A DNA stretch of 64,000 nt from Candidatus Jettenia sp. GTDB lineage: Bacteria; Planctomycetota; Brocadiia; Brocadiales; Brocadiaceae. Below the pieces are notes generated by a model, which worked only from the letters and a program-made list of their open reading frames with translations, had not been told where the DNA came from and searched no databases. This document shows, piece by piece, positions 1 through 64,000 of this stretch (its first letter is position 1; each line of letters begins with the position of its first letter). The stretch spans positions 2,261,659 to 2,325,658 of the forward strand of contig CP091278.1 in NCBI GenBank assembly GCA_021650895.1, in the 5' to 3' direction. A program made the translations under genes and the position numbers.

Positions 1-526
1 CCCGGCATATTTTAAATCCATTATACTCCGCAGGATTATGAGAAGCAGTGACCATCACGCTTCCATCGTATTTGTAATACCCTACAGCAAAATAGGTCAT
101 CTCTGTTGACACGACCCCTACGTTAATGACATTTAATCCAGCGGTACATATACCCTCAACCAGGGCATTGGCAAGTGATTTAGAAGAAGACCTCATATCC
201 CTGCCCACAACAATATTTTTAACATTCGAATTTTCCTGCCGAAAGAATTGTGCTATCGAAAACCCAATTTTTCGTGCCGTCAGGTCATCGATTTCAGCAG
301 GATATTTTCCCCGAATATCATAGCTTTTAAAAATACCCATGGACAGTTTAGGCTCAACATCAGATTGGCTTTGACTTGCAGGCTCAACTTTATTTAAGCA
401 TACATTGCATTTGGGGTAACTTACCCTTTGCCTTCCTTTGCATACAGAGTCACTAATCGTATATGATTCACCCGGGCAGCGATGTTGATTCCCCCGGATA
501 TTTTCTATCATGTGTTCTCTTCTCAT
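1..526 (-). CDS. Phosphomannomutase/phosphoglucomutase, 5' part, with N-terminal zinc-ribbon-like extension
   Basis: The gene runs off the left edge, so only about 175 residues are seen. The catalytic phosphoserine motif TASHNP lies near residues 162-167, and the segment from residue 63 (MGIFKSYDIRG) matches the start of alpha-D-phosphohexomutases, which interconvert mannose or glucose 1- and 6-phosphates. The frame stays open for 62 codons further upstream to an ATG at 526. That ATG has a good Shine-Dalgarno (GGGAG, 8 nt away), whereas the ATG at 340 has none. The extension holds Cys17, Cys29, Cys40 and Cys43, ending in a CxxC pair, like a small zinc ribbon. Its role is unknown. Sugar-nucleotide supply fits the nearby UDP-glucuronate decarboxylase. 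Confidence 0.85.
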   Translation of the reverse strand, partial: MRREHMIENIRGNQHRCPGESYTISDSVCKGRQRVSYPKCNVCLNKVEPASQSQSDVEPKLSMGIFKSYDIRGKYPAEIDDLTARKIGFSIAQFFRQENSNVKNIVVGRDMRSSSKSLANALVEGICTAGLNVINVGVVSTEMTYFAVGYYKYDGSVMVTASHNPAEYNGFKICR

Positions 527-888
527 AAATATTTCTCCCGAATCTCCGCAGGATAGTTCTTGCTCTCTCTTGTGGGTATGCACCAAACCTGTTGGAGATA
601 ATTTTTATTCCTGTCTCAAATTTATACTTAGGAATTTCAATTCCGTTCCGTGGGGCAAGGCTAAAGCCTCGCCCTACATCGGTCCTATTTTTCCCATGAG
701 AAGGGGGTTGCACAAAAAGTATTTGCTTGTGCGCAATTCATAAGGGTGAATACAAGATTCGCCCCTACCTGATATGGTATACATGCGCTCATTTTCAGGA
801 CTTTTTGGACAACCTCCTACTGTTAAAGGTAGCCTAATTTACTATGTACCGTTCGTTTTTACAATCTCTTACAAACAGGATATTCACG
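527..888. other. Gene-poor gap with one palindromic repeat
   Basis: About 360 bp separate the phosphomannomutase start from the flavoprotein stop. The only recognisable structure is the repeat near 650-680. Open frames here are short and lack ribosome binding sites. Confidence 0.6.
650..680. repeat. Half copy of the GTAGGGCAAGG palindromic repeat
   Basis: The hairpin GGCAAGGCTAAAGCCTCGCC is followed by CTACATC and preceded by an AATTTCAATT stretch that also precedes the copies at 21.9 and 63.2 kb. This is one of about nine dispersed copies in the window. Confidence 0.7.
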
Positions 889-1467
889 CTATACATCAAG
901 CAATCGTTTACCTTCATCAAATGCCTGTTGCAATAATTCCTTTCTTTTATTTACAGCGCCTTTTTCCTCTAAGCCGGAACACAACAGTTCACCCGTATAT
1001 CGTGTATCTAATACATGAAAGAAAGATCGTATTGTTTTTACCGCACCTGTAAATAAGTCCTCCCCTCCATTGCGTGCTGCCGTTGCGATGAGAAAGCCCC
1101 GGGCAATCCTTCCACTTTCCCTGATTGGTGAATGTAAAATATATTTCCTGGCCCAAAAAGCCTGACATCGGTCAATAAGAGTTTTTAATTGAGCGCTTAG
1201 ACCCATAAAATAGATGGGAGATGCTACTATAATACCATCTGCTGCTACCAATTGAGAATAAATCTTTTCCATATCATCGTTTATAACGCAGTTACCTTTT
1301 TCAAAACACCCGTTGCAGGAATTACAAGGGGCGATATGTAAATCACGGATAATGATCTTTTCTGTATCTGCACCACTTGATGCAGCTCCTTGTATGGCGT
1401 GATTGAGTAATATATCAGAATTCCCATGAGCACGCGGGCTACCAAAAATACCAATTACTTTTTTCAT
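889..1467 (-). CDS. Iron-sulfur flavoprotein (NADPH-dependent FMN reductase family)
   Basis: This 192-residue protein has a flavodoxin-like fold, with the FMN phosphate-binding loop GSPRAHGNSD at residues 9-18 and SPIYF at 83-87. Between them is a compact cluster, Cys48, Cys51, Cys54 and Cys60 (CxxCxxCx5C), the arrangement that binds a 4Fe-4S cluster in archaeal-type iron-sulfur flavoproteins. The family moves electrons between ferredoxin-type donors and small acceptors such as O2, peroxide or quinones in anaerobes. The gene starts 10 bp after the stop of the upstream decarboxylase on the same strand, so the two are probably cotranscribed. The physiological partner is unknown. Confidence 0.85.
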   Translation of the reverse strand: MKKVIGIFGSPRAHGNSDILLNHAIQGAASSGADTEKIIIRDLHIAPCNSCNGCFEKGNCVINDDMEKIYSQLVAADGIIVASPIYFMGLSAQLKTLIDRCQAFWARKYILHSPIRESGRIARGFLIATAARNGGEDLFTGAVKTIRSFFHVLDTRYTGELLCSGLEEKGAVNKRKELLQQAFDEGKRLLDV

Positions 1468-1477
1468 ATTATATTAC

Positions 1478-2467
1478 TCAGTGAATAGACACGCAATTCT
1501 CTTTGTTTTCTTTGTCGCCGGGATTATCATTCAATCTTTGTAATGCATCTTTAAAATAAGTAAGTGTTTTATGAAGTCCATCATTACGTGAAACTTTAGG
1601 TTCCCAGCATAAAACCCTCTTTGCCTTGGAAATATCGGGCTGCCGAATTCTGGGATCATCAACAGGAAGCGGTTGAAATACAACCTTGCTTTTGCTTTCC
1701 GTAATGGCAAGTATCTCTTTTGCCAGTTGAAGAACCGTTATTTCTTCAGGGTTCCCGATATTCACGGGATCATGCTCATGAGAGACAAGTAATCGATAGA
1801 TGCCGTCTACAAGGTCAGAAACATAGCAAAAGCTTCTCGTCTGAGAGCCATTCCCAAATACCGTGATATGTTCACCTTTGAGCGCCTGATGCATAAAATT
1901 AGGCAATGCGCGGCCATCTTTCATGCGCATCCTGGGCCCATACGTGTTAAATATTCTTACTATCCTGGTATCCACCTGATGATAACGATGATACGCCATA
2001 GTCATTGCTTCCGCAAATCGTTTTGCCTCATCATAGACCCCCCTGGGTCCTATGGGATTTACATGCCCCCAATAATCTTCCCGCTGAGGATGAACTTGCG
2101 GATCTCCATAAACTTCAGAGGTAGATGCCAGAAGAAATCTTGCCTTCTTCGCTTTAGCCAATCCAAGACTGTTTAAGGTACCCAAAGAGCCAACCTTCAA
2201 AGTCTGTATCGGAAATTCCAGATAATCTAAAGGGCTTGCCGGCGATGCAAAATGCAGCACATTGTCTACGTGCCCATTCACATACATATAATCACTTACG
2301 TTATGTCTTATAAAGCGAAATTGGCTATTTCCTATGAGATGAACAATATTTTCCGCCTTACCTGTCAGCAAATTGTCGATACATATAACCTCATGGCCTT
2401 TTTCTATTAAATAATCACACAAATGTGAACCAATAAATCCCGCCCCCCCAGTAATTACTGTTCGCAT
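1478..2467 (-). CDS. UDP-glucuronate decarboxylase (UXS-type SDR epimerase)
   Basis: This is an extended short-chain dehydrogenase of 329 residues. It has the NAD-binding GGAGFIGS at 7-14, the STSEVYGDP segment and the catalytic pair Tyr145 and Lys149 in VYDEAK. The HFASPASP and NPIGPR motifs favour UDP-glucuronate decarboxylase (UDP-xylose synthase) over dTDP-glucose dehydratase. An in-frame GTG at 2488 would add seven residues, but GGAGGG nine bases before the ATG at 2467 marks the likely start. It is probably cotranscribed with the flavoprotein downstream. With the nearby phosphohexomutase it suggests nucleotide-sugar synthesis for surface polysaccharide. Confidence 0.85.
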
Positions 2468-2538
2468 ACCGGTTAGCCCTCCAAGCACCGTAATTATAAT
2501 ATTATAAAGGAATTACGATGGATTCTACAACATTTTTA

Positions 2539-2566
2539 TTGATATTCAAGTGTGAAATATTATAAC
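2539..2566 (+). promoter_or_regulatory. Possible sigma70-type promoter upstream of nadB
   Basis: TTGATA and TATAAC are separated by 16 bases in the divergent gap before nadB. This is consensus matching by eye only. The nadB start codon is about 110 bases downstream. Confidence 0.3.
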
Positions 2567-2675
2567 CAAACTTCTCTGCGTGGTTGTACAGGCTTTTTAT
2601 CTCATAGAATTACTTAAAATAAGGTACAAATCTTAAGGCTTGTACTGAACTTAGCCCAATGATAAAATCTGTTGC

Positions 2676-4278
2676 ATGAAAAAGCAAAAAGAACCAAAAA
2701 GATACCTTATTTCCTTCGATAGTAATACCACATCCCATGTCTTTACTGATGTGCTAGTGATCGGAAGTGGTTTGGCAGGTCTTAGCGCTGCCATACAGGC
2801 TGCGCAGTATGGTTCGGTGCTGGTGGTTACAAAGGATAAAATCGATGAGAATAATACCGCGTATGCACAGGGTGGTATTGCCGTAGTATTATCTGCACAA
2901 GACACCGTGATGAAACATATGAAAGACACCTTAGATGCCGGTCAGGGTTTATGCAATACAGCAGCAGTAAGGACAATTGTTAGTGAAGGCCAAACAAGTA
3001 AAAAAACTGATTGAATACGGCGCAGCGTTTGATAGGGAAGATGATCATTTGATCTTTACCCAGGAAGGCGGACATAGTTTTCCACGCATCATACGCGCAC
3101 GAGGCGATTCTACCGGTAGGGAAGTGGAACATACCCTTATCCATGTCGCAAGAGAACATCAAAATATCAAGATCTTTGAACACACCTTTACGATAGACCT
3201 CATCACGAGAGATAACGTATGTCATGGCGCAGTTGCCTGGCACATAAAAAAAGGAACCATGTTAATTTGGGCAAAGCGTACTATTTTGGCAACAGGAGGA
3301 TGCGGACAGGTCTATCGCGAGACAACGAATCCTGATGTGGCAACCGGCGATGGAGTGGCAATGGCCTACCGGGCTGGTGCGGCCCTCCAGGATATGGAGT
3401 TTATCCAGTTTCATCCCACGACATTGTATATTGCAGGAGCAGTACGATTTCTCATTACAGAAACGGTAAGAGGAGAGGGAGGAATATTACGGAATAAAAA
3501 GGGGGTGCGGTTTATGCCAAAATATCATCCCCAGGCTGAACTAGCGCCCAGAGATGTCGTCAGCCAGAGTATTTTAAAAGAGATGCAAAAAACCGACCAT
3601 ACAAATGTGTATATAGATGTCCGCCACATTGCAAAAGAACGATTATATGCTCGTTTCCCAAAAATCAAAGAAATTTGCGCCTCATTTGGGATCGATATTG
3701 CCAAAGACCTGATTCCTGTGCGTCCCAGCGCCCATTATATGATTGGCGGAGTCAAGGTTAATCGTTTTTCAAGAACCAGCATTCAACAACTCTACGCTTG
3801 TGGCGAAGTCGCATGCACCGGAATGCATGGAGCAAATCGGCTTGGCAGTAATTCTCTTCTCGAGGGTTTGGTAACAGGTCACATGGCAGGAGCGGATGCC
3901 GGTAAATCGATCCAAAGAACGAAACGTGAATTGATGCCCTATGCTGTTCGTGAGTCTGTGGGCTTATCAAAGATTAGCTGGTTGGATTTACATGATATCG
4001 GAAATTCTCTCAAGAGCCTTATGTGGAGGGATGCCGGTATTGAACGTGACGAAAGACACTTACTTGAGGCAGAAGAAATGATTGAAATGTGGTGCAGTTA
4101 TGTCATGGACAAAGAATTCTCAAACACTATTGGGTGGGAGTTACAGAACATGCTTTTAGTCTCTCAGCTCATTGTATCTTTTGCCCGTAAACGGAAAGAA
4201 TCCCGAGGTGTTCACCATCGCACAGATTATTCTGAAATAGATAATATTCAATGGAAAAAACATACGATAAAAAAATAG
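2676..4278 (+). pseudogene. nadB: L-aspartate oxidase, interrupted by a frameshift
   Basis: L-aspartate oxidase makes iminoaspartate for NAD synthesis. The first 112 codons (to 3014) carry the FAD-binding DVLVIGSGLAGLSAA segment and the AQGGIA motif. The rest continues in another frame from about 2990 to 4278 with FHPTT, HYMIGGVKV and the ANRLGSNSLLEG motif. Together they make about 535 residues, the normal NadB length. The break falls after VSEG, where homologues have Pro before the LI..G..FD segment; two bases seem to be missing (or one is extra). Both halves are otherwise intact, so this is either a sequencing error or a very recent mutation. No nadA or nadC is adjacent. Confidence 0.85.
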
Positions 4279-4436
4279 TATGGATTTTCTGACAGGGTTT
4301 TATCTTCAGAATATGTGTTCCTGTCATTTTCCTTGACAACCCTCAATTTTGTCATTAAAGTAAGATGTCTAATAGACGCTATCTGCCTTTTAACCATTGA
4401 TTTAGTTATTGTACTCTCATAGACAAGCGATTTTCG

Positions 4437-4850
4437 ATGAAATTTCTGACCGAATACATGACCTTTCATACCAGGAAACGCCGTGAATTTATAAACATCA
4501 CACAAGAGGTATCCAGGGTACTTCTGAAGAGCGGCGTTCAGGAGGGTATGATTTTAGTCTCTGCCATGCATATAACATCAGGAGTTTTTATTAACGATGC
4601 TGAACTTGGTCTTCATCGGGATATTGAAGAATGGCTCTTAAAGATCATTCCAGAAGGTCATGACTATTACCATCACAGGACAGGAGAGGTAAACGGAGAT
4701 GCGCATCTCAGAAATATCCTTGTCGGCCACCAGGTAATCGTGCCGGTAACTAAAGGAAAACTGGACCTCGGTCCATGGCAGCAGGTATTTTATGCCGAAT
4801 TTGATGGTTTGCGCGACAAACGACTCATTATTAAAGTCATGGGTGAATAA
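4437..4850 (+). CDS. YjbQ family protein (UPF0047)
   Basis: This 137-residue protein shows the YjbQ signature: REFINIT near the start, the central [14 protein letters not shown] segment, and a C-terminal half with [15 protein letters not shown] and [14 protein letters not shown]. The conserved His, Asp and Glu residues suggest a metal site. Family members have been reported to make thiamine phosphate weakly when overproduced, but the true role is unsettled. An ATG at 4458 is an alternative start. The gene stands alone between nadB and the C1 cluster. Confidence 0.85.
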
Positions 4851-4908
4851 TACTTTTTAAACAATATCTGGTAACCCGATACTAAAAAAATAAAATCCGA
4901 ATCATACA

Positions 4909-4927
4909 GACACCCCGGCGGGGCGTC
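4909..4927. promoter_or_regulatory. GC-rich imperfect palindrome before the GltD/MvhD fusion gene
   Basis: GACACCCCGGCGGGGCGTC reads almost the same on both strands, about 20 bases before the start codon at 4948, in AT-rich surroundings. It could be an operator or a leader hairpin. The function is unknown. Confidence 0.3.
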
Positions 4928-4947
4928 TCTCTTTCATAATCATAGTT

Positions 4948-7014
4948 ATGAATACAACAGGTAAAAAATCTGATAAAAAAATAGACGAAGAAGCTCCCTG
5001 TATTGTGGCCTGCCCAATCCGTCAGGATGCGAGGGATTATATACAACTTATTGCCAGAGGGCGTTTTCAAGAAGCATACCAGCTCGTAAGATCAAGAAAC
5101 CCCTTGCCTTCGGCATGTGGCCGTATTTGTACTCATCCCTGCGAAACAAAATGCCGGCGGAATAGCACCGAGACCCCGATTGCCATTGCATGGCTTAAAC
5201 GTTTTCTTGGTGATAACTTTTCTGAAGAAATCAGCAAAATACCTATTGAAAAATATCCTGAAAGAATCGCTATCATTGGCGCAGGGCCAGCCGGGCTTGC
5301 AGTAGCTAATGATTTAGCCCTTTTAGGCTATTCATGTACAATCTTTGAATCCAATTCCACTCCAGGTGGTATGCTCCGTATGGGTGTACCAACCTATCGT
5401 CTTCCCAGAACGGCTATTGATAAGGATGTCGAATTTATTAAAAAATTAGGGGTTGAAATCAAATATAATACAACTTTTGGTACGGATATTACCTTCGACA
5501 GCTTAAAAAAAGAAGGTTTTTCGGCAATTTTTATCGGCGTGGGACTGCTGGAAAGCCGTACCTTAAATATTGAAGGTGTACAACTTGATGGTGTCATCAG
5601 GGGTGTATCGTTTTTACATGAGGTAAATACCACGGGAAGGGCAAATATCGGAAAGAACGTGCTGGTGATCGGCGGAGGCGCTGTTGCTATGGATTGCGCA
5701 CGAACGGCATTGCGCCTGAAACCAGATAAGGTATCCGTTGCCTGCCTTGAATCCCGTAAGGAAATGCCAACAACTGATTTTGAAATCGAAGAAGCTGTTC
5801 ATGAAGGGGTGATACTGCACAACTCTGTAGGTCCAAAACGTATCCTCGGCAAAGACGGAAGGGCAACAGGATTGGAAATCCTTAAAGTAAAATATGTCTT
5901 TGATGAGCAAAAACGTTTCAATCCTGCATTCTACGATGGTTCGGAATCTGTTATTGACGCGGATACCATTATCCTCGCAATAGGGCAAGCATCAAACCTT
6001 TCTTTCTTAAAGGGCCAGGAAAGGATTCAAGTGACAAGAGGTGGCACCCTCGTAGTCAATCCAACCACATTCAGCACCGCTCTGCATGGTGTTTATGCAG
6101 GGGGTGATATTGTTTTGGGCCGGGGAACCATGACCGAAGGTATGGCACAAGGTAAGAAAGCGGCACTTGCCATTCACAATGCCCTGAGAAATACAACCCT
6201 AAAAGATGAAAAGTGGAATGATAAGACCGCAGTATCTGATATTGCCCCGTCCAGGATTGCTCTTATTAAGAAAGAGCAAAAACAGGAAATGCCCACCATG
6301 TCCTCAGAGAAAAGGTTGGATAATTTTGATGAGGTAGAATTGGGATTTTCAATCAATGCAGCCGTAAAGGAGGCGCAGCGGTGTATGAATTGCGGCGCAG
6401 GTGCCTTCGTGGATGACAACCTCTGCGTAGGATGCCTTACCTGCGTGAGGATATGCCCTTTTGAAGTGCCTGAAATTAAAAAGGGAGATACCACAGCTTA
6501 TATTAATGGAGATTGCCAATCCTGTGGTCTCTGTGTTGTGGAATGTCCTGCCAGAGCCATCAGCTTTAAAACACCTTTGGAAGATCAGGGAAAAGATACC
6601 CTTCAGGCTGTATCTCAAGATACATTCATTCAGGGTGTAAAACCTCTTATTATCAACTTTTATTGCCAATACGGTGCATATAATGAAGATAAAATCGATA
6701 CCATAAATAATTTACTCTTCTTTCATGTCAGAAGAGTAGGCGTACTGGGGCTTGGCAAGGTGGATCCTTCACTCTACCTGAAGGCATTTGAATTAGGTGC
6801 TCATGGGGTATTAGTAACGGCATGCAAGGGCGATACCTGTCATTTTTGTAAAGAGCAGGAGTGGATTGAAAGACGGACAAAATTTACTGCTCAGCTTCTT
6901 TCTGGATTAGGAATGGATGCCCGTCGATTTAGGACTCATTTCATTTCTTCGCAGAACGGTAAAGAAATCCTTGAGATAGCCTTTAACATGATTGAAGAAT
7001 TAAGAAATATATAA
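4948..7014 (+). CDS. GltD-like flavoprotein fused to 2[4Fe-4S] ferredoxin and MvhD-like domain
   Basis: This 688-residue protein has three parts. Residues 18-67 carry the Cys-rich segment of glutamate-synthase small subunits. Residues 107-420 hold the FAD/NAD(P) module with GAGPAG and GGGAVAMD nucleotide-binding loops. Residues 479-550 hold CxxC-rich 4Fe-4S motifs. From about residue 567 an MvhD-like domain follows, the subunit that links hydrogenase to heterodisulfide reductase. Two of the usual [2Fe-2S] cysteines appear replaced (CQYG for CxxC, LGLG for CSG), and an extra Cys sits in CHFCKE. Directly upstream of metV, it is probably the electron-transfer subunit of the methylene-tetrahydrofolate reductase complex. 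The partner assignment is inferred from gene order. Confidence 0.8.
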   Translation: MNTTGKKSDKKIDEEAPCIVACPIRQDARDYIQLIARGRFQEAYQLVRSRNPLPSACGRICTHPCETKCRRNSTETPIAIAWLKRFLGDNFSEEISKIPIEKYPERIAIIGAGPAGLAVANDLALLGYSCTIFESNSTPGGMLRMGVPTYRLPRTAIDKDVEFIKKLGVEIKYNTTFGTDITFDSLKKEGFSAIFIGVGLLESRTLNIEGVQLDGVIRGVSFLHEVNTTGRANIGKNVLVIGGGAVAMDCARTALRLKPDKVSVACLESRKEMPTTDFEIEEAVHEGVILHNSVGPKRILGKDGRATGLEILKVKYVFDEQKRFNPAFYDGSESVIDADTIILAIGQASNLSFLKGQERIQVTRGGTLVVNPTTFSTALHGVYAGGDIVLGRGTMTEGMAQGKKAALAIHNALRNTTLKDEKWNDKTAVSDIAPSRIALIKKEQKQEMPTMSSEKRLDNFDEVELGFSINAAVKEAQRCMNCGAGAFVDDNLCVGCLTCVRICPFEVPEIKKGDTTAYINGDCQSCGLCVVECPARAISFKTPLEDQGKDTLQAVSQDTFIQGVKPLIINFYCQYGAYNEDKIDTINNLLFFHVRRVGVLGLGKVDPSLYLKAFELGAHGVLVTACKGDTCHFCKEQEWIERRTKFTAQLLSGLGMDARRFRTHFISSQNGKEILEIAFNMIEELRNI

Positions 7015-7024
7015 CCGAAGAACA

Positions 7025-7082
7025 GCCACAAAGACACCAAGCCACCAAGAGAAATAGTCTTTATACTTTAGGACTTTGTGGC
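7025..7082. repeat. Inverted repeat between the fusion gene and metV
   Basis: GCCACAAAG at 7025-7033 and CTTTGTGGC at 7074-7082 are exact inverted copies. The intervening sequence (ACACCAAGCCACCAAGAG) resembles a dispersed REP-like element. It sits inside the predicted operon. Confidence 0.6.
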
Positions 7083-7134
7083 ATTTCTAATGCTTTTAGT
7101 ATAATTCCGTAAAATTCAGTAATGGATTTTTATT

Positions 7135-7812
7135 ATGATTGTAGCTGCATCAAAACCGTTTCAAGAAATTAAACAGATGCTTTCTGAATTTAGGAAGATC
7201 TGTGTGCTGGGATGTGGTTCGTGCGTAACGATATGCCATACCGGTGGCGAAAAACAGGTTGCAGAACTTGCCGCACAACTCAGGCTTTCTGCCAAATTAG
7301 AAGGCAGGCAAATAGAGGTGAAAGAGGATTCAACGCTCCGGCAGTGTGAGTGGGAATTTATTGATAATATCAGAGAGGTTATTGAAGATTGTGACGCCGT
7401 TCTTTCTATTGCCTGTGGAGTAGGCGTGCAATACATGGCCGAGAAATTTCCCAAGATAAGGATCTTTCCAGGTGTAAACACCACCTTTATGGGTGGACCT
7501 ACGGAACAAGGGATTTTTTGGGAACGGTGTGCCGGATGCGGTAATTGTATCTTGTCGACTACCGGAGGATTGTGTCCGGTAAGCCGATGTGCGAAAAGCC
7601 TCATGAACGGACCGTGTGGTGGCTCTCAAAACGGAAGATGTGAGGTATCACAGGAGACTCCCTGCGTATGGAACCAGATATACGACCAATTGGATACTCA
7701 ACAGCTTTTAGCAACGATGGAAACAATCGTACCACCCAAGGACTGGACTACCGGCGCAGAAAATCATCCACGAAAGATGGTACTTGAACATCTGGTTATA
7801 AAAAAGCAATAG
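7135..7812 (+). CDS. metV: MetV, zinc/iron-sulfur subunit of methylene-tetrahydrofolate reductase
   Basis: This 225-residue protein matches the MTHFR C-terminal (MetV) family. An N-terminal segment has GCGSCVTICHTGG, the middle has AVLSIACGVGVQ, and the C-terminus is very Cys-rich (CAGCGNC, CPVSRCAKSLMNGPCGG). MetV pairs with MetF in acetogens and other Wood-Ljungdahl organisms to reduce methylene-THF to methyl-THF. Its cysteines bind metal clusters that pass electrons from the partner flavoprotein. It lies 120 bp after the fusion gene and before metF, but two toxin-antitoxin genes intervene. No missing conserved Cys was noticed. Confidence 0.9.
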   Translation: MIVAASKPFQEIKQMLSEFRKICVLGCGSCVTICHTGGEKQVAELAAQLRLSAKLEGRQIEVKEDSTLRQCEWEFIDNIREVIEDCDAVLSIACGVGVQYMAEKFPKIRIFPGVNTTFMGGPTEQGIFWERCAGCGNCILSTTGGLCPVSRCAKSLMNGPCGGSQNGRCEVSQETPCVWNQIYDQLDTQQLLATMETIVPPKDWTTGAENHPRKMVLEHLVIKKQ

Positions 7813-7842
7813 ATGATCCCCTTTTATGGGAGGAGACAAATT

Positions 7843-8088
7843 TTGTTAATAGAGTATATCCAGAAGGCAATGGAACTTGCTCACTATGAAATAATTGAAG
7901 ATGAGGGGGCTTATTGGGGAGAGATCTCTGATTTCCAAGGTGTATGGGGAAAAGCAAAAACGCTTGAGAAATGCCGGGAAGAGTTACGAGAGGTTTTGGA
8001 AGAATGGATCATTTTCAGGCTAAAGAACAATCTTGAATTACCAGTGATTGAGGGAATAGATCTTAATATTGTAGAACATGCTACATAA
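7843..8088 (+). CDS. hicB: HicB-like antitoxin
   Basis: HicB antitoxins neutralise the HicA RNase and usually autoregulate the pair. This protein has about 81 residues with the partial RNase-H-like core: YEIIEDEGAYWGEISDFQGVWG, then KTLEKCREELREVLEEW. An in-frame ATG lies at 7813, immediately after the metV stop, but AGGAG at 7831-7835 is placed seven bases before a TTG at 7843, which makes TTG the better start. The stop overlaps the hicA start by one base, so the pair is translationally coupled. It lacks an obvious extra DNA-binding domain, so repression may need another factor. Confidence 0.8.
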   Translation: MLIEYIQKAMELAHYEIIEDEGAYWGEISDFQGVWGKAKTLEKCREELREVLEEWIIFRLKNNLELPVIEGIDLNIVEHAT

Positions 8089-8306
8089 TGGAGAAACTGA
8101 AACTTGTTACGTGGCAGGAATTTGTTTCCAGGATGAAGGAACTTGGATTTGAAGGACCATTCTTTGGTGGAAAGCATCCAAAGATGAAAAAAGGAAATCA
8201 AACAATCATAATCCCTAATAAACATGAATCAGAAATTGGAGTAGGTTTTTTAACGAGGCTTTTGAGACAGGCTGGAATAAGTAAAGAGGAATGGTTAAAT
8301 AAATAA
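8088..8306 (+). CDS. hicA: HicA-like mRNA interferase toxin
   Basis: This 72-residue protein has the dsRBD-like HicA fold. The catalytic His is most likely His30 in GGKHPKMKK, followed by the strand NQTIIIPNK and the helix FLTRLLRQAGIS. HicA toxins bind and cleave mRNA. The start ATG overlaps the hicB stop (TAATG). The order here, antitoxin before toxin, is the reverse of the common hicA-hicB order. The pair lies inside the metV-metF cluster in the same orientation. Confidence 0.85.
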   Translation: MEKLKLVTWQEFVSRMKELGFEGPFFGGKHPKMKKGNQTIIIPNKHESEIGVGFLTRLLRQAGISKEEWLNK

Positions 8307-8423
8307 CCTGAGTTTTAGTTAGTAAATATAAATTTTAACTTAAATACAATTTTCCTGTATTCTTCAATGGCTCTGTGGAATATCTTTTTCGCATTGTGAA
8401 GTACTTCTAATTTTGTTGAAACC

Positions 8424-9362
8424 ATGACTAATATAAAATCAGGCAGTAATTTAGAAAAACTCCTTCGAAGCGGTCAGTTTGCTGTTACCGCAGAGCTTGG
8501 TCCACCACGGGGTGCTGATCGTTCTGCAATAGAAAAAAAGGCTGAAATATTGAAGGGCTATGGAGACGCCTTTAATATTACCGATTGCCAGACTGCGGTA
8601 GTACGTATGTCCAGCATTGCTTCTGGTCGCATAGTTCTGGATGCCGGGGTAGAACCGATTATCCAGATGACGTGTCGCGATAGAAACCGTATCGCTATAC
8701 AAAGTGATTTGCTAGGCGCTGCGGCCCTGGGTTTAAAAAATCTCTTATGCCTGACCGGTGATCACCAGAAGTTTGGAGACCATCCTATGGCAAAAGGTGT
8801 TTTTGATATAGATTCGGTACAACTTATCCAAATGGTAAAGACACTTCGTGACGAGAAGAGATTCCAATCCGGCCAGGAATTGAAGGCACTAGAACCGAAA
8901 TTCTTTATCGGTGCAGCTGAAAATCCCTTTGCTGATCCCTTTAAATTCCGTGCTGTTAGGCTTGCCAAGAAGATTGCTGCAGGTGCTGACTTTATTCAAA
9001 CTCAAATCATCTATAATATCAAAAAGTTTCATGAGTGGATGAACATGGTTACCGATATGGGTCTCCACGAAAAGGTGTTCATCCTGGCCGGCGTGGCTCC
9101 GCTCAAGTCCGCAGGCATGGCTAAGCATATGAAGCATAATGTTCCCGGTATGGATGTACCCGATGAGGTGATGAGCCGCATGACAGCCGCCTCCGCTGCT
9201 AAGAAAGGAAAGGAAGAAGGTATCAAGATATGCTTAGAAGTGATAGAACAAGTGAGAGAGATAAAAGGTGTTGCCGGTGTCCATGTTATGGCAGTTGAAT
9301 GGGAAGAGGCCGTCCCTGAAATTATTCAGCAAGCCCGATTATTCCCCAGACCTACCGTATAA
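8424..9362 (+). CDS. metF: Methylenetetrahydrofolate reductase
   Basis: This 312-residue protein has the MTHFR barrel. ELGPPRGAD is near residue 21, NITDCQTAVVRMSS near 50, and TCRDRNR with the NLLCLTGDH strand near 90-115. It lacks a C-terminal regulatory domain, as in bacterial MetF. It reduces methylene-THF to methyl-THF, the last folate step of the Wood-Ljungdahl methyl branch. It lies 117 bp after hicA in the same direction. The preceding gap may hold its own promoter, but none stands out. Together with metV and the fusion protein it should form a multisubunit reductase. Confidence 0.9.
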   Translation: MTNIKSGSNLEKLLRSGQFAVTAELGPPRGADRSAIEKKAEILKGYGDAFNITDCQTAVVRMSSIASGRIVLDAGVEPIIQMTCRDRNRIAIQSDLLGAAALGLKNLLCLTGDHQKFGDHPMAKGVFDIDSVQLIQMVKTLRDEKRFQSGQELKALEPKFFIGAAENPFADPFKFRAVRLAKKIAAGADFIQTQIIYNIKKFHEWMNMVTDMGLHEKVFILAGVAPLKSAGMAKHMKHNVPGMDVPDEVMSRMTAASAAKKGKEEGIKICLEVIEQVREIKGVAGVHVMAVEWEEAVPEIIQQARLFPRPTV

Positions 9363-9481
9363 CTTAAAATTAAATAAGTCACAGAGAATCCCGGAAAAAA
9401 GAATAAATCATCACGGATTACAAGAATCAAACTGAAAGTAGAAGATCCCCGATACAACACATTCTCATACTATCTTCGTGA

Positions 9482-11050
9482 CTATTCGTGTAAATTCGTG
9501 CCTCCATTACGAACCTGGCGTCTTTTTAACCCATCTGAAAAATCTGTGGTTGCCTTTAAGACCTGCATGGCTTCTCCTGCAACATATGCCGAGCCGGTAA
9601 TACAAATCAAATCATCCTGAGAAGCTATCTGTTTTGCTGCAACTACAGCATCTTGAGTGGTATGGAATATCTTCGCTTGTTTTCCACAAAGTTTTTCTAC
9701 CCTTTGATACAACTCCTGCGGTAAAGCCGCACGCGGATTTTTGCTCTTCGTCACCATAATCAAATCTGCCACGGTAACAATCTCTTGTAAGATATTACCC
9801 AGATCCTTATCCTGAGCAAGACCCAGAATCAATAGTAACTTATTATACTTAAAATTTTCCAACAGGGTATTTTTAAGGAATCGCATAGAATTTACAGTAT
9901 GGGCATAGTCCAATATAATCAGGGGATCTTTCCCAATAATCTCAATTCGTGCAGGGCAATGCACCTGCACGAGGGCATCCCTAATTGTCTCGTCAGTAAT
10001 CGAAACGCCACCTTGATCTTGTAAGATTTCTAATGCACCTAAGGCCAGGGCACAATTCTTTGCCTGATGAGTACCGATAAGAGGTAAAAAGATACTGTCA
10101 TAGGTACGTCGCCAGGTTTTTATTTTACATACCAATCCCCTTGTCCCTTCAGCAATCCCTCCCTTATCAAATGTATTAGCTTTCCCTTCCCCAGGAGAGG
10201 ACGAGGAGCACCTTCCCCCTTTTCTAAAGGGGGATAGAGGGGGATTATATACAGAACTTTGGCTGTGCTTGCAGAAAGCCATACCATTTCCATCTACACT
10301 TCTTATCTCTTCAATCCAAATATCCCTTCCAAGAAGATACAAGGTAGCACCCTTCTCTTTGCATACCTTCTCTACTACAGCAAGTGCTTCAGGGTCTTCT
10401 ACAGCAGAGATAACAGGAACCCCTTGTTTAATAATCCCTGCCTTCTCATAGGCAATACTTGAAAGGGTGTTACCTAAGATAGCCGTATGGTCAAAACCAA
10501 CATTCGTAATAATCGATACCTGCGGTATCACAACATTTGTGGAGTCAAGACGTCCGCCTAGTCCTACTTCCAGCACTGCCATGTCTATATGCTTTTTTTT
10601 AAAATACAGCATACATATTGCAGTCAAAATCTCAAAAAATGTAGGGGATGCAGAAGGATTTTTCTCGCGCAAATGATGGATATACGGACGGAGTTCATTC
10701 AGGTTATCAGTAAAATCGTCTTCAGATATATTCTGGTGATTTATTTGAATACGTTCCTTTAGATCAACCAGATGAGGAGAGGTGAAAAGTCCCGTCTTAA
10801 GACCTGCATGTTCCAGGAGAGTTGCTATCATAATAGAGGTAGAACCTTTCCCTTTTGTGCCTGTTATATGAACGCTTGGAAATGCCCTGTGTGGATTTCT
10901 TACATACTCAAGCATTCTCACCATTCTATCAAGATTGAATATCGATGCGTTATACTGATAACTGATCAGCTTCTCATAATCAATAGCCTTATAGAGAAAG
11001 GCCTGAGCTTCTTCGTATGATTGAAAACCTATGGTATTTTTTGTATCCAT
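9482..11050 (-). CDS. folC: Folylpolyglutamate synthase/dihydrofolate synthase with in-frame repeat insertion
   Basis: FolC adds glutamates to folates and can also make dihydrofolate. The ATP-binding loop GTKGKGST is at residues 64-71, with LEVGLGGRLDSTN and the C-terminal ligase domain (DYAHTVNSM) following. At 522 residues it is long for the family (about 430-450). The excess lies around residues 266-306 (10133-10252), where the DNA is a palindromic AAGGGGGAT-type repeat translated as PPLSPFRKGG and then low-complexity sequence. The flanks rejoin family sequence (KHSQ before, TWRRTYDSIFLPLIG after). It converges on metF, and its product would polyglutamylate the folate used by the C1 pathway. 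Confidence 0.88.
   Translation of the reverse strand: MDTKNTIGFQSYEEAQAFLYKAIDYEKLISYQYNASIFNLDRMVRMLEYVRNPHRAFPSVHITGTKGKGSTSIMIATLLEHAGLKTGLFTSPHLVDLKERIQINHQNISEDDFTDNLNELRPYIHHLREKNPSASPTFFEILTAICMLYFKKKHIDMAVLEVGLGGRLDSTNVVIPQVSIITNVGFDHTAILGNTLSSIAYEKAGIIKQGVPVISAVEDPEALAVVEKVCKEKGATLYLLGRDIWIEEIRSVDGNGMAFCKHSQSSVYNPPLSPFRKGGRCSSSSPGEGKANTFDKGGIAEGTRGLVCKIKTWRRTYDSIFLPLIGTHQAKNCALALGALEILQDQGGVSITDETIRDALVQVHCPARIEIIGKDPLIILDYAHTVNSMRFLKNTLLENFKYNKLLLILGLAQDKDLGNILQEIVTVADLIMVTKSKNPRAALPQELYQRVEKLCGKQAKIFHTTQDAVVAAKQIASQDDLICITGSAYVAGEAMQVLKATTDFSDGLKRRQVRNGGTNLHE
10133..10252. repeat. Palindromic repeat inserted in frame inside folC
   Basis: The core CCCCCTTTTCTAAAGGGGG lies at about 10216-10235, followed by ATAGAGGGGGATTAT, with further low-complexity sequence on the other side. 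The same kind of palindrome occurs between genes at 51780-51840 and near 56110. It keeps the reading frame and adds about 40 residues to FolC. Confidence 0.75.
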
Positions 11051-11305
11051 AATTTTTCCAACTTATAATAAAGAATTCATCTTATTTTCAAATGAAGTCT
11101 ATCAAGTCATATAAGACAAGTCAATAATTCGTAATTTTAATACCGACGAATCTTATACGGATAAACTTTTAATAAGGACATTCTTAAAGCATATGTGTAA
11201 AATTTAAGACCATTAGTTGACTTCCAACTTATAAAAATGGTATATATATTGTACCTTAGTTGTAAAGTTTCAAAACCGTTACTTGAATTATAGGAGTATA
11301 AGCTC

Positions 11306-14062
11306 ATGAGTACTTTTGCTTTGGATTCCATTACCGTTAAATATATAAAGTCAATTACCTCTGGTAGTGTGTACGATCGTGGATTTCTTTATTACAAGAA
11401 TGGTCGTGTCCGCAATATAAAATATTGTTATGGAGAATTAACGGCAGAGGTTACCGGAAGTGAATTAGATCCCTACCTTGTTGAAATCCTTTCTGATAAA
11501 GAGGAAATTTATGATATACAATGCACCTGTTTATACGCCTCTGAAGGAGAAACATGTAAACACACGGTTGCAACATTATTACAATGGATTGAAAATCGGG
11601 ATAAAAAAAATGCTTATCGTTTACTGGTACCCAGACAGCGCACAAATTTCAATCCGTTACCATTTGAAATACCGAAATTAAAGCTGACAGCAGATGATGA
11701 TTTTCCTTTTTGTAACCACGATAATCCTGTACATATTTTAGGTGAAATATTTTCTGAACTCGGTAATTTCAATCTCAAGGTAGATTTGCTCAATGGCGGG
11801 CCACAACTTGAGCTTACGCTCATCTCTCATGGAGCTGGTAAAACCGTGATGCATATCTCACCTGAAAAAAGTCCAAATGTTTTTGAGAAATTAACAGAGA
11901 TGCAGAGTTCTGATACGATAGAATTATCAGAGCGGGTAATTCAGGCAAAGCTCTACAAGACTCCCCTCATTCCCCATCTTCATGCTGATGTAAACGAACA
12001 AGGACACATCGAATTATCCCCCATCCTAAAGATGAAGGGTTCCGGTAAAAAGAACCAAACGTTTCTTTGGGAGCAGTTACGCTCGCATAGAATAAATACC
12101 CAGTGGATATGGCATAATAACAGCTATAGATATCTTGCGCCTATTCCTCATAATCTTATCCCTTACTTTAACAACGAAAAACCGCTTGTCTATAAGGAAA
12201 AAGAGGTTGTTGACTTTCTGAAAAACGACTTTCGTCAATTGCTCCTTGAACCCTCTTTTAACCCCTCTGACCGGTTAAAGGGCGTTGAACTTCATCGCAA
12301 TCCTAATATTTCCTGTATGCAGGTAGAGGTTTGCGATAAAGATTGGCTCTGGCTCGATCCCACCTATAAAATTGGGAAGCACACCATTACACTTCCGGAA
12401 ATTCTCGCATGTATCGATAACGGCCACTGCATCCAAAAGGATATGGACTATATAGAGATCCCAAAGGATATCATGGACCTTTGGCAGCGTGGTAGTGGCA
12501 CTGTTGAAAATGGACGGATAAAGATGCCAAAACTAGGCTATCTACGTACCAGGGCAGAATGTGATAAGGATGTAAAGGTCGCCGCATGTGAAGAAACGAA
12601 GAAATTTTTGATGAGCTTTGATCGGATTACTCCACCGCAGCCTGCACCATCTGTTACATCTTACAAGGGAGATTTGCGTACCTATCAGCGCACAGGTTAT
12701 GATTGGCTCTGGTTTTTGCATACAAATAACTTTCATGGTATCCTGGCCGATGAAATGGGACTTGGCAAGACACACCAGGCAATGGTATTGATCCTTGCAA
12801 CATTACAAAATGAATCAAATTTACCAAATCTCATCATCTGTCCAACCTCTGTGCTGGATCATTGGCAATCCAAGTTTCAGACCTACGCCCCTGAATTAAC
12901 TTTGGCTCTGTTTTATGGGAAAGAAAGAAATGTCCTGCTCTCAAATAGCCTTCCTTCGGTTGTATTAACTACCTACAGCATCCTTTCCCGTGATGTGGAA
13001 AACCTCAATAAGATTCAATGGAACTACGTAGTATTGGATGAAGCACAGAAGATTAAGAACCATACTACGCAGATGAGTATGGCAACAAAATCCCTCAAGG
13101 CACAACACCGCCTGGCACTCACAGGTACCCCTATTGAAAACAGGTTAACAGAACTGTGGTCAATCTTCGATTTCCTCATGCCTGGTTATTTGGGAAGTAT
13201 ACAAGATTTCAGGTTACGCTATGAGAATCCCATTACAAAATATCAGGATGATGAAAAGCGCCAGGTATTAAAGAGGATTATCCATCCCTTTAAATTACGA
13301 CGGCTCAAAAAAGACGTCCTGACCGAGCTACCTCCCAAAACTGAAGAGAAACGGTACTGTACTTTAGCACCCATCCAAATCATCATGTATAGAGACCTGA
13401 TTAAAGAACAGGGAAGTAAGCTCATCATGAAATTACGTGACGAGAACAAACCGGTAGAATACATTCATATCTTTGCCTTGCTCACTAAACTAAAACGACT
13501 CTGTAACCATCCCAAGCTCATATTGAATGGAAGAACACCAAAAGGTACAACCTCCGGCAAATTTGAGCTTTTCAAGGAGATCATAGAAGAAATGATCGAG
13601 GCAGGAGAAAAGGCTGTCGTCTTCTCCCAATACCTGGAGATGCTGGATCTCATGGGCAATTGGCTCAATGAGATTGGTGCCAAATATGAGACCTTGCAAG
13701 GCAACACCAGAGACCGTGGAAAGGTCATCGCCAGATTCCAAAATAATCCTGATTGCAACGTCTTCTTAGGAAGCCTCATGGCAGGCGGCTTAGGCATCGA
13801 CCTCACTGCCGCCTCAGTCGTCATTCATTACGACCGATGGTGGAACGCAGCCCGCGAAGACCAGGCCACCGACCGCGTCCACCGTATCGGACAAAATCGC
13901 GGGGTCCAGGTATTCAAACTCATCACCAAAGGCACCCTGGAAGAAAAAATCGACACCATGATCACCACGAAAGCCACCCTCATGGATTCTATTGTTGAAT
14001 CAGACGATGCAGTGTTTAAAGCATTTTCGAGGAAGGAATTGATTGAGTTGTTGACGTTTTAA
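11306..14062 (+). CDS. SWIM zinc-finger SNF2-family helicase
   Basis: This 918-residue protein starts at an ATG after TAGGAG. An N-terminal SWIM finger (CTCLYASEGETCKH, residues 73-86) is followed by a long linker, then a SNF2 ATPase: DEMGLGKT near 480, DEAQK near 578, TGTPIENR near 610, and motifs V/VI (GGLGIDL to DRVHRIGQ) near 828-870. SNF2 translocases remodel nucleoprotein. Bacterial SWIM-SNF2 proteins are often found near restriction systems, as here, but a specific role is not established. A stretch near 13.75-13.98 kb is clearly richer in GC than the rest of the gene. Confidence 0.9.
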   Translation: MSTFALDSITVKYIKSITSGSVYDRGFLYYKNGRVRNIKYCYGELTAEVTGSELDPYLVEILSDKEEIYDIQCTCLYASEGETCKHTVATLLQWIENRDKKNAYRLLVPRQRTNFNPLPFEIPKLKLTADDDFPFCNHDNPVHILGEIFSELGNFNLKVDLLNGGPQLELTLISHGAGKTVMHISPEKSPNVFEKLTEMQSSDTIELSERVIQAKLYKTPLIPHLHADVNEQGHIELSPILKMKGSGKKNQTFLWEQLRSHRINTQWIWHNNSYRYLAPIPHNLIPYFNNEKPLVYKEKEVVDFLKNDFRQLLLEPSFNPSDRLKGVELHRNPNISCMQVEVCDKDWLWLDPTYKIGKHTITLPEILACIDNGHCIQKDMDYIEIPKDIMDLWQRGSGTVENGRIKMPKLGYLRTRAECDKDVKVAACEETKKFLMSFDRITPPQPAPSVTSYKGDLRTYQRTGYDWLWFLHTNNFHGILADEMGLGKTHQAMVLILATLQNESNLPNLIICPTSVLDHWQSKFQTYAPELTLALFYGKERNVLLSNSLPSVVLTTYSILSRDVENLNKIQWNYVVLDEAQKIKNHTTQMSMATKSLKAQHRLALTGTPIENRLTELWSIFDFLMPGYLGSIQDFRLRYENPITKYQDDEKRQVLKRIIHPFKLRRLKKDVLTELPPKTEEKRYCTLAPIQIIMYRDLIKEQGSKLIMKLRDENKPVEYIHIFALLTKLKRLCNHPKLILNGRTPKGTTSGKFELFKEIIEEMIEAGEKAVVFSQYLEMLDLMGNWLNEIGAKYETLQGNTRDRGKVIARFQNNPDCNVFLGSLMAGGLGIDLTAASVVIHYDRWWNAAREDQATDRVHRIGQNRGVQVFKLITKGTLEEKIDTMITTKATLMDSIVESDDAVFKAFSRKELIELLTF

Positions 14063-14146
14063 ATTTAAAAGATTATTATAAAAAGCAGTAAGTAAACGGT
14101 AATTCTTTACAATTAAGGCGCATTTACTCTCCAGTAAATCGAAATA

Positions 14147-14737
14147 ATGTCCATAAACCAGTTTCCTAAATTTATCAAAGATCATTATGAAATTCATGAA
14201 TGGCGCCATGCCTTAGCAATACTGCGACAAGACTTCATGTCCGAGTATAATGATATATGTGATGTCTTAACACGATTTCAGTTAAAAAAGAGTTGGATTA
14301 CAGTTGGAGGAGGAAGAAAGTCAAAGGTAGCCGACTGGATTGATTGTGAACTATTTCAAAAAGGATGGAAACCAAAAAATTTTGATACAAAAATTACTGT
14401 TGGTGAAAAAGTAATGAATTCTCCGACCCATGAAGTCGATTGTTTCAAGAACCGTGTTGCACTTGAAATAGAGTGGAATAATAAAGATCCTTTCTTCGAC
14501 CGTGACCTGAATAACTTTCGTTTGCTGTTCGATCTTCGCGCAATTTCCGTTGGCGTAATAATAACTCGCTGTGATGAGTTGCAGGAGATTTTTGATAACC
14601 TTGGTCGTGGGGCATCCTACGGAGCCTCTACCACACACATGTCTAAGCTTCTTCCGAGAATTCAAGGTGGAGGTGGTGCTGGATGTCCACTCCTTATTTT
14701 TGGCATTAGGAGAAATCTTTATGAAGAAAATTGTTAG
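14147..14737 (+). CDS. BglII/BstYI-like type II restriction endonuclease
   Basis: This 196-residue protein has the core seen in BglII/BstYI-type enzymes. VDCFKNRVALEIEWNNKDPFFDRDL near residues 98-122 supplies acidic catalytic residues (Asp, then ExE), and HEWRHALAIL lies near the start. These enzymes cut AGATCT or RGATCY. The specificity here is a guess from family resemblance. Its 3' end overlaps the methylase gene by 17 bases, the tight coupling expected of a restriction-modification pair. No frameshift or loss of catalytic residues was seen. Confidence 0.75.
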   Translation: MSINQFPKFIKDHYEIHEWRHALAILRQDFMSEYNDICDVLTRFQLKKSWITVGGGRKSKVADWIDCELFQKGWKPKNFDTKITVGEKVMNSPTHEVDCFKNRVALEIEWNNKDPFFDRDLNNFRLLFDLRAISVGVIITRCDELQEIFDNLGRGASYGASTTHMSKLLPRIQGGGGAGCPLLIFGIRRNLYEENC

Positions 14738-15413
14738 TGTTATACAACCAACAGCAGCACAGGACTTTGCATCTAAGGTCAGCAGCCTTTATTCAACAAT
14801 TCTAGCTGACCCACCTTGGCGTTTTGATAATCGTACAGGGAAAATGGCTCCCGAACACCAAAGACTTCTCCGCTATCCGACAATGACCCTTGAGGAAATT
14901 TATGAGATACCAGTATCTCAAGTTGCTGCTGCAAATTCGCATCTTTATCTCTGGGTACCAAATGCTTTACTTGCCGAAGGTCTTGAAGTAATGAAACGTT
15001 GGGGTTTTACATACAAGACCAATATCATCTGGTATAAAATCAGAAAGGATGGAGGTCCAGACGGCCGAGGAGTTGGATTTTATTTTCGTAATGTTACAGA
15101 ACTCATTCTATTTGGTATTCGTGGACACATGAGAACACTTCAACCTGGACGAACCCAGGTAAATATTATCTCATCTCAGAAGAGGGAACATTCCCGAAAA
15201 CCAGATCAGATTTACGATCTTATTGAAAGCTGCTCGCCTGGCCCTTACTTGGAATTGTTTGCTAGATTTAGGAGAGAAGGATGGAATCAATGGGGAAACG
15301 AGAATATAGAGGAAAATAGCTTCAATGGAGTTACTCGAAAAAAAGACCTTACTGCCATTCAGATGAGATTGTTCGAACCACCGATTCAATGCAAAGCTAA
15401 AAAGAGTGTATAA
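14721..15413 (+). CDS. MT-A70 family adenine-N6 DNA methyltransferase
   Basis: This protein of about 230 residues has the catalytic DPPW at residues 30-33 and the conserved NSHLYLWVPN and ELILFGIRG strands, ending with CSPGPYLELFAR, the AdoMet-binding segment of the permuted MT-A70 family. The frame is open further upstream, but TAGGAG nine bases before the ATG at 14721 fixes the start inside the end of the endonuclease gene. It should protect host DNA from the partner BglII/BstYI-like enzyme. Adenine methylation suits a GATC-containing site. Confidence 0.85.
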   Translation: MKKIVSVIQPTAAQDFASKVSSLYSTILADPPWRFDNRTGKMAPEHQRLLRYPTMTLEEIYEIPVSQVAAANSHLYLWVPNALLAEGLEVMKRWGFTYKTNIIWYKIRKDGGPDGRGVGFYFRNVTELILFGIRGHMRTLQPGRTQVNIISSQKREHSRKPDQIYDLIESCSPGPYLELFARFRREGWNQWGNENIEENSFNGVTRKKDLTAIQMRLFEPPIQCKAKKSV

Positions 15414-15614
15414 AATGGGTTAAGTAGAGCATAATCCAATATAGATAGAGCAAAAAACAATGTAACATATCACAAATGCAATCTATTCTTTACGGTGGCA
15501 ACATATAAGAGAAGGAGGCTGTTGAGTAAAGGAAAACTTAACAAAATTGTTCCTATATACTGTATAGTTAGATATTGCTTAATATTGTTACTATATTAGA
15601 AAACATTAGACTAT

Positions 15615-17042
15615 ATGCTAGCCCTATCCAAGGATATCGTAAATTCAAAACAAAAGGATGTTTTGGGTAAGATTGAATGCCTTGATCAAGAATTATATCA
15701 TCACTTCAAGGATAAATTCCATTCTGATCTTTCTTTATCCCGCTCAATCGTCAGTTTTCAGGCTAACAAGGCAAGAGAAGTTTACCGGTGGTATAAATAC
15801 AAGGAAGCATTCTCCGCTTCCTTAGTCGAATATCTGTTTGAGAAATACAAAATCGTCAATGGCACAATTCTAGACCCATTTGCCGGCAGTGGAACTTCTT
15901 TATTTGCCGCAAGTGCACAGGGAGTAAACGCAGATGGAATCGAATTGCTGCCGATTGGTCAACAAATAATCCACACGAAAAAAATATTAGCGTTAGAGTT
16001 CATAAAAGATGATTTTAATACCCTTAAACGGTGGTCGCTCGAACAACCATGGGAAAAATCTAAGTTACGAATGCTGCTGAACGAATTACGCATTACAAAA
16101 GGTGCATATCCAGAACAAACGAAAGAAGCAATCGAAAAATACTTAGGCACATGCGAGCAAGAGAAAGAACGCATTCGGACAGTTTTGCAATTTGCTTTGT
16201 TATGCATTTTGGAGTCGGTAAGCTATACACGCAAAGACGGTCAATATCTACGCTGGGATTATCGGTCTGGAAGACGACAGGGTAAAAAGCCATTCAATAA
16301 AGGAACTATTCTCAGTTTTGAGAAGGCTATTTATGATAAACTAGAGGAGATCATTTTCGACTTACAAATCAGAGGAAAACAGAAAACACTTTTTACCTCA
16401 AAACACCCACACGGTACGATTCATCTCTATAGTGGTTCGTGTCTTGATATATTGCCAACTATTCCCACAGGTACGTATGATGCCATTATTACTTCACCTC
16501 CATATTGTAATCGGTACGATTACACACGTACATACGCCTTAGAACTTGCCTTACACGGGATAAGTGAAAAAGAATTAGTAGATCTTCGGCAACACATGCT
16601 TAGCTGCACAGTTGAAAATCGCGCCAAAGACTTGCTAAAGATAAATCCGCATTGGTCAGAGGCTATTACTACCGCTGATCATCAAGAGCTACTACAGGCC
16701 ATCTTGAAATATTTAGATGACCAAAAAGCACAAGGTATGCTCAATAATAATGGTATTCCTAGAATGGTTCGAGGCTATTTTTATGAGATGGCTTGTGTAA
16801 TTGCTGAATGTTCAAGAGTAATGAAACCTAAGTCTCTTTTATTTATGGTGAACGATAATGTTCGATATGCGGGAGCCAGTATTTCAGTGGATATGATACT
16901 TTCCAACATTGCAGAGAAGTTGGGGTTTCAGATAGAAAACATCTTAGTATTACCAAATGGTAAAGGGAATAGCAGTCAACAGATGGGCAAACACGGACGT
17001 GAATTGCTCCGAAAGTGTGTTTATGTTTGGAGAAAAATCTGA
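15615..17042 (+). CDS. Site-specific DNA methyltransferase, probably N4-cytosine
   Basis: This 475-residue protein has the AdoMet-binding motif DPFAGSGTS near residue 90 and the catalytic [11 protein letters not shown] near 294. The SPPY form is usual for N4-cytosine methylases but does not exclude adenine. About 180 residues separate the two motifs and may hold target recognition. The last codon overlaps the start of the downstream endonuclease (TGATG), so the two form a coupled restriction-modification operon. AvaI and BsoBI systems use N4-cytosine methylases, which agrees with the family of the partner. Confidence 0.8.
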
Positions 17043-18010
17043 TGCGGAGGTCGAATCTGCCGCATTTAAAGTCGAGCAAAGATCTTGAGACTACATATGA
17101 GGCTGTCCGTGCAGGTTTTGTAGCACAGGCATTAGAGAAGAACAGACAGGCTACTCCGTACATTGAAGAAGCAAGGGCATTAAAAGTTGCCGCTTCAACT
17201 GCTAAAACACCATCTGATTTGCTCAATATTCCAGATATACAATCAGCTTTATTAACCGCTGCCGGTGTATCAGACAAGGCAAATAATCATTTACTGCCAA
17301 AGGATAAGGAAGAAGCAATAAAAGGGCTGATTGATAATTTTCTTGAGCCAGCAGGGAAAAAGTTTGTTGAAGAACTCGTTTTCAGATTTTTACTGATACG
17401 TGGAGATACCTTGGGCGGTTCAATGCGGAACATCGGCGGAGTTTTAGCCCAGAGGAAGTTGACTCGTTCTCTTATTTCTGCACTTAAGATTGCTGGCAGA
17501 TCATATGAATTACTTCATTCTGAAACAAATACATGGATACCTATGTCAGAAAATGATGCAGAAATTGAGATATTTGTAAAAGGTGTCGGTTGGAAAAAAG
17601 ATAACGAAAGTCGTACAGCACTCTTTAATTTATTCGTACCCATCGTTGGCAACAATATAGATTTGTGTTTGTTTAATTGTGAATCAAAAGATTTTTCCAA
17701 TAAGAAAATTGCCAAAGATACACTAAATTCTCCTCATGCGTATATTGCACTTGGAGAACTAAAAGGAGGAATAGACCCTGCCGGCGCTGATGAACACTGG
17801 AAGACTGCATGGACAGCACTCAGTAGGATCCAAGATTCATTTGCAAAATCCAGGCACAAACCTTATCTTTTCTTTATAGGGGCAGCTATAGAATCAAAAA
17901 TGGCAACAGAAATCTGGCATCTGTTGAAAAAAGGCATACTTACCAATGCCGCAAACCTAACCGATGACAACCAAATAGCATCTTTATCACGCTGGCTGTG
18001 TAATCTATAA
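17042..18010 (+). CDS. AvaI/BsoBI-like type II restriction endonuclease
   Basis: This protein of about 322 residues resembles AvaI/Bso[11 protein letters not shown] supplies an Asp and [20 protein letters not shown] supplies the E-x-K of a PD-(D/E)xK active site. AvaI and BsoBI cleave CYCGRG. The start chosen is the ATG at 17042, which overlaps the methylase stop by one base; an upstream in-frame ATG at 17015 lies inside the methylase and is less likely. The gene is intact. Restriction of CYCGRG is a prediction. Confidence 0.8.
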
Positions 18011-18140
18011 AGCTTAAAAATATTTAGAACGAATTAAACAAAGTTGACCTCAACAACTTAATATGGCACGATAATTTTGAATAGTATTTATGAAAATTTA
18101 GGCCGATGCTTGCGGTCTAAATAAACCGTTTGACGATCAT

Positions 18141-18165
18141 ACTCAAGACAGGGTTTGTCTTGAGT
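18141..18165. promoter_or_regulatory. Perfect 10-bp hairpin in the leader of the selenothioredoxin gene
   Basis: ACTCAAGACA and TGTCTTGAGT pair exactly around a GGGTT loop, 42 bases before the start codon at 18208. No long T run follows directly, so it may be an operator or attenuator rather than a terminator. Confidence 0.45.
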
Positions 18166-18207
18166 CAGAATATTTTATATTTCCCTGTTTATAAAAAGGA
18201 GTATCTT

Positions 18208-18867
18208 ATGTTAAAAAATATCTTACTGGGTTTTACCTTGCTAGCCACGCCTTTTATTTCTCTCGCTTTTGCTGATACACAAGAAATTTCGGCATCGGTC
18301 CTATGGGAAAAGGGACTTGATGAAGCAATTGCTAAAGCAAAGACTACCGGAAAACCAATTCTTCTCGATATTTTTATGATTGGCTGAGCAAGCTGTGAAT
18401 CTTTGGATACCGTGACGTATCCTCATCCCGCAGTTATTGACTATATCAATAAACATTTTATTCCTGTACGATATAATATACAAACGAATCCAGATATTAA
18501 AAATAAATATCGGCTCCTCTGGGCACCAACGGTAATAGTTCTGGACTTGAACGGTACAGACTATCATCGGTTTAATGGCTTCTTACCACCCGAAGAATTT
18601 ATCCCTCAGCTAGAGTTCGGAATCGCTAAAATGGCTTTAGAAAAGCAAGATTTAAAGGCAGCAAAAACACAATTCATGAGCGTAGTGGGAAAATACCCGA
18701 AAAGCGATATTGCTCCAGAAGCTCAATATTGGGTTGGTGTTGTTGATTTTCAACTCACCAATGATGTAAGTACAGAAATCAATGCGTGGAAAAAAATACA
18801 AGAGTATTATCCGGGCAGCATATGGGCAAGGAAGGTGTCAGGGGCGATCTCATGTGAAAAGGAGTAA
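18208..18867 (+). CDS. Exported thioredoxin-like selenoprotein (in-frame UGA, UxxC motif)
   Basis: Read through a TGA at 18385-18387, this is a 219-residue protein. It has a signal peptide (cleavage after SLAFA, residue 22), a thioredoxin-like domain and a C-terminal helical TPR-like segment. The TGA is residue 60 in IGUASC, exactly where relatives have the first Cys of WCxxC. The frame continues unbroken with family sequence (TYPHPAVIDYINKHF, APTVIVLD) to the stop at 18867. A SECIS-like hairpin lies 17 bases downstream of the UGA. The start has AAAAGGAG eight bases upstream. Other genes here end in TGA, so TGA is not read as Trp. The alternative is a nonsense mutation or sequencing error. 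Confidence 0.8.
18405..18422 (+). promoter_or_regulatory. Candidate bacterial SECIS element
   Basis: GGATAC and GTATCC form a perfect 6-bp stem with loop CGTGAC. The loop begins 23 nt after the UGA (18385-18387) and has G at its second position. Bacterial SECIS elements typically have an apical loop 16-37 nt from the UGA with a G in the first two loop bases, so spacing, stem and loop all fit. Found by eye, not scored. Confidence 0.65.
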
Positions 18868-18984
18868 TAGGGTGTGATTATGCAAAATACAACAAGATAC
18901 AAGCTGTAAATCTAATATTAACAAAGAATCGGCTTTATTAAGTATCTTGAATTTATCCATTAATATCCTGTAAAATATTAAATT

Positions 18985-19392
18985 ATGGAAAAAATACTAT
19001 GGGGAGAAAGTTTTAGTGTCGGCGTTCGGGACCTTGATGAACAACATAAACAAATCATCATCATGGTAAACACCTTAATCGACATGAATGACACAAAAGT
19101 CGATTCAGAAATTATCTCGGATACATTAACAAAAATGACCCGATACGCCACTGATCATTTTAACAAAGAAGAACAATATATGCTCGAATATAGTTATCCG
19201 GAGTATTCATTACAAAAAAAACAACACCAGGAATTTAAGAGAAAAACCGTTGATTTTTGTATGGAAACGATGATCCACAATACGACGGTCCCGATAGCAA
19301 TATTCACGTATTTAAAATCGTGGTGGACGAACCATATACTGAAAGATGATATGAAGTACAAAAAGTTTTTCAACGAGAGAGGACTAAAGTAA
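18985..19392 (+). CDS. Bacteriohaemerythrin
   Basis: This single-domain, 135-residue O2-binding protein has the diiron ligands His21 (DEQH), His58 and Glu62 (HFNKEE), His81 (HQEF), His117 and Asp121 (HILKD). It has no signal peptide or fused sensor domain. Such proteins bind O2 reversibly in the cytoplasm and may buffer or deliver it, or repair iron-sulfur proteins. It follows the selenothioredoxin gene by about 120 bp in the same direction and fits the oxygen-defence theme of the window. Confidence 0.92.
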   Translation: MEKILWGESFSVGVRDLDEQHKQIIIMVNTLIDMNDTKVDSEIISDTLTKMTRYATDHFNKEEQYMLEYSYPEYSLQKKQHQEFKRKTVDFCMETMIHNTTVPIAIFTYLKSWWTNHILKDDMKYKKFFNERGLK

Positions 19393-19422
19393 TTAAAATC
19401 AATTCCTGCATACCATAGTTGT

Positions 19423-19992
19423 TTATTTCTTCTCTATTTGGACAGTAACATTCGTCCCATTGGAAATAACATCAAACACGGGTGATAGTTTGCTTAATGC
19501 CTTTAGTCTTTCCACATTTTCAGCATCTGTCTTTACTTTAAAGTTAACCCGTATGTTTTCGTAACCTTTCCTAACTTCATTTGATAACCCCAAAAAGCCC
19601 CGAAGGTCAATATCGCCCTCCAGCTCCGATTCTATCTCATCCAATTTAATACCCCGAATAGCAGCATGGTAGACCATAGTCGAAGTCAGACAGGCTGCCA
19701 GTGCATTAAGAAGGTGTTCTACAGGATTAGCGCCAAGATCTTCTCCTGCAAGAACGGGGGGTTCGTCTGCCTCTAAGGTAAACGGTTTATTGTGAGGGAT
19801 TTTTTTATTAGCACCGCAAAAATCTTTGACAGTCGAGCGGTTATGACCACCATTGATCCATTTGTTATTTATATGAAATTTGAATTTAGCAAGCTCAGGA
19901 TTGCCTTTTATAGCATTGACCGTATCTTCAATCATGCTAACGTTTACTCCATTTATTAATTTTTGCTCTGATATGGTTTTTTGTTCTGTCAT
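19423..19992 (-). CDS. OsmC family protein
   Basis: This 189-residue protein has the OsmC/Ohr fold. A conserved Cys lies in LAACLTSTMVYHA near residue 101, after GANPVEHLLNAL. The second Cys of true peroxidases in this family is not obvious, so it may belong to the broader OsmC-like (YhfA) group rather than being an organic hydroperoxide reductase. The N-terminal half is longer than usual, with a segment like NKWINGGHNRSTV. It is transcribed toward haemerythrin, with its own leader. Confidence 0.85.
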   Translation of the reverse strand: MTEQKTISEQKLINGVNVSMIEDTVNAIKGNPELAKFKFHINNKWINGGHNRSTVKDFCGANKKIPHNKPFTLEADEPPVLAGEDLGANPVEHLLNALAACLTSTMVYHAAIRGIKLDEIESELEGDIDLRGFLGLSNEVRKGYENIRVNFKVKTDAENVERLKALSKLSPVFDVISNGTNVTVQIEKK

Positions 19993-20286
19993 CTTAGCTT
20001 ACCTCCTAAATTGTAAAAATGAAACTCGGCTTCAGTGGCATGAGAATGCCGTTTATTGAAAGTACTTGTTTAACCAAGCATGTGCTTTTTTCCCTGTTAC
20101 TGCGTCAAAGCGGATTTTTAGATAAGACATTTACTGAAGAGGTACTTCTCGTTTGCTGGCAATTACTCAGATTAATTTTTAAATTATCATGAATATCTGT
20201 ATGAATCAAATATATTTTATTTTTAATTATCACTCAGAATAAATGAGGCCTCCGGCTTTTTTCTTCATGAATGAACCATGATTGAA

Positions 20287-21582
20287 TCAGGCTAAGCCGT
20301 GAGGATGCCAACAGGCCATATGCGTAGCATGGGTTTTCAAATATGCCCCAGGCTTATAGAACGTATCATAAAATTCCAGATCCAAATGGTGTGCCTGCAG
20401 GTAGGTAATAACAAAGATCGATGGTACCGTACCCGGAAATTTGCCGAAAGTATCAAAGACATATTGGGCCTGCCAGGCCACACACTCCCTGAACTCCTCG
20501 CTGTGTACCTGGGCAGCAGATCGCACCTTCTTTGAATCTTTCCAGGGACCGGGTGTATCAGGATGAAATGGACCGCCTAGTCCGAATTTACGCCTACATA
20601 CCGCCTCTACGGCTGCACGCATATCCTGATAATGAGGAGGACAGAAACCTTCCATAACGCCCTCTAAGCCAGTAGGATTAGGATAAGGCCAGCGCTTATC
20701 TGAATCGTATCGAAATCCCAGGCCGAGAACACCTGCACTGCTGTTTGTACCAAGCACACTGAAGGGGTCAAGGCCATTGAACATCCAGCCTCCCAGACCC
20801 ATTGCCTGCAACATAAGGGTGCCAGCGTAGCAACTCGTCGACAGTTCAGCCGTGAGTTCGGCAAGGGACCATTGCTCCACAAACGTCAAAGGCCAGACAT
20901 TGTTTACGTCTACAATGTTTTTAAACCTTTCCACCCCTGGAATGGAACACCTATTTATATCATCCGTAAGGACGAGGCCATTTTGCAGCATATAGCAAAG
21001 AACGAGAAGAACATGCTGCGCGAGGTCTCCAACAGGGATAACGAGAAGCGTTCCCGGGTGATTGGCAACCCAGGTATTATGCGCCTCTGTATACGGTACT
21101 ACCGGTGGTAAGCCAAGCCGACCATCCTGAATTTTCCTGATGTGATTCCTAAGAACATGAAGAATTCCTTCGAGTTCAAGACTACCGTCCCCTTCCCTTT
21201 CAGCAAAGGCCGGGACATCACGGGCGTCCAGCACATACACTCCTTCGTCATCTGTGAAGAAAGTCGTGCTCGTATGAAAGCCCGCCGATGAAGGAAAGGT
21301 ACGGCCACCAGCCGCACCGGTATAATTTGAGAGAAACGGTGCATACCGCTGAGCACGGTAAATCATATCGTGCCAGCTTGTGTTGCTGCCGCATGCAGCC
21401 ACCACAAGAAGTTTCTCCAATTCAGAGAGAGGTACGGGGGAATGTCGTGACTTGTAAGCAAATACGCCATCAGGAATCTCCGCACTCAGAAAAAACCGCC
21501 GGGAACGGCGACCTAACAGGGCCTCAATGAGACCGAAACCAAGCATAGCCTGGAAACCTGGGGGTACAGTTGCTTTCTCCAT
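20287..21582 (-). CDS. Conserved hypothetical protein, possible nitroreductase-like fold
   Basis: This intact 431-residue protein has no firm assignment. The start RRSRRFF and PLSELEKLLVVAACG resemble the flavin-binding opening of nitroreductases. The end, FVITYLQAHHLDLEFYDTFY and HATHMACWH, is rich in His and looks like the hallmark of an uncharacterised family. No signal peptide or membrane segment is clear. Sampled lines are about 53 percent GC against about 40 percent around it, which suggests acquisition from another genome. AAGGAGG 10 bases upstream supports the start. Confidence 0.6.
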   Translation of the reverse strand: MEKATVPPGFQAMLGFGLIEALLGRRSRRFFLSAEIPDGVFAYKSRHSPVPLSELEKLLVVAACGSNTSWHDMIYRAQRYAPFLSNYTGAAGGRTFPSSAGFHTSTTFFTDDEGVYVLDARDVPAFAEREGDGSLELEGILHVLRNHIRKIQDGRLGLPPVVPYTEAHNTWVANHPGTLLVIPVGDLAQHVLLVLCYMLQNGLVLTDDINRCSIPGVERFKNIVDVNNVWPLTFVEQWSLAELTAELSTSCYAGTLMLQAMGLGGWMFNGLDPFSVLGTNSSAGVLGLGFRYDSDKRWPYPNPTGLEGVMEGFCPPHYQDMRAAVEAVCRRKFGLGGPFHPDTPGPWKDSKKVRSAAQVHSEEFRECVAWQAQYVFDTFGKFPGTVPSIFVITYLQAHHLDLEFYDTFYKPGAYLKTHATHMACWHPHGLA

Positions 21583-21885
21583 AAGAACCTCCTTTTCGTT
21601 TACTATTCACTTTTGGGATACTTAACATAAAACAGAGATTATGAAAAGCCATCTTCGAAGCTGAAGTATAGATCAATTGTTGGCAGTCCTTTAGCCTGTT
21701 ATTGAACCAAACTTCCTTTCATTAAAGTTGCTTATTGTTATATAACCTAGCAAATTGCTCACCAAAACAATATGGAATATCTGTATCATAAATTGGGAAA
21801 TTTACCTATTGTCTGATTATATCCCAGCTTTCACTGCTCTGTAAATTCTTGCTGTTGAGCTCGCTTTGCCAGGAATTTCAATTCT

Positions 21886-21961
21886 GTAGGGCAACCATTT
21901 AGGGTTGCTATCCTCGTGTACATATTCAGGCGGGGGCGGCAAGGCTAAAGCCTTGCCCTAC
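21886..21961 (-). repeat. Full copy of the GTAGGGCAA double-hairpin repeat
   Basis: GTAGGGCAACC starts one hairpin, GGCAAGGCTAAAGCCTTGCC makes the other, and CCCTAC closes the element, so its ends are inverted (GTAGGGCAA/TTGCCCTAC). It is inverted relative to the copies at 30.1 and 61.0 kb. Confidence 0.75.
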
Positions 21962-22112
21962 ATCTTACGAAGAGATAAAAGCCGCAGAAGACCTAATTAA
22001 ACTTTACATAACTACCATTGGTTTCAAGATATTTTGCATGATAAAATCGGCAAAAGATGATAAAATTCATTATATAATAAATAAGGCTGCCTTATGGCAG
22101 TAACAATACAGA

Positions 22113-22157
22113 GCAAGGCTTTAGCCTTGCCAGACAACCCCTAAAGGGTTGCCTTAC
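22113..22157 (+). repeat. Diverged copy of the GTAGGGCAA repeat
   Basis: The hairpins GCAAGGCTTTAGCCTTGC and CAACCCCTAAAGGGTTG are adjacent; the outer GTAGGG end is missing on the left. Confidence 0.65.
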
Positions 22158-22196
22158 ATAACGATAAACATTAAAACTATTACGAGGTAAAAAAAT

Positions 22197-22790
22197 ATGA
22201 GAAAAATAACTTCAATTCTTTTTATTACCATAATTACCTTTTCCGGATTTAGCTACGCCCAGGACTCTCCGAAAGCAGTAGTAGAGAAATACCTTGAGGC
22301 GGTAAGGAACAACAACTACGATACAGCCTATTCCTATATCTCTAAAACCGATACTACCATTATCGATTGGTTGGAGCTTATAAAATATGTAAGAAAGATA
22401 ACGCCACCAAAGCTAACGGAGGTTATTGATCTTGCCCATAGTGCAGTACAACAGGAGATAGTAGACGTATCAATACGTGATACTACCGCTCTCGTAAAAA
22501 CCCAGTCTATTGTTCCGGACATGGAAGAAACTCTGCGGGTTACGCAAGATCCTGAGGGTATAAAATTCCTTTTACAGCATGGTGGATTACCGGTAAAGGA
22601 AAAACCAGGAGAGTGCACATTAGTGATAGAGGACGGTAGTTGGAAGATTTCAAAGGTTAAGGGTGTTTCCTCAGATCAAGCAGCAGAGATTGCCACTGAC
22701 TTTGCTGAACTCATTCTGGGTAAGGATGAAGCTAAAACAATACGTGAAAAAATCAATGAATTCACGAGGAAACGAGAAGGGGGTATTTAA
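22197..22790 (+). CDS. Secreted DUF4878-like protein
   Basis: This 197-residue protein has a signal peptide (residues 1-21, ending SYA) and then the pattern SPKAVVEKYLEAVRNNNYDTAYSYIS, typical of NTF2-like DUF4878 domains. DGSWKISKV near residue 145 matches the end of that domain. The function is unknown; such proteins are periplasmic or surface-attached. It is monocistronic by appearance, with repeats on both sides. Confidence 0.65.
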   Translation: MRKITSILFITIITFSGFSYAQDSPKAVVEKYLEAVRNNNYDTAYSYISKTDTTIIDWLELIKYVRKITPPKLTEVIDLAHSAVQQEIVDVSIRDTTALVKTQSIVPDMEETLRVTQDPEGIKFLLQHGGLPVKEKPGECTLVIEDGSWKISKVKGVSSDQAAEIATDFAELILGKDEAKTIREKINEFTRKREGGI

Positions 22791-22798
22791 TTAGAGAA

Positions 22799-22831
22799 GT
22801 CCCCTCTTGGGAGGGGATTGAGGGGTGGGTA
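22799..22831. repeat. REP-like palindrome
   Basis: CCCCTCTTGGGAGGGG followed by ATTGAGGGGTGGGT. Related sequence occurs at 55.33-55.6 kb. Confidence 0.55.
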
Positions 22832-23064
22832 AATGGAGCATTTCTACTTAAGTTATCTGTAGTCTGGTTGAAGGCGTCCTGGATATTTTCAGTATGCTTA
22901 TAATGTAATAGGTTAAACAGTTCTGTCTCGTGCTCAGTCCTGACGGATATCACTATGCAACATTCCCGTTCCTGCTGATACTCAATTTAGTGTTTTGGCA
23001 CAGCTTTCTTCTTATGGTAATATTTTTTCACAGCAAAAATATAAAATAGCAAGTTAATAAAACT

Positions 23065-24699
23065 ATGTATGATTTAACAAAATTCGCCTTACAAGACATG
23101 ACAAATTGTGGAGATGCATTGCAGCAATTTGAGTCAAAAGCGAAGAACATAGAAGAATTAACCAGTTTGATGGTTCGCTATTTATATGACCATCTTATCG
23201 ATAAACAAGCAGGTGAAAAATCCTGCGCTCTCGTCCGTTTTTTCATGACATATCCTTACGCAAGCCTTGATAGTGAACTACGCCAATTGGCTGATAAGGC
23301 ACTCCATGGACAGACCGCTTCGCAAGAAATGAAATGCCTGATTCTTATGGCCACCGCGGGAATACAACCTGAATGGAATTCGATAAAGCTTTCGAAAGAA
23401 CACCAGGTACTTCCTCTGCTGAATGAGCACATGCTAAAGCAAAACCTGATGGTTTATCAATTTATTTATCAGCTAGGGATAGGTGTTACCAATATATTGA
23501 ATCCCGATCCAAATCTTGCGATTGAGTTAGAAAGTAAGATTTTCAATGTATACTATGTGCCTGACGCCATCGGAAGTCCTTATATTCCTGCTCAGCATGA
23601 ATTTGTAGTCCCATTCGGAATTAAGTCTGCATTGGGGTTTGGAGGTATGTTGCCTACGGGAAATTTATTTTCGTTGATTCTATTTTCTAAAACAAAGATT
23701 CCCCGTGATACCGCTGACATGTTCAAAAACATTGCATTGAATGTGAGGATGGCCGTATTGCCTTTTGTATCAGAAAAGATTTTTGTTATTGATAAAAACG
23801 AGATTACGGAGACAGAAAAGCTGAGATCGCTGATCGCAACACAATCGAACCTTCTGGAGATGTACAAAAAAACTGCCATTGAACAATCCAGACACATAGA
23901 AAGCACATCGTGGAATATTGCAAGATTTTTGGGAAATTTTACCAAAAAAGCATGGTTATATGTTTCTTTGGTATCTGTCTCTGCACTGTTTCTCTTTGTT
24001 CATTATCAGACACATATTGAATTTACCTTACATGTAGCAGCCATACCCCTTGAAATCCTGCTGGGCGCTTTGTTAATCGAAAAGTTACTGGAGAAAAAAG
24101 AGAAGACAGAGAAATTGAAAAAATTAATGCATGTAAAAGGTTACTTGTTCCGATCAAAGATGCGCAATCTCTTTCTGAATCACTTCCATGCGCTCAAATT
24201 TCCTATAATAACCATATCAAAAATCAAAAACGCAAGCATAGAAGAATTAAGACACATGCGCAATGATGCTCATCACATCGAATATATATCATTAGAAGCG
24301 ATGGAAGCTATCATTATGGAATATGTCTCAACGTATCATGTGTTTTATGAATTTATGGAGCGGGCAATATTCCGCGATATAGATTCCAACTTTGAGAACA
24401 TGATTTATATCTTGCACTTCATCGAAGATGTTAAATTATTCAAACAAACGAATCCAGACAAACTCTTCATTCACGAAGCACAAAAGCAGCGCTTGTTAAT
24501 GAAAAAGGTAAAAAAAATCTTAAGCGACGGTATCCTCAAATTTCTTGATTATATGATCGAGTTAAAAGAAAAAAATCCGGACATGTTCTATGAAATTTTG
24601 ACTGATTATGAGCTATCATACCAGAACAATATAACAAAGCATGAGTACACAAAAAACTCAAAGAATTTCACGGATGAGGCACTGAGTACAAATGTATAA
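23065..24699 (+). CDS. Membrane protein with sensor-kinase-type N-terminal domain, no kinase
   Basis: This 544-residue protein has an N-terminal domain of about 260 residues, with YVPDAIGSPYIPAQHEFVVPFG and GFGGMLPTGNLFSLILFSK. That domain resembles the GAF-like input domain found in front of hybrid histidine kinases in deltaproteobacteria and cyanobacteria. Two membrane helices follow (about 296-335), then a charged helical C-terminus. No histidine-kinase, GGDEF or output motif was found. Either the C-terminus is a new output module or it signals through a partner. The family resemblance is from memory. Confidence 0.6.
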   Translation: MYDLTKFALQDMTNCGDALQQFESKAKNIEELTSLMVRYLYDHLIDKQAGEKSCALVRFFMTYPYASLDSELRQLADKALHGQTASQEMKCLILMATAGIQPEWNSIKLSKEHQVLPLLNEHMLKQNLMVYQFIYQLGIGVTNILNPDPNLAIELESKIFNVYYVPDAIGSPYIPAQHEFVVPFGIKSALGFGGMLPTGNLFSLILFSKTKIPRDTADMFKNIALNVRMAVLPFVSEKIFVIDKNEITETEKLRSLIATQSNLLEMYKKTAIEQSRHIESTSWNIARFLGNFTKKAWLYVSLVSVSALFLFVHYQTHIEFTLHVAAIPLEILLGALLIEKLLEKKEKTEKLKKLMHVKGYLFRSKMRNLFLNHFHALKFPIITISKIKNASIEELRHMRNDAHHIEYISLEAMEAIIMEYVSTYHVFYEFMERAIFRDIDSNFENMIYILHFIEDVKLFKQTNPDKLFIHEAQKQRLLMKKVKKILSDGILKFLDYMIELKEKNPDMFYEILTDYELSYQNNITKHEYTKNSKNFTDEALSTNV

Positions 24700-24752
24700 G
24701 GCTGCTCAGAAGTGCTTTGTCAGATCGTATCTATTGAGTAAAGTAGCGATTT

Positions 24753-24821
24753 ACCCTCCTTATTTTGGAGACGCAAGATGTTGCGTCTCTACCCAATCCC
24801 GCAGGGATGTCATAATTATAG
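24753..24821 (+). repeat. Repeat module, inverted partner near 28.3 kb
   Basis: It includes the hairpin GAGACGCAAGATGTTGCGTCTC and the end AATCCCGCAGGGATGTCAT followed by AATTATAG. The same modules occur in inverted orientation at 28289-28357, in a different internal order. A related GAGACGCAAGATTTTGCGTC hairpin is in the 48 kb element. Confidence 0.7.
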
Positions 24822-24926
24822 AAAAAGGCCCTTCAACAAGGGGTGACATGGAATATCTGCGCTGAGATGTCATCCCTTCGGGGTTGAATGCGGTATATCC
24901 GGTTTCATACAGAGGGTACTACAGAA

Positions 24927-25541
24927 TCAACCAAAACTTACATACCCCTTTTCTTCAAGATAATTTAGTACAGCTCTCGTCGACTCTTCAATTGACATTT
25001 TTGATGTATCAATTGTTAGTTCAGGATTTAAGGGCTCCTCGTAGGGCGCTGATATGCCGGTAAATTCCTTAACTGTACCTTCACGTGCTTTTTTATAGAG
25101 CCCTTTTGTATCACGCTGCTCACAAACTTCAAGAGGGCATTTTATGTAGATCTCTATAAATTCTCCCTCTTTAAGCAGTTTCCTGGCGTTATCCCTATCT
25201 TGTCTGTATGGCGATATAAACGCTGTTATTGTTATTACATTCGCATCGGTAAATAGCTTTGCAACCTCGCCTATGCGGCGAATATTCTCAGAACGGTCTT
25301 CAGGCGAGAAACCAAGATTTTTATTCAAGCCATGACGTATATTATCACCATCGAGTATGTATGCCAGATGTTTATTCTCAACAAGGGCATGTTCAAGCTC
25401 AACAGCAATGGTTGACTTCCCTGACCCCGACAGACCCGTCAGCCATATGGTTACCCCTTTTTGCTTTAATAATTTTATTCTATCCTCTTTTGCAATCTTA
25501 CCGTGATGCCATTTAATATTGGTGGATTTTTGCACTGTCAT
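24927..25541 (-). CDS. cysC: Adenylylsulfate kinase
   Basis: This 204-residue APS kinase makes PAPS from adenylylsulfate and ATP. The P-loop GLSGSGKST is near residues 37-45; DGDNIRHGLNKNLGFSPEDR and ITAFISPYRQDR bind substrate; and the C-terminal lid ends with YEEPLNPELTIDTS. The length is normal for a stand-alone CysC, with no fused sulfurylase. It is divergent from aroB across a 470 bp gap. PAPS may feed sulfotransfer or sulfate reduction; no neighbour settles which. Confidence 0.93.
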   Translation of the reverse strand: MTVQKSTNIKWHHGKIAKEDRIKLLKQKGVTIWLTGLSGSGKSTIAVELEHALVENKHLAYILDGDNIRHGLNKNLGFSPEDRSENIRRIGEVAKLFTDANVITITAFISPYRQDRDNARKLLKEGEFIEIYIKCPLEVCEQRDTKGLYKKAREGTVKEFTGISAPYEEPLNPELTIDTSKMSIEESTRAVLNYLEEKGYVSFG

Positions 25542-26012
25542 ACCGTCTCCTTTTTTATATAGTAAACCGAAACTAACAGGGGAAATAATAGAGAACTGTT
25601 TTTTAAAATTTCTATATTATAAGAACCGATCTTGAAATGCAATTTTTTTCTCATTTACGCAGAATTATCTCAAATTTCTCTATGAAATCTCTCGTAAATG
25701 TTTTATTATTTTTTATCATTTATTTTTACTTTAGAAATCATAATATAGATAAATTCGATAGAATTACGGTATGCCATAGCTTATCTATCAAGGTATTGTT
25801 TAGTCAAGGGTGGCACTGACAAACTCTGTTTATCAGTGTGGTACTGAAACCCCTGAAACACGGACAAGCAAGCTTGTCCGTGCCACCCAAATACCGCTTA
25901 CTTACAATGAAAATTTCTATGCAATCAAAGTAATATTGAATAGTAAAAGAATAATTACTGGAGTTTTTTTGACTAAGTTATCTATAGAACCGGAAAATTA
26001 CTGGCAAATTTC
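25542..26012. other. Divergent cysC-aroB gap with a GTGGCAC repeat
   Basis: About 470 bp, AT-rich, with the palindromic element at 25808-25888. Small open frames here lack ribosome binding sites or overlap the repeat. Promoters for both genes are expected but none is convincing. Confidence 0.55.
25808..25888. repeat. GGGTGGCAC inverted-repeat element
   Basis: Ends GGGTGGCAC and GTGCCACCC are inverted copies. Inside are two hairpins, CACTGACAAAC...ATCAGTG and CACGGACAAGCAAGCTTGTCCGTG. The relatives are at 48279-48403 and 55443-55502. Confidence 0.7.
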
Positions 26013-27095
26013 ATGAAAACCATACGTGTAAATCTATCCGCTAACAGTTATAACATCTTTATAGACAAGGGTATCCTCAAAGGAATTGGAGACATTCTTA
26101 TCAAAGAGAAACAACCATGCAAAACCCTTCTTATTACTGACAAGAATGTCGGTAAGATTTACAGCCACATCGTAACCGAAAGTCTTGAACAGAATGGTTT
26201 CCATGTTAAGTCTGTCACCCTAACACCGGGGGAAGACCAGAAGTCCCTTGAAACAGCAATGATTCTCTATGAGGCGTGTTTTGATCATAAGCTCGACAGA
26301 AGTTCTCTTATCGTTGCTTTAGGTGGTGGCGTGGTAGGAGATATGAGCGGTTTCGTTGCTGCGACCTTTATGAGGGGTATCCCGTTCATTCAGGTACCAA
26401 CTTCACTTCTTGCGCAAGTTGATAGCAGTATTGGGGGGAAGGTGGCGGTAAACCACCCCAAGGGGAAAAACATGATAGGAAGCTTCTATCAGCCAATAGC
26501 TGTCTTTATTGATACAGAAACACTTTCAACATTACCGGCTATAGAGCTTGTAACAGGACTTGTGGAAGTTATTAAATATGGGGTTATTAAAGATGCAGAG
26601 CTTTTTGAGTATATAGAGAAATCCTTATATGAGATCCTGCAATTAGACCAAAAAGCCCTTCTGAAGATTATTGCCACATCCTGCCAAATTAAGGCAGATA
26701 TTGTAGCAGAAGATGAAAAAGAAAAACACGTTCGCGCCATATTGAACTATGGACATACCATTGGCCATGCCATTGAAGCGCTTACTCATTATAAAAAATA
26801 CAGGCATGGTGAAGCAGTCGCTATTGGCATGCTTTACGCCGCCAAGATTGCAGTTGAAATGGGATTGACAGGCGATACCGTATTTGAACGACAGCTTTCC
26901 TTAGTTAAAAGGCTGGGATTGCCGCTCTCTACAGGATTAAAACCAAAGGATATCATAAAAACACTGTATCTCGATAAAAAGGCTATGAGCGGAAAACTCC
27001 GCTTCATCCTCCCTACGAGAATCGGTGAAGTTATTATATCAGATCAGGTAACCGAAGAAATTTTGTCCCGCGTATTAACGAGTAATTTTGTGTAA
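26013..27095 (+). CDS. aroB: 3-dehydroquinate synthase
   Basis: This 360-residue enzyme carries out the second step of the shikimate pathway (DAHP to 3-dehydroquinate). NAD-binding GGGVVGDMSGFVAATFMRG is near residues 105-123, PTSLLAQVDSSIGGKVAVN near 130-148, and the metal-binding His in NYGHTIGHAIE near 250. The sequence is full length and intact. It is followed 45 bp later by dprA in the same direction, so the two are probably cotranscribed. Confidence 0.95.
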   Translation: MKTIRVNLSANSYNIFIDKGILKGIGDILIKEKQPCKTLLITDKNVGKIYSHIVTESLEQNGFHVKSVTLTPGEDQKSLETAMILYEACFDHKLDRSSLIVALGGGVVGDMSGFVAATFMRGIPFIQVPTSLLAQVDSSIGGKVAVNHPKGKNMIGSFYQPIAVFIDTETLSTLPAIELVTGLVEVIKYGVIKDAELFEYIEKSLYEILQLDQKALLKIIATSCQIKADIVAEDEKEKHVRAILNYGHTIGHAIEALTHYKKYRHGEAVAIGMLYAAKIAVEMGLTGDTVFERQLSLVKRLGLPLSTGLKPKDIIKTLYLDKKAMSGKLRFILPTRIGEVIISDQVTEEILSRVLTSNFV

Positions 27096-27140
27096 TCACG
27101 AATTCTCTATAATTCTGAACATCTCTCGAGAGGTTAAGCG

Positions 27141-28241
27141 TTGACAGAATTTGAAGCCCTCTTGCGGCTGAACATGACCAAGGGAATTGGTATAAGAACA
27201 TACAAGACCCTTTTAGAACGCTTCGGTTCCTCAGAGGCAATTCTTAACGCTTCCAGAGGAGAACTGGAGGCAGTACATGGCATAGGGCCGAAACTTGCCA
27301 CTGCCATAATTGAAACGGCCAGAAATATTGATATTGAACCTGAAATTAATTTGGCAAAAGAAAGGAATGTTCAGATCTTACCGTATACCAGCGATCAATA
27401 TCCGAAACACCTCAAAGCCATCTATGACCCGCCGCTTGTCCTCTACATTAAAGGGAATATTCTCGAAACCGATATCTTAGCTTTGGCTGTTGTAGGCGCA
27501 CGGCGTTGTACCTATTATGGCTTATCACAGGCAGAGCGTTTTAGCCGATTACTTGCCCAAAAAGGGTTTTGTATTGTAAGCGGTATGGCACGGGGAATCG
27601 ATGCTGCTGCACATCGAGGCGCTATCAACTCCAACGGACGTACTATTGCCGTACTCGGTTCCGGTTTAGGAATAATGTATCCCCGGGAAAATATTGAATT
27701 GGCGGAGCATATCGTTCAACATGGAGCCCTTGTATCCGAATTTCCCATGAATACGCCACCCGATTTTCGTAACTTCCCACCAAGAAACAGATTAATTAGC
27801 GGTTTATCACTAGGCGTACTTGTAGTTGAATCATCATTAAACAGCGGCTCTCTGATAACCGCGCAATGGGCGCTTGAGCAGGGAAAAGAGGTCTTTGCCA
27901 TTCCAGGCAATATTGATAATGTTTACAGCAGAGGCACCCATAAACTGATCAAAGAGGGCGCCAAGCTTGTAGAGGACATTACGGATATTATTCAGGAATT
28001 AGGACCCGTTGCAGAATTTCTGAATCGTTGTGATGAATCAGAAACAAACGATCCCCGAAGCCTATCGCTTAACTCCCAGGAAAAGAAGATATTTTCACTC
28101 CTGTCTAGCAATCCAAAAGATATTGAAGAAATTATACAAATCACCGGACTCCCTACCTCTGTTGTCTCTAGCACTTTAATGATCCTGGAGATAAAAAAAT
28201 TGATAAAACAACTCTCAGGCAAAAGGTTCGTTAAGGCTTAG
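27141..28241 (+). CDS. dprA: DNA-processing protein DprA
   Basis: This 366-residue protein probably starts at TTG (27141, AGAGG upstream). A SAM/HhH-like N-terminus (LLERFGSSEAIL and VHGIGPKLATAI) precedes the DprA Rossmann domain, with GARRCTYYG, SGMARGIDAAAHRGA and FPPRNRLISGLSLGVLVVES. A winged-helix DML1-like domain closes the C-terminus. DprA loads RecA on incoming single-stranded DNA in transformation and is widely kept in non-competent bacteria. Directly after aroB. Confidence 0.93.
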   Translation: MTEFEALLRLNMTKGIGIRTYKTLLERFGSSEAILNASRGELEAVHGIGPKLATAIIETARNIDIEPEINLAKERNVQILPYTSDQYPKHLKAIYDPPLVLYIKGNILETDILALAVVGARRCTYYGLSQAERFSRLLAQKGFCIVSGMARGIDAAAHRGAINSNGRTIAVLGSGLGIMYPRENIELAEHIVQHGALVSEFPMNTPPDFRNFPPRNRLISGLSLGVLVVESSLNSGSLITAQWALEQGKEVFAIPGNIDNVYSRGTHKLIKEGAKLVEDITDIIQELGPVAEFLNRCDESETNDPRSLSLNSQEKKIFSLLSSNPKDIEEIIQITGLPTSVVSSTLMILEIKKLIKQLSGKRFVKA

Positions 28242-28931
28242 TCTTCCCAGAAAGCAACGCAAATTAATCCTCCCTGGTAAACACGATTCTATAATCATGA
28301 CATCCCTACGGGATTAGGCAGGGAAATAAGGAGAGGAGCAAAATCTTGCGTCTCTACGAGTGTTTCCACGGTAAAGACTGATCAATATACCGTATATCTG
28401 ACATTCGAGAGGTTTTCTTTTAAGCTGAGCAGAAGAACTATTTTTTAACGACTGAGAACAGGTTACATCATCAAAGGCGAAATAATTTCAGATCTCCTGG
28501 TAACAAGCATTTCAAAAGCATCACTCCCCCGGCATATACAATCCGGCTTCAATCGTTGATTACTATAATAATTAAGAACAGATACGGACCACCCGGAGCT
28601 CTCTGTTTTACCTGTAACTATCCTGGAACTTGCTGTTGACTGAGATTGTTGATATGGTTTTAATTTATTGGCATTTGTATTGCTTATATCAAAGAGAGAA
28701 TGATGGTATTCCTATAATTTTTGCATCTATCCAAAAATTATTTTTTAGATTAATTTCTCTAAAGTACTGTAATTATGAGACAAATGCCAGTTATGTATAC
28801 CATAACAAAAAAGTTTTGAAAGAACTAAAAACGAAATTGAATCCAGAAGCATAGAACAATTTGTCTAAAATCTTAGATACGTCCAGAAAAAATAATTTCT
28901 TAATTTTTTATTACAGGAAAGGGGGTAAAAG
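28242..28931. other. Long gap before the hsp20 pair
   Basis: About 690 bp. Holds the repeat at 28289-28357 and otherwise AT-rich sequence. A 74-codon frame at 28630-28854 has no ribosome binding site or recognisable family. No CIRCE element was seen before the heat-shock genes. Confidence 0.5.
28289..28357 (-). repeat. Inverted partner of the 24.8 kb repeat module
   Basis: Read on the minus strand it gives GTAGAGACGCAAGATTTTGC, CTCCTTATTT, and then AATCCCGTAGGGATGTCAT followed by GATTATAG. With the 24753-24821 copy it brackets cysC, aroB and dprA in opposite orientation. Confidence 0.7.
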
Positions 28932-29381
28932 GTGAATTTAATAAATTGGGACAAAAAGAATCCTTTAAGTAGCCTTACTCATATACAACATGAGATGAGC
29001 GATTTATTGGACTTTTTAAGTTCTGCGCATCAAACAGAAAATTATATAAGCGCGGAATTTCCACAAATTATTGTATCTATAAATGATGAGAATATTATTG
29101 TCCGTGCAGAACTCCCCGGAGTGAAAACCGCCGATTTAAATATTCAGGTAGTAGATGAGGTATTAACTATTAAGGGAGAACGAAAACCAGCTACGGAAAC
29201 TCAAAAGATCAACTATCTGCGGAGAGAGAGGGATTATGGAACATTTGCCCGCTCTATTATGCTGCCCGAAAGGGTCGATATAGAAAAAGTTGCTGCCTCT
29301 TATAAGAACGGTGTTTTAACGGTAAAACTTCCTAAATCTGCCGAAGCAAAGCCAAAACAGATCGAGATTAAAAGAGTTTAG
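28932..29381 (+). CDS. Hsp20/alpha-crystallin small heat-shock protein 1
   Basis: This 149-residue chaperone starts at GTG (28932) after AGGAAAGGGGG. The alpha-crystallin domain runs from about residue 45, with ENIIVRAELPGVKTADLNIQV, and ends with YKNGVLTVKLPK and a short tail. It holds unfolded proteins without ATP. It is followed 20 bp later by a second Hsp20, so both are cotranscribed. Confidence 0.93.
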   Translation: MNLINWDKKNPLSSLTHIQHEMSDLLDFLSSAHQTENYISAEFPQIIVSINDENIIVRAELPGVKTADLNIQVVDEVLTIKGERKPATETQKINYLRRERDYGTFARSIMLPERVDIEKVAASYKNGVLTVKLPKSAEAKPKQIEIKRV

Positions 29382-29401
29382 CGAAAAAGGAGAATTTTAT
29401 T

Positions 29402-29806
29402 ATGGAAAAGAAAGAATATCCAGTCGTTGAAAAAAAGAAAATTTCACCCGATAAGTGTGTTGTGACTGGAAAGGGGAGCTGGTATTTTCCTTTAGCGGAT
29501 ATTTATGAAACCGCTGATAATTTTACGGTATTGATAGATATGCCAGGGGTAGGCCCTGAGAATATAACTGTTGATATGCGTGACAATGAATTAATCGTCA
29601 ATGGCACTGTTTCCCAGGAGGCATATGCCAACGAGAAGGTAATTTATAATGAATATAATATCGGGCATTATCATCGTCACTTTGTTATTTCAGATGCAAT
29701 TAACAGGGATAAGATTGAGGCAAAGATGTCCGATGGTGTTTTATCCCTTGTCCTGCCTAAAGCAGAACATGTAAAACCAAGAAAGATCGAAGTTAAGGCA
29801 GAATAA
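29402..29806 (+). CDS. Hsp20/alpha-crystallin small heat-shock protein 2
   Basis: This 134-residue second chaperone is diverged from the first. The core has NFTVLIDMPGVGPENITVDM and ends MSDGVLSLVLPK. Paired, dissimilar Hsp20 genes often make mixed oligomers, but that is not shown here. RBS AAAAGGAG lies before the ATG at 29402. Confidence 0.92.
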   Translation: MEKKEYPVVEKKKISPDKCVVTGKGSWYFPLADIYETADNFTVLIDMPGVGPENITVDMRDNELIVNGTVSQEAYANEKVIYNEYNIGHYHRHFVISDAINRDKIEAKMSDGVLSLVLPKAEHVKPRKIEVKAE

Positions 29807-29875
29807 TCTGGACTACCTTTGCATGCTTCATCATTCATGAAGGGATTTCTGTCCCGGAAAGGCATGTAAATAATA

Positions 29876-30067
29876 ATGATAATTGTGGTAGATAAAATAG
29901 ATTGCGTTGGCTGTGAGGAGTGCCTGCAGGTATGCTCTGCGACAGCTATCGCAATGAGCAGAGAAAAGGCAGAAATCATCCAACAGAAGTGCAACCTGTG
30001 CGAACGGTGCATTCTTATTTGTCCTGTAAAAGCTATTAAGACTGTATCTACGCACTACTCCAGATAA
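29876..30067 (+). CDS. 2[4Fe-4S] ferredoxin
   Basis: This 63-residue ferredoxin has CVGCEECLQVC and CNLCERCILICP, eight cysteines in the bacterial clostridial-type arrangement. The cofactor-binding cysteines are all present. It is cytoplasmic (no signal) and could serve superoxide reductase or the nearby flavoproteins; the partner is not determined. Confidence 0.9.
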   Translation: MIIVVDKIDCVGCEECLQVCSATAIAMSREKAEIIQQKCNLCERCILICPVKAIKTVSTHYSR

Positions 30068-30117
30068 AAGGTAAAGTTGCATGAGACCTTCGACAATTTT
30101 TATCTTGCATTAAAATG

Positions 30118-30191
30118 TAGGGCAAGGCTTTAGCCTTGCTTCCTCGCCAGAATATATGCGCCGGGATAGCAACCCTAAAGGATTGCCCTAC
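30118..30191 (+). repeat. Full copy of the GTAGGGCAA double-hairpin repeat
   Basis: GTAGGGCAAGGCTTTAGCC begins the element and GCAACCCTAAAGGATTGC with CCCTAC ends it. It lies between the ferredoxin and superoxide reductase genes. Confidence 0.75.
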
Positions 30192-30247
30192 AGAATTAAA
30201 ATTTCTATACAGGTACTTAATTTAAAAACTTTCTAAGGAAATAAACT

Positions 30248-30613
30248 ATGGCAGAGACAGGTTTCTTTTGTCAGGTTAACGATCCAACTTCCGGCCCGGC
30301 AGATAAGGCAAAAACACATGCACCCGTAATCACTGTTCAAGGAGATATAAAGGCCGGACAACATTTTACCGTGAGTATAAAAGTGGGAGAAGTTTCTCAC
30401 CCCATGGAAAACGGCCACTTTATTCAGTTTGTCGATCTTTATAGTGGGGATATTTATTTATCACGGATTGATTTCACTGCAGAATTAAACAAACCGGAGG
30501 TCTCATTCAGCATTGTTCTTCATCACGAAGGAAAAAGAAAACTTCGCGCATTTAGCCGTTGTAACCTTCATGGCATCTGGGAAGGTACAAAGGAGGTGAA
30601 TGTTACGAAATAA
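30248..30613 (+). CDS. Superoxide reductase (neelaredoxin type) lacking the usual Lys
   Basis: This 121-residue protein reduces superoxide to peroxide without making O2. All five iron ligands are visible: His24, His51, His57, Cys105 and His108 (CNLHG). There is no N-terminal desulforedoxin domain. The catalytic Glu-Lys pair just before the first His, EKHVP in typical enzymes, reads KTHAP here, so the Lys is replaced by Thr. Similar substitutions are known in a few archaeal superoxide reductases that still work. It follows a ferredoxin and precedes a small conserved gene. Confidence 0.88.
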   Translation: MAETGFFCQVNDPTSGPADKAKTHAPVITVQGDIKAGQHFTVSIKVGEVSHPMENGHFIQFVDLYSGDIYLSRIDFTAELNKPEVSFSIVLHHEGKRKLRAFSRCNLHGIWEGTKEVNVTK

Positions 30614-30639
30614 CTTTTATTTACGAAAAGGAGACGTTT

Positions 30640-30834
30640 ATGACAAAAGTAAAGACTTTTACTTCGCCATTAAGAATGTTTCATGTTCATAATGAGCTTA
30701 TAGCTCTGGATAAGGAGGTGAATGATTTTTTACAAACCAATACCATAAAAAAGGTAATTTCTATTTGTGATAGCACGACAAATACAAATGGAGGTACTAT
30801 GGGCATAATTCGCGTTGTTACGTATGAGGAATGA
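30640..30834 (+). CDS. Small conserved hypothetical protein
   Basis: This 64-residue protein starts after AAAAGGAGACG. KVKTFTSPLRMFHVHNELIALDKEVNDFL and the TNGGTMGIIRVVTYEE end make it look like a compact, ordered domain, but the family was not recognised. It is 26 bp after superoxide reductase in the same direction, so it may be involved in the same response. Confidence 0.6.
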   Translation: MTKVKTFTSPLRMFHVHNELIALDKEVNDFLQTNTIKKVISICDSTTNTNGGTMGIIRVVTYEE

Positions 30835-30932
30835 ATCTTGTCTTACAACATTTTGAGAAGAAGAATCCTGTATTAATGAATATTTATTCGATTAGGTATT
30901 TTTATCAAACTGAATAAACATGGAGAGAAAAC

Positions 30933-31283
30933 ATGGATAAAAAAGGAGCTTTTGTAGCAGTATCGTATGCAATTATTCTTGGCTCAGTTGCTTATTTTTC
31001 AGGAAACTCTATTTCAACAGCAGCTGATATCAATGCGAAAGAACTCTATATGATACATTGTAAAACCTGTCATGGCGAAGATGGCAAACCGACAGATCTC
31101 GGATTAGGCCTGGAAGCACGTGATTTTACAAGCCCTGAATGGCAAGCACAAATAAGTGATGAAAAGATTATCAAGCAAATTAACGATGGTACACCTGAAA
31201 AAATGTTTCCCTTTAAAGAAAAATTAAGTCAGGAAGAAATTAAGGCATTGGTACCCATTGTTCGGAGTTTTGGAAAAAAGTAA
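30933..31283 (+). CDS. Monohaem cytochrome c
   Basis: This 116-residue exported class I cytochrome has a hydrophobic signal at residues 7-30 and CKTCHGED at 43-50; a Met near EKMFPFKEKL is the likely sixth ligand. It acts outside the cytoplasmic membrane as an electron shuttle. A second, similar cytochrome gene follows about 50 bp later, suggesting a tandem duplication. Confidence 0.9.
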   Translation: MDKKGAFVAVSYAIILGSVAYFSGNSISTAADINAKELYMIHCKTCHGEDGKPTDLGLGLEARDFTSPEWQAQISDEKIIKQINDGTPEKMFPFKEKLSQEEIKALVPIVRSFGKK

Positions 31284-31333
31284 TACCAGTATATGCAAAA
31301 TCTGCTTCATTTTTACGGAGGAATATTCTATAA

Positions 31334-31696
31334 ATGAGGAACAGAAAAAACGCATTCATTTACACAATATCCATTTTTGCTATGATATGCTTGTATAACA
31401 GTTTTCCATCAGCTTATGGACAGAAAAATGAACAAATGAATGCAAAGGATTTATTTGAATATCACTGCGTTACTTGTCATGGCAGTGATGGTAAAGGAAC
31501 GAAAAGGGGACAAGCGTTGAAAGCTCCCAATCTTTCTGATGCCAATTGGCAAGCTTCAAGAAAAGATGAAGATATATTGAATTCCATTATCAACGGTAAG
31601 AACAAGATGCCTCGATGGAGTGATAAATTGAAGGAAGAAGAAATACAGTCCTTGGCCAGGTATGTCAGGAAGCTAGCCCCCCAGAAAAGGCCATGA
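31334..31696 (+). CDS. Monohaem cytochrome c, paralogue
   Basis: This 120-residue exported cytochrome has a signal peptide (to about residue 29), haem motif CVTCHG at 45-50 and NKMPRWSDKL with the probable axial Met. It resembles the preceding gene in overall order (LF.YHC.TCHG.DGK, ANWQ, I..I..GK.KMP) but is clearly diverged. ACGGAGGAAT lies upstream of its start. Confidence 0.9.
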   Translation: MRNRKNAFIYTISIFAMICLYNSFPSAYGQKNEQMNAKDLFEYHCVTCHGSDGKGTKRGQALKAPNLSDANWQASRKDEDILNSIINGKNKMPRWSDKLKEEEIQSLARYVRKLAPQKRP

Positions 31697-31863
31697 TGTA
31701 CGATTTTTATTTTGTACTTTCTACAAAAGCCGGGCGATCAATATACAAAATCTTTTAGTTTGTAACCACTTCTTTATCTCATACCGATAAGGGAGGAGAA
31801 TAAGGAAGTGGTTATCTTTGATAGTAAATTGTGTAAATTCTGAGAAAAGGGGTATCTATTGTC

Positions 31864-32949
31864 ATGAAGAAAATTGGTATATTGACAGGCGGGGGGGATT
31901 GTCCGGGATTGAATGCTGTTATTCGCGCTGTAGCTAAATCGGCATCATTGAAATATAACTATGAAGTAATTGGAATTGAAGATGGTTTTGATGGTCTTGT
32001 CTTACCTAATAAGACACGGGTTTTAACATCACGGGAGGTTCGCGGCATTCTTCCGATAGGCGGAACAATCCTCGGTACATCGAATAGAGCAAACCCCTTT
32101 GAATATAGGATTACAAACAATATCAAGGTTGAAGTAAGAGATGTTTCTAAAGAAATAATCAAAAACATTGAGTTTCTTGGACTGGAGGCCTTAGTTGTTA
32201 TCGGAGGTGATGGCTCTCTTAAGATTGCTTACGAGTTATTCAAGATGGGCTGTCCCATTGTCGGCGTTCCAAAGACTATCGATAACGATATCCTGGCAAC
32301 CGATGTTACCTTTGGATTCAATACCGCAGTGCAAACAGCAACTGACGCGCTGGACAGGCTGCATACCACAGCAGAAAGCCATCACCGGGTCATGGTAGTG
32401 GAAGTAATGGGGCGTTATGTAGGCTGGATAGCTTTAGAAACAGGGGTTGGAGGTGGCGCAGATGTAATTCTTATTCCTGAAATTCCGTTTGATATCGTAA
32501 AGGTGTGCAAAAAAATTAATGACCGTAAAAAGAGCGGCAGTAAATCAAGTATTGTAGTTGTTTCTGAGGGGGCAAAACCAATAGGTGGCGAATTATCCAT
32601 CATGGGAAGCGCAGAGAAGGGTGGTAGCGCCGAACGTCTGGGTGGAATTGCGAATAAAGTTGGTGCTGAAATTGCGAAATGTACTGAAATGGAGGTACGC
32701 GCTACTGTTCTTGGGCATCTGCAAAGGGGCGGTACTCCAAATGCCTTTGATCGTATCCTCTCGACACGCTTCGGCGTAGCAGTTGTTGATCTCATTGCCA
32801 ACAAACAATTGGGTGAAATGGTTTGCCTGAAAGGGCAAAAGATCGAATCTGTTTCCTTGAGTGAAGTGATCAAAGGTCAGAAAAAAGTACCTATAGAAGA
32901 GGGCTTAGTAAAAGCTGCTGAATCGATAGGTATTAATTTTGGACGATGA
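31864..32949 (+). CDS. 6-phosphofructokinase (PfkA family)
   Basis: This 361-residue enzyme phosphorylates fructose 6-phosphate. GGGDCPGLN is at residues 10-18, GGDGS at 114-118 and PKTIDND at 136-142. Gly after the Asp in GGDG points to ATP rather than pyrophosphate, but Lys in PKTIDND is the residue seen in pyrophosphate enzymes and in some ATP enzymes of the long clade, so donor choice is not certain. The gene has no close operon partner, although the redox gene downstream is only about 60 bp away. Confidence 0.9.
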   Translation: MKKIGILTGGGDCPGLNAVIRAVAKSASLKYNYEVIGIEDGFDGLVLPNKTRVLTSREVRGILPIGGTILGTSNRANPFEYRITNNIKVEVRDVSKEIIKNIEFLGLEALVVIGGDGSLKIAYELFKMGCPIVGVPKTIDNDILATDVTFGFNTAVQTATDALDRLHTTAESHHRVMVVEVMGRYVGWIALETGVGGGADVILIPEIPFDIVKVCKKINDRKKSGSKSSIVVVSEGAKPIGGELSIMGSAEKGGSAERLGGIANKVGAEIAKCTEMEVRATVLGHLQRGGTPNAFDRILSTRFGVAVVDLIANKQLGEMVCLKGQKIESVSLSEVIKGQKKVPIEEGLVKAAESIGINFGR

Positions 32950-33006
32950 GGCTAACAAGCATAATTACTTTATCAAAATTTATGGTAAATATCAGGCGGT
33001 GCTCAC

Positions 33007-34224
33007 GTGAGTATGGAATATGTTATTATCGGCAATGGTGTAGCCGGAACAGAAGCAGCAAAAAATATTCGTAAACGAGATTCTACGGCGGAAATAAAGA
33101 TTTTTACGAATGAATATTTTCCTTTCTACTCAAGAATCATGCTCCCCATGCTCCTCGCTAAGGAAGCTACCCTTGAGGAAATTTATGTATATAAGACTGA
33201 ATGGTATTGGAAAAACAAAATTCAATTGTATCTTAACTGTACGGTAAAGGATATTGACCACAAAAACCAAACGATAACCCTTAACGATGCATCACATTTC
33301 ACCTATAACAAACTATTATTCGCTACCGGTAGCAGCAGTAACTTGCCACCCGTTGAAGGAATTAACACTACCGAAGGGGTTTTTACTTTACGAACAATTG
33401 AAGATGTAATGACTATTACAAGACGTGCAGCAGGATCAAAAACAGTCACTCTCATCGGCGGGGGTTTGCTTGGTCTTGAAGCAGGAAACAGTCTCAGTAA
33501 ATTAGGGCTTTCGGTAACTATAGTTGAAATCTTTGATCGGTTACTTCCCAGGCAATTGGATGCCGAGGGTGCTGCAATTTTACAAAAACAAATAGAAGAA
33601 AGAGGACTAAAATTCCTCCTCAGTGCCAAGTCTCAATCAATAAAAGACAAAGGCCGTACAAAAATACTGGAATTAAACAATGGAAAAACTGTTGAGGGTG
33701 ATTTTATCGTAGTCTCTGCCGGTATTAAACCTAATATCGGACTTGCAAAGACTATAGGTATCTCCGTAGATAAGGGAATTCTCGTGAATGATCGCATGGA
33801 AACCAATATTTCTCATATATATGCGGCTGGAGACGTAGCAGAGCATAAAAGCAGAATATATGGTATATGGCCGGCAGCACAAAGACAAGGAGTAGTTGCC
33901 GGGATCAATATGGCTGATGGTAATGAAGTATATACAGGCACCGTACCATCCACAACCCTGAAGGTAGCTGGCATTAGTCTTACGTCAATGGGTGACATCC
34001 TGACAGAAGATAAAACTGTTGAACATATTAAAGCAAAAGACCCTGGCAAGAATATCTACAAAAAGCTCTTTATCAAAGAGGGAAAGATTTTGGGTGCGAT
34101 TTTCCTCGGTGACGTAAAAAATGCCCTTGATATAGGAAATCTCATGGAAAAAAAGACAGACGTGAGTAATTATAAGGAAAAGATTTTAGATACAAATTTC
34201 GATATCAAAGGTTTATTAAAATAG
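33007..34224 (+). CDS. NirB/rubredoxin-reductase-like FAD oxidoreductase
   Basis: This 405-residue pyridine-nucleotide flavoprotein has FAD-binding IIGNGVAGTEAAKNI at residues 6-20, NAD-binding IGGGLLGLEAG near 153, and SHIYAAGDVAE near 270. It matches the reductase part of NirB or rubredoxin:NAD reductases. It has no siroheme or [2Fe-2S] domain. The GTG at 33007 is a likely start, since the FAD loop directly follows. It may supply NADH electrons to rubredoxin-like or ferredoxin partners. Confidence 0.85.
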   Translation: MSMEYVIIGNGVAGTEAAKNIRKRDSTAEIKIFTNEYFPFYSRIMLPMLLAKEATLEEIYVYKTEWYWKNKIQLYLNCTVKDIDHKNQTITLNDASHFTYNKLLFATGSSSNLPPVEGINTTEGVFTLRTIEDVMTITRRAAGSKTVTLIGGGLLGLEAGNSLSKLGLSVTIVEIFDRLLPRQLDAEGAAILQKQIEERGLKFLLSAKSQSIKDKGRTKILELNNGKTVEGDFIVVSAGIKPNIGLAKTIGISVDKGILVNDRMETNISHIYAAGDVAEHKSRIYGIWPAAQRQGVVAGINMADGNEVYTGTVPSTTLKVAGISLTSMGDILTEDKTVEHIKAKDPGKNIYKKLFIKEGKILGAIFLGDVKNALDIGNLMEKKTDVSNYKEKILDTNFDIKGLLK

Positions 34225-34242
34225 CTTCAAAAGAAAAAAATT

Positions 34243-34647
34243 ATGAAGGCTCAAGGGATGCTTTATAACCTTATTTTGTGCATTTTAGCAGATCTTTTGA
34301 AGCACTATAAACAAACATTCATACGTTTTATAAAAATTAAAGCAGTTCTTTACTATATTAAGGCTGTTAGGATTATACGGTTACTATACATCGGTATATT
34401 CCTCTTAATTTTGAGCTTCATTGTAATGATCAGCGGTTTTATATTTTTGCATGTATCGTTTCTTTATTACTTTCCTTTGAGCAAAGAAGTAAAAGCGTTA
34501 ATTCTCTTTTCCCTTGGCATTTTGTATTTTTTTGTTCCAGTAGGGGTGCTTATTTATTTTACTTCGCAGAGAGTTTGGATGAAATTTTCAAAGGCAAATA
34601 AATTGATACAGGAAGTTTTGAAAACGGTTTCTGAAGATGAAAAATAA
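34243..34647 (+). CDS. Two-helix membrane protein
   Basis: This 134-residue protein has two membrane segments (about 47-76 and 83-108), a basic N-terminus and a charged cytoplasmic tail, FSKANKLIQEVLKTVSEDEK. An alternative start is the ATG at 34258. It is related along its C-terminal 80 residues to the relic at 41137-41400. The function is unknown; it opens a run of small stress-type membrane proteins. Confidence 0.75.
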   Translation: MKAQGMLYNLILCILADLLKHYKQTFIRFIKIKAVLYYIKAVRIIRLLYIGIFLLILSFIVMISGFIFLHVSFLYYFPLSKEVKALILFSLGILYFFVPVGVLIYFTSQRVWMKFSKANKLIQEVLKTVSEDEK

Positions 34648-34687
34648 ACAGTTTATTCTCATGTAAGAATACGAAGGAGGCACTACC

Positions 34688-34852
34688 ATGCTTTACTGGG
34701 CTGCAGTCTTTTTTATCATATCGATCATTGCTGCATTCTTTGGATTTACCAATATAGCGGTGGCATCTGTTAGTATTGCTAAAATACTTTTCTTTATTTT
34801 TATCGTACTTTTTATCATTTCTTTAGTCCTTGGGCTGGTAAGGCGCCTGTAA
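34688..34852 (+). CDS. DUF1328 small membrane protein
   Basis: This 54-residue protein begins [20 protein letters not shown] and ends LVRRL, the pattern of DUF1328 (YtjA-like) proteins with two membrane helices. AAGGAGG lies nine bases before the ATG. Often found in envelope-stress gene sets. It is followed about 80 bp later by a YqjD/DUF883-type gene. Confidence 0.88.
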
Positions 34853-34930
34853 CCTCCGGAAGAAAGCAGGATAGATGAAATTTTAAAAAATAAGGCAAAT
34901 TGGAGCAAGGATGGCATTACGGACAACAAA

Positions 34931-35293
34931 ATGAAAAAAAATGCGGAAGGCACATTAAAAATTGAGGAAGCACTTGAACTCCTGAATAGAGAACTAGCAG
35001 GAAAAAAAGACGAAATTAATCAATTGATCAGCAAAAAATACTTAAACCTCAAAGAGATTATAACAACCTATGCCAGCAAAGAAATGGTGGAGAAAACAAA
35101 ACAAACTCTCGAAGATGCTGTAAGTAAAGGAGAAGAAAGAGCAAAAGAAATGATGACAGAAATTGATAAAAGAGTTCATACCAATCCATGGCTGGCTATA
35201 GGGATCGCTGCCGCTAGTGGTTTCCTTTTGGGTTATATTATTGAAGCGGGTAAACATTCAAAGGGAGACGACACAAGAGATCGTAAAGACTGA
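34931..35293 (+). CDS. DUF883/YqjD/ElaB-like membrane protein
   Basis: This 120-residue protein has a long amphipathic/coiled-coil N-terminus (residues 8-88) and the C-terminal HTNPWLAIGIAAASGFLLGYI hydrophobic tail with a GxxxG-like pattern, the hallmark of YqjD/ElaB. In E. coli these tail-anchored proteins bind ribosomes in stationary phase. That role is known for relatives, not shown here. Confidence 0.82.
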   Translation: MKKNAEGTLKIEEALELLNRELAGKKDEINQLISKKYLNLKEIITTYASKEMVEKTKQTLEDAVSKGEERAKEMMTEIDKRVHTNPWLAIGIAAASGFLLGYIIEAGKHSKGDDTRDRKD

Positions 35294-35350
35294 ACAGGAG
35301 CAAATTCTTTTTTCCATTCTTATTGATTATAAAGAGCAAGTAGGTATCTT

Positions 35351-36064
35351 ATGAATCTTTTAGAATTAAGGCCAATTACAAATTCTTTATTAGCATGTAG
35401 TCTTTTAGGAATTGGTATCATTGGCGCTCTATTTATCCTTACTCTGATCGGGCGAACTAATCCTCCAAAACATCCAAATTTTTTTCGGTGGGCACATCGC
35501 ATAACCGGGTACATATTTTTTGCCCTCTACCTATTCATTGCCACCATAATGTTTAAAAAGTTAGGAGAATTTAATTTTCTGCCACCAAAAGCTACTGTCC
35601 ATGCTTATATTGGAATGTCTATTTTCGCAATGATAATCATCAAAATATGTATCGCCAGGTTCTACAGAAAATTTTATAGCAGCCTGCCGATTTACGGCAT
35701 ACTTATTATCCTTGCTGTTTATTTGCAAATCCCTCTCTATGCCGGGTATGATATATTTTCCGCAATTAAGGGCAAATATACTACCCTCCCAGAGAAGGAA
35801 AGGCTTGTATGGATGCAGGTACAAGGTAGACAAAAAGCCATCCAGCAAAAATGCGCCATCAATTCTTCTCAGGAAAAGAACTACTCCTCTTCTAAAGCAG
35901 AAGATAGATGGCAAAATCATATATCAAGCATATATGCAAGAGATCTAGAAATCACGGGTAGTTCTGAAGTATTGCCAACAGCGGGACATTCAATTGAAAA
36001 TTTGGGAATTAGGAACAGGAAAATAGAGGCACAAATAGAAAACTGGATATCTTTATGGGAATAG
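35351..36064 (+). CDS. DUF6529-like membrane protein, possible cytochrome b561-type
   Basis: This 237-residue protein has four membrane segments in its first 135 residues. His in RWAHRITGY and TVHAYIGMS lie in membrane-spanning helices at spacing that could ligate haem b. The C-terminal 90 residues are soluble and variable. The next gene is a dihaem peroxidase-like protein, so a quinol-to-peroxidase electron link is plausible but unproven. Confidence 0.6.
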   Translation: MNLLELRPITNSLLACSLLGIGIIGALFILTLIGRTNPPKHPNFFRWAHRITGYIFFALYLFIATIMFKKLGEFNFLPPKATVHAYIGMSIFAMIIIKICIARFYRKFYSSLPIYGILIILAVYLQIPLYAGYDIFSAIKGKYTTLPEKERLVWMQVQGRQKAIQQKCAINSSQEKNYSSSKAEDRWQNHISSIYARDLEITGSSEVLPTAGHSIENLGIRNRKIEAQIENWISLWE

Positions 36065-36171
36065 TGGTTATTTTTAGGAAATACCGTGTGTGTTGAACTA
36101 TGTAATTTATGGGATGTGGAAACAGTTCTCAGCGTAGACAGGCAAATTTTAATTTTGGAGGATTTCTTGTT

Positions 36172-37341
36172 ATGAACGTGGCAGATGTTACAAAATATAC
36201 TTTCGGGTATGTTTTTTCTTTATTTTTCATAGTGCCGGCTGTTCAGGGCGATAATCTCGTGCAGTTTTTCTCTGGAGATTATGGACCATCTCCTATAATT
36301 TCTGTAAACGAACAACAAGAAGAAATCGAAGAAGATGAAGTCGCTAAAAAGCACGCAGCCCATGCTAAAGATATAGCGAAGTTCCCGCCCATAGGGCCTC
36401 TTCCACCGGCAAAAATACCTGCTGATAATCCCCAAACACCGGCAAAGATTGAATTAGGGAAAAAACTTTTTTTTGATCCTCGCCTTTCCGGAAATAATTG
36501 GATTAGTTGTGCTACGTGCCATAATCCTGCTCTGGGCTTTGCAGACGGATTGCCTAGATTCATAGGAGGACCTGACTCTAAGGAAGGCGGCCGACACTCT
36601 CCAACAATTATTAATTGTGCTTACAATGAAGTACAATTTTGGGATGGACGTGCCCCTACCCTGGAAGCACAAGCAATAGGCCCTATGCAAAACCCTGATG
36701 AAATGTTTGAAACCCTGGATAATGCCGTAAGAAAGCTCAGCAAGCTCCCTGATTATGTTAAAGCATTCCAAGAGGTCTTTGGTACCGGGGTAACTGTTGA
36801 TGGTATAGCCAAGGCACTGGCAGCATTTGAACGCACAATAATCTATGCAAATTCTCCTTTTGATAAATATATGCAAGGCGATGCAAATGCCATGAATGAA
36901 TCAGCCAAAAGAGGTATGAATCTGTTTAACGGCAAAGCAGAATGCATTATATGCCATAACGGACCTAATTTTACCGATAATAAATTTCACAATATTGGTG
37001 TACCGGCAGAAGGTCCGATTAAGGAAGATTTAGGACGGTATAACATTACAAAAAACGAATCTGATAAAGGGGCATTTAAGACGCCTACCTTGCGGAATAT
37101 CACAGATACAGCTCCTTATATGCACGATGGATTTTTTTCAACATTATTTGAGGTGGTACTGTTTTACAATGCAGGCGGCGGAAGAAGCGAAAACAAGAGT
37201 CCTCACATCCACCCCTTACGGCTGACTCCTGAAGAAATCAATGACCTTATTGAATTCTTAAAAGCGCTAACCGGCGAGCCTGTTCAAGTTAAATATGAAA
37301 TGTCACCCATTAGCTATCCCAATCTACCAAAGAGCTTTTAA
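36172..37341 (+). CDS. Dihaem cytochrome c peroxidase/MauG family protein
   Basis: This 389-residue exported protein starts at the ATG at 36172 (GGAGG 10 bases upstream); an upstream in-frame ATG at 36109 lacks this. It has a signal peptide, a Glu/Asp/Lys-rich linker, the first haem CATCH at residues 113-117 and the second CIICH at 258-262, plus FWDGRAPTLEAQA and TAPYMHDGFFSTL. These enzymes reduce peroxide or modify partners in the periplasm. It differs from the paralogue at 41.4 kb and is next to a cupin gene. Confidence 0.9.
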   Translation: MNVADVTKYTFGYVFSLFFIVPAVQGDNLVQFFSGDYGPSPIISVNEQQEEIEEDEVAKKHAAHAKDIAKFPPIGPLPPAKIPADNPQTPAKIELGKKLFFDPRLSGNNWISCATCHNPALGFADGLPRFIGGPDSKEGGRHSPTIINCAYNEVQFWDGRAPTLEAQAIGPMQNPDEMFETLDNAVRKLSKLPDYVKAFQEVFGTGVTVDGIAKALAAFERTIIYANSPFDKYMQGDANAMNESAKRGMNLFNGKAECIICHNGPNFTDNKFHNIGVPAEGPIKEDLGRYNITKNESDKGAFKTPTLRNITDTAPYMHDGFFSTLFEVVLFYNAGGGRSENKSPHIHPLRLTPEEINDLIEFLKALTGEPVQVKYEMSPISYPNLPKSF

Positions 37342-37346
37342 TATAT

Positions 37347-37877
37347 ATGGATACCCTTTTAAAAGATTTTATCGATCGTCTGGAATCTTTGCCAGACAAA
37401 CCATCTCTCGATACCTTGAAAACATGTGTATTAGAAACGGATGGAAGGCAATTACCGATTAAGGAATATACCAGTTTTTCAGACCAGGGATACAAAAGAA
37501 ATGTTGTTCATGTAAGCGGCAAATGCGAGATTGCCGTTATCTGCTTTAAGAAAGAGCAGTTTACTCCAATACATGATCATGGTGGCTCTATCGGCGTCAC
37601 GATTGTCCGGGAAGGCACCATGACAGAGGAGCTTTTCGTAAAGCAACCTACCGGTATGATCGCTCCTGCGTTTACCCGGAAGTATCGCAAAAGTGAATTG
37701 GCTTACATAAATACTGCAACCATTCATCGTATATCGAATACCCATATCGATGATCTGGTCACTATTAATATATATTTTCCACCGCTAACATTAATGAATC
37801 TCTATAATTTGGAAAATACTCAGGTAGAAAAATGGTTTGCCGATTACTCCAGTCTAAAGGGTCTAATTCCTCGTTGA
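37347..37877 (+). CDS. Cysteine dioxygenase-like cupin
   Basis: This 176-residue protein has His76 and His78 in PIHDHGG and His127 in TATIHRIS, the three-His iron site of cysteine dioxygenases. IYFPPLTLMNLY is near the C-terminus. The Cys-Tyr crosslink residues of mammalian CDO are not evident, as in several bacterial thiol dioxygenases. It starts five bases after the dihaem gene, so it is in the same operon. It would oxidise cysteine or another thiol, using O2. Confidence 0.8.
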   Translation: MDTLLKDFIDRLESLPDKPSLDTLKTCVLETDGRQLPIKEYTSFSDQGYKRNVVHVSGKCEIAVICFKKEQFTPIHDHGGSIGVTIVREGTMTEELFVKQPTGMIAPAFTRKYRKSELAYINTATIHRISNTHIDDLVTINIYFPPLTLMNLYNLENTQVEKWFADYSSLKGLIPR

Positions 37878-37894
37878 TTCATTATGGGAACAAT

Positions 37895-37961
37895 CTTTAG
37901 TCTTAAAAACCCAACACTATCCTGTACTTTATGAATTGGCTCCTTATCCTAAAGACTAAAG
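37895..37961. repeat. Exact 10-bp inverted repeat after the cupin gene
   Basis: CTTTAGTCTT at 37895-37904 and AAGACTAAAG at 37952-37961 can fold the sequence between the cupin and glutamate dehydrogenase genes. No T run follows, so a terminator role is doubtful. Confidence 0.45.
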
Positions 37962-38082
37962 GATCTCTTCCCTAAAGCCCTTTATGTTACTCCGGGTACA
38001 GGAAACTCATAGACAGGACAAACTATTTCTTTCGTCTCACGGAGTTTTAGTAATCTGTTTCTTTTGCATAAAAGAGGAATGA

Positions 38083-39327
38083 ATGGTAAACGGCTCTTGG
38101 CAAACAGCGTTAGCACAGCTCGACCATGTGTCTGAAATAATGATGCTTCCCGACAGCGTTCATCAATTACTCAGAAATTTCGATCGTATATTAACTGTTT
38201 CTGTTCCCATACTGATGGACAATGGCTCTCTGAGGGTTTTCAATGGATTTCGTGTACAGCACAATGCATCACGTGGTCCCTATAAAGGAGGGGTAAGATA
38301 TCATCCGGAGCTTACTCTTGAAGACTTACAAGCCCTGGCAATGGAGATGACATGGAAGTGTTCCCTGGTAGGAGTTCCGTTTGGGGGCGCTAAGGGTGGT
38401 ATTATCTGTAATCCCAAAACACTTTCAAAAGCAGAGCTGGAAAGACTTACACGACGTTATACGTATGCTATTATGCCTATTATCGGTATAGAAAAAGATA
38501 TTCCCGCCCCTGATATAAATACCAACGAACAAATCATGGCGTGGATGATGGATACCTATAGCATAAACAACGGTTATTGTACTCCGGGAATTGTAACAGG
38601 CAAACCACTCAATGTAGGTGGTTCTTTAGGACGGAAAGACGCAGCCGGACTTGGCATTACCTTTGTTATAGAAAATGTCATAAAAAATATGAAGATGGAG
38701 TTAAAGGGACTTACCGTAGCAATCCAGGGATACGGAAACGTTGGGTCGACCGCTGGGAAGTTCCTCTATGAATCAGGCTGCAGGATTATTGCTGTAAGCA
38801 GTTCGAAGGGAGGCGTCTATAATCCAAAGGGTTTAGATCACCATGCCCTTATGAGATATTACAAAAAAAACGGCTCTTTTGAACATTTCCCACATGCCGA
38901 AAGCATAACAAATGAAACCTTATTGGAATTACCTTGTGACGTGCTCATACCCGCAGCACTGGGAAATCAAATCACTAAAAAGAATGCGGGTAAAATACAA
39001 GCCAAGATACTTGTTGAGGGAGCCAATGGGCCAACAACACCGGAGGCGGATCATATACTTGCCGAGCGTAAAATACCGGTTATCCCTGATATACTGGCTA
39101 ATGCAGGCGGTGTAATTGTCTCGTATTTCGAGTGGGTACAGGATGTACAGTGCTTTTTCTGGTGTGAGAAGGAAATAAATGCCAGACTGAAAAATCTTCT
39201 GAACCAGGCTTACGAAGAAGTCCTTCACGTTTCTCAGGAAAAGGGATTTACCCTGCGTACCGCCGCCATGATCCTGGCTATAAAAAAGGTTGCCGATGCA
39301 ATTTCAGTAAGAGGTGTATATCCATAA
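38083..39327 (+). CDS. gdhA: Glu/Leu/Phe/Val family dehydrogenase, glutamate dehydrogenase
   Basis: This 414-residue enzyme interconverts glutamate and 2-oxoglutarate with ammonia. It has the substrate segment GGVRYHPELTLEDLQALAMEMTWKCSLVGVPFGGAKGG, NAD-binding IQGYGNVGSTAGK near residue 216, and PDILANAGGVIVSYFEW. It is full length. AAGAGGAATG precedes the start. Ammonium assimilation by GDH fits an organism with abundant ammonium, such as an anammox bacterium, but is not specific to it. Confidence 0.93.
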   Translation: MVNGSWQTALAQLDHVSEIMMLPDSVHQLLRNFDRILTVSVPILMDNGSLRVFNGFRVQHNASRGPYKGGVRYHPELTLEDLQALAMEMTWKCSLVGVPFGGAKGGIICNPKTLSKAELERLTRRYTYAIMPIIGIEKDIPAPDINTNEQIMAWMMDTYSINNGYCTPGIVTGKPLNVGGSLGRKDAAGLGITFVIENVIKNMKMELKGLTVAIQGYGNVGSTAGKFLYESGCRIIAVSSSKGGVYNPKGLDHHALMRYYKKNGSFEHFPHAESITNETLLELPCDVLIPAALGNQITKKNAGKIQAKILVEGANGPTTPEADHILAERKIPVIPDILANAGGVIVSYFEWVQDVQCFFWCEKEINARLKNLLNQAYEEVLHVSQEKGFTLRTAAMILAIKKVADAISVRGVYP

Positions 39328-39374
39328 AGAATGAAGTTTATTTTAATGTACAGGGAATTCAAACAAACTCCGTA

Positions 39375-39398
39375 GTGGCAAGGCGCGCCCTGCCACTA
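39375..39398. repeat. GTAGTGGCAAGG palindrome
   Basis: GTAGTGGCAAGGCGCGCC and CCTGCCACTAC form a near-perfect palindrome. A closely similar sequence is at 61141-61166. Confidence 0.6.
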
Positions 39399-39516
39399 CA
39401 CGCCTTTACGATTGAAAAGTCGCCAAGGCCTCATTAATATCCTTTGTGTCTCAGTATCTCTATAATTTTATTGTTGAGAAAAATCTTGTAAGAACTATTT
39501 GAGAGAATAAGACGAT

Positions 39517-40020
39517 ATGAAATATGAAAATTTTAACGATGGAGAGGCATTAAAGCTCGCTATAAATATCGAGGAAGAAGGTCTGGAATTTTATTCCACA
39601 CTGGCAAAAAATGTCAAAGATACCAAAGTAAAGGAGATATTTTCAAAACTGGCATCTGATGAGAGGGATCATCTCACACGCTTTCAAAAGGCCTACCATG
39701 AAATAACCTCTTCGATAAATGCAGCAGAGGTTTGTGAGGATTACACGGTAGACTTATATCTAAAACATCTCATCGACACAGGCATCTTTACCCAAAAAGA
39801 CGAAGCGAAGAGACTTGCAAAAGAAGTAAAGACAGATATCGATGCACTGAAAATCGGTATTCAGGCAGAGAAAGATTCTATTCTTTATTACAGCGAGGCT
39901 GCAAGAAATACCAGACACACTGCGGGTAAAGCTGCATTTGAACATTTGGCAAATGAGGAGAAAAAACATCTCAAATTGCTTGCAGAACAAATAAATATAT
40001 TAAAGAAAACGGCGAAGTAG
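39517..40020 (+). CDS. Ferritin-like (rubrerythrin-type) diiron protein
   Basis: This 167-residue protein has two four-helix-bundle halves with EEEGLEFY, SDERDHLTRF, AEKDSILYY and NEEKKHLKLL, i.e. two Glu/ExxH pairs for a diiron site. There is no C-terminal rubredoxin domain. Proteins like this reduce peroxide or store iron. A second paralogue is at 45.9 kb. Confidence 0.85.
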   Translation: MKYENFNDGEALKLAINIEEEGLEFYSTLAKNVKDTKVKEIFSKLASDERDHLTRFQKAYHEITSSINAAEVCEDYTVDLYLKHLIDTGIFTQKDEAKRLAKEVKTDIDALKIGIQAEKDSILYYSEAARNTRHTAGKAAFEHLANEEKKHLKLLAEQINILKKTAK

Positions 40021-40111
40021 TCCGATTCGGAACAATAGCTTTACGCCGGTTTTTTTCCCATCTGGAATAGGTACTTGGGTAGGCTAAAATAACAAAAGAA
40101 AGGAGCATAAT

Positions 40112-40570
40112 ATGAAAAAAATTGGGATATTAATGGCCGTGATAACTATTTTTAGCTTTTTTTCCGTTACCAAATCGTTTGCTCAGCAAGAAATGCAATG
40201 GAGAGGCGGCGGTGGCTGGGGAATAGGATCCCCATATGGCAGGATGTATGATTTAAAAACCGTTGAGACTATCACAGGAGAAGTGGTGAGCGTAGATACT
40301 ATTACTCCTATGAAGGGAATGGGCTATGGTGTGCATTTGATGGTAAAAACAGACAAGGAAAAAATTTCCGTCCATTTGGGACCAGGATGGTATATTGAAA
40401 ATCAGGATACAAAGATCGAGCCAAAGGACAAGGTTGAGATTACTGGCTCAAGAATCACTCTTGAAGGAAAACCCGCTATTATTGCTGCTGAGGTTAAAAA
40501 AGGAGAAGAAGTACTAAAGCTTCGTGATGAAAAGGGATTTCCCCTATGGAGTGGTTGGAGAAGACACTAA
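40112..40570 (+). CDS. Secreted OB-fold-like protein
   Basis: This 152-residue protein has a signal peptide (cleavage about residue 25), a Gly/Trp-rich linker, and then ITGEVVSVDTITPMKGMGYGVHLMVKTDKEKISVHLGPGWY, with WSGWRR at the end. The pattern resembles the periplasmic OB-fold domain of magnetosome-type MamS/MamX proteins. AAAGGAGCATAAT precedes its ATG. The function is unknown. Confidence 0.65.
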   Translation: MKKIGILMAVITIFSFFSVTKSFAQQEMQWRGGGGWGIGSPYGRMYDLKTVETITGEVVSVDTITPMKGMGYGVHLMVKTDKEKISVHLGPGWYIENQDTKIEPKDKVEITGSRITLEGKPAIIAAEVKKGEEVLKLRDEKGFPLWSGWRRH

Positions 40571-40663
40571 TGTAATTGGAGCCTACCCAGTTCCAATATA
40601 CTCATAGTATCTTAATTATTTATTTGTTATATACAAGCATTTGCACAGGAATTACCGGGGTAC

Positions 40664-41065
40664 GTGATGGATAAATCAAAAGCTAACATTATAATTGACA
40701 CCTTGATGTTTCTTTGTATGATGGCAATTGTAGGGATTGGAATGCTTATAAAGTTTATCTTATTGCCTGGCAAGGAAGCCGCGGTTGTCTATGGCAGGAA
40801 AGTAGATTTGTTGTTATTTGGATTGGACCGTCATGCATGGGGGACAATTCATCTTATTGTTGCCTTCGTCTTTTTAGGTTTACTGGCGCTTCATATAATT
40901 TTTCATTGGAAGATGATATTTGTGTTGTACCGCAGATTATCAGGAAACAAGGTCACAAGAAGGATCATTGTTACCCTTGTTGTCATTGTTAGCGTTTCTC
41001 TTGTGGTTTTCCCCTGGATTATAAAACCAGAAGTGCAGGAGTTCAGCAAAAAGGCAAGGCATTAA
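40664..41065 (+). CDS. DUF4405 membrane protein
   Basis: This 133-residue protein has three or four membrane helices. RHAWGTIHLIVAFVFLGLLALHIIFHW carries His residues on helices that could ligate b-haem, the usual reading of DUF4405. It is preceded by a secreted OB-fold protein and followed by the relic of another membrane gene. Confidence 0.7.
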   Translation: MMDKSKANIIIDTLMFLCMMAIVGIGMLIKFILLPGKEAAVVYGRKVDLLLFGLDRHAWGTIHLIVAFVFLGLLALHIIFHWKMIFVLYRRLSGNKVTRRIIVTLVVIVSVSLVVFPWIIKPEVQEFSKKARH

Positions 41066-41136
41066 CAGAGAGTACATATTATAATGCTTGTATAACCACG
41101 ATATGAAGATTAGCTAATCTTGAAAACATAGGCAAG

Positions 41137-41400
41137 ATGTATTACGTAAAAGGTATTAAGATTGCCTTCATTTTTATGATGCATGGTTTTCTTTTCATAC
41201 ACCTAGCTTTTTTTGCTATATTCCCTGAAGGAAGGAAGTAAAATTATTAACTAATTTTTTTACTGGATATTTGCTACTTCTTTATTCCTTTAGGAGTTTG
41301 TATTTACTTTGTTTCGCAAAAAGATTGGATGCAGCTGTCAAAAGCAAGCGAATTAATCCGTAAAGTAATGAATAAAACTTCAGAAAAACATACTGAATAA
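41137..41400 (+). pseudogene. Relic paralogue of the 34.2 kb membrane protein
   Basis: The frame from ATG at 41137 to TAA at 41398-41400 aligns without gaps to the C-terminal part of the 34243-34647 protein: GFLFIHLAFF against GFIFLHVSFL, YFFIPLGVCIYFVSQKDWMQ against YFFVPVGVLIYFTSQRVWMK, and SKASELIRKV against SKANKLIQEV. Two in-frame TAA codons interrupt it at about 41239 and 41248. There is no frameshift. Sits directly before the second dihaem peroxidase gene, as the intact copy precedes the first. Confidence 0.8.
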
Positions 41401-41415
41401 GAAAGGAAACAAGAG

Positions 41416-42882
41416 ATGAGGCAAAGAATAGTACATTATCGAAGCTTGCTGTTGATCCTATGTGTTACGTTACTCACTGCCCTTAGTTTGCTATACGGTC
41501 AGGAAGAAAAACCCGTAAAGACCAGTACCAAGGAAGAAAAAGGTGTAAAGATGATTACACAAAAAAAGAAAACGGTAAAGAATAGTTACTTACCAGTGGC
41601 CGTAACTGAGCCATTTAATGATATGATGGCCAGAATGAAAGCTGATAAACCCGCGATAATGAAGCGCCATATGGATATACTGAACGAACGTTATGAATTA
41701 AGCAATAACCCTGCGAAAGATATTACCATGTCCCGGGGAAAGCCTATTCAGCAAGGTATACGGGCCAAACTTCTCACGGAAATGACCTGGGAAAACCTAG
41801 CAGCTATGACACCGGAAGAAATCCGCGAAAAGAATCTCTTCCCGAAAGGATTTATGCCGCTTCCTCATCCAAATCATACTGAAGGTGGTATGGTTTTCCC
41901 AAAATTCCACATCGATGAGATCAAGAATCAAGAGGGAAGAGACCTCACCCGTTTTGATTTAGATTTCGATTTGCCAGATCATTTTTTACCGGAGTTTCCG
42001 CCACCAATATTTTTAACTACACGTCCTGACTTAGGTGATGTATCTCAGGGCAAGGTCGTGACTATTGCCAATTTCTACGAACTGTTCAATGGAATATTAA
42101 ACCCTAAACAAATTGAGGGCTTGAGGTTGTTGGTAACGCCTTTTCCACAGCAACAATTCAACCAGACAGAAGATCGTCGGTCGGAACTGCCAAGTCGTGG
42201 GGTTAGTTGCTTTGAATGCCATGTGAATGGACATACCAACGGTAGTACCCATCTTGTTGGCGATATCCGTCCACAGGAATTTCGCCATCGTCTCGATACC
42301 CCTTCCCTCCGAGGAGTAAACATCCAGAGATTATTCGGGTCACAACGAGCCTTAAAAAGTATTGAAGACTTTACAGAATTTGAACAGCGAGCTGCTTATT
42401 TTGATGGCGACCCGGTCATTGCTACAAAAAAGGGCGTCAATGTTCTCGAGCGGGGCAGTCAAGTACATTTCATGGCAGAATTTCAGGAATTATTAGATTT
42501 CCCACCAGCGCCCAAATTGAATATTTATGGTATGCTCGACCCAAAAAAGGCAACAGAGGCGGAGATGCGGGGGCAAGGTATATTTTTTGGTAAAGCAAAA
42601 TGTTCCATTTGCCATCAACCTCCTTACTATACTGATAACATGATGCATAACCTTAAAGCAGAGCGTTTTTATAAACCGCAGATGATTAATGGGCTTATGG
42701 CAAGTGCTGATGGCCCGATTAAGACATTTCCGCTCCGTGGTATCAAAGACTCACCACCCTACCTGCATGACGGAAGATTACTAACCCTGGAGGATGCGAT
42801 TGAGTTCTTTAACTTAATTCTTGAAACACAACTTACAAAGGAAGAAAAAGAAGATCTCTTAGCCTTTTTGAGGACACTATAA
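41416..42882 (+). CDS. Dihaem c-type cytochrome, peroxidase/MauG-like
   Basis: This 488-residue exported protein has a signal peptide (to about residue 28), a Lys-rich spacer, haem motifs CFECH at 265-269 and CSICH at 396-400, and PLRGIKDSPPYLHDGR. It is longer than classic cytochrome c peroxidases because of its N-terminal 240 residues, where MPLPHPNH and FPKFHIDE carry extra His. It starts 15 bases after the relic. It is followed 14 bases later by the superoxide dismutase gene, so the two likely act in one peroxide/superoxide pathway in the periplasm. Confidence 0.85.
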   Translation: MRQRIVHYRSLLLILCVTLLTALSLLYGQEEKPVKTSTKEEKGVKMITQKKKTVKNSYLPVAVTEPFNDMMARMKADKPAIMKRHMDILNERYELSNNPAKDITMSRGKPIQQGIRAKLLTEMTWENLAAMTPEEIREKNLFPKGFMPLPHPNHTEGGMVFPKFHIDEIKNQEGRDLTRFDLDFDLPDHFLPEFPPPIFLTTRPDLGDVSQGKVVTIANFYELFNGILNPKQIEGLRLLVTPFPQQQFNQTEDRRSELPSRGVSCFECHVNGHTNGSTHLVGDIRPQEFRHRLDTPSLRGVNIQRLFGSQRALKSIEDFTEFEQRAAYFDGDPVIATKKGVNVLERGSQVHFMAEFQELLDFPPAPKLNIYGMLDPKKATEAEMRGQGIFFGKAKCSICHQPPYYTDNMMHNLKAERFYKPQMINGLMASADGPIKTFPLRGIKDSPPYLHDGRLLTLEDAIEFFNLILETQLTKEEKEDLLAFLRTL

Positions 42883-42896
42883 AGGAGATCATTATA

Positions 42897-43583
42897 ATGA
42901 ACAGGCGTGAATTTTTAACCTTAACAGGTGCAGCAGCAGGAGCTGTTGTATTGTGTAATTTTAATAACCCCTTATTTGCACAAATAATAGAGGAGGAAAA
43001 AGCTATGTCATATACTGCAAAAGATTATTCAAAGCTTATTGGAATGGAAGGATTTAGCGAGACAATTTTAAAAAATCATTTTACACTCTACCAGGGATAT
43101 GTAACAAACACGAATAAAGTTCTTGATACCCTTAATCAGATGTTAAAAGAAGGGAAGACAGCAACCCCTGAATTTTCTGAGTTAAAGAGAAGGCTTGGCT
43201 GGGAATTCAATGGAATGCGATTGCATGAATATTACTTTGAAAATCTCGGTGGAAAAAGCGGTATTAATAAAGAGGGGAAGCTTGCAAAAAAAATGGCAGA
43301 GGACTTCGGCGATTATGCGACATGGGAAAAAGACTTCAGAGCAGTAGGAGCAATGCGAGGTATTGGATGGGCTGTTCTCTATCAGGATAATACCAATGGG
43401 AAACTTATCAACTTCTGGATAAACGAACACGATGTTTCCCACCCTGCCGGATGCAATCCTCTTTTGATCCTGGATGTATTTGAACATGCCTTTATGCTTG
43501 ATTACGGTCTCAAGAGGGCCGATTATCTCGAGGCATTTTTCAAGAATATTAACTGGTCTGTAGTAGAAGCAAGATTGAAATAA
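42897..43583 (+). CDS. Exported Fe/Mn superoxide dismutase
   Basis: This 228-residue dismutase has a twin-arginine signal (NRREFLTLTGAA), so it is exported folded. Metal ligands are His in ILKNHFTLYQGYV, His in RLHEYYFENLGG, and Asp and His in DVFEHAFMLDYG. Metal preference cannot be read with certainty. An exported dismutase in an organism that also has a cytoplasmic superoxide reductase indicates two-compartment superoxide defence. Confidence 0.9.
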   Translation: MNRREFLTLTGAAAGAVVLCNFNNPLFAQIIEEEKAMSYTAKDYSKLIGMEGFSETILKNHFTLYQGYVTNTNKVLDTLNQMLKEGKTATPEFSELKRRLGWEFNGMRLHEYYFENLGGKSGINKEGKLAKKMAEDFGDYATWEKDFRAVGAMRGIGWAVLYQDNTNGKLINFWINEHDVSHPAGCNPLLILDVFEHAFMLDYGLKRADYLEAFFKNINWSVVEARLK

Positions 43584-43618
43584 GATTAATTATCATGAGG
43601 GAAAAATGAGGAACAATA

Positions 43619-43861
43619 ATGTACCTTATCATTTGGATTATTAGCGGTATTGTTGCAGGCTGGCTCACAGGACTCATAATACGAGGAAGAGGTTTTGGCC
43701 TCATGGGAGACTTGATTATCGGGATATTGGGAGGTATTCTTGGAGGATGGCTGTTTGCCGTGTTTGGTCTCCTCGTTATTGGCATAATTGGAAACATCAT
43801 CGCAGCTGTAATTGGAGGTATCGTGTTGGTCGCTATTATTCGTATCCTGCGACGAGCATAG
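43619..43861 (+). CDS. GlsB/YeaQ/YmgE family membrane protein
   Basis: This 80-residue, very hydrophobic protein has three helices: IISGIVAGWLTGLIIRG, LIIGILGGILGGWLF and a C-terminal VIGGIVLVAIIRILRR. The Gly-rich motif is typical of transglycosylase-associated stress proteins. It lies 35 bp after the dismutase gene. Confidence 0.88.
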   Translation: MYLIIWIISGIVAGWLTGLIIRGRGFGLMGDLIIGILGGILGGWLFAVFGLLVIGIIGNIIAAVIGGIVLVAIIRILRRA

Positions 43862-44029
43862 AAAATTAATCAAAATAGTGCGAAAATTTATACAAACGTT
43901 CAAGAGTAGCAGAAAGACTTCTTCGGCACTTCGTTATTTCGAGAAGCAAATCTTTACAGAGGTACTCCTCCCTTTCGGCAGGGGCATTGATAATGTGCCC
44001 CTGCCTTACCTCCTCTCAGCATCGAATGT

Positions 44030-44649
44030 ATGAAACCAGGATGTATCATACGAAAATCACGATTCCATGAGTCTCTCATAGAACACAACAATCTTAATAA
44101 ACTTGGGTTTAAGGAGTGGATTTTTTATCCCGGTATGTTATTCAACCATCTCCACAAATGGTGGACAGATAGAGGAATTCGCCATAAACCTCATGAAGGG
44201 ATAGATTTGTGTTTTTACCGGGATGAAAATGGACAGGTACATAATCTTAGCGAAGAAACACATATTCCCGTAATGTATAATGGCGAGATTGTCCATATTG
44301 GTAATGATCTCTTAGGAAAATCTCTCTATGTAAACCATAATATCTATAACAACAATGGAAATAAACTTTATACAATCTACGGTCATGCGAGTCCATACTA
44401 TGGTATTGATATCGGAAAAATCTTGAATGAGGAGATGTGATTGCTACTATTGCACCTATCAGGAAGAAAACAAAAATATTTCCTCATTTACATATTTCCA
44501 CAGCGTGGTTACCAGAATCATTTCCTTATGAAAAACTTGACTGGGAAACTATAAATGATTGTAATACAATTATCTTGTGCGATCCACTGGAATTCATCAA
44601 TTGTAACTATAAAATAGAACAAAGCAGTATGGATGCAGAAACTTTTTAA
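44030..44649 (+). pseudogene. M23-like peptidase split by a frameshift
   Basis: Two overlapping frames together make an M23 (LytM-like) domain. The first (44030-44440) holds the zinc-site HEGIDL, and YGHASPYYG further on. The second (44437-44649) continues with IATIAPIRKK and PHLHIS, the HxH of the family. The shift is at 44434-44440 (GAGATGTGATTG), where one missing base would rejoin them as MVIATIAP. So the metal ligands are divided between two products. Sequencing error or recent mutation; the ATGTG overlap would not rebuild the enzyme. Confidence 0.7.
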
Positions 44650-44676
44650 TAATTTCTTAAAACACGGAGGAAAAAT

Positions 44677-45243
44677 ATGAAAAAGTCTTTAGGCGCAAAG
44701 ACCATAGTATATCCAACCCCGGTATTTATTATCGGAACTTATGATAAGGCTGGAAAACCAAATGCAATGAACGTTGCATGGGGTGGTCTTTGCTGTTCCA
44801 GTCCACCAAGTATCGCAATCTCCCTTCGGAAAGCAACGTATACGTATGGGAATATTACAGAACGGAAGGCCTTTACTGTAAACATTCCTTCTCAAACCCA
44901 TGCAAAGGAGGCAGATTATTTTGGGATTGCGTCCGGAAGCAAAGAGGATAAATTCGCCACAACAAAACTTACTCCTGTTAAAAGCGACCTTGCAGACGCT
45001 CCTTACATTAAGGAATTTCCTCTTGTTTTAGAATGTAAACTAACACATACCATTGAAATAGGATTGCACACTCAATTTATTGGAGAAATCCTGGATGTCA
45101 AAGCTGAAGAATCTGTACTTGGAGAAGACGGATTGATCGATATGGAAAAATTACACCCGATGTTATATGCACCTGATATCCGTGCCTATTATGGAGTTGG
45201 TGAATATCTCGGAAAGGCTTTCTCCATAGGTAAACAGCTTTAA
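44677..45243 (+). CDS. Flavoredoxin-like flavin reductase family protein
   Basis: This 188-residue FMN-binding protein of the flavin-reductase-like (flavoredoxin) type has [24 protein letters not shown] near residues 13-36 and [16 protein letters not shown], then [10 protein letters not shown]. Such proteins reduce or bind flavin and can pass electrons to ferredoxin or disulfide partners. GGAGG with AAAAAT precedes the ATG. Confidence 0.85.
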
Positions 45244-45300
45244 AAATACTTGGTCTGCTACAAACAGGAAGGTAATCACTCTATGGGAAATAGGTAACAT

Positions 45301-45323
45301 GTAGGGCAAGGCTTTAGCCTTGC
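45301..45323 (+). repeat. Half copy of the GTAGGGCAA repeat
   Basis: GTAGGGCAAGGCTTTAGCC and TTGC only; the second hairpin is absent. Confidence 0.65.
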
Positions 45324-45406
45324 TTCCCCGCTTAAATTTCTAAAATCATAGGTTGTACTAATAATCAAAAAATATGTATCATAATGACCAGGAGAAAGGA
45401 GGTTTT

Positions 45407-45874
45407 ATGCCAGTAAAACGTTTAAAAGAATTTTTAGATTCTCATAATGTTAAGTATATCACCATCAGCCACTCCCGCATTTTTACTGCTGAAGAGACTG
45501 CAAAATCTGCTCACATTCCCAGGAGAGAATTTGCCAAAACAGTTATAACTAAAATCGGAGGGAAAATTGTCATGTGCGTTCTTCCTGCTTCACGGAGGGT
45601 AAACCTCGATCTTTTGAAGAATGTTGCAGAATCATGTAATGTAGCGCTAGCTAATGAGAAGGAGTTTAAAGATCTGTTTCCCTTATGTGAAATTGGCGCC
45701 ATGCCACCTTTCGGCAATCTTTATGGAATGGATGTTTTTGTGGATGAAACCTTGTCGAAAGGTGAGGAGATAGCATTCAATGCCGGTTCTCATAGGGAAC
45801 TTATTATGATGGCATATAGGGACTTCGATAGATTGGTAAAACCAAAAGTAACAAAATTTTCAATTGAGATATAA
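45407..45874 (+). CDS. YbaK/EbsC-type aminoacyl-tRNA deacylase
   Basis: This protein of 155 residues hydrolyses mischarged tRNAs (Cys- or Ala-tRNA-Pro). AAGGAGG seven bases before the ATG at 45407 is decisive; an upstream ATG at 45374 lacks it. ISHSRIFTAEETA, FAKTVITKIGGKIVMCVLPASRRVNL and GAMPPFGNLYG match the family. HRELIMMAYRDFDRLVKP closes it. Confidence 0.88.
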   Translation: MPVKRLKEFLDSHNVKYITISHSRIFTAEETAKSAHIPRREFAKTVITKIGGKIVMCVLPASRRVNLDLLKNVAESCNVALANEKEFKDLFPLCEIGAMPPFGNLYGMDVFVDETLSKGEEIAFNAGSHRELIMMAYRDFDRLVKPKVTKFSIEI

Positions 45875-45925
45875 TCTTTCTGTTTCTGTTCAATCAAATT
45901 TCAATTTATTCAGCCATGGTATTTT

Positions 45926-46411
45926 ATGTCAAACGATATTAAAAGTATTTTAGAAACAGCTATTTCAGAAGAAAAAAAAGCCCATCAATTCTATTTAAAT
46001 TTAGCGCTTCAGATGAAAGACAGGGGTGCACGCCTCAAATTTGAAATCATGTCTGCTATCGAATTGAAACACTACGAATTCCTGCAATCCTGGTATCAGG
46101 AGAAATTTCAGCACATGCCCGTATTGCCGGAAACAACGGAACTTAAGATTGTACGGCCTGAAATTCCAGCCAAAACAGCACTATTTGATGAGGCCATTAA
46201 AATTATTATGGATACAGAACGAAGGGCTTATGAATTTTACAAGAATGCCTGTGAGGTCTCAACACATGCGAGTGACAAGGAAGCATTTCGTATGCTTGCT
46301 AACATGGAACTATCTCATTACGAGCAATTCCGGACAGAGTATAACTATATGACGGAAACCACTATTCGCTTTGCCAGCGAAGATATTCCATGGATGATGG
46401 AGGTATATTAA
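45926..46411 (+). CDS. Ferritin-like (rubrerythrin-type) diiron protein, paralogue
   Basis: This 161-residue protein has two helical halves with Glu and ExxH ligands: EEKKAHQFY with AIELKHYEFL, and TERRAYEFY with NMELSHYEQF. It has no rubredoxin tail. It is a diverged paralogue of the 39.5 kb protein. Peroxide reduction or iron storage is inferred from the family. Confidence 0.82.
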   Translation: MSNDIKSILETAISEEKKAHQFYLNLALQMKDRGARLKFEIMSAIELKHYEFLQSWYQEKFQHMPVLPETTELKIVRPEIPAKTALFDEAIKIIMDTERRAYEFYKNACEVSTHASDKEAFRMLANMELSHYEQFRTEYNYMTETTIRFASEDIPWMMEVY

Positions 46412-47177
46412 TACATCCCCTTTCATTTTCTGTAGTTACTTAAATGACAAATGTAGCATATTGCACTCTCGTAATGACACATATCTGTAACATGTCACAC
46501 TTTTCCTCTTACTGCAAATAAGTAATATCAGCGCTGCCCCTGGCATATACGTCGTAAAAGTATTGTTTTTCATTATACCTCTTCTTATTCTCTACCTATA
46601 GAGAAAGTTGCATGAGAAGCGCAGTGCAGCTTCTTACCTTCCTTACTCTGAATCATAATTTTACATTAAGAATCCCTTTGGCAAGCATATTGCTAACATA
46701 ACTAAACACTTGCCTATCCATCTTATTATATAGGCAATAAAACTGGCTGGTTCAATCGTCTTCAATTATATTCAAAACACTCGGTACGTTTCCATCTCAA
46801 AGTATAAGCTCAATCCCATGTCCAATTCAAAATGAATGGGAGCAATCCAAAAAATCCCAAAAGCTATAGTACTTCAATGATGAAACCGAACCTATCCTCA
46901 ACAGAGGAAAGACTACCCCGCCAGTCATTGCGAGGGTCTTGTCCCGAAGCAATCCTTTACAAGTTTCAGAAGAGATTGCTTCGGAAAAAACCCTCGCAAT
47001 GACATGTTTAAGATTCCGTAACGTTCCCTATACCAGCATACAACCAAAGACTCATGCGCCACATTTTGTTCGGTTTCATCTCTTGGATGCTATAAATTTA
47101 ATACACAACCCTCCTGAAACCCAATAAAAGGCAGAAAAAATCCAATATGGCAAATTTGTTAATGAGAGGTAAATTAT
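46412..47177. other. Gap with one short MITE-like hairpin
   Basis: About 770 bp. Apart from the element at 46924-47003, only AT-rich sequence without a supported gene was found. AATCCCTTTGGCAAGCATATTGCT near 46672 recurs with changes near 48528. Confidence 0.5.
46924..47003. repeat. 80-bp MITE-like hairpin
   Basis: Exact 14-bp inverted ends (GTCATTGCGAGGGT/ACCCTCGCAATGAC) enclose a second exact pair, CCGAAGCAATC/GATTGCTTCGG. Very similar GTCATTGCGAGG elements are common in many bacterial genomes. Confidence 0.8.
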
Positions 47178-47828
47178 ATGAAAATATTCCTATCAGCAAT
47201 CCTGTTCATCGTAACGATTACAGGTATCTCCACACAGTGTACCGCTGAGCAAACCATGCTTATTGAAGATTTTGAGCATGGATTAAAACCTCAATGGAGA
47301 AGCAGGACGATCCACGGAAAGACTCAATACCGCATTATCAAAACGGAAAACAACTACGTATTAAAAGCTGAAAGCACAGCCTCGGCATCGGCTTTAATTT
47401 ATCGATATCAATATAACCTTAAGGAATATCCTATATTAACGTGGAGATGGAAAGTAACAAATGTTATTAAAAAAGGCAATATAATGACTAAGGGAGGTGG
47501 TGATTGCGCAGCAAGGATATATGTTGTATTTCCCTCCTGGTTTTTGTTATTAACAAGAAGTATCAGCTACGTCTGGACAAACAAGCTCATAAAAGGAAAA
47601 TATTTTCCAAGCCCGTTTCATTCAAAGTCAATTATAGTTGCAGTTGAAAGCGGAAGCGAAAATATAGGAAAATGGGTTACAGAACAAAGGAATGTTTACG
47701 AAGATTTTAAGAAGGTTTTTAGGGAAGAGCCACCGCTCGTAGGGGGGATAGCTATCATGACAGATACGGACAATACAGGAGAATCAGTTACCGCTTATTA
47801 TGATGATATAAAGATCGGGAAGCCATAA
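47178..47828 (+). CDS. Secreted DUF3047 protein
   Basis: This 216-residue protein has a signal peptide (cleavage about residue 23) and the DUF3047 pattern: EDFEHGLKPQWRSR, LTWRWKVTNVI, GGDCAARIYVVFP, WTEQRNVYEDFKKVF and GIAIMTDTDNTGESVTAYYDDI. The fold is probably a beta jelly roll. The function is not known. AGAGG lies before the ATG. Confidence 0.82.
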   Translation: MKIFLSAILFIVTITGISTQCTAEQTMLIEDFEHGLKPQWRSRTIHGKTQYRIIKTENNYVLKAESTASASALIYRYQYNLKEYPILTWRWKVTNVIKKGNIMTKGGGDCAARIYVVFPSWFLLLTRSISYVWTNKLIKGKYFPSPFHSKSIIVAVESGSENIGKWVTEQRNVYEDFKKVFREEPPLVGGIAIMTDTDNTGESVTAYYDDIKIGKP

Positions 47829-47865
47829 AACAAATTACAAATAACCATTACAAAAACGCGTAAAT

Positions 47866-47886
47866 GTAGGGTGAGGCTTTAGCCTC
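47866..47886 (+). repeat. Half copy of the GTAGGGCAA repeat, abutting another element
   Basis: GTAGGGTGAGGCTTTAGCCTC, cut off where the CATATGCATC element begins. This suggests that the latter inserted into it. Confidence 0.6.
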
Positions 47887-48240
47887 ATATGCATCAAGCT
47901 AAGAATAGTGTTCCATGAAAAAGGAGGTATCCCTTTGGAGAAAGAGCAATGTGTGTCCACGTTCCCCTCTAATTCCCCTAATCCCCCTTTAAAAAACTTA
48001 TCCTTACCCACAAGTTAGGTAGGGAGCGAAGGTAGAAGCAAGGTAAACCACGAAGTACACGAAGAAAGAAGAACGTAGAGACGCAAGATTTTGCGTCTTT
48101 ACAATTGAGGTAGGGGTATGTTGTTTCGCCTCAAGAAGGGATCGATCATAAAAAGAATTTATTGAGATTTGGAACTCTCTTATTCTTCGTGTACTTCGTG
48201 TTCTTTGTGGTATTTAAAGATGTGGGTAAGGACAAGCTTT
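47886..48240 (+). repeat. Nested inverted-repeat element, copy 1
   Basis: It begins with CATATGCATCAAGCTAA, as copy 2 does at 55595. Its core, 47997-48236, has near-exact inverted ends CTTATCCTTACCCACA/TGTGGGTAAGGACAAG and an internal inverted pair CACGAAGTACACGAAG/CTTCGTGTACTTCGTG. The distal CATATG end of copy 2 is missing, so this copy is truncated. Confidence 0.75.
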
Positions 48241-48278
48241 AAAAAAGGGGGAAAAAGAAGGATAAGTTTAGAAAAGCA

Positions 48279-48403
48279 GGGTGGCATGGACAAACCGTGT
48301 CCCCGTACGCCTTGAACGGGGGCACGATTTGTCCGTGTTGTTCGAATACACCCGTGGATAGGGAATATACCACACTGACAAACAAAGTTTGTCAGTGCCA
48401 CCC
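48279..48403. repeat. GGGTGGCA inverted-repeat element
   Basis: It begins GGGTGGCATGGACAAACC and ends GTTTGTCAGTGCCACCC. Inside are paired GGACAAA/TTTGTCC segments. Related to 25808-25888 and 55443-55502. Confidence 0.7.
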
Positions 48404-48561
48404 AGGAATAGGCTTAAAGAGAATAAAAATTTCTCGAGAGACGCCCCTGGTCAGACATCTCTTTATGGTATTCTAAAGATGTGGGTTAGGCTACCTTTGG
48501 CAACGGCTCTTAAATCTCTACACCAGGAATCCTTTGGCAAGTATATTGCTGAATCAAATCT

Positions 48562-49251
48562 ATGATAATGAAGGATAAGAAATCAATAATAAAGTTCGGC
48601 ATACTCATAATGATTATTGGCAGTATATTTCTTGTGTTCAGGTATACCTCTTTATCACAATACATTCAGAAAGATAAACTTCTGTATATCCTTAACCAGC
48701 TCAGAGGACATTGGTGGGGCCCTATTGCTTTTATCTTTTTTTATGGAGTCGGATGTATTGTTGCAATCCCCGGTTCGCTCTTAACGTTATTAGGCGGGAT
48801 GGTATTTGGGGTGGTATGGGGAACGATGTATAATTTAATTGCTGCTAACCTCGGCGCTACCTTTGCATTTCTTATGGCGAGGTATTTTGGTCGGGACTTT
48901 GTAGCTAAACTTGTGAAAGGGAAGGTAGAGAAATACGAGAAAAAGATAGCCGGTCATGGTTTCCGATTTATATTCACGTTGCGATTGATACCTATAATTC
49001 CTTTCAACGGACTTAATATCGGCGCAGGTCTTTCCGGCATTAAATATCGTGATTACTTACTGGGTTCTGCCCTGGGTATGATACCAGACACGTTTATTTA
49101 TACCTATTTTGCAGATTCACTCTTTCAAGGGGCAACGGGGAGTTGGAAAAAAGCGCTTATTAATCTGATAATCGCAGGCTCACTCCTGATACTCATTTCG
49201 CTAATACCAATTCTCTATAAAAGGTTTAAAAAAGGAGAAAATTATGGCTGA
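48562..49251 (+). CDS. TVP38/TMEM64 family membrane protein
   Basis: This 229-residue protein has the SNARE-associated (VTT) domain: VGCIVAIPGSLLTLLGGMVFG, then FGRDFVAKL and FRFIFTLRLIPIIPFNGLNIGAGLSGIKYRDYLLGSALGMIPDT. Its C-terminal helices are LINLIIAGSLLILISLIPI. Its stop overlaps the start of the next gene by eight bases, so it is cotranscribed with a disulfide reductase. This pairing is common, but the transported substrate is unknown. Confidence 0.88.
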   Translation: MIMKDKKSIIKFGILIMIIGSIFLVFRYTSLSQYIQKDKLLYILNQLRGHWWGPIAFIFFYGVGCIVAIPGSLLTLLGGMVFGVVWGTMYNLIAANLGATFAFLMARYFGRDFVAKLVKGKVEKYEKKIAGHGFRFIFTLRLIPIIPFNGLNIGAGLSGIKYRDYLLGSALGMIPDTFIYTYFADSLFQGATGSWKKALINLIIAGSLLILISLIPILYKRFKKGENYG

Positions 49252-50668
49252 TTTCGATCTCACAATAATTGGCGGCGGGGTCGGTGGATTAAATGTAGCA
49301 AGCGGAGCTGTTCAGCTTGGAGCCAGGGTTGCCCTTATTGAGAAAAACAAGCTGGGTGGAGACTGCCTCTATTCCGGATGTGTTCCTACAAAAACACTAC
49401 TTCGTTCTGCAAAGATAGCCTGGCTTATGAGAAGGACTAAAGAGTATGGTTTAGACGAGATGCCTTTTTCATTTGATTTTAAGAACGTTATGAACCATAA
49501 GAGGGATGTGATAACAAAAATTAGCACGCATGATGACCCAAAAAGATTTGAGAACATGGGAATAAAAGTCTTTTTTGGTAACGGGAGATTTATCGATCCT
49601 CATACCTTTGAACTGAATAGTCATAGAATTATCAGTAGAAAATTTGTTATCGCTACAGGATCACGGGCAATTGCTATCCCGATTAAAGGACTTGAGGAGA
49701 TCAAATATTTAACTAATGAAAGTGCCCTTGAGTTAGATTATTTACCCGGATCAATAATTATATTGGGAGCCGGACCTATAGGGCTTGAGTTTGCACAAAT
49801 ATTTGCAAGATTTGGTACCAAAGTAACTATTGTAGAAAAAATGGGGCACATTTTACCCCATGAGGATAAGGAGGTTGCCGATACTCTGACGTCCATCCTC
49901 AGGGAGGAGGGAATTGAGATACACACACATTGTGATGTAGATAGTGTAAAACAAGAAGGGAATCAAAAACTAGTAGCAGTCAGAAGCAACGGACAGGAAA
50001 GGATATTTTGTGCTAACGATTTTATGATTGCTATCGGGCGTACACCAAATACCGACGGGCTCAATCTTGAAGCTGCCGGAGTTAAGACAGAAAAGAAGGC
50101 AATTGCGGTAAATAAGTATATGCGCACTACTGCTAAGAATATATGGGCATGTGGGGATGTAACAGGGCAGTACCTGTTTACCCATACAGCAGAATATCAG
50201 GCGGGTCTTGTAATACAAAATGCCTTGATCCCTCTTGTGAAAAGAAAAGCAGACTATCGTGTGGTTCCGTGGGTTACTTTTACCGATCCTGAACTGGGAC
50301 GGGTAGGGTTAACTGAAGATGAGGCACGAAAAAAATATCATCAGATAAAGGTATATACGTATGATATAAAAGATTTAGACAAGGCAATTATCGAAGGTGA
50401 AGAGAAGGGGATTGTTAAGATTGTTTGCACCAGCAGAGGCATGCTATTAGGCGCTCATGCCCTTGCGCCACAGGGAGGGGAAATAGTACATGAATTTATT
50501 CTGGCAATGAAGAATAACCTGAGGGTGAGAAATATTGCCGATGCGATCCATGTCTATCCAACATTTGCTCTGGCAGTGAAAAGGACAACAGATAAGTACT
50601 ATGCCGAAAAGCTATTCTCAGGATGGGTTCCCAAAGTTACCAGAAAGCTAATACGCTGGTTTGGATAA
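49244..50668 (+). CDS. Mercuric-reductase-like pyridine nucleotide-disulfide oxidoreductase
   Basis: This 474-residue flavoprotein has FAD-binding IIGGGVGGLNVASGA near residues 8-22, the redox-active GGDCLYSGCVPTKT near 38-51, and NAD-binding IILGAGPIGLEFAQIF near 170. VYPTFALAVKRTTDKYY replaces the usual C-terminal His-Pro base, as in other MerA-like proteins of this group. No N-terminal HMA domain or C-terminal vicinal Cys pair, so mercury reduction is doubtful. Coupled to the TVP38-type gene. Confidence 0.88.
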   Translation: MADFDLTIIGGGVGGLNVASGAVQLGARVALIEKNKLGGDCLYSGCVPTKTLLRSAKIAWLMRRTKEYGLDEMPFSFDFKNVMNHKRDVITKISTHDDPKRFENMGIKVFFGNGRFIDPHTFELNSHRIISRKFVIATGSRAIAIPIKGLEEIKYLTNESALELDYLPGSIIILGAGPIGLEFAQIFARFGTKVTIVEKMGHILPHEDKEVADTLTSILREEGIEIHTHCDVDSVKQEGNQKLVAVRSNGQERIFCANDFMIAIGRTPNTDGLNLEAAGVKTEKKAIAVNKYMRTTAKNIWACGDVTGQYLFTHTAEYQAGLVIQNALIPLVKRKADYRVVPWVTFTDPELGRVGLTEDEARKKYHQIKVYTYDIKDLDKAIIEGEEKGIVKIVCTSRGMLLGAHALAPQGGEIVHEFILAMKNNLRVRNIADAIHVYPTFALAVKRTTDKYYAEKLFSGWVPKVTRKLIRWFG

Positions 50669-50838
50669 TCGATTCTCATGGTAAACGGCAGAATCCCGAA
50701 ACAGTTACAGAACAAACAAAAATTACAACAGCTTTTCCTCTGAATTCTTTCCAGCCCCGGAAGCTATAGGACATCATTTAATACTCTGATGCAACTACCA
50801 GAAATACCGTATCAAAATAATTTTTGGAGATAATAAAC

Positions 50839-51651
50839 ATGAGAAGATTAGAAGGAAAAAACGCTCTGATAACAGGCGCAACCTCAGGCATTGGCTATGC
50901 TATTGCTGTCCGATTTTCACAAGAGGGCGCAAATGTCGCTATTAATTATCGCCAAGATGATGAAAAAGTTGAAGATGTCCTGTCTACTGTCCGAAATATC
51001 TGTCTATCGGTAAAGGGTTTTGGCTGTAAGGATCTCGTGGTTCAGGGCGATGTATCAAAAGAGGATGATGTGGTAAGAATGTTTCGCGAGGTTATAACAG
51101 AATGGGGTAGATTGGATATTATGATAAATAATGCAGGTATCCAGAAATCAAGCATAAGCCATGAGAACGATATGAGAGATTTTGACAAGGTTATAGCGGT
51201 TAATCTTCGTGGCGCTTATTTATGTGCCCGCGAGGCAATAAAGCATTTCTTATCCCGCGAAGGTGGTGGAGTAATCCTCAACAACTCCAGCGTTCACGAA
51301 ATTATTCCTAAACCTAATTATCTCAGTTACGCCATTAGTAAAGGCGGCATGGGAAATCTAACCAGGACTCTGGCATTGGAATATGCGGGCAGAGGAATAC
51401 GGGTCAATGCTGTAGGTCCGGGGGCAATCATTACTCCCATAAATAAAGCCTGGACTGATGACCCGAATCGGCGGGCGGAAGTGGAAAGACATATTCCTAT
51501 GGGTCGTTCCGGAACCCCTGAAGAAATTGCTGCTGTATTTGCCTTTTTGGCTTCGGATGATGCTTCGTATATTACCGGCCAAACCATATACGCCTGCGGC
51601 GGACTTACTCTTTATCCGGATTTTCGTAAAGACTGGTCCTCTGGTGGATAA
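50839..51651 (+). CDS. Glucose 1-dehydrogenase-like SDR
   Basis: This 270-residue short-chain dehydrogenase has the nucleotide-binding TGATSGIG at 14-21, NNAG, Ser in ILNNSSVHE and the catalytic YxxxK in YLSYAISKGG. The GAIITPINKAWTDDPNRRAEVERHIPMGR segment is typical of bacterial glucose 1-dehydrogenases. TGGAG eight bases before the ATG at 50839 decides the start. Followed by pentose-phosphate genes, it may feed glucose into gluconolactone. The substrate is inferred. Confidence 0.82.
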   Translation: MRRLEGKNALITGATSGIGYAIAVRFSQEGANVAINYRQDDEKVEDVLSTVRNICLSVKGFGCKDLVVQGDVSKEDDVVRMFREVITEWGRLDIMINNAGIQKSSISHENDMRDFDKVIAVNLRGAYLCAREAIKHFLSREGGGVILNNSSVHEIIPKPNYLSYAISKGGMGNLTRTLALEYAGRGIRVNAVGPGAIITPINKAWTDDPNRRAEVERHIPMGRSGTPEEIAAVFAFLASDDASYITGQTIYACGGLTLYPDFRKDWSSGG

Positions 51652-52079
51652 ATTTCATGTAAAGTGGTTGATGGGCAATCGGCAACGATGCCCGTAATAT
51701 ATTCGCTCAACATGCTATGAATTTAGTAATTGAATTTTTACCCTTTCATGAGTATCTTGGGAGAATTATGGAAATAAGTAATCCCCCTTCTAAACACTTG
51801 CACATTTTCCCCCTTTTTTAAAGGGGGATCAAGGGGGATTATCATAGTGAGAAGCGACAAAAAACATCCTAAATTATACAAGATAAGAGCTTATGAGAGA
51901 TGTATGGAGAAAAAGGCTAGAAAAATTAATCAAATATGCAAGGTTATACAGAAAGGATAAAGGAGGCCTGCGCTTTAATATTACGCCATTACGATGATTT
52001 TCAATTTACAGATTACAGAAACAAATTTTTCTCACTATCTCTTCGGTTACTTTAAAACGAGTTAACAAGGAGGTAAGAT
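51652..52079. other. Gap with AAGGGGGATT palindrome
   Basis: About 430 bp; contains the repeat at 51780-51840 and no recognised gene. AACAAGGAGG just before 52080 is the ribosome binding site of rpiB. Confidence 0.6.
51780..51840. repeat. AATCCCCCTT palindromic repeat
   Basis: Ends AATCCCCCTT and AAGGGGGATT are inverted copies, with an inner TTTTCCCCCTTTTTTAAAGG hairpin. Related to the sequence inserted in folC at about 10.2 kb. Confidence 0.75.
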
Positions 52080-52562
52080 ATGCGGATTGCTATTGGAGCT
52101 GACCATGAGGGATTCATGTTGAAGGAAAACCTTATCATGTATCTGCGTGAACTAAAATACGAAGTCGTGGACGTGGGCACACACAACACCGAGTCTGTAG
52201 ATTACCCTGATTTTGCAGAAGCTGTTGGAATTGCCATAAGAGAGGGCCGCGCCGACCGGGGTATTCTCATCTGCTGTAGCGGCGTTGGAGCTTCCGTGGC
52301 AGCAACCAAGATACCTGGCATTCGCGCCGGGCTCTGTCACGATACCTACTCTGCTCATCAGGGGGTAGAGCACGATGACATGAATATTCTTGTACTCGGG
52401 GCATGCGTGGTCGGGCGTGATTTGGCACGAGAACTTGTTCGGGCATTTGTAGGAGCTAAATTTACCGGCGAGGAGCGGCACTGCCGCAGGCTGGAAAAGA
52501 TTCGTGTGCTGGAAAAACGCTATCACCAGCAAACGGTACATGAGAGGCAGAAGGAGCTATGA
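52080..52562 (+). CDS. rpiB: Ribose-5-phosphate isomerase B
   Basis: This 160-residue RpiB/LacA/LacB-type isomerase interconverts ribose 5-phosphate and ribulose 5-phosphate. It has [13 protein letters not shown] at 5-17, [16 protein letters not shown] near 37, and the active-site Cys in [17 protein letters not shown] with [11 protein letters not shown] following. Sampled composition is about 55 percent GC, higher than most of the window. It leads a run with gnd and zwf in the same direction. Confidence 0.93.
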
Positions 52563-52616
52563 ATCCTTCAAAAATATTTTCACCTATCTAATTTTGTTCT
52601 GAAAGGAGGATTCGCT

Positions 52617-53600
52617 ATGCAATTGGGTATGATTGGTTTGGGAAGAATGGGAGCAAACATGGTACGGCGTTTAATACGCGGAGAGCATCACTGTATCGTG
52701 TACAATCGGACCCCCGATAAAGTAAAAGAATTCATCAACGAAGGGGCAACCGGAACAACATCTCTGGAAGAATTTGTCAGCAAGCTTAGTAAGCCACGGG
52801 TAGCGTGGGTTATGGTTCCCTCCGGTGATCCAACCGAACAGATGGTATTAGCATTGGGAGAGCGCATGGAGCCAGGCGACATTATCGTCGATGGCGGCAA
52901 CTCTTACTACAAAGATGACGTGCGCCGCGCAAAGTTCCTGAAAGGGAAAGGGATTCATTATGTCGACGTAGGCACAAGTGGTGGCATCTGGGGGCGTGAG
53001 CGTGGCTATTGCCTGATGATAGGAGGAGAAACTGATACCATCAAACACCTCCTGCCCCTTTTCAAAACCCTTGCACCAGGACGCGGAGAGATATCTCGTA
53101 CCCCCGGACGTGAAAACACAGAAAGCACAGCCGAACATGGCTACCTTCACTGTGGTCCAAATGGCGCTGGTCATTTTGTCAAGATGATCCACAACGGTAT
53201 CGAATATGGTATGATGCAGGCTTATGCGGAGGGTTTCGACATACTAAAAAATGCAAATTCGGAGAATCTACCCGAAGATTGTCAATACAACTTCAATTTC
53301 GCTGATATTGCCGAGGTATGGAGACGAGGAAGTGTTGTCGGATCGTGGCTTCTTGATCTGACGGCAATGGCGCTTCTGGAAAATCCAACGCTATCTGACT
53401 ACTCAGGATTTGTGCAAGATTCCGGTGAAGGACGGTGGACGATTATGGCGGCCATTGAAGAAGGCGTGCCAGTCAATGTACTTTCTGCTGCACTTTATAC
53501 CCGTTTTCGTTCGCGGCAGGAACATACCTTTGCTGAAAAGCTGCTATCAGCCATGCGGTTTAAGTTTGGCGGCCATGTTGAATATCCTGCGAAAGGATAG
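52617..53600 (+). CDS. gnd: 6-phosphogluconate dehydrogenase, decarboxylating (short form)
   Basis: This 327-residue short-type enzyme has the NAD-binding [16 protein letters not shown] and the catalytic segment [24 protein letters not shown], with [10 protein letters not shown] before it. It converts 6-phosphogluconate to ribulose 5-phosphate. Short forms usually prefer NAD. AAAGGAGG lies upstream of its ATG. It is 54 bp after rpiB and before zwf. Confidence 0.93.
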
Positions 53601-53737
53601 TAATAGATTATCCGTGGTAAATATCGTATAGTATTATGAATAAATTCTTTTATAATTTAAAAGGCTGGTAAAAGTATTATAGCACAGTTTTTTCGGATTC
53701 TCATAGTTGCCGCTGTACCCACCACTTAAGGGAGAAT

Positions 53738-55279
53738 ATGATGGTATTCGGAGACGAAAAGAGTAAAGTTATTGAGCCGCTAGGGCGAATAAGTAACCCT
53801 TGCATCATGGTTATCTTTGGCGCTTCCGGCGATTTGGCTAAACGTAAACTCATCCCCGCGCTCTATAACCTGGCAAGAGAGCGCTTGCTCTCTAAAGAAT
53901 TTGCGGTTGTCGGATTCGCCCGCCGCAAGATGAGTCATGAAGAATTCCGTGAAAAGATTAGCCAGGATATGAAAGAGCTTGGCATGGGCGAGCTTGATCC
54001 TGATTTGTGGAATTGGCTTGTCCAGCGACTTTATTATCTGCCAGGGGATGTTCAGGATCCAAATGCCTACCAACAGCTTCAGAATTTATTGACAGATGTA
54101 GATAAAAAGCATGGCACACAGGGAAATTATCTGTACTACCTCGCAACAGACCCTGAATTCTTTTCTCGAATTATCCGGCAATTCGGCTCTGCCGGACTTG
54201 TACGCGAAGAGAACAGCCACTGGAGAAGGGTCATAATTGAGAAGCCCTTCGGACGTGATCTGGATTCTGCGCGTGCCCTTAACCAGGAAATCAGAGAGGT
54301 GCTAAACGAGAGTCAAATCTACCGCATTGATCATTACCTTGGTAAGGAAACTGTGCAAAATATCCTGGTATTTCGCTTCGCCAATGGCATTTTTGAGCCC
54401 ATTTGGAATAGACGTTACATCGATCATGTACAAATAACCGTTGCCGAGAGTATTGGCGTAGGACAACGCGGCGGATACTACGATAACGCGGGGGCTTTAC
54501 GCGACATGGTGCCTAATCATATATTTCAGTTGCTTACCTTGACGGCAATGGAACCGCCTATCTCCTTTGAGGCAAATGCAGTACGAGACGAGCAGGTTAA
54601 GATTTTACGTGCTATTCAATATATATCACCAGAAGAAGTCCTCAGGTACACCGTAAGAGGGCAGTATGGTGAAGGCATTGTTGGAGAACAAAGGACGCCT
54701 GCTTATCGGTCAGAGCAGAATGTCTCTCCTAACTCTTATACTGAAACGTTCGTAGCATTAAAGCTGTATATAGATAACTGGCGCTGGGCAAATGTTCCTT
54801 TTTATCTTCGGACTGGAAAACGGCTTCCCTGCCGTGTTACCGAAATTGCCATTCAATTTAAGAGCGCCCCCTTTGTGCTGTTCCGGAAAACGGCTGTTGA
54901 GCAATTAAAACCTAATTTATTGGTACTTTATATCCAGCCTAACGAGGGTATTTCGTTAAATTTCGGGGCTAAAATACCAGGCCCAATCGTACGGATGGGC
55001 GCCGTCGATATGGAGTTTCGCTATGCAGACTATTTTGGCAGCACACCAAGCACCGGACATGAGAGATTGCTCTATGATTGCATGCTGGGAGATGCAACCC
55101 TGTTTCAACGAGCTGATATGGTTGAAGCAGGCTGGAGCGTGGTATCCACAATCCAGGATGTATGGAAAGCGCTCCCTTATCGGAAATTTCCCAATTATGC
55201 AGCCGGAACCTGGGGGCCACAAGAAGCTGATGATTTAATGGCAAGAGATGGGCGGGAGTGGAGAAAGTGCATCTCGTAA
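53738..55279 (+). CDS. zwf: Glucose-6-phosphate 1-dehydrogenase
   Basis: This 513-residue enzyme oxidises glucose 6-phosphate to 6-phosphogluconolactone. It has NADP-binding [21 protein letters not shown] near residues 28-48, substrate-binding [13 protein letters not shown] near 196-208, and [11 protein letters not shown] near 347. It is full length. AAGGGAG precedes the ATG. The next pathway gene, pgl, follows after 1.1 kb of repeats, so the block is a pathway cluster rather than one tight operon. Confidence 0.95.
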
Positions 55280-55377
55280 ATTATTCGATAGTTTACATTA
55301 GATTGGGTTTTGAAAGGCAAAACTCAATGGCCTTTTTTACCCACCCCTTAGTTCCCTCCTAAGAGAGGACTAAGGGG

Positions 55378-55529
55378 CATAAGCGTTAACTTAAGAAGTA
55401 AAATAATCTTACCTTATGACTATAACCGCACTCTCAGATTGAACACGGACAAACCCTATCCCTGTTCAAGACATACAGGGACAGGGTTTGTCCGTGCCAC
55501 CCCAAATACTTCTTAAGTTAACGCTTATG
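55378..55529. mobile_element. 152-bp MITE with 23-bp terminal inverted repeats and a 10-bp target duplication
   Basis: Positions 55378-55400 and 55507-55529 are exact inverted copies (ends CATAAGCGTTAACTTAAG). GACTAAGGGG occurs directly on both sides (55368-55377 and 55530-55539), as expected for a target-site duplication. The middle holds the GGACAAACCCT/AGGGTTTGTCC hairpin. No transposase is encoded. Confidence 0.8.
55443..55502. repeat. GGACAAACCC inverted-repeat module
   Basis: CACGGACAAACCCT and AGGGTTTGTCCGTG enclose a CCTGTTC...ACAGGGACAGG centre, followed by CCACCCC. It is related to the elements at 25.8 and 48.3 kb and forms the centre of the MITE. Confidence 0.7.
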
Positions 55530-55594
55530 GACTAAGGGGTGGATACCCTCCTGAGAAGGGGCTTTTTTATTCCCCTCTTGGGAGGGGCTAGGGG

Positions 55595-56173
55595 CATATG
55601 CATCAAGCTAAGAATAGTGTTTCATAAAAAGGAGGTATTTCCTTGGAAAAAGAGAAATGTGTGTTCATGTTCCCCTCTAATCCCCCCTAACCCCCCTTTA
55701 AAAAAGGGGGGGAAAGAAGGAAGGATTTTCTCTTGAGAAAAGTTTGCCTGATCAAACATATCAAACTTTTCCCCCTTTCTAAAGCTTATCCTTACCCACA
55801 AGTTAGGTAGGGAGCGAAGGTAGAAGCAAGGTAAACCACGAAGTACACGAAGAAAGAAGAACGTAGAGAAGCAAGATTTTGCGCCTTTACAATTGAGGTA
55901 GGGGTGTGTTGCTTTTTGTTTAGTGTCAGTGTTAGTGTCAGTGTTTTCTCACTCACACTCACATCGCCTCAAGAAGGGATCGATCATAAAAAGAATTTAT
56001 TGAGATTTGGAACTCTCTTATTCTTCGTGTACTTCGTGTTCTTTGTGGTATTTAAAGATGTGGGTAAGGATAAGTTTCTAAAGAGAGACTAAGGGAGATT
56101 ATGCATTTCTCCCTTTTCTAAAGGGGGATTATGTTATTCTTTACCGTTTACACATTTTAGCTTGATGCATATG
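55595..56173. mobile_element. Nested inverted-repeat element, copy 2 (candidate MITE)
   Basis: Exact 17-bp ends at 55595-55611 and 56157-56173 (CATATGCATCAAGCTAA and its complement). The core, 55785-56074, has exact inverted ends CTTATCCTTACCCACA/TGTGGGTAAGGATAAG and matches copy 1 at 47997-48236. It differs by a TGTCAGTGT-rich stretch near 55.92-55.97 kb that copy 1 lacks. No protein is encoded. Confidence 0.75.
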
Positions 56174-56230
56174 GGTTAGAGGTGTGTTAACGGCATCATG
56201 AAAAACTTTGAATTTCCTATACATTTAAAT

Positions 56231-56300
56231 GTAGGGCAAGGCTTTAGCCTTGCCCCTCCCCGCCTGAATACATAAATTGGGGATAGCAGCCCCTAAAGAG
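56231..56300 (+). repeat. Partly decayed GTAGGGCAA repeat
   Basis: GTAGGGCAAGGCTTTAGCC at the left and GGATAGCAGCCCCTAAAG at the right; the closing CCCTAC is lost. Confidence 0.65.
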
Positions 56301-56330
56301 TCTGTGCAAAAAACGGAAATATCTTTGAGG

Positions 56331-56358
56331 CTGGTTCAATCGAGAACGATTAAACCAG
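56331..56358. promoter_or_regulatory. Hairpin upstream of pgl
   Basis: CTGGTTCAATCG and CGATTAAACCAG pair with one mismatch around AGAA, 66 bases before the pgl start. It could be an operator or leader hairpin. A half-site, CTGGTTCAATCG, is also at about 46.74 kb. Confidence 0.4.
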
Positions 56359-56424
56359 CGAAGTTGCTCCTGAAGGCCTCGTGTAAGTTTGTGATCTACA
56401 ATACCTGAAGAAAGAAATTTAGTT

Positions 56425-57195
56425 ATGGCTTCCGATAACTATGAAATCCAGATTGTAGCAAATCTTGATGAGTTAAGCCGTAGGGCAGCAGAAGAATTTA
56501 TTTACCGGGCAAGGAAAGCAATACAGGCAAAGGGATTCTTCACGGGTGTGCTGCCTGGAGGTTCAACACCCAAGGCGCTCTATACGTTACTTGCCAATAA
56601 CCGATATCTCGATCAGGTATCCTGGTCGAAAATACATGTATTCTGGGGTGATGAGCGATGTGTACCCTCAACCCATCCGGAAAGTAATTTTCGCATGGCA
56701 AGCGATTCATTGCTCAGCAAAGTTCCGATTCCAAAAGAGAATATTCATCGAATGCCAGCCGAACAGGAAGATCACGACCGTGCAGCGCAAGAATACGAGC
56801 GCATGCTAAAAACATTCTTCCGTCTAAAGATAGGAGAGTATCCACGGTTTGATCTGATCCTCCTTGGCATGGGCGATGACGGACATACGGCCTCTCTCTT
56901 TCCAGGAACGACTGCACTTAAGGAAACGAAACGTCTGGCCGTTGCCAATTATATAGAGAAGCTTCACACATACCGCCTCACACTAACGGCACCGGCAATT
57001 AATTATGCCAGCAATATCATATTTCTCATTTCAGGAGAGACAAAGGCTTCTATCCTAAAAGAAGTGGTTGAAGGCGCCTATGAGCCCAGCCGCCTGCCAA
57101 CTCAACTTATCCAACCAGTGGAAGGAAGGCTTATATTTCTTGTGGACCGAACAGCTGCCAGCAAACTGGCGAAAGAAAACCCGCGAACTCTATGA
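56425..57195 (+). CDS. pgl: 6-phosphogluconolactonase
   Basis: This 256-residue DevB-type lactonase hydrolyses 6-phosphogluconolactone to 6-phosphogluconate. GVLPGGSTPKALYTLL, IHVFWGDERCVP and DLILLGMGDDGHTASLFPGT match the glucosamine-6-phosphate isomerase-like fold. AAGAAAG precedes the ATG. It lies downstream of zwf across the repeat-filled gap and upstream of the glucoamylase gene. Confidence 0.93.
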   Translation: MASDNYEIQIVANLDELSRRAAEEFIYRARKAIQAKGFFTGVLPGGSTPKALYTLLANNRYLDQVSWSKIHVFWGDERCVPSTHPESNFRMASDSLLSKVPIPKENIHRMPAEQEDHDRAAQEYERMLKTFFRLKIGEYPRFDLILLGMGDDGHTASLFPGTTALKETKRLAVANYIEKLHTYRLTLTAPAINYASNIIFLISGETKASILKEVVEGAYEPSRLPTQLIQPVEGRLIFLVDRTAASKLAKENPRTL

Positions 57196-57289
57196 CCATA
57201 ATGAACAATTATTTCGATCTCATGATGAAATTATTGAAGAATTCATGGGAAAGTAGCTATATAATATTATAATAATTTAAGGAAAATAT

Positions 57290-59323
57290 ATGCCCAGAGA
57301 CATCCCTGTAGGAAATGGTTCAATGTTGGTTACTTTTGATCGGGAATATCAGATCAGAGATTTCTATTATCCTCACGTAGGACAGGAAAATCACAGTATT
57401 GGACATCCATCGAGGATGGGTGTCTGGGTTGATGGCCAATTTAGTTGGTTAAATAGCGAATGGCAAAAGATATTAAACTATAAAGAAGACACCTTAGTAA
57501 CTGATGTAAAGGCAAAAAATAACCGACTAAAGATCGAACTCCAGATGTATGATACGGTAGATTTCCATTTGAATATTTTTGTGAAAGAAATTATCGTAAG
57601 AAATCTGGAAGGAAGAGATCGGGAAATACGGTTGTTTTTTAATCATGATTTTCATATTTATGGAAATGAAGTTGGGGATACGGCCTATTACGATCCGGAA
57701 ACAAGAGCAGTCATCCATTATAAGGCACAGCGATATTTTTTAATTAATTGCTGCGATCCGAATAAATGCGGTATAGATCATTTTGCTACCGGGATCAAGG
57801 AAGTATTGGGCGCTGAAGGAACGTGGAGGGACGCAGAAGATGGCAAATTAAGCGGCAATCCTATTGCTCAGGGTTCGGTTGATTCTACCCTTGGTATCAA
57901 TCTCGAAGTAAAGGCATACGGTGAAAATGTAGCACATTATTGGATTGCAGCAGGAACAAAGCACCGTGAAGTCGTGAGATTAAACAAGATAATTTGGGAA
58001 AAAACACCTGAAGAGCTAATCCGTCGCACGGAAAATTACTGGAAACTATGGGTCAATAAAGAGATGATTAACTTCTACGATCTTCCCCAAAAAATCGTTT
58101 CCTTTTTTAAAAGAAGCCTGCTGATTATCCGGACACAAATTGATGCACACGGTGCCATTATTGCTGCAAATGATTCTGATATTATTACCATGGGAAGAGA
58201 TACTTACTCTTATATGTGGCCACGGGATGGCGCCCTGGTTGCATATGCCCTTATTAAGTGTGGGTATATGGATGTCACGAAGCAATTTTTTAAATTCTGC
58301 GCAGAGGTTCTTTCCACCGAAGGCTACCTCCTCCATAAGTATAATCCAGATGGATCTTTTGCCAGCTCATGGCACCCCTGGCTGAAGGATAACCAAAAGA
58401 GCCTTCCCATTCAGGAGGATGGGATCGCCCTGGTTATTTGGGCATTATGGAATCATTATCATGAATTCAGGGATATTGAATTTGTAAAACCCCTGTACAA
58501 AAGCCTCATAATCAATACCGCAGAATTTATGGTTAGATTTCGCGACGAAGAAACAGGCTTACCGCTTAGTTCGTATGATTTATGGGAAGAGCGTTACGGA
58601 GTGCATACCTTTACCGTATCAGCCGTAATCGCTGGCCTCCGGGCTGCAGGCAACTTTGCCTGTGCATTCGGCGAGCAAGAATATGGCAGAAAATATTATG
58701 ATATCGCAAATAACATGAAAGATGCCCTGGTAACATATTTTTATCAGGAGAAAGAAGGGCGGTTTGCAAGGATGGGCACGAAGGCCTTAAAAGGGTACGA
58801 ACTCGACATGACGGCAGATGCAAGCCTTTTTGGACTTGTTACCCTCGATATATTCAGCCCGGAATTATCAATAATTGCATCAACTATGAATGCCGTTAAA
58901 GAGAAACTGCGGGTAAAAACCTCTGTGGGTGGAATTGCCAGGTATACGAATGATTATTATCATCAGATCAGTAATGATATCGAACGTATACCTGGAAACC
59001 CCTGGTTTATTTGTACCTTATGGCTGGCAGATTATGAGATTGCGAAGGCAAAGAATTTGACTGAGCTAAACAGTGTATTGTCTGTTGTGGAGTGGGTTAT
59101 CGACAGGGCATTAGCCTCTGGTGTCCTCGCTGAACAGGTTAACCCATATACCAATGAACCATTATCTGTATCTCCTTTAACCTGGAGTCATGCGGCATTT
59201 GTTACCGTATTGGTAAAGTATATGGAGAAGCGAGAAAAGATTGCAGTATGTGCTGAATGTGGTAATTCAGTGCTTTATATGCACCGGCATGCCCAAAAGC
59301 CCTGTGAGTCTGAGTTACATTAA
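57290..59323 (+). CDS. Glycoside hydrolase family 15, glucoamylase-like
   Basis: This 677-residue cytoplasmic enzyme has an N-terminal beta-sandwich (to about 250) and an (alpha/alpha)6 barrel, with MWPRDGALVAYALIK near 305 and LWEERYGVHTFT near 430. LAEQVNPYTNEPLSVSPLTWSHA near 620 supplies the second catalytic Glu. CAECG and a final HRHAQKPC may form a zinc site. It would release glucose from glycogen-type glucans or trehalose. There is no signal peptide. The glgC gene nearby supports a glycogen role. Confidence 0.88.
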   Translation: MPRDIPVGNGSMLVTFDREYQIRDFYYPHVGQENHSIGHPSRMGVWVDGQFSWLNSEWQKILNYKEDTLVTDVKAKNNRLKIELQMYDTVDFHLNIFVKEIIVRNLEGRDREIRLFFNHDFHIYGNEVGDTAYYDPETRAVIHYKAQRYFLINCCDPNKCGIDHFATGIKEVLGAEGTWRDAEDGKLSGNPIAQGSVDSTLGINLEVKAYGENVAHYWIAAGTKHREVVRLNKIIWEKTPEELIRRTENYWKLWVNKEMINFYDLPQKIVSFFKRSLLIIRTQIDAHGAIIAANDSDIITMGRDTYSYMWPRDGALVAYALIKCGYMDVTKQFFKFCAEVLSTEGYLLHKYNPDGSFASSWHPWLKDNQKSLPIQEDGIALVIWALWNHYHEFRDIEFVKPLYKSLIINTAEFMVRFRDEETGLPLSSYDLWEERYGVHTFTVSAVIAGLRAAGNFACAFGEQEYGRKYYDIANNMKDALVTYFYQEKEGRFARMGTKALKGYELDMTADASLFGLVTLDIFSPELSIIASTMNAVKEKLRVKTSVGGIARYTNDYYHQISNDIERIPGNPWFICTLWLADYEIAKAKNLTELNSVLSVVEWVIDRALASGVLAEQVNPYTNEPLSVSPLTWSHAAFVTVLVKYMEKREKIAVCAECGNSVLYMHRHAQKPCESELH

Positions 59324-59413
59324 AAATCGGCTTCTATTCCATTTTTTGATTTGCTTTTTCTCCTTCCTTACGTATGTATAAGGAATATGGATAATTTTAT
59401 AAAGAGGTGTTTT

Positions 59414-59764
59414 ATGAAAACTATTCTTGTGGTAGAAGATGATAAAAACCAACTCTTACTCTATAAAAATGAGTTGTCACTAGAAGGATACAATATTATT
59501 ACGGCAATGGATGGCTGTGAAGCAGTAAACAAGGCACGGGATTATTCTCCAGACCTGATTATCATGGATATTCAAATGCCCAAGATGGACGGCATCGAAT
59601 CCATTGGTAAAATTTTAGGCGAGCGGAGGAATGTGCCTATCATTATTAATACCGCTTATAGCAATTATAAAAACAAATTTGCGTCATGGTCAGCCGATGC
59701 TTATATTATTAAGTCATCAGATTTGAACGAATTAAAAGAAAAGATAAAGGAATTAATACGTTAG
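59414..59764 (+). CDS. Single-domain response regulator (receiver)
   Basis: This protein of about 116 residues is a stand-alone CheY-like receiver. It has the acidic pair EDD at residues 8-10, phospho-acceptor Asp in LIIMDIQMPKMDG, Thr in IINTAY and Lys in YIIKSS. AGAGGTG six bases before the ATG at 59414 makes it the start; the upstream in-frame ATG at 59351 has none. There is no output domain. It lies between the glucoamylase and glgC genes and may regulate glycogen metabolism, but no kinase is near. Confidence 0.85.
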   Translation: MKTILVVEDDKNQLLLYKNELSLEGYNIITAMDGCEAVNKARDYSPDLIIMDIQMPKMDGIESIGKILGERRNVPIIINTAYSNYKNKFASWSADAYIIKSSDLNELKEKIKELIR

Positions 59765-59781
59765 TTTGAATAGAGGAGATT

Positions 59782-61026
59782 ATGGAATTCAATATAGATT
59801 CTAACACGCTGAAAAAAGTGCTTGTAATGATACTTGCAGGAGGACAGGGAGAACGGCTTTATCCTTTAACAAAAGACAGAGCAAAACCGGCGGTCCCTTT
59901 TGGTGGTATTTATCGTATCATTGACTTCACCTTAAGCAACTGCATCAATTCGATGCTGAGGAGGATTTGTGTACTAACACAGTACAAATCTTATTCCCTG
60001 GATAGGCATTTAAGGATTGGATGGAATATATTTAATAGCGAATTAGGCGAATTTATCGAAAACGTACCTCCTCAAAAAAGAATATACGATATGTGGTATC
60101 AGGGAACAGCCGATGCCGTATATCAGAATACCTATGTTCTCGAAAGAGAACGCCCTGAGAAGGTTTTGATCTTAGCTGGTGATCATATCTATAAAATGGA
60201 TTATCGTGAGTTGATAGAATTCCACATAGCGAAAAAATCAGACCTTACGGTACCATGCATTGAAGTACCCGTAAGTGAAGCAACCAGGTTTGGGGTTATA
60301 GCAATAAATAACGAACAACAAATTATAAATTTTGATGAAAAACCAGCCAACCCGAAACCCATCCCCTCAAACCCCGGAGTGGCACTTGTATCTATGGGAA
60401 TTTACCTCTTCGATACACAGATATTGGTAAAACGCATAGTTGACGACGCCAAAAAAGAATCGAACCATGATTTTGGGAAAAACATAATCCCCTCAATGAT
60501 CAATAAAGACAGGGTGTTCGCGTTTGTTTTTAATGACAAAAATAATAAAGCAGTTAAATACTGGAGAGATATAGGAACCCTTGATTCTTACTGGGAAGCC
60601 AATATGGATCTTATCCAGATAGACCCTATTTTTAATCTCTATGATAAATATTGGCCTATTCGTACCTATCATGAACAGCTTCCCCCTGCAAAGACCGTGT
60701 TCTCAGAATCATTTCCCGGAGGGAGATACGCTAAGGTTCTGGATTCTCTTGTATCCAATGGATGCATCATTAGCGGTGCCCACGTGGAAAGATCGGTCGT
60801 TTCTCCTGACGTAAGAATTGATTCCCATTCTGAAATCTTGGATTCAGTTTTAATGGAAGGGGTAAGGATCGGTAAAAATGTTAAAATCCGGAAAGCCATA
60901 ATTGATAAATTTGTAACGGTTCCTGACGGAAAACGCATCGGATATAATTTAGAAGAAGATGCCAGGCAGTTTACTATTACGGGAAAAGGTATTGTTGTAG
61001 GACATAAAGAGATGCCTTTGCTTTGA
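59782..61026 (+). CDS. glgC: Glucose-1-phosphate adenylyltransferase
   Basis: This 414-residue enzyme makes ADP-glucose for glycogen synthesis. It has MILAGGQGERLYPLTKDRAKPAVPFGG near residues 16-41, the substrate segment VLILAGDHIYKMDY, and a C-terminal left-handed beta helix (GCIISGAHVERSVV, SVLMEGVRIGKNVKI). It is full length. GAGGAG lies upstream of the ATG. Next to the glucoamylase, it shows that glycogen is both made and used. Confidence 0.95.
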   Translation: MEFNIDSNTLKKVLVMILAGGQGERLYPLTKDRAKPAVPFGGIYRIIDFTLSNCINSMLRRICVLTQYKSYSLDRHLRIGWNIFNSELGEFIENVPPQKRIYDMWYQGTADAVYQNTYVLERERPEKVLILAGDHIYKMDYRELIEFHIAKKSDLTVPCIEVPVSEATRFGVIAINNEQQIINFDEKPANPKPIPSNPGVALVSMGIYLFDTQILVKRIVDDAKKESNHDFGKNIIPSMINKDRVFAFVFNDKNNKAVKYWRDIGTLDSYWEANMDLIQIDPIFNLYDKYWPIRTYHEQLPPAKTVFSESFPGGRYAKVLDSLVSNGCIISGAHVERSVVSPDVRIDSHSEILDSVLMEGVRIGKNVKIRKAIIDKFVTVPDGKRIGYNLEEDARQFTITGKGIVVGHKEMPLL

Positions 61027-61047
61027 TCTTAAACGACTTATCAAAAC

Positions 61048-61123
61048 GTAGGGCAAGGCTTTAGCCTTGCTTCCCTGCATGAACGTGCATACGGAAGAGA
61101 GCAACCCGAAAGGATTGCCCTAC
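61048..61123 (+). repeat. Full copy of the GTAGGGCAA double-hairpin repeat
   Basis: GTAGGGCAAGGCTTTAGCC starts it; GCAACCCGAAAGGATTGC with CCCTAC ends it. Confidence 0.75.
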
Positions 61124-61140
61124 GTAACTTTTATGACAGT

Positions 61141-61166
61141 AGTGGCAAGGCCGCGCCTTGCCACTA
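61141..61166. repeat. GTAGTGGCAAGG palindrome
   Basis: AGTGGCAAGGCCGCGCCTTG is followed by CCACTAC, a near-perfect palindrome. It matches the element at 39375-39398. Confidence 0.65.
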
Positions 61167-61264
61167 CATAGTTGTTAGTTTGAATTTCCTCTGCATGAAA
61201 TTAACCTTATGAAAATATATACATAATTCCCCCTTATTTCAAAATCTGACAAGGAGACTCTGCT

Positions 61265-63097
61265 ATGAATACTGGTTTTTCTATCAAAGGACTCTTCGCT
61301 CTTATTTTCATATCACTCTTATACCCCCTGGTAACATTTGGAGAAACCTCTCCCTTTAAACTACAGGGAGACCTTGTAAAGGATCACGTTTCTGCAGATA
61401 GCCCCATACCTGTTACGATTACTTTCACAATAGCGCCCAACCATTATACCTATAAAGATCAAATGAAAGTAGAAAGCGGGGACCCCTCCCAATTTACCGT
61501 AACCTCTGCAACACTTCCTGCGGGAAAAGTTAAGTACGATCAATTCCTAGAGAAAGAAGTGGAAATCTACGAGGGTCAAGTAAAGATAAACTCATTCCTC
61601 CAACTTTCAAAGGACACTCCACCTGGCCCATACCATATAAAGCTTAAAGTACATTATCAGGGGTGTTCCGATAAAATGTGCTTTGCTCCCAAGATAGAGG
61701 AGCTTACCATACCAGTACAGGTGGAGTCCCCTGGTTCAGGCGCACCGGTATTGTCAGAGGGAAAAAAGCCAGCACCTCCTGCCTCTCAGCCAAAGGAAAA
61801 AGCTGAGCCTGATGGTTTTCAAAAGACCCTTGAAAGCAGAGGACTTTTTGTATCCCTGACTCTTATTTTCTTAGCTGGCATAGGCTTAAGCTTTACCCCA
61901 TGCGTATACCCTATGATACCAATCACTGTTGCCATAATTGGAGGGCAAGCTGCTGCAGATCAAGCATCAGGAAGAAGACCCCTGAAGGCGCTTCTTCTTT
62001 CACTCATATATGTTCTGGGAATAGCTGTCGTTTATGCTTCTCTGGGTGTTATTGCTGCTTCTACCGGAGCATTATTTGGCACAGCTCTGCAAAGTCCCTG
62101 GGTCATAGGATTCGTGGTGGTGGTGTTTGTAGCGCTTGCCCTGAGTATGTTCGGACTCTATACCTTGCGGGTCCCATCCTTTATCTCTGATCGGCTGGGA
62201 ACAAAGACAGGAAAGGGTTTTATTGGGGTCTTCATTATGGGGTTAATTTCGGGAATTGTTGCCTCGCCATGTATCGGCCCCGTACTCGCCAGTCTATTGG
62301 TCTATATTGCCAGCACAGGAAATAAATTCCTGGGGTTCTGGATGCTCTTTATTTTTGCCTGGGGATTGGGAGTGCCTCTCATTGTATTGGGAACCTTTTC
62401 AGGCGCTATAAAGACATTACCAAAATCAGGTGAATGGATGGTAACCGTAGAAAGGATATTTGGATTACTTTTACTTGGAGTTGCCTTGTATTATGTAAGA
62501 TTCATTATATCAGAAAACATCTTTATCATTATTCTGGGATTGTTTTTAATTATTACCGGTGTGTTCTCAGGGGGTTTTGACCGATTGACCAACGAAAGCA
62601 CTACCTTCCAGCGAGCAAGGAAGGCCTTTGGTCTCATAGCCTTTATCTTCGGAACATATTTCCTTGTAGGACATCTCATAATCAGAGGGTTTATTTTACC
62701 ACCTTTCTCAACATCAACATCTACCCAGGTAGAAACAACAAAGGAGAAGATCGATTGGATATTCGATGAAGAGAAGGGACTACAACAAGCCAAAGCAAGT
62801 GATAAGATGGCAATGATTGATTTTTGGGCATCGTGGTGTGCGGCCTGTATAGAGCTCGATAAACTTACCTATACAAATCCGGAGGTTATCGAAGAATTAA
62901 AAACATTGGTAAATATCAAGATTGATAGCACTAATACGAACGATCCAAGAGTTAAACAGCTTTGGAATAAATATGGAATTGTAGGCCTGCCTACGGTAGT
63001 ATTTGTCAATAAGGACGGAACGGTACTCAAAGATAAAACTATTACAGGCTTTGTCAATGCTCAGGAATTTCTGCAAATCTTAAAAGATCTGGAATAA
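61265..63097 (+). CDS. dsbD: Thiol:disulfide interchange protein DsbD
   Basis: This 610-residue protein carries electrons from cytoplasmic thioredoxin to the periplasm. After a signal peptide comes the DsbD alpha domain with CSDKMCFAP. A multi-pass membrane domain has CVYPMIPI near residue 217 and SPCIGPVL near 337. The C-terminal thioredoxin-like domain has WASWCAACIELDK near 521. AAGGAGA precedes the ATG. It would keep cytochrome-maturation thiols and perhaps the periplasmic selenothioredoxin reduced. A TlpA-like gene follows. Confidence 0.93.
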   Translation: MNTGFSIKGLFALIFISLLYPLVTFGETSPFKLQGDLVKDHVSADSPIPVTITFTIAPNHYTYKDQMKVESGDPSQFTVTSATLPAGKVKYDQFLEKEVEIYEGQVKINSFLQLSKDTPPGPYHIKLKVHYQGCSDKMCFAPKIEELTIPVQVESPGSGAPVLSEGKKPAPPASQPKEKAEPDGFQKTLESRGLFVSLTLIFLAGIGLSFTPCVYPMIPITVAIIGGQAAADQASGRRPLKALLLSLIYVLGIAVVYASLGVIAASTGALFGTALQSPWVIGFVVVVFVALALSMFGLYTLRVPSFISDRLGTKTGKGFIGVFIMGLISGIVASPCIGPVLASLLVYIASTGNKFLGFWMLFIFAWGLGVPLIVLGTFSGAIKTLPKSGEWMVTVERIFGLLLLGVALYYVRFIISENIFIIILGLFLIITGVFSGGFDRLTNESTTFQRARKAFGLIAFIFGTYFLVGHLIIRGFILPPFSTSTSTQVETTKEKIDWIFDEEKGLQQAKASDKMAMIDFWASWCAACIELDKLTYTNPEVIEELKTLVNIKIDSTNTNDPRVKQLWNKYGIVGLPTVVFVNKDGTVLKDKTITGFVNAQEFLQILKDLE

Positions 63098-63170
63098 ATA
63101 TACGGGCACTACAATTTACCATAGTATCTATCAATCTTCTTTACCTTGCATGTATAAAAATTTCAATTCT

Positions 63171-63244
63171 GTAGGGCAACCCTTCAGGATTGCCAGCCCT
63201 GACACTTATTCAAAAGGCGAAGCAAGGCTAAGGCCTTGCTCTAC
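63171..63244 (-). repeat. Full copy of the GTAGGGCAA double-hairpin repeat
   Basis: GTAGGGCAACCCTTCAGGATTGC begins it and GCAAGGCTAAGGCCTTGC with CTCTAC ends it, inverted relative to the 61.0 kb copy. Lies between dsbD and the TlpA-like gene. Confidence 0.75.
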
Positions 63245-63343
63245 ATCTTAAAGTTATTGAAGGTCTGTTTTAATCATAGAAAGATTTTTTGAGGTTGAGA
63301 TCTTACATTATCTTACGAATATTTTTTACACAAGGAGCACTTT

Positions 63344-63841
63344 ATGAATAAAAAAATAGCTAGATATCTTTGTTTTACTTTTTTATTTGCAACGATCTTA
63401 ATGGCTGTTTCAACAACTTCTTATGCGGAAGATACTATTAAGGAGATAAAACTTGCGGAATTACATACTTTACTCGAGAACAATAAGGGCAAGGTGATAG
63501 TTCTTAATTTGTGGGCAACATGGTGTTCACCCTGCAGGAAAGAGATACCGGGATTTATCAGTCTTTATAAAAAATATAAGGATAAGGGCCTGGAAATTAT
63601 TGGTATTGCCTTTGATGAAAATGGGTCAAAGGTTGTTCCTCCATTCATAAAAAAATTGAATATAAATTATCCCATTTACCTTAGTGGTGGCGATATCGGC
63701 CCCGCATATAATCTCGAAGCTTATCCAACTACTATTATTTACAATAAAAATGGCAGCATGGTTAATCAGCATGCTGGTTACGTATCGGAGCAAGAGCTTG
63801 AGGATGAACTGAGTACATTACTAAAAGATCAGCAAAAATAA
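63344..63841 (+). CDS. TlpA-like periplasmic thiol-disulfide reductase
   Basis: This 165-residue protein has a signal peptide (to about residue 28, ending SYA) and a redoxin domain with WATWCSPCRKE near residues 57-67, GIAFDENG and a cis-Pro in YPTTIIYNKNG. Such proteins pass electrons from DsbD to apocytochromes in cytochrome c maturation or to other disulfides. ACAAGGAGC lies before the ATG. It is the last gene in the window. Confidence 0.9.
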   Translation: MNKKIARYLCFTFLFATILMAVSTTSYAEDTIKEIKLAELHTLLENNKGKVIVLNLWATWCSPCRKEIPGFISLYKKYKDKGLEIIGIAFDENGSKVVPPFIKKLNINYPIYLSGGDIGPAYNLEAYPTTIIYNKNGSMVNQHAGYVSEQELEDELSTLLKDQQK

Positions 63842-64000
63842 AACTGATACCTGGTAAAATGATTCGTAAGGAAGAACCTCGTGTTCGCCCCTGTTGAACT
63901 ATACTAACAAATTGGAAAACTATGCATGAAAGCTTCAAACACATTGCAAAAATCAAATAACCATACGCAGACAACGAGGCCGTGCAACATCCACCTGAAA

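Follow-up and report, generated by a model that had tools for sequence, protein, structure and literature searches.

A predicted exported thioredoxin-TPR selenoprotein of Candidatus Jettenia and its selenocysteine-dominated family in Planctomycetota

A 2026 catalogue lists 119 families of prokaryotic selenoproteins, none of which is of a thioredoxin-TPR type (PMC13188914). The closest entry is a 'thiol:disulfide interchange protein' (WP_011366075.1; PF13098, UxxC; PMC13188914), a kind of selenoprotein reported from deltaproteobacteria (PMC1794560). Like the protein analyzed here, it carries selenocysteine (Sec) in the UxxC motif of a Thioredoxin_2-type domain (PF13098), but it is set apart by description, being defined by the thioredoxin domain with a TPR tail unmentioned. 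The same domain order, an N-terminal thioredoxin fold followed by C-terminal TPR, is found in CnoX/YbbN (PDB 3qou; PMC6282202), which however is cytosolic and carries CxxC or SxxC. Other thioredoxin-fold selenoproteins described in NCBIfam (TsoB, VPGUxxT and Trx7/PDZ) match our protein in part but have different architectures and motifs; the scores lie far under the curated cut-offs (TsoB, 49 of 805 bits), and no NCBIfam model was reached by the protein at its cut-off. A search of open-licence papers yielded neither a thioredoxin-TPR selenoprotein nor a link between this protein and Jettenia or anammox. With no catalogue or NCBIfam entry to hold it, the protein is of a known kind, a thioredoxin-fold UxxC selenoprotein, with an unlisted architecture.

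The gene lies in the window analyzed here, a 64,000-nucleotide stretch of the complete, single-contig, 3.82-Mb genome of a Candidatus Jettenia species. It runs from ATG to TAA at 18208-18867, is preceded by a ribosome-binding site (AAAGGAG, 18195-18201) 6 nt 5' of the ATG, and encodes 219 amino acids when its in-frame TGA is read as Sec; the gene and all features within it are on the forward strand. Translation confirmed what the initial annotation had read from the sequence, namely a single internal TGA (18385-18387) at residue 60, in the context IGUASC, where the thioredoxin CxxC motif has its first cysteine. The resolving cysteine of the UxxC motif is Cys63 (18394-18396). The expected similarity on both sides of the TGA was also recovered, as the Pfam Thioredoxin_7 match covers residues 33-113 and runs through the codon, which the Thioredoxin_2 and DsbH-type models likewise span.

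The proposed architecture of a thioredoxin domain with a TPR-like tail was upheld by Pfam, by a structure model and by fold matches. In the model, built with 48 sequences (mean pLDDT 95.7), a thioredoxin fold is followed by five helices. The first half (residues 33-126, 18304-18585, with the cis-Pro at residue 107) is most similar among solved folds to DsbD-gamma (PDB 2fwe, 1vrs and 1uc7; Z 13-13.7, best 13.7; rmsd ~2-3), with which it shares the position of the active site. It differs from DsbD-gamma in having Sec for Cys, in being free-standing with a predicted export signal and a TPR tail, and in having no membrane part: the DsbD_TM and alpha domains of DsbD were absent from the 219 residues in a Pfam scan. 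PF13098 is matched by the window protein and by 47 of the 48 members overall. Invariant features are the UxxC, in which one member has Cys for Sec, together with the cis-Pro and a Gly. The all-helical second half (residues 128-217, 18589-18858) was assigned by profile and structure comparison. A TPR_6 repeat after the thioredoxin domain scores slightly below its cut-off, TPR_19 is matched in 1/48 members, and the best structural matches are the TPR proteins YfgM, YbgF/CpoB and BamD, which resemble this half in fold and weakly in sequence but, unlike the window protein, have no thioredoxin domain. Although CnoX/YbbN is the first Foldseek hit, the two-domain arrangements superpose poorly as rigid bodies (TM 0.40, rmsd 12 A), and the thioredoxin domain is DsbD-like rather than CnoX-like.

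A candidate bacterial SECIS element follows the TGA at 18405-18422 (GGAUAC-CGUGAC-GUAUCC). Its stem pairs 18405-18410 with 18417-18422 in six perfect pairs, its loop (18411-18416) has G in the second position, the distance from TGA to loop is 23 nt and the MFE is -8.9 kcal/mol. The geometry claimed in the initial annotation was thus borne out, and the hairpin lies within all four ranges of the published bSECIS model (spacing 16-37 nt, loop 3-9 nt, stem 4-16 bp, MFE <= -7.5; PMC13188914), to which our test added a G within the first two loop positions. Taken alone, the hairpin is weak evidence, because its energy z-score is only -0.38, which is not significant, and because 13% of the TGA trinucleotides across the window are followed by a loosely SECIS-like hairpin; single-sequence energy was dropped as proof of recoding. 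An Rfam scan of the window returned nothing at gathering score.

It is the comparative data that settle the question. Of 61 distinct homologues, 56 have a six-bp hairpin at the same fixed offset, no other offset giving more than one, and the stem covaries: 22 cells were altered on both sides, none of 500 shuffles did as well, and all slid controls were beaten. One stem pair joins position two of an Asp/Gly codon to the wobble position of a Tyr codon, and the two bases co-vary (p = 4e-10, a value that counts sequences and not independent events), and since the wobble change is synonymous, the Tyr side has no protein-level reason to follow. In the host genome the combination of TGA and hairpin was found at exactly three sites, which are the three paralogues of the family.

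The homologues themselves were extracted and aligned from a search of 392 Planctomycetota genomes. In about 60 distinct homologues the TGA aligns at residue 60, with Cys at 63 in all Sec forms, and the family is present in this one sample in about 50 genomes from 16 family-level groups. The initial annotation had asked whether relatives might lack a conserved Cys/Sec at this position; the alignment contradicts this, with residue 60 being Sec or Cys. The closest named relative, Candidatus Jettenia ecosi, has a protein 91% identical with the same TGA, and one scan of a genome collection with the window protein matched nothing besides this copy and a single distant Cys protein of Bacteroidales, while a plasmid search gave nothing beyond weak thioredoxin matches. 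Codons 3' of the TGA are under purifying selection: four comparisons gave dN/dS of 0.28 for the closest pair and 0.08-0.12 for the other three. Two family copies, L112 (G362:C177:7364-7642) and L036 (G138:C1), have TAA besides TGA and are either decayed duplicates or assembly errors. Outside the family, L155 (G131:C3) has three neighbouring thioredoxin_7-like segments, two with UxxC (DWUPSC and EGUGAC), a possible multi-Sec cluster.

The distribution of the Sec machinery is consistent with this pattern. As the initial annotation had proposed checking, selA, selB, selD and the tRNA-Sec gene (selC) were looked for and all were found in the host genome, with selA and selB adjoining and the tRNA-Sec bearing anticodon TCA. 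The host selD (L049, G000:C1:2198205-2199131) itself has an in-frame TGA (CGGUAGK) and encodes a Sec-containing SelD. Across the Planctomycetota sample, selB was detected in 42 of 49 Sec-form genomes and in 193 of 343 others (p = 7e-5). Of the seven Sec-form genomes with no selB match, six have tRNA-Sec and the seventh has a SelB C-terminal fragment; one family-positive genome of 99% completeness (G153), in which tRNA-Sec is present and a full selB was not seen, is a point against our favoured explanation. Planctomycetota yielded a single full-length Cys form (L046, genome G374); it is without the hairpin, and neither selB above cut-off nor tRNA-Sec was detected in its genome. In a second sample, 296 genomes from the phylum of a Bacteroidales record, full-length thioredoxin-TPR homologues free of in-frame stops occur in 11 genomes; the six that were read are all CxxC with the hairpin absent. 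We regard it as virtually certain that the UGA at 18385 is Sec, inserted by SelB and tRNA-Sec through the hairpin at 18405-18422. The recoding is as certain as sequence allows, its signals having been computed together with the family, architecture, paralogy and purifying selection.

The N-terminus carries a predicted export signal peptide (residues 1-22, 18208-18273), consisting of MLKN, a hydrophobic stretch and AFA ahead of D. Signal peptides were assigned by visual inspection aided by a simple hydrophobicity count. An N-terminal extension is common to clades A and B, and within the 20-row Brocadiales branch that includes the window gene (support 99) signal-like N-termini are present in all but one row, which has an unsure start. 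Inspection and clade-wide conservation thus favour the exported protein of the initial annotation, and we consider it very probable that the window protein is exported, either into the periplasm or into the lumen of the anammoxosome. Outside the Brocadiales branch most members are without the extension, have Sec at about residue 30 and look cytosolic, while L110 and L136 (Cys form) also look exported. The window gene is a member of the IGUASC/IAUASC clade, which nests inside the PTUxGC clade, and genes of the two types stand in tandem in G106 and G366, which points to duplication in the Brocadiales branch. The host genome has two further Sec paralogues, one of exported type with PTUAGC (L056, G000:C1:3562230-3562844) and one with PGUIGC and no signal (L059, G000:C1:1463845-1464384), beside FMN reductase, pirin and isochorismatase genes. 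The unusual protein of the initial annotation is no single oddity, being one of three paralogues in the genome and part of a phylum-wide family.

The gene neighbourhood is less informative. The haemerythrin-like gene noted initially does adjoin the selenoprotein gene (18985-19392, forward strand, 117 nt gap on the 3' side), but this neighbour is found in three Jettenia genomes only, with a separate haemerythrin 5' of the gene in two f2 genomes; because the downstream neighbour is conserved within the genus only, a functional link is weak, and a haemerythrin-selenoprotein operon as a conserved unit was rejected beyond the genus. Past the haemerythrin gene an OsmC-like protein is encoded on the opposite strand (19423-19992). 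Elsewhere in the family, an AhpC/TSA peroxiredoxin gene, a candidate redox partner, overlaps the start of the selenoprotein gene (L152, G046:C240), and a lactamase-rhodanese (rhodanese/MBL) protein lies 3' of the gene in L130. Sister-clade neighbours (lysine-decarboxylase-like, Fe-S subunit, DUF3786, FMN reductase, pirin and isochorismatase) were set aside, their synteny being conserved but their functions incoherent. Neighbours vary across the family and point to no substrate; their theme is loosely one of oxidative stress, which proves nothing. Directly 5' of the selenoprotein gene is a gene for a BsoBI-type restriction endonuclease (PF09194, E 1e-150; 17015-18007), preceded by a DNA methyltransferase-like gene (15615-17042), likely a restriction-modification system. 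As initially stated, the genome encodes DsbD, here at 61265-63097 in the window (forward strand; 610 aa, with a C-terminal WCAAC thioredoxin domain), which is the sole DsbD_TM match found in the host genome, and a TlpA/ResA-like protein with WCSPC is encoded at 63344-63841.

Most likely, the selenoprotein is an extracytoplasmic Sec reductase that would be reduced by DsbD and hold clients with its TPR tail, and the DsbD at 61265-63097 is its proposed electron donor; we infer export, redox direction, donor and client binding alike. As a whole, recoding, export and a DsbD-fed reductase with a client-holding tail form the best explanation, one that we think is probably correct. The detailed mechanism is more tentative, with somewhat less than an even chance: Sec60 would attack oxidised thiols or mixed disulfides of clients, Cys63 would resolve the selenylsulfide, DsbD would restore the reduced state, and the TPR tail would act like that of a 'chaperedoxin' in holding the client. 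The invariant UxxC and cis-Pro, the fold matches, the DsbD in the window and the redox-type neighbours elsewhere count for this mechanism, while the shortness of the tail, with its five helices, and the poor rigid overlay on CnoX count against it. DsbD cannot serve the whole family, since most members are without an export signal.

Of the other functions considered, a role in peroxide metabolism survives best, as an unlikely reading in which Sec60 reduces peroxides or hydroperoxides directly or serves as dedicated reductant for a peroxiredoxin, AhpC, OsmC or haemerythrin partner. The AhpC/TSA overlap in L152, the haemerythrins adjoining the gene in three Jettenia and two f2 genomes and the OsmC-like gene at 19423-19992 would fit such a role; the neighbours nevertheless change between clades, and UxxC with cis-Pro is of the disulfide reductase type, not the TxxU/CxxU of peroxiredoxins (PMC13188914). 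A quite improbable reading is that of an extracytoplasmic reductase for cytochrome c maturation, whose tail would bind apocytochromes and whose UxxC would keep CxxCH cysteines reduced. Multihaem cytochromes are numerous in anammox bacteria, and the predicted export signal, the duplication in the Brocadiales branch and the DsbD and TlpA/ResA-like WCSPC proteins in the window agree with it, but the family is mostly cytosolic and occurs also in planctomycetes outside Brocadiales, maturation genes were absent among the adjacent genes examined, and a complete genome of the same taxonomic family (G088) is without a Sec form. That the UGA is simply read through, or decoded as an amino acid other than Sec, is very improbable: we found no observation in favour of this, and the conserved, covarying SECIS, the Sec machinery of Sec-form genomes, the Cys of homologues and the absence of the hairpin from Cys forms all oppose it. 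Nothing supports a pseudogene or sequencing error, a negligible prospect given a TGA kept in about 60 homologues, its retention together with the hairpin in independent genomes and the low dN/dS beyond it in three of four comparisons.

A Sec-dominated thioredoxin-TPR family is added to the selenoproteins of planctomycetes, and annotation, with no curated model to draw on, will probably split its genes or mark them as pseudogenes. A single architecture relies on Cys in the sampled phylum of the Bacteroidales record and on Sec in planctomycetes, and G374 is a clean case of a planctomycete with no detected Sec machinery, a Cys form and no hairpin. More speculatively, and in our view doubtfully, the family may be a phylum-wide one of Sec 'chaperedoxins', of which the anammox branch would have been exported and duplicated and would serve to protect or repair periplasmic or anammoxosome proteins; if true, this would make selenium a determinant of protein redox care in anammox bacteria. 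These bacteria matter in the nitrogen cycle and in wastewater treatment, and they gain here a testable, selenium-dependent redox protein that is predicted to be exported.
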